Shown: positions 1-33,062 of the stretch, in pieces
How positions within the stretch are numbered: the stretch's first letter is position 1
Layout: each line of letters begins with the position of its first letter
NCBI GenBank assembly: GCA_002070045.1
Contig: MWCN01000053.1
Coordinates: 1-33,062 of the forward strand
DNA from: Candidatus Cloacimonetes bacterium ADurb.Bin211
GTDB taxonomy: Bacteria > Cloacimonadota > Cloacimonadia > Cloacimonadales > Cloacimonadaceae
DNA length: 33,062 nt
Reading direction: 5' to 3'
Position numbers and translations under genes: made by a program
The notes under the pieces: model-generated
Seen by the model: the letters and a program-made list of their open reading frames with translations, nothing else
Told to the model about the DNA's origin: nothing
Database searches by the model: none

Positions 1-2019
1 AGAGGTGCGATTGTGCATAATCTTTTGCAAAGCATCCTGAATTAGCAATTCTGTCTCGGTATCAATATTGGAAGTTGCTTCATCAAGGATAAATATAGCA
101 GGATCATAAGCCAGCACACGAGCAAAAGCTATTAATTGTCTTTGACCGGTGGAAAGTGTTGCTCCTCGTTCCATTACTGGCTCATCATAACCCAGAGGAA
201 GCCTACTAATAAATTTATCTGCATTCACATACTTAGCTACTTGAATAATTTGTTCATTGCTTAATTGCTTATTGTTCAAGGCGATATTATCTCTGATATT
301 ACCGCTAAAGATGAACACATCCTGCTGAACTATACCAACATTCCTGCGTATATCCTCTAAGGCATAGCTTTCAAGTGGCTGTCCATCCAATAAAATCTGT
401 CCTTTTTGATAGGGATACATACCCAGAATCAAATTAACTATGGAAGTTTTACCACTTCCTGTATGTCCCACCAGAGCAATTTTTTCTCCGGGCTCAATTT
501 TAAAGCTAATGTTTTTCAAAACCCATTCATCCGGATTATAAGCCAGCCAAACATTTTTAAATTCAATTGCTCCTTGCAGTCTAATCCCTTTTTTCAGAGG
601 CTCACGATAGTCTTCGGGCTCTAATTCCATCAAGTCAAATATTCTTTCTGCTCCTGCCAGTGCTCCCTGCAATACATTAAACTTTTCGGAAAAGTCATCT
701 ATAGGTTGGAAAAGTTTTGAAATATATTGAGTGAAAGCCATCAGTAACCCGATAGTAATAGCATTACGAAGGATTTGACCTCCTCCATACCAGATGAGAA
801 GTGCTACTGCAATCTGAGAACTAACATGGATTATAGGTCGGAAAAATGCGAACAGCTTCATTTGCTTCATTGAAGCTATATAATACCTTTGATTAATCTT
901 AGCGAACTCTTCTCTCTTTCTTTTGTATTGATTGAATAGCTTAATTATCTTCTGACCACTGATATGCTCATCCAGAGTAGCATTCACCGCTGCAAGATGT
1001 TTTCTGACTTCTCTATATACGGGACGAGTCTTTTTCCGGAAAATTACAATGACCCACACGACTGCAGGTAATATTGCAAAACTAACCAGAGCTAATTTCC
1101 AGTTCAAGAGTAGCATCAATACCACAATGGCAATAATCATTATTATATCCTGGATAATAGTGATAACACCAGATGATAGCATTTCATCAATAGCTCTAAT
1201 ATCATTGGTAACACGGGTAACCAGTCTTCCTACTGGATTTGTATCAAAGAACTTAACGGGCATTCTTTGTAGATGAGCAAAGGCATCATGCCGCAGGTCA
1301 TTCATTGCTTTTTGAGAAAAAGTAGTTGTTATGACTACCTGGAAATATCCAGCTATAAACCTTATGATGCTGATAATTAAGAATGCTAAAGCTAGCCAGA
1401 TAAGTTTATTAGCAGCCTCATTTCTCAGCTGAAAACGTTCCTGCTTGGGAACCTTATTTAAGTGTTCTCTGGAGATAGCAATCTGTCCATCCCCAACTCT
1501 AAACCATCCTTTAAAACCTTCTTTCCCTCCCTGGGGATTCTTCTCTTCTTGAAGATATTTATTTAGTATCTGAATATTATCAGGTTTATCTACAATGAGA
1601 AATACTTTTTCCTCACTTATGATTCCTTTGTTTTGATATTCCAGTATATCTTGACGATTAATTTTATTCAAATCGGCAGAATTTAAAATTATAAAGTATC
1701 TGCCCTCATAGGTTAACCTTTTAAGTTTTAGGAAGGAATACTTATTTAGAAAAGAATTAACTGTAGCTTCATCCTGAAAGATAGCGATATTTTTATCCGA
1801 TACTATATAATCATCTATGGCTGTTTGCTGAATTAATGGCTGCACCAATTCAGCCAGGGAAACAACCATAACGATGAGAAAAGAACCGATTACACCTACC
1901 AGATAGGGTTTTAGATAATGCAGTAAACGTGCATATAAACGTTTATCAAAGATTCTGTTTTTTAACTCGTCTTCTTCAATAACTGGTTTTCCACCGCTAT
2001 GACCGCCACCACCCATCAT
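1..2019 (-). CDS. ABC exporter subunit, BmrD/TM288-like (3' end beyond window)
   Basis: Permease-ATPase half of a heterodimeric ABC exporter in the inner membrane; the substrate cannot be read from sequence. The visible 673 residues have TM1 at about 35-60, then an insertion of about 130 residues before TM2 (as in B. subtilis BmrD/YheH), the remaining membrane segments to about 440, and an NBD. Walker A GHTGSGKT lies near 518-525, the Q-loop is QQDVF, the signature is the non-canonical LSTGQ near 621, and Walker B ILDEATS near 645 keeps the catalytic Glu. The frame is open at base 1, so the H-loop and stop lie outside. The start is ATG at 2019, overlapping the upstream subunit's TGA (ATGATG), with GAAGGAG just upstream; a second in-frame ATG is at 2016. 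Family assignment is firm; the BmrD analogy rests on the insertion and the partner's features. Confidence 0.9.
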   Translation of the reverse strand, partial: MMGGGGHSGGKPVIEEDELKNRIFDKRLYARLLHYLKPYLVGVIGSFLIVMVVSLAELVQPLIQQTAIDDYIVSDKNIAIFQDEATVNSFLNKYSFLKLKRLTYEGRYFIILNSADLNKINRQDILEYQNKGIISEEKVFLIVDKPDNIQILNKYLQEEKNPQGGKEGFKGWFRVGDGQIAISREHLNKVPKQERFQLRNEAANKLIWLALAFLIISIIRFIAGYFQVVITTTFSQKAMNDLRHDAFAHLQRMPVKFFDTNPVGRLVTRVTNDIRAIDEMLSSGVITIIQDIIMIIAIVVLMLLLNWKLALVSFAILPAVVWVIVIFRKKTRPVYREVRKHLAAVNATLDEHISGQKIIKLFNQYKRKREEFAKINQRYYIASMKQMKLFAFFRPIIHVSSQIAVALLIWYGGGQILRNAITIGLLMAFTQYISKLFQPIDDFSEKFNVLQGALAGAERIFDLMELEPEDYREPLKKGIRLQGAIEFKNVWLAYNPDEWVLKNISFKIEPGEKIALVGHTGSGKTSIVNLILGMYPYQKGQILLDGQPLESYALEDIRRNVGIVQQDVFIFSGNIRDNIALNNKQLSNEQIIQVAKYVNADKFISRLPLGYDEPVMERGATLSTGQRQLIAFARVLAYDPAIFILDEATSNIDTETELLIQDALQKIMHNRTS

Positions 2020-3767
2020 AGCTCTTCTCCTTCCAGTCTGGCTCTAATGCGTTGTTTCTCATAAAGGTCACTGTATAGACCGCCCCGGGTAATTAATTCT
2101 TGGTGAGTTCCGTGCTCTATAATTTGAGCATCGCTTAATACAATTATATGATCTGCATGCTGAATAGAAGAAATGCGATGTGCTATAATGATATTTGTTT
2201 TCCCCTTCCGGTCTTCTACCAGATTTTGCAGTATATAGCGTTCCGTCTTTGTATCCACAGCTGAAAGAGCGTCATCCAGAATTAAAACTTCAGGATTGGT
2301 CAAAAGAGCTCTTGCAATAGCTACTCTTTGTTTTTGTCCTCCAGAAAGAGTTACACCCCGTTCACCTATAACCGTTTCAAATTTATCCTCAAATTCCATA
2401 ATTTCATCATAAATTTCAGCTTTCTTTGCTGCTTCATAAACTGCTTCTATAGGTACATCGGGAGCTCCTAAACGAATATTATTGGCTATGGAATCTGAAA
2501 AAAGAAAGATATCTTGAGGGACCAGCACTATATCCCGTCTAAGGACTTGTAGAGGTATTCTGTGAACCATATGACCATCAACCAGAATGCTACCTCTCGG
2601 AGGTTCATAAATCCTTACTATAAGTTCAATCAAAGTAGTTTTCCCACAACCGGTAGGTCCTACCACAGCTAAAGTTTTCCCCTGTTCCACTGAAGTGCTA
2701 ATATGGTCAAAAACCAGAGGAAGATTTTTTGCATAACGGAAAGTGAGGTCTCTTATTTCAATATTACCCTGCAATGATTTGATAGATAAATCTGCTTCCT
2801 TATCATTAATCTCGGGTTCTACTTCAAATATTTCATTTAACCTTTTGAGAGAAGCAGTTCCTCTTTGATACATATCCACTATCCAGCCAATAGCTACCAT
2901 AGGCCAAACCAGCATCCCTAAATATTGAAAGAAAGCTATGAATTGACCGATAGTTATATCACCACGAATAGTAGCTCTACCTCCAAAATAAAGAGTTATA
3001 ATCATAGAAAGACTGATGATTAAACCCTGAAAAGGATGGAAAAATCCTGCTATTTTTGCCATATTGATGTTTTCTTTAACAAAATCCCAGGATACTTTAT
3101 CCACTTTTTCCAATTCAGATTTTTCTTGCACAAATGCTTTTACAATGCGGATTCCGGATATACTTTCCTGTATAGCTCCGGTCAATGTAGCAAAACTGGT
3201 TTGAACCCGATAGAAACTCTTGTGCATTTTTTTACCAAAAACGCTAATTGTAATTGTTAAGATAGGCATAGGAATAACTGCTAGAGCGGTTAAACGTAAG
3301 TCTATGGAACCCATAAAACTGAACGAAGCTATAGTCATTAAAACTATGTCCATAGCTGCTATCAGTCCCATACCAAACATCATTCTTACGGAATTGAGGT
3401 CATTAGTGGCATATGCCATTAGGTCTCCAACTTTCCGCGTATTGAAGAAGTTTTGCGATAGTTGCATTAAGTGGTCATAGAAATCCTGCCGAAGATTCTT
3501 TTCTATCATAAAAGAATTGCCAATAATTAATACCCTCCAGAAATATCGCAACACCATTACTGCAATAGCCAGCATAAAAATGACCAGAGCCATCAATAAT
3601 AGACCCCGGGAATCTATGGTACGTTCCTGAATCCTGTCTATAGCTTGCTGCATAACCCATGGTGTTACCAGCTGTACTATATCTACCAGGATCAGCATCA
3701 CCAAACCGCCAGCAATTCTTCCATAACTCTTTTTCAAGTATGGAATAACAGCATCAAAAGTCCGCAT
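2016..3767 (-). CDS. ABC exporter subunit, BmrC/TM287-like
   Basis: Complete 583-residue partner of the downstream subunit, the usual length for a half-exporter. Six membrane segments fill about residues 15-320. The NBD has Walker A GPTGCGKTT near 367-375, Q-loop PQDIFLF, canonical signature LSGGQKQR near 474, Walker B VLILDDALSAVD near 497 and H-loop AHRIS. The Walker B Glu is replaced by Asp (LDD), the mark of the degenerate-site subunit in heterodimeric exporters such as BmrC and TM287. The stop overlaps the next gene's start by 4 bases, so the two subunits should be translationally coupled. The start is ATG with CTGGAG five bases upstream. Likely a drug, lipid or peptide exporter; the substrate is unknown. 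Confidence 0.92.
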   Translation of the reverse strand: MRTFDAVIPYLKKSYGRIAGGLVMLILVDIVQLVTPWVMQQAIDRIQERTIDSRGLLLMALVIFMLAIAVMVLRYFWRVLIIGNSFMIEKNLRQDFYDHLMQLSQNFFNTRKVGDLMAYATNDLNSVRMMFGMGLIAAMDIVLMTIASFSFMGSIDLRLTALAVIPMPILTITISVFGKKMHKSFYRVQTSFATLTGAIQESISGIRIVKAFVQEKSELEKVDKVSWDFVKENINMAKIAGFFHPFQGLIISLSMIITLYFGGRATIRGDITIGQFIAFFQYLGMLVWPMVAIGWIVDMYQRGTASLKRLNEIFEVEPEINDKEADLSIKSLQGNIEIRDLTFRYAKNLPLVFDHISTSVEQGKTLAVVGPTGCGKTTLIELIVRIYEPPRGSILVDGHMVHRIPLQVLRRDIVLVPQDIFLFSDSIANNIRLGAPDVPIEAVYEAAKKAEIYDEIMEFEDKFETVIGERGVTLSGGQKQRVAIARALLTNPEVLILDDALSAVDTKTERYILQNLVEDRKGKTNIIIAHRISSIQHADHIIVLSDAQIIEHGTHQELITRGGLYSDLYEKQRIRARLEGEEL

Positions 3768-4080
3768 TAATTCTCCAGTTTATATGTTCTATCTGAGCAA
3801 ACAACATACTATCATAAAAGGGAAATTAATATTATATAGCTTTATAATCTAAGAGGAGTAGGTTTTAATACCTTTACTATTCTGGATAATACAATATCCA
3901 ATGATTATCAATTTAATAGTATTGAGAAATTTGTCAAATTAAATATGTAACTACATACTGCTCTAATATAATATGGAGTTCAATTCTTCCCTCGTCCTAT
4001 ATCTAATCCTTTCTTTTATAAGTGCTCTTCTATGATTACTTATAGCTAATCTATTATCCTCCCGAACAATAAAGCAATAT
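3768..4080. other. Intergenic region between exporter operon and large secreted protein
   Basis: This 313-bp AT-rich stretch contains no plausible gene. It should hold the promoter of the exporter operon and the 3' end of the 1816-residue gene, both on the minus strand. A TTGACA hexamer reads leftward at 3937-3932, about 170 bases before the exporter start, without a convincing -10 at normal spacing. A 7-bp inverted repeat TATAAGT/ACTTATA (4017-4023 and 4038-4044, loop 14) lies 37-64 bases past the secreted-protein stop; it is AU-rich with no T-tract, so only a weak terminator candidate. Confidence 0.5.
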
Positions 4081-7000
4081 CTATTTTAGCAGCATCATCC
4101 GACGCGTAAATACCTTATTTTTTGTCTCCAGACGATAAAAATAGACTCCTGAAGACACATACTGGTTATTACGATCCAGACCGTTCCAGACTACATTATA
4201 ATTTCCTGGAGCAAAATTATCCTCTAACAGAACCTTCACCAATTGACCTTTTATATTATAAATGGACAACTTAGCCTTACCCGGTTCTGCCAGATCAAAA
4301 GATATGGTAGTGGTTGGATTAAATGGGTTGGGATAATTTGACTTTAGTTTAGTGATTAAACCAGGAATGGGTGGTTCATTTATATCTTCATAAGGGAACA
4401 TAAACTCAATAGTATCTGAGGGACATCCTTCCATATTATAATATAAAGCTCTAATATAATATTTATATAGTCCATTAAGCGAAATATAATCAGTATATGA
4501 AGTAATATCGGTAGTGTGGACTAATTCAAAGGGACCCGTGTTAAATTTCTTATATACTTTATATCCACCGATAGGAAGGACTGGATCATAAGGTTCTGCC
4601 CAGCTAAGTGAGACCTCTCCTGTCTCATTATTAACAATAAAATCTGTATTTACAGGCTTGGGCAAATCTATAAGAGTGAAATCACTTTGCCTGAGAGGAG
4701 ATTCAGGTGTTATCTGAATATTAAAAGCACTGGAAGACTGATGATAAGGTAAACTTGCGGTAATATCATAAGTTCCAAAAGGTAAATATAATTTATATGA
4801 ACCATTGTCATCTGGATGAGTGGAAAAATGATTATTAGCCATAATCAGTGTTTTGCTTGCCGGAGTAGTAGAAGTAGGTGTTACCAGACCATATATATAG
4901 CCAGTCTTTTGATTGACACCACTGAGCTCAAAATTATCTATAAACCATCCTATCCCGGTAGTAGAACTGTCCGAAGTCATACGAAAGCGAAAACGCACGG
5001 TTTGATATTCATATTGGCTCAAATTGAATTGCACTGTTTGCCAGGAGCTTATAGAACCAGTAAAGCCCGGCTGACTATTTAAACTTACAATATTATTAGA
5101 AGGATAACCACCCAGAGGTGTAATAACGGTCCAGTTATTTCCATTATCAACAGAGATGCTTACATTACCTCCATCATAATTATTTTCCATACCATATATA
5201 TGCCGAAAAGTTAGTATGCAACTACTTTCCAGGGTATATTCAGGAGTAACTAAAACATAATCAATAAGATTAGGATAGTTCCCATTTAAATTAGTTGCCC
5301 AGACTTTTACTCCGGAATAGGGACCAACTTGAGCAGGAATACCCCATTCCCATCCTGTTTCCGAGATGAAATCACCATCATTAGATTCAAAATCATTGAA
5401 GACATTTGCAATATTGTAAGGCACTAAAATATTATTAGATATGGGCAATCCATTAGAAATAGATATATTAAATTGCATAGAAATATATTGTGAGAGTGAA
5501 CTTACACCAGTAAATTGAACTTCAAATACAAATTGCATTATAGTATTTGGTTCAATCAGTGGCAAATTAATTATCGGATTCACTATCATAACATCTGAAC
5601 TGGAAGTAGATAGTGTAGCCATAACTTCACGAGATTGAACATCGGAATGATTGTAAACATTAACAATAATCTTAACGGTTTCCAGTGGTTCTATAATCCC
5701 ATTGAAATTGGCATCAGCATCGTTTATCAGATATGAGAAGAATTCAAGGACAGAGGCTTCTATTCTTACAGTAAAATTCCGTTGCCAGCTAAATTCTCCA
5801 GAACTGATTAGTAGATGAAAGTTTACTACCGTTCCATTAGGACATTCAGGAGCTACGGTGAACACAAAAGGCTGCTGATTCACTCCAAAGCTATCAGTAG
5901 TCAAAGAGTAATATGTTCCTGTAGCAGTAAGAATATTGATATAAGGATTGTTAGTACTCAGCGTAGCAGTTATATTTTCCGCTGTCTGATTACCGATATT
6001 CTGTATTTTAATACCTAATCTTATTGTTTCACCTGGTTCACAGACACCATTACCATTATTGTCATCTATATAAGTTTCATTAAGGATGATATGTGGGTCA
6101 TAATAATAAAGAGGAACATTGGTTATATAAAGTGCCCTTTGATTTCCCAGAGGTGAAGCAGCTATGGGATAGACATTATTGAAAGTATATTCCAATCCCA
6201 TCGTTCCAGTATGGTCTTCAATACCTATAGTAGCATAGCAGCCATGACGATTGCCCGAGGTCATATCTACATTATTAAAGGTTTGATATTGAAACTTAAT
6301 AGGACCATCTCCCAGAGAAGTAGGATACATACTCTGATCATAAAGGATAACTTCAAAGGTTTCCAAGGAGGAACCATTACTGCCATTCTTGAGGTTATAC
6401 CATTCTATCACAAAACTATGATTATTGCGGTCATACCAGGTGTAGATTCCACCTCCTGCATGGGTGGCTAAATCATCCCAGAAGGGTGCAATCATCGGAC
6501 TAGGTCCCATAGGTCCAGGTAGACGATAATTACGAAATTCGCCGTTTTCGGTTGCTCCCATAGCTATAAAGCCATTAGAGCAAACCGTTATCTGATCATA
6601 TACCTGACCATAAAATTGGAAAGGAAAAGGTAATTCCACTATAGCCAGAGCATTTGCTCCCACCTGATCTCCTTCATCTCCACCCGTATAGGCATCGGTG
6701 ATAGGCAAAGCTGTTCCTAATCCACCTTCAGCAGGAGCAATTTCAATCCAGTTATATAGGGGACATTCTTCATAATCTGTATCCTGGTCATCATAGATGA
6801 CATAACCATAACTATCGGGTCCGAGAGGATCATCAACTGTAACCTCACCTATAGTTAGAGAAAAATCCAGCCATTGCTCAAAACCAGAACTATTATAAAG
6901 CTTTAATCGCATAGGAATAATCATTCCTGGGAGCAACATCGGTCTACCATAAAGCTGAAAGTTATCGGTGGTTGGCGTTACTTCAATATTGAAAAATAAG

Positions 7001-9531
7001 TCACCATAAAAAGCTGTATTATCAGTGACATTTATCAGGTCATTTAAAGTATATAGACGGCCATAGATATCAGTTATGGGAGTAGCAGTTTGATTAATAA
7101 CGGTAATGGTAAATTCAACATTTTCTCCAGGGTCTAAAACCTGATTTTCTTCATCTATCACCTGGTAACTATTAAAAATCATTTCCGCATTATTCACAGT
7201 TACGAACTCGGAAACATCGTAGCTAACATTATTGCTATCGGTGAGCATAAGATGAAAACGAATCATTGCCTCATTAGGTGTATTAGCTGCTATATTCACT
7301 ACCACTGGATTATTATTAAAACCCAGAGCAGAAGGAGCTATCGCTTCATAAGTGAGCAGAGAATCCACTATAGAGACATAAGGGCTTCTGGAAGATAGAT
7401 AACCAGAAATACCGGAAATAGAAGTAGCACTGGTATTACGGAGTCCTAAAAGAAGCTCAATAGTCTCTCCTGCATCTACCAAGCCATCACTATTACCCTG
7501 TGACAAACCTTCATTATCATCATCCACAATAATAGTGCCTGGAACCAGAGTTCCGAAATTGTCTACTGCTATATTTTGCTGTAAAGGTTTAAAATTATGC
7601 TTGGAAACAGTAAGGACACAGGGGCTAACTGTCATATCGGAGGATAAGATAAGGACAACATTACCATCTTCATCTGTATAACCACGACCGATAATGGAAT
7701 TGTTTTGAGTTAAAGTAACGCAGGCATCTTTCACTGGAACACCGGTTGCATCAGTTACAAATACATCCATATAATTCTGTCCCAGGGGAATACTGGTTAT
7801 ACTAGTAATATTAAAATGGTTCGGAATACCGCAGTAAATCTCCACGGTGGGGTCTCCCATAAGATTTAGCCAGTGTGTATGTTCGTTATTATAGCTAGAA
7901 GACAGACCATAAACCTGGAATGCAAATAACTTTCCATTAAGCATAGCTTCGCCTGGAGTACGCATATTATACTGCAATATTCCACCAAATATACCCCCAT
8001 GCAAAACATTATTAAACACTGTTTTAGTGCTTGAAGTAGCCATACCCATAGCAGTTATTGCACCTTTTGGTTGGGCAGCGCTCCCTAATCGTATATAAGT
8101 TTCCGTACTTGCGGTAGAATTGAAGTTCCCCGTACCACAGGTAAGAAGAACCGCATGAGGCATTCTATAGGCATTATTTAAAGACTCCGAAGGAGACCAT
8201 CCACTCATACTAATATAACCACGGTAACTGTGAAATCCGACTCCAGTATTAATAGCGCTGTTTACCTCGCTTGAAGGGGGATTATCACCATATAATTCGG
8301 TAAAGGTATAATCAGGGTTAATAGCAAGAGCACTTTCTTTGATAAATTTGCTAATATAGGTTGTACTGATGCCTGAAGGTGAATAATCACCTATTAAAAG
8401 CATTCTATTCAACCATTGGGCGTTATTTAGATTGATGTCTCTTTCATAAAGATAAATTTTAGCGAAAAGAGTCTGAAGCTGAGAAAGATTCTCTGCACTG
8501 ATTCTACCGATAAAAACATCACCTAATATATCACTACCAGCTAAATGCGTATAAGGATAATCGGTTGATCCACCAGAATAAGTAAAACAAGGTATGGTAT
8601 AGGAGCCACTGGTGTCACCTATAAGAATTACATAGTCAGGTCTTGTATCAGGATTATTATAGGCATTTTGAATATAGGTCTTAATAGATGTAGTGCTGCT
8701 TCCCGCTTCATTATTAGCTGTACTGGCAATGGATACATCTGCTCCCTTCTGTTTTTTCCAGAGGACAAAGGAATTTAAGGCAGCAATATAATTAGTATCA
8801 GTGTTATTGCCATAAATAATCAAATAACGAGGAGGAATATGACTATCTATCAGATTACGATAATCATCAAAATTGAATATGATAGATTCATAGATATTGG
8901 CAAAAGCAGGGGAAATGGATTGTAATTCTCCTTCCAGTTCATTGATTCCGGGCTCATTTAAATAATTAACCCGAAAAGAGATAGATTGATTTATAGTAAG
9001 AGTATGACTCTGCGGATTATAACTAAAAGGATTTACCTGTATTCCTACTAGACGAAAATCTCTCAAGATCACTGGATTGCTAATCTGAATAAGATTGGCA
9101 GGATAGGAAACACCGTTTTCATAAAAAGCATTATCTATTACAAAAGATTTAGGAGATGCGGAATTCTGGTCTTCCTGTACAGGATAAGGTAAAAATTGAG
9201 CTAGCACTTCTGTCTGACTATTTAAAGTTTCAATCTGAACGCTACCTTGACGAGGTATAGCCAGCATTATGCTCAAAGTAGGAAGCTCAGGCAACCCACT
9301 TTCCAGTGTTGTTCCTGATTCTGGCATCATTATTCTCTGGTAAGTATTACCGTTAGCCTCTTCTTCTGTTATATCATACGAAGGAAGTGTGAATTGAATA
9401 TCCAGATAATTCGTAGATTTCGTAGTAATCTGGAAAGCATGATTAGATTGAGGAAGGATATTATCGTTAAAAGCTAAGATTGCGCTGAGACTTAATCCCA
9501 ACATTAAAACAAGGGATACTTTTTTAATCAT
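4081..9531 (-). CDS. Secreted gingipain-like (peptidase C25) multidomain protein with C-terminal sorting domain
   Basis: An exported 1816-residue protein. A signal peptide (MIKKVSLVLMLGLSLSAILA) is followed by a pro-like region to about 225 and a C25-like domain at about 230-570. The rest is beta-rich: an Ig-like segment near 600, D-x-N-x-(D/N)-G...PGE CARDB-like repeats near 677, 794, 1160 and 1277, a nidogen-like segment at about 930-1130, a jelly-roll/MAM-like domain at about 1385-1540, a carboxypeptidase-regulatory-like fold near 1545-1620, an Fn3 domain near 1627-1715, and a C-terminal FlgD-Ig/type A sorting module (SNYPNPFNPTT near 1734). The nucleophile candidate is Cys465 in LLTCGTGNF. 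Where gingipains have a GHG-type His motif this protein reads YRGYIS, with Tyr439 at the His position, so protease activity is uncertain. ATG 9531 is preferred over an in-frame TTG at 9534 because GAGG sits eight bases before it. Confidence 0.85.
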   Translation of the reverse strand: MIKKVSLVLMLGLSLSAILAFNDNILPQSNHAFQITTKSTNYLDIQFTLPSYDITEEEANGNTYQRIMMPESGTTLESGLPELPTLSIMLAIPRQGSVQIETLNSQTEVLAQFLPYPVQEDQNSASPKSFVIDNAFYENGVSYPANLIQISNPVILRDFRLVGIQVNPFSYNPQSHTLTINQSISFRVNYLNEPGINELEGELQSISPAFANIYESIIFNFDDYRNLIDSHIPPRYLIIYGNNTDTNYIAALNSFVLWKKQKGADVSIASTANNEAGSSTTSIKTYIQNAYNNPDTRPDYVILIGDTSGSYTIPCFTYSGGSTDYPYTHLAGSDILGDVFIGRISAENLSQLQTLFAKIYLYERDINLNNAQWLNRMLLIGDYSPSGISTTYISKFIKESALAINPDYTFTELYGDNPPSSEVNSAINTGVGFHSYRGYISMSGWSPSESLNNAYRMPHAVLLTCGTGNFNSTASTETYIRLGSAAQPKGAITAMGMATSSTKTVFNNVLHGGIFGGILQYNMRTPGEAMLNGKLFAFQVYGLSSSYNNEHTHWLNLMGDPTVEIYCGIPNHFNITSITSIPLGQNYMDVFVTDATGVPVKDACVTLTQNNSIIGRGYTDEDGNVVLILSSDMTVSPCVLTVSKHNFKPLQQNIAVDNFGTLVPGTIIVDDDNEGLSQGNSDGLVDAGETIELLLGLRNTSATSISGISGYLSSRSPYVSIVDSLLTYEAIAPSALGFNNNPVVVNIAANTPNEAMIRFHLMLTDSNNVSYDVSEFVTVNNAEMIFNSYQVIDEENQVLDPGENVEFTITVINQTATPITDIYGRLYTLNDLINVTDNTAFYGDLFFNIEVTPTTDNFQLYGRPMLLPGMIIPMRLKLYNSSGFEQWLDFSLTIGEVTVDDPLGPDSYGYVIYDDQDTDYEECPLYNWIEIAPAEGGLGTALPITDAYTGGDEGDQVGANALAIVELPFPFQFYGQVYDQITVCSNGFIAMGATENGEFRNYRLPGPMGPSPMIAPFWDDLATHAGGGIYTWYDRNNHSFVIEWYNLKNGSNGSSLETFEVILYDQSMYPTSLGDGPIKFQYQTFNNVDMTSGNRHGCYATIGIEDHTGTMGLEYTFNNVYPIAASPLGNQRALYITNVPLYYYDPHIILNETYIDDNNGNGVCEPGETIRLGIKIQNIGNQTAENITATLSTNNPYINILTATGTYYSLTTDSFGVNQQPFVFTVAPECPNGTVVNFHLLISSGEFSWQRNFTVRIEASVLEFFSYLINDADANFNGIIEPLETVKIIVNVYNHSDVQSREVMATLSTSSSDVMIVNPIINLPLIEPNTIMQFVFEVQFTGVSSLSQYISMQFNISISNGLPISNNILVPYNIANVFNDFESNDGDFISETGWEWGIPAQVGPYSGVKVWATNLNGNYPNLIDYVLVTPEYTLESSCILTFRHIYGMENNYDGGNVSISVDNGNNWTVITPLGGYPSNNIVSLNSQPGFTGSISSWQTVQFNLSQYEYQTVRFRFRMTSDSSTTGIGWFIDNFELSGVNQKTGYIYGLVTPTSTTPASKTLIMANNHFSTHPDDNGSYKLYLPFGTYDITASLPYHQSSSAFNIQITPESPLRQSDFTLIDLPKPVNTDFIVNNETGEVSLSWAEPYDPVLPIGGYKVYKKFNTGPFELVHTTDITSYTDYISLNGLYKYYIRALYYNMEGCPSDTIEFMFPYEDINEPPIPGLITKLKSNYPNPFNPTTTISFDLAEPGKAKLSIYNIKGQLVKVLLEDNFAPGNYNVVWNGLDRNNQYVSSGVYFYRLETKNKVFTRRMMLLK

Positions 9532-9592
9532 CAAATATACCTCTAATGGGTAGAATATTTATATTTATATGGAGCAATAATTATTCCATTTT

Positions 9593-11014
9593 TTATAAAT
9601 TATAATATAGGATAAATTCATAAGGATGCACATAATTACAGACTGCATCGTGCTCTTTTAATTTAAGATTTATATAGGCTTCAATCAATTCTTCATTAAA
9701 GACATTGCCTTCAAGCAGATATTGATGATCTTCTTCCAGACTTTGCATAGCTTCTTTTAAATTTGCAGGAATAGCGAGGAGTTTTGCTTTTTTCTCTTCA
9801 CTCCATTCAAAAACATTATCATCATAAGGACCTAAATTATATTTTGCAGGGTCGATTTGATTTTTAATTCCATCCAATCCTGCCATTAACATAGCACTCA
9901 TAGCAAGATAGGGATTGCAAGTGGCATCTCCAGTGCGGAATTCAAAGCGTTTAGTCTCAGGAGTATTGGCATATTTAGGAATACGGATAGCAGCACTGCG
10001 ATTGGCAAGTCCATAGAATAGTTTTACAGGAGCTTCAAATCCTGGAAGCAAACGCTTATAGCTATTAGTGCTGGGATTAGTAAAAGCAACCAGAGACCTG
10101 CCGTGGAATAATATTCCTCCGATAAACCAGATAGCGAGCTCAGAAAGGTCAGCATAACCACCCTTTTGGTAGAAGATATTTTCTCCCTCTTTATGCAGCA
10201 TAATATGAAAATGCATTCCGCTTCCTGCTTGATTATAGATGGGTTTAGGCATAAAGGTAGCGGTTAATCCATAGCTCAAGGCAGTGCGACGAATGATATC
10301 TTTCATAACCATCACATCATCGCAAATCTTGGGAAACTCCAGCAGTTCCGTTTCAATTTCTTGCTGAGAAGCTAAACCTACTTCGTGGTGATGATATCGT
10401 ACTTTAATACCATAATTTTCCATACGGTCTACCATCTCCTGACGAATTTCATAGTACTGATCAAAGGGAGTGTCCATATGATAACCCTTACGGTCCTGTT
10501 GAGCTAATCCATCACTATCTTCATTTTCTTCTGGTAAGGCTTCTTTATGTTCAGAAGATTCTACTAAAAACCCGCAATTGTATTCACTACTCTGATATTT
10601 CACTGAGTCAAAAAGATAAAATTCCAGTTCAGGTATCCAGGTGCTTTTATCAGCAATTCCTGTGGAAAGAAGGTATTCTTGTGCTCTTAAAGCTACACTA
10701 CGAGAATCTTTTTTTACTCCCTGACGGGTTTCTGCATCACAAATGGAACAAATCAAACGCATAGTGTAGTTATCATAAAATGGGTCTATTTGAGCTGTTT
10801 CCAGGTCAGGCATCAAAATCATATCACCAGATTCCACACCTTTCATCCCGGGTATAGAGGAACCATCAAAGGGGACTCCCAGGTCTATCACTTCTTTCAA
10901 ACCTCTAACCGGGATAGTGATATGATACCATTTCCCATCCATTCCGCAGTATTTCAAGTCTACAGCCTGAACTTCCTTTTCTCTTATTATATCTTTAATC
11001 TTTTCTTTAGTCAT
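9593..11014 (-). CDS. glnA: Type I glutamine synthetase
   Basis: Makes glutamine from glutamate, ammonium and ATP in the cytoplasm. At 473 residues it has normal bacterial GSI length. Visible landmarks are the N-terminal beta-grasp loop with PFDGSSIPG, the catalytic motif ELEFYLFD, NQAGSGMHFHIML with its metal-binding His, the ATP-loop-like TNPSTNSYKRL, NRSAAIRIP and FEFRTGDATCNPYLA, ending HPYEFILYYNL. The segment matching the E. coli adenylylation loop (NLYDLP) reads NVFEWS, so the modified Tyr is Phe402 and control by adenylylation looks impossible. The start is ATG with AGAGG upstream. It lies 22 bases after the M50 peptidase gene and probably shares the tyrS transcript. An unusual acidic stretch EENEDSD lies near residue 160. 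Confidence 0.95.
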   Translation of the reverse strand: MTKEKIKDIIREKEVQAVDLKYCGMDGKWYHITIPVRGLKEVIDLGVPFDGSSIPGMKGVESGDMILMPDLETAQIDPFYDNYTMRLICSICDAETRQGVKKDSRSVALRAQEYLLSTGIADKSTWIPELEFYLFDSVKYQSSEYNCGFLVESSEHKEALPEENEDSDGLAQQDRKGYHMDTPFDQYYEIRQEMVDRMENYGIKVRYHHHEVGLASQQEIETELLEFPKICDDVMVMKDIIRRTALSYGLTATFMPKPIYNQAGSGMHFHIMLHKEGENIFYQKGGYADLSELAIWFIGGILFHGRSLVAFTNPSTNSYKRLLPGFEAPVKLFYGLANRSAAIRIPKYANTPETKRFEFRTGDATCNPYLAMSAMLMAGLDGIKNQIDPAKYNLGPYDDNVFEWSEEKKAKLLAIPANLKEAMQSLEEDHQYLLEGNVFNEELIEAYINLKLKEHDAVCNYVHPYEFILYYNL

Positions 11015-11036
11015 TTTTAACCTCTTTATTATTATA

Positions 11037-11693
11037 TTAAATAATCCCTAAAAGATGCATCATAAAGTTTATAGGAGGAATAATTAGTCTTCCAACAATA
11101 TTAAATCCCAAAAGACCAGAAATCATCAAAATAAAGATGATTGCTATCATACCGATTCGTTCATATGCCATAAATTTATAGAAAGCATAATCAGGTAAAA
11201 GCATACCTAAGACCTTTGAACCATCAAGTGGTGGTATGGGAATTAAATTGAAAAAGGCTAGCAATAGATTGAAAAATACTACCATTTGACAGATATAGGG
11301 TATTAACTGCTGACCCTGGGTTAGATGAAATATAATTGCAAATACTATAGCTATCAAGAAATTAGCAACTGGACCGGCTAAGGCAGATAGACCTGTTCCT
11401 ATTTTTATGTTTTTGTAATTATAAGGATTTAAAGGTACCGGTTTAGCATAACCAAGTATTATCCCCATAGTAAAATAAGTCAGCAGCGGAAGAATTATGG
11501 TGCCAAATATATCTATGTGTTTAAATGGGTTAAGACTCAATCTACCCATCACTTTAGCCGTATCATCACCCTGCCAATAAGAGACCAGCGCATGGCTAAT
11601 TTCATGAAGAATAATGGAGTAGAATATTATTAATATAATAATAAAAGTTAATGTGTTTTCAATCATATTCATTGATATTGCTGCAAAATTCAT
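11037..11693 (-). CDS. Small site-2-type (M50) intramembrane metalloprotease
   Basis: A polytopic membrane protein of 218 residues in the M50 (site-2 protease/YdiL-YwhC-like) family. The zinc motif HEISH is at residues 30-34 in the first hydrophobic segment, and the second active-site motif NLIPIPPLDG at 149-158 supplies the zinc-binding Asp. Four to five hydrophobic segments fill most of the chain, including the SALAGPVANFLIA segment near 103-115. There is no PDZ domain, so it belongs with the short standalone rhomboid-sized members rather than RseP. The start ATG overlaps the tyrS stop (ATGA) with GAGG five bases upstream. The substrate is unknown, and tight coupling to tyrS says little about function. 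Confidence 0.88.
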   Translation of the reverse strand: MNFAAISMNMIENTLTFIIILIIFYSIILHEISHALVSYWQGDDTAKVMGRLSLNPFKHIDIFGTIILPLLTYFTMGIILGYAKPVPLNPYNYKNIKIGTGLSALAGPVANFLIAIVFAIIFHLTQGQQLIPYICQMVVFFNLLLAFFNLIPIPPLDGSKVLGMLLPDYAFYKFMAYERIGMIAIIFILMISGLLGFNIVGRLIIPPINFMMHLLGII

Positions 11694-12892
11694 TGTTTCC
11701 TCAATCTTAAAAACTTTCTTTTACCAACACGCAAAACCATTCCGTCTTCAATTTCAATATCCATATCAGAAGAAGTTATTTTCTCGCCATTTATACTAAC
11801 TCCACCAGCTTGTATCAATCTTTTGGCTTCACTTCCAGATTCGCACATACCGCTTTCAGTCAATAGTTTAGTAATACGCATAACGGGATAATTAACTTTG
11901 TATTCAGGAATATTATCAGGCAATTCTCTCTGAGAAAAGACCCTTTCAAAAGTTCTTTGAGCTTCATCGGCAGCTTGTTCACCGTGATAAAATGCAACTA
12001 TCCTGTGTGCCAGCTGTTTTTTTAATATCATTGGATTAATGCCATTATCCAATGCTTTCTGAATGGCATCCAGTTCCTCTGCATCAGCCCAGGCTGCATA
12101 TTTATAATAATTTAGTATCAAGTTATCGGGTATGGACATAATCTTGCCAAATTTCTCTTCTGGCGAGTCAAAAACCGCTATATAATTATTCAAAGATTTA
12201 CCCATTTTATTGACACCATCCAGACCGATTAAAAGAGGAGTGAGAATGGCAACCTGCTCTTCCTGCCCAAAATAGCGTTGCATATCCCTTCCACAGAGAA
12301 TATTAAACTTCTGTTCCGTTGCTCCAAGTTCCACATCACTTTGTACTGCTACAGAATCATAAGCCTGTAGAAGAGGATACATTAATTCATGAAGACCGAG
12401 CGGAAGTCCTTGTTCATATCGGGTTCGGAAGGTGTCATGAGCCATAAATTGAGCCAGAGTAAAATTTCCCATCAACTTTATTACATCTTCAACCGTCATT
12501 TTACCGAACCATTCACTTTGCCATCTAACTTCCGTTTGTTCCTGTTTTAAAACAGTATAGAGCTGTTCCATAAACCTATCTGCATTAGATAGAACCTGCT
12601 GATGAGTGAGTGGTGGGCGGGTTTCATCACGACCTGTAGGGTCACCAATCTGAGCCGTAAAATCACCAATAATTATTACACCCGTATGCCCTAAATCCTG
12701 AAAATCCCGCATTTTACGAATAGGAACTAAGTGGCCTAAATGAACATCTGTGCCAGTGGGGTCTATACCAAATTTTATTCTTAATGGTTTACCCGTCTCT
12801 TTGCTGCGGATGAGTTTTCTTACTAAATCTTCTTCTGGAATGATTTCATCTACTGCTTTTCTTATAATTTTCAGTTCTTGTTCTAAATTCAT
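11690..12892 (-). CDS. tyrS: Tyrosyl-tRNA synthetase
   Basis: A class I aminoacyl-tRNA synthetase that charges tRNA-Tyr. The 400 residues comprise a Rossmann catalytic domain with the HIGH-type motif HLGH at 51-54 and the KMSKS loop written KMGKS at 229-233, a helical anticodon-binding segment, and a C-terminal S4 RNA-binding domain at about 335-400 (RITKLLTESGMCESGSEAKR). The overall look, including FGIDPTGTDVHLGH and GQEEQ, fits the TyrZ-like branch rather than E. coli TyrS; this is a judgement from memory. ATG has AAGGA upstream. It is first in a probable operon tyrS-M50-glnA. No tRNA-like T-box leader was recognised in the sequence before it. Confidence 0.95.
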   Translation of the reverse strand: MNLEQELKIIRKAVDEIIPEEDLVRKLIRSKETGKPLRIKFGIDPTGTDVHLGHLVPIRKMRDFQDLGHTGVIIIGDFTAQIGDPTGRDETRPPLTHQQVLSNADRFMEQLYTVLKQEQTEVRWQSEWFGKMTVEDVIKLMGNFTLAQFMAHDTFRTRYEQGLPLGLHELMYPLLQAYDSVAVQSDVELGATEQKFNILCGRDMQRYFGQEEQVAILTPLLIGLDGVNKMGKSLNNYIAVFDSPEEKFGKIMSIPDNLILNYYKYAAWADAEELDAIQKALDNGINPMILKKQLAHRIVAFYHGEQAADEAQRTFERVFSQRELPDNIPEYKVNYPVMRITKLLTESGMCESGSEAKRLIQAGGVSINGEKITSSDMDIEIEDGMVLRVGKRKFLRLRKQ

Positions 12893-12952
12893 ATTGTCCT
12901 TACAATTATATGCTTTATCTAATTGATTTCACAAAATAGAAACCTGCTTATT

Positions 12953-12958
12953 TGTCAA
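12953..12958 (-). promoter_or_regulatory. Possible -35 box of tyrS operon
   Basis: A perfect TTGACA on the minus strand, 61-66 bases before the tyrS ATG. The best -10-like element is TATTTT at only 14 bp spacing, so the promoter call is weak. The same hexamer recurs upstream of several other genes in the window. Confidence 0.3.
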
Positions 12959-13140
12959 GCCCTACAGATTTGAATTAGATTAATACTTTATATAATATGG
13001 TCTAACAATTTCCAGCCTTCTACCCGAGTTATTAATCTGTCTTTTTGCTGCTTTTATGGAATTTCAATGTAATTTTATGGCTACGAAACAGATAGATTTT
13101 CTTAGCGTGTTAATATAGAGTAGGTGGATATAGTGGGTGC

Positions 13141-13200
13141 GCAGATGTGTAAATGCAGAAGTGTGTAAATGTCCCCATCTGCAAAAGCTTCGCAAAAGCT
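13141..13200. repeat. Cluster of short direct and inverted repeats
   Basis: GCAGATG at 13141-13147 is mirrored by CATCTGC at 13176-13182. Between them TGTGTAAATG occurs twice (13146-13155 and 13162-13171). Immediately after, GCAAAAGCT occurs twice (13181-13189 and 13192-13200) around a TTCGCA motif at 13189-13194. The arrangement could fold as a 7-bp stem with a 28-base loop. Nothing codes across it. Confidence 0.5.
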
Positions 13201-13239
13201 TTTTAGACTGGTAGCTTATCTAAGCTGAATAATAAAGCT

Positions 13240-13292
13240 AAAACTTGTACCGCATTAATAATACTGTGAATAGATGAAAACTAGTACCGCAT
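13240..13292. repeat. 16-bp direct repeat pair
   Basis: AAAACTTGTACCGCAT (13240-13255) and AAAACTAGTACCGCAT (13277-13292) differ at one base and start 37 bp apart. They lie between the short repeat cluster and the main inverted repeat. Purpose unknown. Confidence 0.55.
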
Positions 13293-13293
13293 G

Positions 13294-13315
13294 ATGCAAA
13301 GGAGGACCTTTGCAT
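13294..13315. repeat. 9-bp stem-loop
   Basis: ATGCAAAGG (13294-13302) and CCTTTGCAT (13307-13315) are exact reverse complements around a four-base loop AGGA. No T-tract follows on either strand, so it is unlikely to be an intrinsic terminator. It sits just outside the left arm of the 31-bp inverted repeat. Confidence 0.55.
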
Positions 13316-13322
13316 ACCTAGT

Positions 13323-13375
13323 AATAAATTCGCAAAGCAGGGTAATAATTTCGCAAAAAAATGGATTATTTCGCA
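13323..13375 (+). repeat. Left arm of long inverted repeat with three TTCGCA motifs
   Basis: Bases 13345-13375 are a perfect reverse complement of 13716-13746 (31 of 31). The match continues outward with a one-base indel through AATAAATTCGCA (13323-13334). TTCGCA occurs at 13329, 13350 and 13370, spaced 21 and 20 bp, so on the same helical face. Confidence 0.8.
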
Positions 13376-13386
13376 GGTGAAAAATG

Positions 13387-13714
13387 GGGTAAAATAGGGT
13401 TAACTTATTCTTATATAAACAAGTTAGGCATATTTTGAAATTTCCCTATAGTCCCCTGGAGAAATTGATAAATTATTATATATATTTAAATCTTTGTAAG
13501 TATAAGTTATTATATATATTTAAATCTATGTATATCTAAATAGCTTTAGGTTTAAATAACTAGTATATAATTAGTTAATATATATCTTGGCTCTCTCTTG
13601 ACTCTTTCCTGACTAAAAAGAGAAGGGGGAGGTAGGGGTTGGTAAAGAGACAAAAAAAGAGGTATAATTTATTGATAAAGAATGAGATAGGTGAGAGACA
13701 AGGGTAAAATAGGG
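13387..13714. repeat. 13-bp direct repeat bordering the core
   Basis: GGGTAAAATAGGG occurs at 13387-13399 and again in the same orientation at 13702-13714, just inside the two arms of the long inverted repeat. Direct copies inside inverted arms could be duplicated sites, but the element is too short to assign. Confidence 0.5.
13473..13527. repeat. 21-bp AT-rich direct repeat
   Basis: The same 21 bases, TTATTATATATATTT followed by AAATCT, occur at 13473-13493 and 13507-13527, starting 34 bp apart. This is the most AT-rich part of the gap. Such tracts melt easily and are common in replication origins and strong promoters, but no DnaA box (TTATCCACA) was found nearby. Confidence 0.6.
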
Positions 13715-13715
13715 G

Positions 13716-13767
13716 TGCGAAATAATCCATTTTTTTGCGAAATTATCCCAATTTCTGCGAATTTATT
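13716..13767 (-). repeat. Right arm of long inverted repeat with three TGCGAA motifs
   Basis: Reverse complement of the left arm; 13716-13746 is perfect and TGCGAATTTATT at 13756-13767 mirrors 13323-13334. TGCGAA occurs at 13716, 13736 and 13756 with exact 20-bp spacing. A further copy of the 12-mer TGCGAATTTATT lies outside at 13844-13855. Confidence 0.8.
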
Positions 13768-13877
13768 GTTCGCTGCTATTTTATTAAAAGGGGAGTGACT
13801 TTACAAAATTCACTTGTTTTACTCTATATGCATCAGGTTCTTATGCGAATTTATTTTCCCGAATTTAACTCCTAAAG

Positions 13878-13909
13878 AATATAGCCAGTCACCAAGGACT
13901 GGCTATATT
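13878..13909 (-). terminator. 13-bp stem-loop past the oxidoreductase-epimerase operon
   Basis: AATATAGCCAGTC (13878-13890) pairs exactly with GACTGGCTATATT (13897-13909) around a six-base loop. It lies 70-100 bases after the epimerase stop on the minus strand and is the strongest hairpin in the gap. Only a short CTTT follows in that direction, so it may act as a 3'-end stabiliser rather than a classic intrinsic terminator. Confidence 0.45.
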
Positions 13910-13978
13910 GAATTATTTATTATCAAGAACAATTCTGTGTATTAATTATCAGGTTTGATTATCTGTTTGCAGAGGAAA

Positions 13979-14383
13979 CTATTCTTCTTTTTCCTGACAT
14001 AATTCTATAAGGACACCGAGAGTTGATTTAGGGTGCAGAAAGGCAATATCAGAATGATGAGCACCTGGCCTTGGCTGAGAATCTATGAGGCGAAAGCCAT
14101 TTTCTTGAGCTTTGGTAAGTTCTTCGGCTATATTATCTACTTTGAGAGCGATGTGTTGTATACCTTCTCCCCTATTCTCAATGAATTTAGCGATAGGACT
14201 TTCGGGAGAGGTGGGCATCAACAATTCCAGACGAGTTTCTCCACAAGGGAAGAAGGCTACTTTTACCATTTGAGATGGAACTTCTTCAATACCTTCAAGT
14301 TTTAAGCCGAGTTTTTCATAAACAGCAATAGCTTCATCCAGATTTTTCACAGCTATACCAATATGAGAGATATGCTTAATCAT
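13979..14383 (-). CDS. mce: Methylmalonyl-CoA epimerase
   Basis: Interconverts (R)- and (S)-methylmalonyl-CoA. The 134 residues form two vicinal-oxygen-chelate (glyoxalase-like) repeats. Metal ligands expected from the family are visible: His7 (HISHIGIAV), His77 (GIQHIAL) and Glu127 (GVLIELCQ), with Glu53 the likely fourth. Length is typical. The start is ATG with AGAGGAG a few bases upstream, eight bases after the gamma-subunit stop, making it the last gene of the operon. Its place next to a 2-oxoacid oxidoreductase suggests a link between succinyl-CoA and propionyl-CoA; the mutase and decarboxylase are not in the window. Confidence 0.9.
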   Translation of the reverse strand: MIKHISHIGIAVKNLDEAIAVYEKLGLKLEGIEEVPSQMVKVAFFPCGETRLELLMPTSPESPIAKFIENRGEGIQHIALKVDNIAEELTKAQENGFRLIDSQPRPGAHHSDIAFLHPKSTLGVLIELCQEKEE

Positions 14384-14391
14384 CAGCTCCT

Positions 14392-14937
14392 CTATTTTTC
14401 ATAATTTTTTGCTAAATCAACACCCAATCTCATTGCCCGGAGATTAAGGTCTATAAAGGCAGGTTTTACACTTTCTTCAATTGCCTGTTGCAAGGAAGCA
14501 AGTTTCACGATACCAGTAACTTGCACAAGAAAAGCCAGAGCCATAATATTTGTTGGAATAGGGCTACCAAGTTTTTCAATAGCAATCTCAGTGAAGGGTA
14601 CCTCATAAGTATTTTCAACTACTAGAGCGATATTTTTCACAAAGGTAGTATCTACAATAAGAATTCCATTTTCTCGTAAGTCAAAGAGGTATTTATCGCA
14701 AGATTCCTGATTGAGAGCAAGGAGGCAATCAAAGGACACTGCTTCGGGAAAATATATATCTTCATTGCTGATAATGACATCGGCGTAAGAATAGCCTCCA
14801 CGAGATTCAGGTCCATAGCTCTGAGTTTGCGTAACATGATGGTTTTCCAGAACTGCGGCTCGGGCGAGAATTATTCCTGCTAGAATCAATCCCTGACCAC
14901 CACTTCCAGAAAGGCGTATTTCATAGGGATACTTCAT
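14392..14937 (-). CDS. korC: 2-oxoacid:ferredoxin oxidoreductase, gamma subunit
   Basis: Gamma subunit of a four-subunit CoA-acylating 2-oxoacid:ferredoxin oxidoreductase (KorDABC/OorDABC type). At 181 residues it has the family length. It opens with IRLSGSGGQGLILAGIILA (residues 7-25) and carries TQSYGPESRGGYSYADVIIS, both characteristic of KorC, followed by FDCLLALNQES. The start ATG overlaps the beta-subunit stop by four bases (ATGA), with GGAGG upstream formed from the beta-subunit tail. Whether the natural substrate is 2-oxoglutarate or a branched-chain 2-oxoacid cannot be decided from this subunit; the look is closest to 2-oxoglutarate enzymes. Confidence 0.88.
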   Translation of the reverse strand: MKYPYEIRLSGSGGQGLILAGIILARAAVLENHHVTQTQSYGPESRGGYSYADVIISNEDIYFPEAVSFDCLLALNQESCDKYLFDLRENGILIVDTTFVKNIALVVENTYEVPFTEIAIEKLGSPIPTNIMALAFLVQVTGIVKLASLQQAIEESVKPAFIDLNLRAMRLGVDLAKNYEK

Positions 14938-15776
14938 TTTGAACCTCCCTGTGCCTGGGCTTTTTTCATCAATTCTGCATATTGAGCACAGTATTCCGGA
15001 CGAATATCTTTATGCAATACACCCCGTATAATCTTTCCCTGCACCTTTTCTGGAGGTAGTTTATCCACAGCAGAAAGAGGAATAGAGTTATCTCTCATCT
15101 CCTTCATCATTTCTGGAGCTCCACCTTTCTTGTTTAACCTACCATAGATTACCGGGCAAGCGCAGATAACTTCAATTAGGGCAAAGCCAGGATGTTCTAT
15201 CGCTTCTTTGACCATATTCTGAGTTTCCTGCGTATGAAATGCCGTAGTTCTTGCCACATATGTAGCACCTGCACCTATTGCAAGTTTGCACACATCAAAA
15301 TCAGGTTCTATATTTCCATAAGGTGCTGTGGTGGCATAAGCTTCATAAGGAGTAGTGGGTGACACCTGACCACCGGTCATTCCATAGATATTATTATTAA
15401 GCATAATCACCGATAGGTCAATATTTCTTCTGGCAGCATGGATGAGGTGATTTCCACCGATGGCAGCACAATCTCCATCACCAGTGACTACAATGACCTT
15501 CAGATGGGGTTTATGAAGTTTAATTCCGGTGGCAAAAGCAATGGCTCTTCCATGTAAAGTATGAAGAGTATTAAAATCAACATATACTGGCATTCGGGAA
15601 GAACAACCGATTCCAGAAACCATAACGATATCATTTCGGCTCAGATTCATCCCAGCAATGGCACGAATGATAGAACCCAGCACAATCCCATTAGAACAAC
15701 CGGCACACCACACATGAGGGAATTTTTTATCGTGACGCAGATATTCATGGATAATTTTTTGAGGTATAGCGGGCAT
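14934..15776 (-). CDS. korB: 2-oxoacid:ferredoxin oxidoreductase, beta subunit (TPP-binding)
   Basis: Catalytic TPP-binding subunit, 280 residues. The TPP/Mg signature runs from GDGD at 99-102 to NNNIYGMTGGQ at 127-137. Cysteines expected to hold a [4Fe-4S] cluster are present: Cys24 and Cys27 in WCAGC, Cys58 in GIGCSS and Cys207 in the CACP motif. It decarboxylates a 2-oxoacid and passes electrons to ferredoxin, giving an acyl-CoA. The start ATG lies one base after the alpha-subunit TAA, and GGAGGG at the end of the alpha gene is its ribosome binding site. The C-terminus GGSK overlaps the gamma gene. Confidence 0.92.
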   Translation of the reverse strand: MPAIPQKIIHEYLRHDKKFPHVWCAGCSNGIVLGSIIRAIAGMNLSRNDIVMVSGIGCSSRMPVYVDFNTLHTLHGRAIAFATGIKLHKPHLKVIVVTGDGDCAAIGGNHLIHAARRNIDLSVIMLNNNIYGMTGGQVSPTTPYEAYATTAPYGNIEPDFDVCKLAIGAGATYVARTTAFHTQETQNMVKEAIEHPGFALIEVICACPVIYGRLNKKGGAPEMMKEMRDNSIPLSAVDKLPPEKVQGKIIRGVLHKDIRPEYCAQYAELMKKAQAQGGSK

Positions 15777-15777
15777 A

Positions 15778-17010
15778 TTACATTCCCTCCTTAATTTTTT
15801 GCAGGATATCCTGAGGTGGAATAAGTTTGCTATCCACTCTTTGAATCTTTATCAGTTTACTATCGCTACGGTCTTTAACCAGACGTTCAATTTCTCTCAC
15901 GAGTTGTCCCTGGTTCAATTCAGGGACGATAACTATATCCACATTCCGCAACATCTTACGTACGGCATCATCCGGGAAGGGCCAGATAGTCAAGGGACGA
16001 AGCAATCCTGCGGGAATACCTTCTTTTCTTGCCATCACCACTGCTGCTTTAGCCGAACGAGCTGTAATACCAGCAGCAAAGACAGCAATTTTTGCATCAT
16101 CCATCTGAAAGCTTTCAATCTGAACCAGGTCACGAATATTATAGGTTATCTTTTTCTTCAGTCTTGCCATCATTTCCGCTGCTTCATTAGGTTTATTCGT
16201 AGGAAAACCGAGGGCATCATGCGTGAGTCCAGTTACATGAAAACGATATCCTTCCCCAAAACTGGCTAAGGGAAAAGGATATTTCTCGTTATCCTCGTAG
16301 TGTTTATACCAATGAGGTGGGACGGTAGGTTTAATTCTGGAGATTACACGTACATTTGAAATATCAGGAAGTCTAACTGCTTCACGCATATGACCCAGCA
16401 CTTCATCCAGTAACAAAATCACACAGGTACGGTATTTTTCAGAGAGATTTATAGCACGGATAGTGAGTTCATAGCTTTCTTTAACGCTATCCGGATAAAG
16501 GACAATGGCTGGACTATCGCCATGAGTGCCCCAGCGAGATTGTTGAATATCACCTTGAGCACAGCTGGTTGGCATACCTGTAGAAGGACCGACGCGTTGC
16601 ACATCAACTACCACACAGGGCGTTTCTGTGCTTCTGGCAAAACCTATACCTTCCTGCATAAGAGAAAAACCTGGACCAGAGGTAGCAGTTAAAGCTTTTG
16701 CACCAGCTAATGAGGCTCCAATGATGGCACAAATGCTTCCCAATTCATCTTCCATTTGAACGAAGACTCCACCTCTTTTGGGAAGCTCAGCAGCCAGGAT
16801 TTCTGCTATTTCAGTGGAAGGAGTAATGGGATAACCGGCAAAGAAATTGCAACCTGCATCCAGAGCACCATAAGCCACAGCTTCATTACCCTGCATCAGG
16901 ACGGTCTTTCTTCCCTTCTGGTTTTGCAATTCTTCCACTTTGCTGGTAGAATTAGTTTTATTTTCTTTAATCGTAGTAGTATTTGAATTTTTTGATTCAG
17001 AATTAGACAT
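15778..17010 (-). CDS. korA: 2-oxoacid:ferredoxin oxidoreductase, alpha subunit
   Basis: Alpha subunit holding the pyrimidine-binding and CoA-related domains, 410 residues. YPITPSTEIAEILA begins at residue 60, followed by QMEDELGSICAIIGASLAGAKALTATSGPG and GPSTGMPTSCAQGDI, all typical of KorA/OorA/VorA. A C-terminal domain with GITARSAKAAV and PELNQGQL is complete. The first 34 residues are an S/N/T/K-rich low-complexity tail not usual in the family. ATG 17010 has AGGAG ten bases upstream, and a Met at residue 39 (VLMQGNEA) is an alternative start lacking such a site. It sits nine bases after the ferredoxin-like subunit. Confidence 0.92.
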   Translation of the reverse strand: MSNSESKNSNTTTIKENKTNSTSKVEELQNQKGRKTVLMQGNEAVAYGALDAGCNFFAGYPITPSTEIAEILAAELPKRGGVFVQMEDELGSICAIIGASLAGAKALTATSGPGFSLMQEGIGFARSTETPCVVVDVQRVGPSTGMPTSCAQGDIQQSRWGTHGDSPAIVLYPDSVKESYELTIRAINLSEKYRTCVILLLDEVLGHMREAVRLPDISNVRVISRIKPTVPPHWYKHYEDNEKYPFPLASFGEGYRFHVTGLTHDALGFPTNKPNEAAEMMARLKKKITYNIRDLVQIESFQMDDAKIAVFAAGITARSAKAAVVMARKEGIPAGLLRPLTIWPFPDDAVRKMLRNVDIVIVPELNQGQLVREIERLVKDRSDSKLIKIQRVDSKLIPPQDILQKIKEGM

Positions 17011-17019
17011 TTGAACTCC

Positions 17020-17319
17020 TTAATGTTCTTTAGCACCAGAGATAGCAAAATCAGGGCAAAGAAGGTCACACATTTCACAGTGAGTGCATTTTTCTGGTGC
17101 TAAAACATAGGGTGAGCCATCGGCTTTTCTTCCTAAACAGCCTGTAGGACAGAATGCGACACAGATGCCACACTTCTTACACCAGTTGTAATATATAATT
17201 ACAGGGGAGGATTTATCACCAGTTTCTTTAATTTCTGGAAGTTCAACTTCCATTTTTTCTGGAGCATCTTCCTCTCGGATAATCATGCCTATACGGTCTT
17301 TTTCGACTTTTTTAGGCAT
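17020..17319 (-). CDS. korD: 2-oxoacid:ferredoxin oxidoreductase, delta (2x[4Fe-4S] ferredoxin) subunit
   Basis: A 99-residue ferredoxin-like subunit with two cluster motifs, CKKCGICVAFCP and CTHCEMCDLLCP, each with the CxxCxxCxxxCP spacing that binds [4Fe-4S]. It carries electrons out of the beta subunit. An N-terminal extension of about 45 charged residues precedes the first motif. The frame is open to a TTG at 17331, but the GGAGG lies between that TTG and the ATG at 17319 with four bases spacing, so ATG 17319 is the start. First of the four oxidoreductase genes in the order delta, alpha, beta, gamma. Confidence 0.9.
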   Translation of the reverse strand: MPKKVEKDRIGMIIREEDAPEKMEVELPEIKETGDKSSPVIIYYNWCKKCGICVAFCPTGCLGRKADGSPYVLAPEKCTHCEMCDLLCPDFAISGAKEH

Positions 17320-17361
17320 TCTACCTCCCAATATATAATTTAGATTTTTTATTTGTTAATT

Positions 17362-18582
17362 TCAGGATTTTTCTGCTATGACCTTTTTAAAGAAGGCACC
17401 TAAACGGCGACATCCTTCCCGGTTATTTTCTTCGGATTCATAGGAAAAGTTCAGGCGCATTGTATTCTGTCCCTTACCGTTACAGAAGAAAGAGGTTCCT
17501 GCCACATAAGCAACATTTTGTTCTCTAATGCAATCAATAAGCAGAGCATCAGTATCAATCCATTCTGGACCAGTAGCCATTAAGAAAAGTCCCCCTTCTG
17601 GTTTAGTCCAGGTAAATTCTTTGGGCATAAACTCTTCCAGGGATTCCAGCATAACCTTTTGTTTGGATTTATACATATTACAGATTTCGGCAATCTTGGG
17701 ATCCAGATAACCCTTTTCCATATAGCGAGCTGCAATACGCTGAGTAAAAGGAGGAGTGCAAAGGTCAGTAGCTTGCTTTCCAATTACCACTTTATCCAGC
17801 ACATCAGGATGACCCATCACCCATCCAATACGGAAACCGGGACAGAAAATCTTGGAAAAAGTTCCTAAAAGCACTACCTGTTGAGTTCCATCCAATTCAT
17901 AAAGAGTGCGTTGAGTTTCACCTTCGTAACGTAATTCACGATAAGGGCTATCCTCAATTATAAGAATATCATAGCGATGAGCAATCTCAATGATTTCTTT
18001 ACGACGCTTTTCACTCATAGTCATTCCAGCAGGATTCTGGAAATCAGGAATGACATAGATAAATTTAGGTTTTTTGCCACGGGCTATGGCTTTTTTAATT
18101 TCATCTTCCATAACCTCTGGAATTTCCCCTTCATCATCCATAGGAATACCAATCATATCAGCACCATAAGAATTGAAAGCACTGAGAGCACCCAGATAAG
18201 TAGGAAGTCCCACAATAATAGTATCTCCCCGGTCAATAAAGCTTTTAGCAATCAGGTCTAAAGCTTGTTGAGAAGCAGTAGTAATAATGATATTATCCAT
18301 AGACACATCAATACCAAGCTTCTTATAGCGTTCAGCTAACTGAGACCGTAGAAGGTTATCTCCTTCGGTGGTGCCATACTGAAGAGCGTAATATGGCTCA
18401 TTATCCATCACTTCAGCAATAATGCTTTTCAATTCTTCTACAGGGAAAGATTGAGGAGCAGGAAAGCCTCCAGAGAAGGAAATCAAGCCAGGCTGATTGA
18501 GATACTTTAATAATTCGCGGATAGCAGAACGCTTCATTCCGCGAATATTTACTGACAGGACGTCTTTTAGATCGTTAATCAT
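17362..18582 (-). CDS. PLP-dependent class I/II aminotransferase (2-aminoadipate/aromatic/branched-chain type)
   Basis: Fold-type I aminotransferase, 406 residues, full length. Family landmarks are SFSGGFPAPQSFP near 35-47, YGTTEGDNLLR near 69-79, TTASQQALDL near 101-110, the PLP-contacting DFQNPAG (180-186) and EDSPYRELRY (210-219), and the Schiff-base Lys244 in LGTFSKIFCPGFRIGW; Arg376-like NTMRLNFSY binds the substrate carboxylate. It resembles LysN/MocR-type enzymes acting on 2-aminoadipate, aromatic or branched-chain amino acids. The start overlaps the upstream stop (ATGA) with GGAGG six bases before. Placed just before a 2-oxoacid oxidoreductase it should supply the 2-oxoacid. Exact substrate unknown. 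Confidence 0.88.
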   Translation of the reverse strand: MINDLKDVLSVNIRGMKRSAIRELLKYLNQPGLISFSGGFPAPQSFPVEELKSIIAEVMDNEPYYALQYGTTEGDNLLRSQLAERYKKLGIDVSMDNIIITTASQQALDLIAKSFIDRGDTIIVGLPTYLGALSAFNSYGADMIGIPMDDEGEIPEVMEDEIKKAIARGKKPKFIYVIPDFQNPAGMTMSEKRRKEIIEIAHRYDILIIEDSPYRELRYEGETQRTLYELDGTQQVVLLGTFSKIFCPGFRIGWVMGHPDVLDKVVIGKQATDLCTPPFTQRIAARYMEKGYLDPKIAEICNMYKSKQKVMLESLEEFMPKEFTWTKPEGGLFLMATGPEWIDTDALLIDCIREQNVAYVAGTSFFCNGKGQNTMRLNFSYESEENNREGCRRLGAFFKKVIAEKS

Positions 18583-18890
18583 TTCGATCCTCCATCTATT
18601 TTATTTTGTTCATAAACTAAAACTTTCTTATTGGTTTTACGCCATTCTTTATAAGCATTTTTAATTTCCAGCTCCCAGATTAGGCGCTTATCGTTATCTT
18701 CAAAAGTGATAATATCTATATAATGCGTACGATGATTCTTTCCTACGAAGCTCTTTTTGGGGAATTCTACTACAATATCACCATCAATATTGAGTATGGT
18801 AATTTCATTGAGGAAAACGCCATCTGCAATTTCCATAATAGCACGAGCTTCCACACTACCAGTCTGGACATCCCGAAAATGTATATTCAT
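18579..18890 (-). CDS. SpoVG-like small protein, first gene of the operon
   Basis: A 103-residue soluble protein without signal or membrane segments. The pattern VEARAIMEIADGVFLNEITILN...VVEFPKKSF...YIDIITFEDNDKRLIWELEIKNAY resembles SpoVG, a small RNA/DNA-binding regulator (alternating strands, a 'FP/MP-K' turn, then a final amphipathic helix). The C-terminal 25 residues are Lys-rich and may contact nucleic acid. ATG has AGGAG nine to ten bases before it. It overlaps the aminotransferase by four bases, so it is co-translated with the catabolic operon and could regulate it. Similarity is recalled by eye, not by search. Confidence 0.5.
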   Translation of the reverse strand: MNIHFRDVQTGSVEARAIMEIADGVFLNEITILNIDGDIVVEFPKKSFVGKNHRTHYIDIITFEDNDKRLIWELEIKNAYKEWRKTNKKVLVYEQNKIDGGSK

Positions 18891-18917
18891 TACTGCTCCT
18901 AAATTTGATTAATAAAC

Positions 18918-18945
18918 TATTAAAAAAAGATAGATTTATGGTCAA
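18918..18945 (-). promoter_or_regulatory. Candidate promoter of the SpoVG-like/oxidoreductase operon
   Basis: On the minus strand TTGACC (18945-18940), a 16-bp spacer and TTAATA (18923-18918), about 30 bases before the ATG at 18890. The gap between this gene and the lipoate ligase is only 86 bp, so the operon promoter must lie here unless it reads through from lplA. Confidence 0.35.
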
Positions 18946-18976
18946 GGAGTTTTTTACTTGCCCTTCTAAAATGCAA

Positions 18977-19957
18977 TCAGATTAAACCAGACAGAATATC
19001 TTCTGTTGTCACTTCGCCAAAAAATTCATTCAGGGGAAGCGATTCCAGTGTCTTGCGCAGCTCTTCTGGGCGATGCGGTAATCCTATTAAAGCTGATTCC
19101 AATTCTGAGGGTTCTCTTTCTCCAAAGAAGTCTCCATAAATCCGTACACCAGTAATTATACCCTTATGCACATCCGTATGAAACTCTATTGTTCCTGCGG
19201 AACATCTTATGCTCTGTTTATGATTGTAAGCTGGAGAATGTCCAAAATTCCATTCCCAGGTCTCATATTTACTTTTCATCAAAGAGTTAATTCCTTTTTC
19301 ATCTTCCTCGGTGAAATGATAATCTTTAGCATCAGGATAAAGTTTAAGCACCTCATTCTGGATGAGCTGAATAAATTCCTCAAGGGTTATCGGTTTTGTA
19401 AGATGTTCTGAAATATTAGTTACCCTGGCTGATACAGAATGCACAGCTTTATCTTTGAATTTTAAGGGATTAGCTTTTAAAGCAGCACTTAGGTCAGTAA
19501 TTTTTGATGAAAAGAGAATAGTGCCATGCTGATGAATCTTATCAGGATATACTGCTCTGGCATTCCCGGAAAATTTCATACCTTTAATAGTAAGGTCATT
19601 TCTCCCTTCCAGCTTTGCCTCAATTCCCAAATCTTTCAAAGCTGCAAGAATAGGAGCAGTATACCTGGCAAAACCACGATCTTCATCCTCTGTGCGATTC
19701 ATCAAAAAACAATAATTAAGATTACCCAAATCATGAAAGACCGTGCCTCCACCCGTTAACCTACGCACAACTGGAATATTATGTTCCTTCACATAATCCA
19801 GATTTATTTCCGCTAAAGTGTTTTGGTGTCTTCCTACAATAATGGAGGAATCATTACGATAAAGAAGAAATACATCTTCAGGACAATTATTCAAGATATA
19901 CTCTTCACAGGCTATGTTATAAGGAGCATAATGACTTGAACTATTAATAAATAGCAT
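18977..19957 (-). CDS. lplA: Lipoate-protein ligase A
   Basis: Attaches lipoate to the lysine of lipoyl domains such as GcvH or 2-oxoacid dehydrogenase E2, via lipoyl-AMP. The 326 residues include both the catalytic domain and the C-terminal accessory domain. Visible motifs are RRLTGGGTVFHD starting at residue 65, the catalytic Lys128 in NDLTIKGMKFSGNA, and HGTILF at 144-149. ATG has AAGGA eight bases upstream. No lipoylated protein or lipoyl synthase gene is nearby, so it is a standalone salvage enzyme here. A candidate promoter precedes it. Confidence 0.92.
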   Translation of the reverse strand: MLFINSSSHYAPYNIACEEYILNNCPEDVFLLYRNDSSIIVGRHQNTLAEINLDYVKEHNIPVVRRLTGGGTVFHDLGNLNYCFLMNRTEDEDRGFARYTAPILAALKDLGIEAKLEGRNDLTIKGMKFSGNARAVYPDKIHQHGTILFSSKITDLSAALKANPLKFKDKAVHSVSARVTNISEHLTKPITLEEFIQLIQNEVLKLYPDAKDYHFTEEDEKGINSLMKSKYETWEWNFGHSPAYNHKQSIRCSAGTIEFHTDVHKGIITGVRIYGDFFGEREPSELESALIGLPHRPEELRKTLESLPLNEFFGEVTTEDILSGLI

Positions 19958-20021
19958 AAAATTTTCCTTTAGATATAAGATAAATATTAATCATTTTAAA
20001 CTCAACTTATTGAATTTCAGG

Positions 20022-20050
20022 TAAATATGATAAATGACCTGCTTTTTCAA
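20022..20050 (-). promoter_or_regulatory. Candidate lplA promoter
   Basis: Minus-strand TTGAAA (20050-20045), 17-bp spacer, TATTTA (20027-20022), about 65 bases before the lplA ATG. A TTGACA further up (20082-20077) is an alternative -35 but has no good partner. Confidence 0.35.
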
Positions 20051-20141
20051 ACCCAAATTTGTAAATTAATGATGAATGTCAATCCTGATGTGTTTGAATA
20101 AATATAATGATTGACTGATATAGAAAGATTAATGGAGCATT

Positions 20142-23100
20142 TTAATATCTTATCAATTTATAAAGATAGGTATTCTCTTTATTTATATATATTTTTAATA
20201 TATAGATTCCAGTAGGTAGCATTTTATTATAGTAATCTTCCCCATTCCAGATGATAGGATTAGAGCTATTTTTATCTATCTTTTTCTCCCAGATTTTTTG
20301 CCCTCTAAGGTTATATATTGATACTTTAGCTTCATCAGAATATGGAGTTTTGAGCTCTATATTAAGTTCTTGATGAAAAGGATTAGGATAGACAGAAATC
20401 TCTGGAATAATTTCTGAGTCAGATACACCCACTGTATAACTTCTTATTTTAATCCAGCCAGTGATAATTCCAGTATGAGAAGGGGAAAGCCGAAGCTCCT
20501 GTCCTTCTTCAAGTGGATAAATCCTTCCTTCAAAGTATAGTTCTGCCGAATAATCTTCGGGCATAGAAAAAGTATTGAGATTGAAACATAAAGGTGTTAA
20601 AGCATAGAGCTCTAATTGGTAATTCCATATCTTTTCAGTAGGATTATAATCCGGATACAGTCCTTTATATTCACTTTGCAGAGGAAGCACAAAACGATTA
20701 TCAGGATTGATTAAAGAAACTCTATAGATAATTTCAGGAAATGCTGGAGTTTTTAATAAATCGTAGAGGAAATCAAAATCTGTTGTGCTATCATCAGCAC
20801 ATCCTATCTGAATGCTATCCTTAGTATGGATTCCATCAGAAACGCTGATAATAGCACTCCATCGTTCCTGCCAGGTGATAGGAGGTCCATCGTAATAAGT
20901 GGGATTAAGAGTTAGCTGTAAAGGTTGTTCTCCTGCATAATAAAAGAAGAAAGCCTGGGCAGGAGGAATAATCTTAGCTAAACTGAAGCCCTCAGAATCA
21001 TATAAATAGATAAAAGGAAAGATAAGTTCATCTTCTACCAATTCTTTATAGCTTTTAAAATTACCTAAGTGCTGAAAATAAAGATTCTTCAACTCAAAAG
21101 AATGATAATATGGATTAGGCAGAATATTCCATCCCGGAGAAATGTTAAAATTAATAGGAGTTGAAGGTAATTCCGCAGGAAGCATAAACTCATAAGGTTC
21201 AGGCAGATATACCAAAAAACCTTGATGATTATTTAACTGTATAGTAGGTGTCCATCGCTGGTAAGTATCCCAGAACCAGGTTAAAGCTGATTCACCGAAA
21301 ACTTCATAGGAGAGGTGGTTAAAATTGCTCACCGGAAAACTAATCAAGGAATATCCCGCAGGTAGTTGATATAAAATAGTCTGAGGAAGCACATTAAATC
21401 TCATAGTAGAATAATAGTTTAAAGTGGAATCATCTAATAAATGTAGACGAACCAGTAATTGTGCTTCATTCAGTAAAGGAGGATATAGGATTTGCCAATC
21501 AGTTATCTCAGGAGGTAAACCAGATTGAATTAAGATGGTGTCCTGAAGTGAAACAAAATATAAATCCACAGATTGCACTCTAAAACGATTGATTACTTTA
21601 TACTGTAGATTAAGGGACTCATTCTGAAAAATGAAGAAGTCAGTTGATTCTTGAAAATCAACTAGAGGAAGTCTTTTCCCCCAATAAAGTTCCAGATTAT
21701 GCCATTGAGTGTCATTATTTATCCAGCTATAGGGTTCCTCTCTTAAATCAATCCATTTATCTTTATCAATATCATAAAGTAAAAGGTCATTCCCCAGATT
21801 TATCATCTCAGTAGATGGAATAAGGAATAAGCTTTGTCCTGGAGTTGAGCAACGATAGTAAAGAAGCCAGCATTTATAAGTGTTATCTACATTATAATCG
21901 GTTCTTATATCTCGGTTGAAATAATTTAAACTATCTGGTGATACTGAGGCAAAAACGAGAGAACCATCCAGATGAGTTCTTACTTCATCATAATTATCTG
22001 CATTATCCTTAGCCAGAGGATTTATTCCTATAGATAGAACATCTTGCATACCACTATCTTGATTGTACAAACAAAAACCATAAGTTCTATAAGGACTGGT
22101 AATCAGAGTTTTCCAGTGAAATTGCTCAAAACCATTATCATAAACGACAGATACTTGATAACGATAAATAGTGTTGTTGATAAGACCGGTATCCGAATAA
22201 AAGTAACTATGAGTAGAATTTGGTAGTAACGAAGAATTATTCGTCCAGGAAGCAATCTGAAGATAGGGTTCATCACCTGCTTTACGATAAATGTTAAAAC
22301 CCTGAATGGAACTCAAAGGAGAAGAAAAGGTTAGATTAACCGCAGAATCCAGAGGACTGGCATTAAAATTAGAGAAAACGGAGGTATAATTCCAGATTTC
22401 AATTTCTTCCGTAAAAAGGCTATAATTCATATTCTTGTCCCTGGCTTGAAGCTTCAAATAATAGACCTTATTAGAGTATGGAAGCTCTAAAGCAAAGGAA
22501 CTTAGATTCTGCCAGGCTAATTTTGAACTAGTATCTCTATCATAAAAGTAACAAACATAATCACCATTATTTTCATAGCCTAATTCAATTATATAGCTAT
22601 CAAAATCATAACTATAGCTTCGGTCCCAGCTAATATATAGATAATCATTGGAAAGATTAGTTACTCGCAGATTAGAAGGATTAGTTGGTGCAATTCCATC
22701 ATTTAAAATCAACATACTATCAACTACTTCTGAGAGTGCATTCAGCCAGGGGCGATAATACTGAATAAAGCGAGTATAGCGTTGTTCTACATCCCAGGTC
22801 TCAGAGTTGGAATCATATCCATAAAACCATTTCCAGTAATTAGTATATTGCGGATATTGTGCGGGTAATTCATCCATCTCCACATGTAGAAATGAGGTAT
22901 AGACATCATACATATTAGGATTTTCACTATAGAGCATCTGCTGATTTGAAGCTGCTCCAGGAAGGTCTTCATTATATGGTATAGTAATACTTTGATTCCC
23001 ATAATGATAGACCACAGGATCGCTTAAGTTATAGTATACAGAATAATAATTTTGGATATATACAACAGAATTATCACCTATAGAGTTTGCTGGATGCACC

Positions 23101-23990
23101 AGATAAGGTGTTTTATGAATAAAATCATTACGAAGCAAAGAATTGTCTCTGGTAGGAAGGGCAGGATATAAACGGTATTGTCCTGCAGAGAATATCATAT
23201 TGGATCTAGAGGGATATTTATTCCAATCATAGGTATGAAGTTGAAGGGAAAATTCTCTTTTCCCCGTAAGATTGCGAATCTGATCTGCACAATGTTGATA
23301 AAATACATTGAAAGGGTGATTAGGATTGCGAGAAGGGTCACTGAGTGAACTATTACTATCACTGGGATTAGTCATCAAAACTTCACGACCTGCACCACTT
23401 ATAAGAAGAAATCTCGCATCAAGTTGGTAAAATGCTTCCAGAGCAAAAATGGGTGCAGGATAATCATCACCAGGATGTGGAACCGTAATTACTATGGAAC
23501 GAGAGGCATAGGGATTAAATATATATAAACCCCAGCCATAATCAAAACTACCTATTTCATCATCTGAAGTGTCAGAAGTATTATTAGTATCAAGGTCATC
23601 ATTAAGAGTCTCTCTCAAAAAAAATAGATTCCGACCGGTATCCAGATCTTGAAATTGTACCACTTGATAAGGAAAGCCATATTGTTCAATTTTTGTTTGA
23701 GCACTAGCCAGATTTAAATTAAGAAAATCTACTACCACTTCTTCCCAGTTTTCTAATATTACAGAACTAGGCTGAAGATAATCTCCAAAATTATTATTTT
23801 GGATTTCCCAGGGTGCATATACATTAGCAGAAGATAATCTTCCTTCAGATATATGACTGATCCAATTATCATATTCACATGCTGGTTCAGAACCGTACAA
23901 AAAACCACGAAAGGAGGCTACTTCTGTAACAACGGCGTTTAATACACAAATTAAAGAAAATAATAAAATTACAACAAAAAACCGTTTCAT
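20142..23990 (-). CDS. Large secreted protein with unassigned N-terminal domain, Fn3 domains and C-terminal sorting module
   Basis: An exported protein of 1282 residues with signal peptide MKRFFVVILLFSLICVLNA. Residues about 30-430 form a domain I cannot name, with conserved-looking polar motifs VPHPGDDYPAPIFALEAF (His near 171), LQLHTYDWN (His near 251) and FLHVEMDELP (His near 369). This spread of His, Asp and Glu suggests a metal-dependent hydrolase such as the formylglutamate amidohydrolase or M14-like groups, but that is a guess. Fn3-like domains begin near 443 and 540, a long beta-rich middle follows, and the end carries a FlgD-Ig/type A sorting domain (SVYPNPFHQEL near 1201 to YLYKLIRY). 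ATG 23990 is chosen because AAGGAGG lies five bases before it; an upstream in-frame ATG at 24020 lacks a site and precedes the signal peptide. Confidence 0.8.
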   Translation of the reverse strand: MKRFFVVILLFSLICVLNAVVTEVASFRGFLYGSEPACEYDNWISHISEGRLSSANVYAPWEIQNNNFGDYLQPSSVILENWEEVVVDFLNLNLASAQTKIEQYGFPYQVVQFQDLDTGRNLFFLRETLNDDLDTNNTSDTSDDEIGSFDYGWGLYIFNPYASRSIVITVPHPGDDYPAPIFALEAFYQLDARFLLISGAGREVLMTNPSDSNSSLSDPSRNPNHPFNVFYQHCADQIRNLTGKREFSLQLHTYDWNKYPSRSNMIFSAGQYRLYPALPTRDNSLLRNDFIHKTPYLVHPANSIGDNSVVYIQNYYSVYYNLSDPVVYHYGNQSITIPYNEDLPGAASNQQMLYSENPNMYDVYTSFLHVEMDELPAQYPQYTNYWKWFYGYDSNSETWDVEQRYTRFIQYYRPWLNALSEVVDSMLILNDGIAPTNPSNLRVTNLSNDYLYISWDRSYSYDFDSYIIELGYENNGDYVCYFYDRDTSSKLAWQNLSSFALELPYSNKVYYLKLQARDKNMNYSLFTEEIEIWNYTSVFSNFNASPLDSAVNLTFSSPLSSIQGFNIYRKAGDEPYLQIASWTNNSSLLPNSTHSYFYSDTGLINNTIYRYQVSVVYDNGFEQFHWKTLITSPYRTYGFCLYNQDSGMQDVLSIGINPLAKDNADNYDEVRTHLDGSLVFASVSPDSLNYFNRDIRTDYNVDNTYKCWLLYYRCSTPGQSLFLIPSTEMINLGNDLLLYDIDKDKWIDLREEPYSWINNDTQWHNLELYWGKRLPLVDFQESTDFFIFQNESLNLQYKVINRFRVQSVDLYFVSLQDTILIQSGLPPEITDWQILYPPLLNEAQLLVRLHLLDDSTLNYYSTMRFNVLPQTILYQLPAGYSLISFPVSNFNHLSYEVFGESALTWFWDTYQRWTPTIQLNNHQGFLVYLPEPYEFMLPAELPSTPINFNISPGWNILPNPYYHSFELKNLYFQHLGNFKSYKELVEDELIFPFIYLYDSEGFSLAKIIPPAQAFFFYYAGEQPLQLTLNPTYYDGPPITWQERWSAIISVSDGIHTKDSIQIGCADDSTTDFDFLYDLLKTPAFPEIIYRVSLINPDNRFVLPLQSEYKGLYPDYNPTEKIWNYQLELYALTPLCFNLNTFSMPEDYSAELYFEGRIYPLEEGQELRLSPSHTGIITGWIKIRSYTVGVSDSEIIPEISVYPNPFHQELNIELKTPYSDEAKVSIYNLRGQKIWEKKIDKNSSNPIIWNGEDYYNKMLPTGIYILKIYINKENTYLYKLIRY

Positions 23991-24103
23991 CTTATCCTCC
24001 TTCTCATAAAGATGAAGCATTAATTATTCCTTAACTGTCAAGAAAAAACCTGCGTTAACTATCTAAAGTAGAAACTATTAAGAAAATTCTAAGCACTTTT
24101 CTT

Positions 24104-24131
24104 TTGCCAATCTATCTCTTTGCCTTAATAT
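24104..24131 (+). promoter_or_regulatory. Candidate promoter of the alcohol dehydrogenase gene
   Basis: TTGCCA (24104-24109), 16-bp spacer, TAATAT (24126-24131), about 50 bases before the ATG at 24182. It lies in the 191-bp divergent region between the two transcription directions, which also has a minus-strand TTGACA at 24041-24036. Confidence 0.35.
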
Positions 24132-24181
24132 GTAATTGTAGCCTGAATTTTTTATCGGATGCATAATGGAAAGGAGAAAAA

Positions 24182-25324
24182 ATGGAATCTTTTAGCTTTT
24201 ATAATCCAACCCGTATACTGTTCGGGAAAGGTAAGATAGAAAAGATAGGAAAAGAACTTAAAAAAGCAGACCTAAAAAAATGTCTGATGATTGCAGGAGG
24301 AGGCTCTATTCGTAAAAATGGAGTATATGACCAGGTTTGTGAAAGCTTAAGAGAAAACCATATTGAATGGATAGAAGCCTGGGGAGTGCAACCTAATCCA
24401 ACCGTAGAGAAGGTTCGTGAAATGATAACCTTAGCAAAAGAATCCAGTGTGGATGCCATCCTGGCGGTAGGTGGTGGAAGTGTGATAGATAGTGGTAAAG
24501 CCACAGCCGTTGGAGTTTTTCTAAATGATATCTGGAATGCCTATACCGAAAAAGAAAAAATCACCCGTGCTTTACCTATTTTTACGGTTCTTACTATATC
24601 TGGAACTGGAAGTGAGATGAATGGAAATTCGGTTTTAACCTTAAGTGCAGAAAAGAAAAAATGGAGTATTTCATCATCACTTCTATATCCCAGGGTATCT
24701 ATTATTGACCCATCGGTTCAGAACTCTCTTTCCTTTCAACAGACAGTAAATGGGGCTATTGATGCTATATCTCATATCTTAGAATATATATTTATGAATG
24801 AAACTGCTATTGCCACCAGGGCTATTGATGCAGGTTTGATAAAAACCATCGTAAAGATGACTAATAGATTACAGGAAGATGCCAAAGATTATGTGGCTCG
24901 GGCAAATCTTGCCTGGTCTGCCACTTTAGCTTTAAATGGGATAAGTGGAGTAGGATTACAAGGAGGAGACTGGGCTTGTCATTCCATAGAGCATGCCATA
25001 TCCGCTATTGATCCTAAGATTGCACACGGAGAAGGATTGGGTGTTATTTTCCCTGCCTGGATAGAATATGTAAGTGAAAGAGAACCAGACCGCTTTTCCT
25101 GGTGGGTCAAAGAAGTATGTGGAGAGGATAGTGTGGCTCGTGCACTTCGTAAATGCAGGGAAACCTTAAAACGCTGGGGTTCTGCCACAAACCTTAGAGA
25201 ATTAGGTATCAGAGAATCACAACTCCCTGAAATAAGAGATTTACTTCTAACTTATGGTCCTATAGGAGAAATTATACGGTTTAGAGCAGAGGAAATTGAA
25301 GCTCTTTTAATGCTTGCTTATTAA
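24182..25324 (+). CDS. Iron-containing alcohol dehydrogenase (BdhA/YqhD-like)
   Basis: Group III metal-dependent alcohol dehydrogenase, 380 residues, reducing an aldehyde with NAD(P)H or the reverse. The nucleotide-binding motif GGGS is at 97-100, with GTGSEMNGN at 141-149. Metal ligands expected for the family are Asp194 and His198 (GAIDAISH), His267 or His271 (CHSIEH) and His282 (AHGEGLGV). The look is that of butanol dehydrogenase/YqhD, often NADPH-dependent. It starts with ATG after AAGGAG. It is the first gene right of the divergent point and could dispose of reducing equivalents from fermentation. Confidence 0.9.
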   Translation: MESFSFYNPTRILFGKGKIEKIGKELKKADLKKCLMIAGGGSIRKNGVYDQVCESLRENHIEWIEAWGVQPNPTVEKVREMITLAKESSVDAILAVGGGSVIDSGKATAVGVFLNDIWNAYTEKEKITRALPIFTVLTISGTGSEMNGNSVLTLSAEKKKWSISSSLLYPRVSIIDPSVQNSLSFQQTVNGAIDAISHILEYIFMNETAIATRAIDAGLIKTIVKMTNRLQEDAKDYVARANLAWSATLALNGISGVGLQGGDWACHSIEHAISAIDPKIAHGEGLGVIFPAWIEYVSEREPDRFSWWVKEVCGEDSVARALRKCRETLKRWGSATNLRELGIRESQLPEIRDLLLTYGPIGEIIRFRAEEIEALLMLAY

Positions 25325-25400
25325 AATTGAGTTAGTGCTAAGCTTACTAACTTTAGCGAATGAGGACATCCACTTACCAAAATAAAGCTCTTTTAATGCT
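25299..25400. repeat. Partial duplication of the alcohol dehydrogenase 3' end
   Basis: AAGCTCTTTTAATGCT occurs inside the last codons of the gene (25299-25314) and again 86 bp later in non-coding DNA (25385-25400). Both copies are followed within 20 bases by AATTGAG, so the similarity extends to roughly 35-40 bp with indels. Confidence 0.5.
25330..25352 (+). terminator. Weak stem-loop after alcohol dehydrogenase
   Basis: AGTTAGT (25330-25336) pairs with ACTAACT (25346-25352) around a nine-base loop, starting six bases past the stop codon and followed by TTT. The stem is short and AU-rich, so termination is doubtful. Confidence 0.3.
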
Positions 25401-25425
25401 CATTGCAATTGAGCTAATTTACTGC

Positions 25426-25431
25426 TTGACA
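25426..25431 (+). promoter_or_regulatory. Possible -35 box of lepB operon
   Basis: Perfect TTGACA 54-59 bases before the lepB ATG. The 17-bp-spaced hexamer is AAGTAA, a poor -10, so this is only a candidate. Confidence 0.3.
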
Positions 25432-25484
25432 AAAGAACTGGAAGAAAAAAGTAAGAAAGTTAAATTTTGAAACTGAAGGTTTAA

Positions 25485-26423
25485 ATGAAGGAACAAGATA
25501 GAGTAAAAAGTAAATTAAAAAAACAACCATATAAAGAGTCAACTTACACCATTACTCCCATTCCGCCTGGCAAGAAATTCCGTTGTCGTAAACCCTGGTT
25601 ACAGGATTGGATTGAAGCTATCCTTTTCGCTTTTGTAGTGGCAATGATAATCCGTAATTACACTTTTCAGAACTTTATGATTCCTTCTTCTTCTATGGAA
25701 AAAACTTTGCTAACTGGTGATTACATTGTAGCTAATAAAATAAAGTACTATGTTACAGACCCCAAAAGGGAGGACATTGTAACTTTTCGTTATCCCAAAA
25801 TTGAAGAATGGACTCCAGAACATCCAGATTATAAAGATGACTTTATCAAGCTCTTCCCTCCTATCTATATAAATAAAAAAGCTGCCTTCAGTAAAAATCC
25901 CAGGACCTTTATGCATATCACTTATTATGCCCGAAAGAATATAGTTAAAAGAGTTATCGGTATGCCCGGAGATATCATTGAAATCAAGAATAAAAAGGTC
26001 TATATTAACGGTGAACTCTTTGAAAGAGGGTATGAATGTTACGGTATAGCAATACCTCCTCCACCTCAACCTCCTTATCAGATCATAGAACAGACCTTTG
26101 CCGAAAATGAAGAAGATGGCTATATCTCTAATAGCGATTGGTATAAACCCTATATTGTCCCTCCAGATAGCACTAAAGGAATTTCAGCCCGAAAAGTCTT
26201 TAATCGTGATTGGTTTGGTCCTATTAAGGTACCTGAAGGACACTATTTTGTTATGGGCGATAATCGTGATGTGAGTGAGGATAGTCGTTATTGGGGATTT
26301 CTTAAGAGATCAGATATCACTGGTACACCCTGGTTAATCTTCTTTTCCCGCGGAATAGAATATAATAAACTTTATGATACTCCTCATATCCGATGGAACA
26401 GGATATTTCGTCTCGCCAGATAG
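25485..26423 (+). CDS. lepB: Signal peptidase I
   Basis: Membrane-bound serine protease that removes signal peptides from exported proteins. Of its 312 residues, one membrane segment lies at about 43-60 (WIEAILFAFVVAMIIRNY). The catalytic Ser70 sits in IPSSSMEKTLLTGDY and the catalytic Lys155 in KNIVKRVIGMPGD; the box MGDNRDVSEDSRYWG starts at residue 257. Inserts at about 105-140 and 190-240 make it longer than the simplest SipS-type enzymes. The start is ATG with GAAGG upstream. Its last 31 bases overlap the hemW-like gene, and together with the nucleotidyltransferase they form one operon. It would process the large secreted proteins encoded in the window. Confidence 0.93.
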   Translation: MKEQDRVKSKLKKQPYKESTYTITPIPPGKKFRCRKPWLQDWIEAILFAFVVAMIIRNYTFQNFMIPSSSMEKTLLTGDYIVANKIKYYVTDPKREDIVTFRYPKIEEWTPEHPDYKDDFIKLFPPIYINKKAAFSKNPRTFMHITYYARKNIVKRVIGMPGDIIEIKNKKVYINGELFERGYECYGIAIPPPPQPPYQIIEQTFAENEEDGYISNSDWYKPYIVPPDSTKGISARKVFNRDWFGPIKVPEGHYFVMGDNRDVSEDSRYWGFLKRSDITGTPWLIFFSRGIEYNKLYDTPHIRWNRIFRLAR

Positions 26424-27535
26424 CAATCTATATCCATATCCCCTTTTGTCTAACTCCTTGCGGATATTGCACCTTTTTCCGTATCCCCTACTCAAAATCT
26501 TCACTGGAAATATATCTGCAATATCTCCATAAAGAAATAGACCTTTTTTTACAATATCATCCCGATTTAACTTATGCAAAATCTATTTATTTTGGAGGAG
26601 GAACTCCATCTCTCTTAAAAGCAGAGGAAATTGAGGATATCTGTTCTTATTTTATATTTGATAAAGAGACGGAGATTACGCTGGAAATTAATCCTTTACA
26701 GATAACTGAGAACTATCTATCAGCTTTAAAAAACACACCCATAAATCGCCTCTCCATTGGCGTTCAAAGTATGAATAATGAAGAGCTAAATCTTCTGGAT
26801 AGAAAACATAAAGCTGAACAGATAAAAGATAAAATTGAACTATGTCGTCAATTGGGATTCAATAATATCTCTCTGGACCTCATTTATGGTTTACCTGGTT
26901 CATCTATTAACAAATTAAAAGATAATCTTATACAATTTCTCAATTTGAGACCTGAACACATTTCCTGCTATCTTTTAACTCTGGATTCGGACACTCCTTT
27001 AGCAGATAAAATAAAGGAACGGATAGTTTCTCCTTTACCAGATGATAACCTCCTGGCAGAAGAATATGAACTAATCTGCTCCGAATTAGAAAAGGCTAGA
27101 TATGAACATTATGAAATCTCCAATTTTTGTCTTCCAGGTAAGCAATCCAAACATAATTTAAGCTACTGGAATAGCTTACCATATCTTGGATTAGGAGCTT
27201 CTGCTTCTGGATTTTTACCTCCCTACCGCTATACCAATCCCTTTAATCTGAATGATTACTATTCCAATCTGGATAAAGGATTAATTATGCCTGAGGCTGA
27301 ACACTGCTCCTCAAAGCAGTTGATTGCAGATTTTATTATGATGGGATTAAGATTGACCCAGGGAATAGACCTCAATGAACTTAAAGAACGCTTTAACTAT
27401 AATCTGGAAAAGGATAAACACTTACAACTGGATAACTTATATCAGCTGGGTATGATAGAAAAAAATGGCTCTTATCTCTCTCTTAGCTCTAAGGCTCTTT
27501 TTGTCTCTAATACCGTAATTGGAGAGCTAATATGA
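26393..27535 (+). CDS. hemW: HemW-like radical SAM protein
   Basis: Radical SAM enzyme of the HemN/HemW family, 380 residues. The [4Fe-4S]/SAM motif CLTPCGYC is at residues 19-26 after IYIHIPF; then YFGGGTPS (66-73), EINP, RLSIGVQS and DLIYGLPG, and a C-terminal HemN domain. HemW members are heme chaperones rather than coproporphyrinogen oxidases, and a protein of this length with the Cys motif so near the N-terminus fits HemW. The proposed ATG lies inside lepB (31-base overlap); no later start is possible because the next Met falls beyond the Cys motif. Its stop overlaps the next start (ATGA). Confidence 0.85.
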   Translation: MEQDISSRQIAIYIHIPFCLTPCGYCTFFRIPYSKSSLEIYLQYLHKEIDLFLQYHPDLTYAKSIYFGGGTPSLLKAEEIEDICSYFIFDKETEITLEINPLQITENYLSALKNTPINRLSIGVQSMNNEELNLLDRKHKAEQIKDKIELCRQLGFNNISLDLIYGLPGSSINKLKDNLIQFLNLRPEHISCYLLTLDSDTPLADKIKERIVSPLPDDNLLAEEYELICSELEKARYEHYEISNFCLPGKQSKHNLSYWNSLPYLGLGASASGFLPPYRYTNPFNLNDYYSNLDKGLIMPEAEHCSSKQLIADFIMMGLRLTQGIDLNELKERFNYNLEKDKHLQLDNLYQLGMIEKNGSYLSLSSKALFVSNTVIGELI

Positions 27536-28272
27536 CGCTAACAGAACTCAGAGAATTACTTGCCAGTGCCATCAAAGGCACAGAATTTGAATCTCATACC
27601 TACTTTGCTGGTGGTTGCGTGCGGGACTTCTTATTAAATCCAGATGCTGCTTTTGTTGAAGCAGATATAGCCGTGGAACTCCCAGAAGGCGGAATCAAAC
27701 TTGCTTATTTTTTCCAGGAAAAATTCAATACTACGGCTCCAGTAATCCATAAAAGCTTTGGAACCGCTAAAATGACTATAAATAACATCAAAATAGAATT
27801 GGTAATGACCAGAAGTGAAAAATATCCTCCCGGTAAAAGACATCCTTATGTTGAGTTTGCTGATTTATATACCGATTGCTTACGCCGTGATTTTACTATC
27901 AACGCCCTATATCAAGAAATAATGACTGGTAAGATTTTAGACCCCAGTCAAAAAGGATACCAAGATTTACAAGCAAGGGTTATCCGCTGTGTTCAAGACC
28001 CCCTTCATTCTTTTTCTGAAGACCCTCTTAGAATCTTACGTGCCCTTCGTTTTGCAGTCACCTTAAATTTTGAAATATCACCCGAAACACTTTCTGCCAT
28101 CAAAACCAATGCTCATTTAGTTTCATCTTTAAGCACCAATCGCTGTTCCGATGAATATTCTCGCATAAAAAAGCTATCTCCAGAACAAATAGCTCACTGG
28201 AAGAAACTACTTGAAGAGACAGGTGTTCTAACCTATTTAAAAACCAGGATTCCAGAATTAACCAAATTATAA
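27532..28272 (+). CDS. Short CCA-adding enzyme/poly(A) polymerase-like nucleotidyltransferase
   Basis: Class II tRNA nucleotidyltransferase family, only 246 residues against about 400 or more in full enzymes. The head domain has YFAGGCVRDFLL (GGCVRD at 27-32), a catalytic carboxylate pair written Glu43-x-Asp45 (EADIAVE) where Asp-x-Asp is usual, RRDFTINALY at 118-127, and EDPLRILRALRFA from 163. A shortened neck ends in LLEETGVLTYLKTRIPEL, after which the C-terminal body/tail or HD region is missing; the frame stops cleanly with TAA. It overlaps the hemW-like stop by four bases. It could be a reduced A- or CC-adding enzyme, or a broken gene whose tail was lost next to the tandem repeats. Confidence 0.75.
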   Translation: MTLTELRELLASAIKGTEFESHTYFAGGCVRDFLLNPDAAFVEADIAVELPEGGIKLAYFFQEKFNTTAPVIHKSFGTAKMTINNIKIELVMTRSEKYPPGKRHPYVEFADLYTDCLRRDFTINALYQEIMTGKILDPSQKGYQDLQARVIRCVQDPLHSFSEDPLRILRALRFAVTLNFEISPETLSAIKTNAHLVSSLSTNRCSDEYSRIKKLSPEQIAHWKKLLEETGVLTYLKTRIPELTKL

Positions 28273-28321
28273 CCTCTTATCCTATCGTTAGTTGGAGATA
28301 AAAACTTAAATTTTGGGAATA

Positions 28322-28417
28322 GAATCCAATTTTATTATAATATTTTTGGATTTGATTCCAATTTTATTATAATTTCTTGGGATTTGATTCCAATTTTATT
28401 ATATTATCTTTAGATTC
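28322..28417. repeat. 32-bp tandem repeat, three copies
   Basis: Units start at 28322, 28354 and 28386, exactly 32 bp apart, each beginning GA(A/T)TCCAATTTTATTATA and with similar TTGGGATTT-like sequence before it. It lies between the nucleotidyltransferase and the ATPase gene, ending about 30 bases before the ATPase start. A TATAAT at 28425-28430 follows at once, so the array may sit over a promoter. No protein is encoded. Confidence 0.75.
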
Positions 28418-28447
28418 TAATCTCTATAATTAAAAGGGGAAGAAACG

Positions 28448-29572
28448 ATGATACCAAGAATATTGGAAAATAATATTAAACAACATTTCTTTGAAGGAAA
28501 AGCAATAGTAATATTAGGTCCCCGTCAAAGTGGCAAAACTACTTTGGTAAATTATCTTTTAAAAGATTATTCAGATCAATTTATCGTCTTTAATGGAGAT
28601 GAACCAGATATAAGAGAAATACTTACAAATGCCAATTCAACTCAATTGAAAACCTATATCGGCAATAAAAAGATAGTTTTTATAGATGAAGCGCAAAGAA
28701 TAAAAGACATAGGAATCACAATTAAATTAATAGTGGATAATTTCCCCCATATTCAGGTAATTGTGACTGGTTCTGCATCTCTAGAATTAGCGAGTGAAAT
28801 TAGAGAACCTCTAACGGGAAGAAGATATGAATATTATCTTTATCCTATTGCTTATGAAGAAATGGTAAAGTATAATGGAAGGCTGGAAGAAGACCGTATG
28901 ATTCCTCATCGCTTGATTTACGGTTATTATCCAGAGATAGTTACTAATTCCGAGAAAGCAGAGGAACTTTTAAGATTATTGAGTGATAGTTATTTATTCA
29001 AAGATCTATTTTTATTAGACCAAATTAAAAAACCTCCTTTATTGATAAAACTTATTCGTTCCCTGGCTTATCAAGTTGGTTCGGAGGTTTCCTATAATGA
29101 ACTTGCACAAACTGTTGGCTCGGACTTAAAAACAGTAGAAAAATATATTGATCTAATGGAAAAAGCATTTATTATTTTTCGTTTACCTTCTCTTCAAAAG
29201 AATCTAAGGAATGAAATCAAGAAAAAGATAAAAATTTATTTCTGGGATAATGGTATTCTTAACGCTGTTATTGGTAATTTCAATAATATTCATATTCGGA
29301 AAGATACAGGTAAATTATGGGAAAATTTTGTTATTGCTGAAAGAAAGAAGTATTTATCTAATCATTCTTTGTATCATAAATCTTATTTTTGGAGAACTAC
29401 ACAAAAACAGGAAATAGATTACCTAGAAGAGTATGATAATCAATATACAGCCTGCGAGGTTAAATGGAATCCTCGCAGAAAGCCTAAATTCCCTAAAACT
29501 TTTTGTGATAATTATCCGTTATCCGAGACAAAAGTTATTCATCCCAAAAATCTGGGAGATTGGATTAGTTGA
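28448..29572 (+). CDS. AAA ATPase with C-terminal DUF4143 domain
   Basis: A 374-residue protein of the AAA_14/DUF4143 family, common accessory genes of unknown function in bacteria and archaea. Walker A GPRQSGKTT starts at residue 24, Walker B IVFIDEAQ is at 76-83, and sensor-like VIVTGSASLELA at about 101-112. A winged-helix-like segment follows (YNELAQTVGSDLKTVEKYIDLMEKA), and the C-terminal part has the DUF4143 look (GKLWENFVIAERKKYL, YFWRTTQKQEIDYL, ACEVKW), which resembles a restriction-endonuclease-like core. ATG has GGGGAAG upstream. Preceded by the tandem repeat and standing alone, it may be a horizontally moved gene. Function unknown. Confidence 0.88.
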   Translation: MIPRILENNIKQHFFEGKAIVILGPRQSGKTTLVNYLLKDYSDQFIVFNGDEPDIREILTNANSTQLKTYIGNKKIVFIDEAQRIKDIGITIKLIVDNFPHIQVIVTGSASLELASEIREPLTGRRYEYYLYPIAYEEMVKYNGRLEEDRMIPHRLIYGYYPEIVTNSEKAEELLRLLSDSYLFKDLFLLDQIKKPPLLIKLIRSLAYQVGSEVSYNELAQTVGSDLKTVEKYIDLMEKAFIIFRLPSLQKNLRNEIKKKIKIYFWDNGILNAVIGNFNNIHIRKDTGKLWENFVIAERKKYLSNHSLYHKSYFWRTTQKQEIDYLEEYDNQYTACEVKWNPRRKPKFPKTFCDNYPLSETKVIHPKNLGDWIS

Positions 29573-29630
29573 ATAGAGCCCTATCTGCCAAAAATTGCCA
29601 ATTAATATATCTTGTTTCCTGATTCCATAT

Positions 29631-29658
29631 AAAAAACCCCGGGATTTTACTCCCGGGC
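29631..29658 (-). terminator. Rho-independent terminator of the right-end secreted protein gene
   Basis: Read on the minus strand, CCCGGGA, a six-base loop and TCCCGGG (29657-29651 with 29644-29638) are followed by one G and a T6 run. It starts 22 bases after the stop of the secreted-protein gene. This is the clearest intrinsic terminator in the window; in the plus direction, where the ATPase gene ends 65 bases before, the T-tract is poor. Confidence 0.85.
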
Positions 29659-29679
29659 TTAGACATTGTTTTATACTTT

Positions 29680-32600
29680 CTATTGAATTGCTATCACTCT
29701 ATAGAATTTTTTCGGAAAAGCAGGATAGGAAACATTGAGATCAGTAGTTGTTTCCACCAGAGTGAAAGTTCCATAAGGGTCATCAGCTGCTTCAATGCGA
29801 TAACTGGTAGCACCTGTTACTGGTTCCCAGGAAAGGGTAATGATATTATTTTGCACTGAAATATTAACTACAGGTGAAGGCAAAACTATTCCCGCACTGG
29901 AAAAATCAGCCCAGCACCGTGCCGTAAATAAATTCCCTTCTATTACTCTGGAATTAGGTATTCCTATAATATTCCATAAACCTGTAGGAACAGTCATTCC
30001 AATGTAATCTACATCATAGAAAGTGGTACGGAAGTTCATTAAGCCATTATTCATTGGATATAAAGTGCCATTAGTAAAAGTTAAGCCACTTTCAGCATTG
30101 TCAAAATAGACTCCCATAACTCTTACCAGCTCAGATTCATATTGTTCAAAGTTCGTTACCAGTTCATTTAGGCTTATTTCTTGGGGAATAATCACATTTC
30201 CTGTAGAAACTGCTGGTCCAGGATCTGCAATAGGAGTCAATTGCATCATACCACCATATTCTGCTACTGTTCCGATAATATTGCTTATCCCATCATAGAG
30301 ATTATAAGTTGTAGTAATTGTTCCACTATTATCATCTATCAAAATTCCAGCGGTGGCATCCTGGATGAATTTCTGATGACGGAAGGCTTGCTGGAAGGTT
30401 ATTACCGCGGTTCCGGTATATCTGTAATAAACACCAGGTGTACCTGCTCTTAATTCTGCCATTGTTGTTACATTAATTGGGAATATATAGAGAGCTTGAG
30501 CTATGGGACTTACGCTATATCCATTACCATAAGCCACTGCTTTAAGAGTTGTAGTCATACTTATTGTAATTGGAGCAGTATAAATATTGCCCACCACATT
30601 TGTGGGAATACTTCCATCTGTAGTGTAGCGAATGGTTACACCAGGAGTAGAACAACTTATAGTTACAGTTATGGGAGTTGAATAAAGACCACCATCAGGA
30701 TTAAAAGTTGGAGCTGCTGCAGCTGGTAGACCGGGACTAAAGGTATGCCAGCCAAGGTAAGTGAAGGTATCAATTGGATAGGAATCCCATTCTGTGGCTA
30801 AAGTGGGAAAACCACTTTCTGGATTGACGGTCACTCCTTGAATGACATTAGCCTTACGCACTAAAGTTTTATCTAATGTTGTTAGGGGTTCTGTGCCCCA
30901 AGCAGCGCCAGGATCTTCTCCTATTCTTCCAAATATATCAATATAAGTGGGATTAGAGATTTCTCCTGTAATCAAAGCAATGGCATCATCACCATTAAAA
31001 TAACATACAGTGCTATTAGTATCACTAACTGCTTGAATGGCAGCATTGGCACTAGCATGAGAAATCACATAGACCTCATTATGGGCTAAGGTTCCACTCA
31101 ATTGTAAGGTATTAATTGGAGAAGTATTTCCATTGCTATACAACAAAACCTTATATTGACTGAGATCAACCGTAGCTCCAGTTCCATTAAATATCTCTAA
31201 TGCTTTATTATTACTGGTTCCTTCTACACATTCGGAAAAGAAGAGGTCAGTAGCAAAAGTACCTACCAGGGTAGCTGTCCCAGTTACAGTTATCACATAA
31301 TTTGTAGCATTAGTAGTACTGTGTGTTATGGTCCCAGCAAAATCTCCAGCCGCATCAGCATTCATTCTTACATAAATGAGACCGTTGAACGATGAAGGTA
31401 AAGTTAAAGAAGAGCTCCAGGGTCCGGAATTAGAAGTACTCAATTCAAAAGGACTGGTAGCAGTAACGATGATTTCCGTAACAGCATTAGTGGCACTCAA
31501 ACTATAAGATTGAGCAGCTGAAGGTGTGCCAATTTCCTGAGTAAATTCCGTTAAATTAGCAGTTATATTCCAGGTAACATCTGCTGGAAAGGTCTCTCCA
31601 TCAACTCTAACTCTAACTTCGGTAGCTCCAGGACTATTATGAGTAATGTAACCACCATAAGTGCCAACTTCCATTCCATAAAGTCTTACATAGATATTCC
31701 CATTATAATCCAGAGGTACTTGAAGCGTGTTAGACCAGCCATAGGTTCCTGTAGTAGAAATCTGGAAAGGATCTGGTGCAATAATGGTAATAGGACCTGC
31801 TAATTGTTGTCCCTCTAAATGATAATTAGAGATTTCATCAGATGGATTGCCCACTATATTATAAAGGGGATCTGGTTCTCCAATAACCACTATTTGCGGA
31901 TTTGCCTGTAATCCCCAGAGATTGAACCAGGAATTAGCAACTCTTATACCATCAAGTAGTAAGGTCGGAGCACTGGAAGCAGAACCTTGACGGAGAGCAA
32001 TAGAACCAATGTTAGCAGTATCTGTATTTGCATCTGTAGCGGTAAGAGTATAAGCAGGTTCATTGATTATTATAGGAGGATTTATATATAAATGAGCCAC
32101 ATCATTTGCATCACCTTCAAAGATATCATAACGTAACACGAGCAAGTAAGTGGTATTTAAGCTATAGTTAAAATCTGTCCAAACCGCTCCAGCAGCATTT
32201 GCTGCATTAGATAAACCAAAGCTCAAAGCATCAGCATCATTCTTTTTTACAAAAACCCTTCCTCTATAAAGAGTTCCTATCGTTTGGGGACCAAAGTGAA
32301 TAAAGTAATCGCCAGTTGTAGTGGCAGAGGTTACATTAACCAGAAAAGAGGCATAAACTGAATTTGCTGTTTGAGCAGTAAAAGTGCGATTAATATCTTC
32401 TCCTGAATTAGCAAGAGATACATAATTTCCTGCAATGGAAGGATAACTTTCATATGTCAAATTGCCACTTTGAACGGTTATCGGATTTGATCCTGTACTA
32501 TGTGCAGTCCAGCGGGTAGATGTTAAAGCTAACCCTGTATCATAGTAAAAGTTATCCAGAAGCAAAAGATTAGCAGGAGTTGATTCAAATACTATACCAT

Positions 32601-33062
32601 TAACAGCAAGATTTGCCTCAGCAGTGCCACTGGTATGAACAATATTACCATTATAACTGGTAATATTTGTCCCATTTAAACGAACATAGATAGTACCGTT
32701 AAAAGATGGCATAAGAGATAAATTATCTGACCAGGTATTATTATCTGTGGAAAGTTGATAACCTGCAGGAGGAGTTATGGAAATATTCTGAGTAAGATTT
32801 TCTCCATATAAAGTATAACTCTGACTTTCAGAAGGAGTTCCCTGTTCCATAGTAAATTTATTCAAAGTGCCGGTTATATGAAGTACTGGTGGTAAAGTTT
32901 CTAAAACAGTGCCATTAACCGGTAAATCTACCTGAGCTGCACCTGTGCTGTTATGAGTTATATTTCCACTAAATGTTCCTAATGTAGTTCCAGTCAATCT
33001 TACATAAATTGAACTATTATAGGTAGGAGATAAAGAAAGATTAGATGAATAAGAACTACCAT
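29680..33062 (-). CDS. Large repetitive surface protein, 5' end beyond window
   Basis: The last 1126 residues of a longer secreted or surface protein; the frame is open to the right edge. From the edge there are Ig-like repeats of about 90-100 residues with the recurring pattern (Y/F)NG-x-IYVR...G-x-ITH-x-(S/T) and a closing V-x-G, at about 1-50 (partial), 58-150, 390-490 and 495-590. A jelly-roll domain (about 165-380) separates the second and third. Then come a lamin-tail-like domain (DLFFSECVEGTSNNKALEIFNGTG, near 603), a chitobiase/hexosaminidase C-terminal-like domain (GGLYSTPITVTISCSTPGVTIRYTTDG, near 790), an OB-like segment (862-1050) and a final Fn3 domain. Unlike the other two large proteins it ends without a YPNPF sorting module. 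A TTG at 32997 is internal, not a start. Confidence 0.8.
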   Translation of the reverse strand, partial: GSSYSSNLSLSPTYNSSIYVRLTGTTLGTFSGNITHNSTGAAQVDLPVNGTVLETLPPVLHITGTLNKFTMEQGTPSESQSYTLYGENLTQNISITPPAGYQLSTDNNTWSDNLSLMPSFNGTIYVRLNGTNITSYNGNIVHTSGTAEANLAVNGIVFESTPANLLLLDNFYYDTGLALTSTRWTAHSTGSNPITVQSGNLTYESYPSIAGNYVSLANSGEDINRTFTAQTANSVYASFLVNVTSATTTGDYFIHFGPQTIGTLYRGRVFVKKNDADALSFGLSNAANAAGAVWTDFNYSLNTTYLLVLRYDIFEGDANDVAHLYINPPIIINEPAYTLTATDANTDTANIGSIALRQGSASSAPTLLLDGIRVANSWFNLWGLQANPQIVVIGEPDPLYNIVGNPSDEISNYHLEGQQLAGPITIIAPDPFQISTTGTYGWSNTLQVPLDYNGNIYVRLYGMEVGTYGGYITHNSPGATEVRVRVDGETFPADVTWNITANLTEFTQEIGTPSAAQSYSLSATNAVTEIIVTATSPFELSTSNSGPWSSSLTLPSSFNGLIYVRMNADAAGDFAGTITHSTTNATNYVITVTGTATLVGTFATDLFFSECVEGTSNNKALEIFNGTGATVDLSQYKVLLYSNGNTSPINTLQLSGTLAHNEVYVISHASANAAIQAVSDTNSTVCYFNGDDAIALITGEISNPTYIDIFGRIGEDPGAAWGTEPLTTLDKTLVRKANVIQGVTVNPESGFPTLATEWDSYPIDTFTYLGWHTFSPGLPAAAAPTFNPDGGLYSTPITVTISCSTPGVTIRYTTDGSIPTNVVGNIYTAPITISMTTTLKAVAYGNGYSVSPIAQALYIFPINVTTMAELRAGTPGVYYRYTGTAVITFQQAFRHQKFIQDATAGILIDDNSGTITTTYNLYDGISNIIGTVAEYGGMMQLTPIADPGPAVSTGNVIIPQEISLNELVTNFEQYESELVRVMGVYFDNAESGLTFTNGTLYPMNNGLMNFRTTFYDVDYIGMTVPTGLWNIIGIPNSRVIEGNLFTARCWADFSSAGIVLPSPVVNISVQNNIITLSWEPVTGATSYRIEAADDPYGTFTLVETTTDLNVSYPAFPKKFYRVIAIQ

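Follow-up and report, generated by a model that had tools for sequence, protein, structure and literature searches.

We find that the spacer between tyrS and a mce-like gene, within the 33,062 nucleotides analysed here (the window, from Candidatus Cloacimonetes bacterium ADurb.Bin211), carries a member of a family of non-coding units that is apparently undescribed; these are ~0.3–0.75 kb long and present in Cloacimonadota. This copy is probably, at roughly 0.7, an orphan of an origin-like DNA unit made of iterons and of a meltable TATATA-rich core, whose normal place is directly 3' of a gene encoding a PrimPol-PriCT2-DUF3987 protein with a probable winged helix.

Two arms of 31 bp, exact reverse complements lying 340 bp apart, had been noted in the preliminary description, and the repeat analysis confirms them as well as the matching seen outward to 13323 and 13767: a 12-bp match (13323–13334 with 13756–13767) adds to the arms, and 13323–13375 and 13716–13767, taken as a single alignment, give 89% over 54 columns. 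That a match of this length is not due to chance also holds: one expects ~3e-11 matches of 31 bp at distances up to 500 bp, and the perfect inverted repeats of 200 shuffles never exceed 17 bp; among arms at most 1 kb apart, no other perfect inverted repeat of the window is as long, the runner-up having 16 bp. The core was rightly called AT-rich and gene-free: it contains 72% AT vs 63% for the window, and no ORF of at least 80 aa is found in the 1086 bp of the tyrS-mce spacer. The internal direct repeats reported there are real too, the one of 13 bp (GGGTAAAATAGGG) at 13387 and 13702 and the one of 21 bp inside a 34-bp tandem pair, 88% identical. What had been missed is the array structure of the arms, and also that the right-hand side has a fourth box, at 13844: on each side, a 13-bp box, approximately GGATAAWTTCGCA, recurs every 20–21 bp, i.e. 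two helical turns, and all boxes of both sides face the core (Table 1). The 31-bp inverted repeat is the inner portion of these two facing box arrays around a TATATA-rich core; the unit may reach the end of the fourth box, at 13856. It has no match in Rfam.

Table 1. Features of the tyrS-mce spacer and its flanks (window positions).
Feature	Position	Strand	Remarks
Whole unit: inward-facing box arrays and AT-rich core	13323..13767	.	Repeats; related copies in UBA3541 (G016) and W5 (G027)
Left arm of the perfect inverted repeat	13345..13375	+	Contains 2 of the 3 left TTCGCA boxes
Right arm of the perfect inverted repeat	13716..13746	-	
Left iteron-like boxes	13323..13375	+	TTCGCA at 13329, 13350, 13370 (spacing 21, 20), toward core
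Right iteron-like boxes	13716..13768	-	TGCGAA at 13716, 13736, 13756 (spacing 20), toward core
Fourth right-hand box	13844..13856	-	Ends the 88-bp segment repeated in UBA3541 at the mce locus
Core, candidate unwinding region	13376..13715	.	72% AT, seven TATATA words
34-bp tandem repeat in core	13468..13535	+	
tyrS, left neighbour	11690..12892	-	Pfam
mce-like glyoxalase-family gene, right neighbour	13979..14383	-	Pfam
Terminator-like hairpin of the mce-like gene	13878-13909		Inverted repeat
Small-gene 3'-end remnant (gene of ~150 aa)	12991..13044	-	tblastn E 2e-4, 18 aa

Other repeats occur in and around this unit. The 88-bp segment adjoining the right arm (13767–13855) is present as about three repeats in UBA3541 (L041, G016:C55, about 6440–6630). 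At 13589–13613 the core contains pyrimidine-rich phased repeats of 11 bp (TCAAGAGAGAG / CTTGACTCTCT), which are dispersed in the genus, often as facing pairs (L023, L029, L030, L035, L188). A family of intergenic palindromes (TGCAAAGGAGGACCTTTGCA, TGCAGATGTCCTCATCTGCA, GGTGGAAGGAGGTCC and others) has a member at 13283–13317 and further ones in L004, L005, L008, L039, L044 and L045; their stems differ, their centre is similar (GTCCTC/GAGGAC), AAGC...GCTT often follows them, and many copies exist across the genomes compared here.

The closest named relatives of tyrS, in Cloacimonadota, are those of UBA3541 (93%) and of Candidatus Syntrophosphaera thermopropionivorans W5 (92%). The preliminary description had held that a unit without any copy, in close relatives or elsewhere in the genome, would argue against both a mobile element and a conserved site; related units are found in both UBA3541 and W5. 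UBA3541 has the core and right arm beside mce (C55), which is the window's own place, and again on contig C27, with right-hand homology to the window until about 13844, while its contig C2 terminates in the left arm and the beginning of the core. Its contigs end within the core, which a repeat would be expected to cause; the halves are therefore not joinable with certainty, and at the mce locus the right half alone is visible. W5 has two complete related units of ~0.63–0.69 kb, at C4 and C56, and none between mce and tyrS; in the tyrS-mce spacer, whose comparison between relatives the preliminary description proposed, the unit is thus seen in UBA3541, as its right half, but not in W5. Reciprocally, the unit at W5 C4 has a lipoprotein gene on one side and a thioredoxin-like gene on the other, and the matching spacer of the window genome has no unit. 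None of these spacers makes a clean empty site, because they differ in other ways too.

Beside the unit, at 12991–13044, the minus strand still codes for the 18 C-terminal residues of a small protein (KDRLITRVEGWKLLDHII; E 2e-4). The small gene is intact at the corresponding place in W5, to which the DNA flanking the remnant is 85% identical, and its family, of ~150 aa, is found near DUF3987 genes in UBA3541, W5, G022 and G023 (members at L206:3836-4288, L210:5923-6372, L207:5297-5749 and L112:6829-7272; two members compared with Pfam, PHROGs, NCBIfam and PADLOC gave no match). The remnant in the window and the intact gene in W5 suggest, without proving it, that a fuller module probably once occupied the tyrS-mce spacer. 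The window itself contains neither a DUF3987 gene nor an intact small gene, and no DUF3987 gene was found in its genome, whose assembly (1.4 Mb in 163 contigs) is 72% complete.

The copy of UBA3541 C27 lies directly 3' of an intact gene of 772 aa. Its product has the Pfam domains BT4734-like_N, PriCT-2 and DUF3987; BT4734-like_N is a primase family of archaeo-eukaryotic type (PMC5862659), and the primase assignment is backed by matches to phage primase/helicase and PrimPol families. The DUF3987 portion shows a P-loop-like motif and the C-terminus resembles, by eye on the alignment, a winged helix; a search for a matching solved structure gave none. In W5, the complete unit at C56 likewise follows this gene on its 3' side, but there the gene is broken. 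This arrangement is common in the genus: most DUF3987 genes are followed, 3', by an inverted repeat of ~25–130 bp around a TATATA-rich core of 170–640 bp. Counting as a unit any inverted repeat of at least 26 BLAST bits with at least three TATATA in its core, within 1.2 kb downstream, we found one for 13/20 DUF3987 genes of the genus vs 0/148 other ORFs from related loci, a strong difference but one that gives no clean probability, since the first units were already known when the criterion was set and the genes within a genome are related. Four of the 7 misses still have 5–11 TATATA words 3' of the gene (two end at contig ends; G022:C3 and G023:C36 show repeats and TATATA by eye), and the other three, G020:C4, G023:C20 and G026:C92, are without any TATATA. 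TATATA-poor inverted repeats near the DUF3987 genes of G018:C27, G020:C4 and G022:C3, and a second repeat near G020:C14, were considered as units and discarded: they are dispersed GC-rich repeats.

Outside the genus, DUF3987 genes are mostly without unit; one of them, in G001, a genome like that of C. acidaminovorans, is accompanied by a TATATA core with weak box-like repeats. The similarity of the winged helices is a weak predictor of that of the boxes (Mantel rho 0.15, p about 0.05). No relatives were found in IMG/VR and phage collections, and the plasmid search gave a single distant match, in Parabacteroides.

Units also stand apart from any such gene. In G020, this is the case of the clusters C5, C6, C27, C20 and C2, which are not near a DUF3987 gene. 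C6, C27 and the gene-linked C14 are 83–90% identical essentially only between their outermost boxes, and so are, as a separate pair, C5 and C20; the sequence shared by the W5 copies is confined in the same way, the DUF3987 gene being outside the repeated block. Orphan units also occur in G022 and G023. Orphans are found in spacers beside ordinary genes, e.g. that of an Obg GTPase. When TATATA clusters were searched in G020 regardless of arms, all 8 had flanking repeats (C23, at a contig end, by eye); among the matches listed for G022, the clusters have flanking repeats as well, C11 on one side only, and the census of units in G022 and G023, drawn from the matches listed, is a lower bound.

Such dispersal recalls a MITE, one of the options of the preliminary description. 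The unit would then be a non-autonomous DNA transposon, with an unlinked transposase cutting at its terminal inverted repeats, and its proximity to DUF3987 genes would reflect an insertion preference. Part of this option stands: the copies are short, non-coding, discrete, scattered between genes and bordered by their inverted-repeat arms, and the terminal box arrays resemble multi-site transposase ends. However, no target-site duplication is visible at the borders of the aligned copies, which offer no clean empty site for comparison, and no transposase was found beside the copies examined (nor was an integrase recognised among the few neighbours scanned). Besides, the linkage to one replication gene family (13/20 vs 0/148) speaks against a MITE, and the arm words are wholly different between units while the type of core is constant, which is the reverse of a MITE family. 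We therefore regard a MITE as unlikely. A more precise idea, suggested by the TGCGAA boxes, was that of IS21/Mu-like transposon ends; it was rejected because the boxes point inward and no such transposase lies beside the copies, and also because the sequence beside the innermost left-hand box (GGTGAAAAATAGGG) recurs from site to site.

The arm sequences of most units are mutually unrelated; within one unit, a word recurs in both arms, like CAATTACG, eight times in G022:C34, CCTATTCA, six times in G022:C3, and AGTAGGTA, five times in G023:C13. By eye, similar layouts bear different words: ATCACTT (G022:C49a), ATCAATT (C49b) and ATTACTT (C7), as if the box words changed in concert. In G022:C49, two complete units, with the words ATCACTT and ATCAATT, stand in tandem (L297, 1380–2120). 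TTCNCA was tried as a word common to all units and abandoned, its enrichment being restricted to 9/30 units. In two species, a gene for a PhoB-like response regulator is preceded by a coreless array of two to three TTCGCA boxes (window genome, G000:C120, L037 342–415; UBA3541 C2, L042 4930–5000); these arrays were not retained as full copies, the core being missing.

The two arms of a unit vary together. In G022, comparisons with C62 show 11–14 two-sided changes that keep the arms complementary, vs ~1 expected, and 4–12 one-sided changes; the counts of two-sided compensatory changes in other copy groups are small (0–2). Between the window arms and those of UBA3541 (C2 left, C55 right), two of the three differences are mirrored, by eye and on the assumption that these two halves form one unit. 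Such co-variation would result from selection on pairing as well as from copying of one arm to the other. It could be that the arms work by pairing and not as words bound by a protein: upon opening of the TA core, a long hairpin would be recognised or copied, as in a very large stem-loop of pRN1 type, and copying from arm to arm would keep them alike. The strong two-sided compensation fits this idea, as does a shape maintained by arms whose sequence is unrelated between units, a behavior shared by pRN1 origins (PMC4234260). On the other hand, pairing alone does not need boxes at helical spacing (20–21 bp) in each arm, and the loops, of 170–640 bases, are far above the pRN1 size. We consider this explanation quite improbable.

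The reading that we prefer, an origin-like unit attached to a primase-helicase gene, has precedents. SaPI origins are made of iterons located directly downstream of rep and read by the C-terminal domain of Rep (PMC7581432). The SaPI rep-ori, and likewise SCCmec Cch2 with its putative origin, resemble our case: the initiator is a helicase that has a DNA-binding part at its C-terminus, and an origin built of repeats directly follows its gene on the 3' side (PMC7581432). The unit family is similarly found just 3' of the gene, with repeats flanking an AT-rich region, whereas the window copy has no gene beside it. The kinship has limits: the helicase class is DUF3987 with PrimPol, and domains of SaPI Rep type, such as DUF927 or Primase_Cterm, are absent from the linked protein, for which Pfam gives DUF3987, BT4734-like_N and PriCT_2. 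Unlike in SaPIs, no integrase or capsid genes were recognised among the neighbours examined and the sites also exist as dispersed chromosomal orphans; the origin role proposed here is deduced from sequence. In pRN1, a stem-loop directly 3' of the primase-helicase-winged-helix gene serves as origin, and its shape is conserved while its sequence is not (PMC4234260). Like orf904 of pRN1, the linked gene may encode a PrimPol-helicase-winged-helix protein (PrimPol and PriCT-2 by domain match, the helicase part with a P-loop-like motif, the winged helix by eye) and is followed, in the unit family, by a candidate origin whose inverted-repeat shape is kept despite sequence drift; unlike the 100-bp stem-loop of this plasmid, the units have arms of ~25–130 bp, cores of 170–640 bp and repeated boxes. 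PICMI satellites are small chromosomal elements that also use a DUF3987 primase as replication protein (PMC10803314); however they are phage satellites with integrase, AlpA and Fis genes, none of which is seen here.

By analogy, the DUF3987 protein would bind the boxes of both arms, open the TA-rich core and prime DNA synthesis there; we infer these steps because the origins of SaPI Rep and pRN1 ORF904 occupy the same position 3' of the gene. A replication or segregation site had been among the options of the preliminary description, and its replication part gains from the position of the unit family directly 3' of primase-helicase genes, without extending to a chromosomal origin. The latter, suggested by an AT-rich region with boxes on both sides, was already disfavoured and is hardly credible: the GC skew, proposed as a check, does not switch at the unit, several different units exist per genome, and the locus is not conserved in W5. 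A regulatory or chromosome-organising site for the flanking genes (operator cluster, parS-like or nucleoid site) is very unlikely as well. The coreless arrays near the PhoB-like regulator gene are in its favor, but the unit lies more than 400 bp upstream of tyrS and downstream of mce, the W5 spacer is without unit, and related units adjoin unrelated genes; the two-sided operator cluster formerly envisaged is not needed to explain the unit.

How gene-linked and gene-less units are related has a parallel in RAYT-REP/BIME, where one gene family accompanies one palindromic repeat copy and many gene-less copies lie elsewhere. The resemblance resides in a gene-linked copy plus gene-less ones; the RAYT gene is an HUH transposase and REPs measure 20–40 bp, unlike the primase-helicase and the units of ~0.3–0.75 kb described here. 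The units are probably mobile, and we tentatively propose, as a possible though doubtful extension, a new kind of mobile element: stand-alone primase-helicase genes devoid of integrase, each with private origin-like sites, these sites being mobile and spreading as gene-less satellites while box words and arm pairing evolve in concert.

Plasmids and phage satellites are known to have iteron origins located behind a primase-helicase gene. The new part is the dispersal of origin-only copies: in the literature covered, which is incomplete, we found no published description of dispersed origin-only chromosomal copies with family-specific box words. If true, the initiation of replication would be tied directly to the way repeats spread, changes of specificity could be studied on a natural series of initiators with their matched origins, and the DUF3987 genes that stand alone in chromosomes would be given a function.
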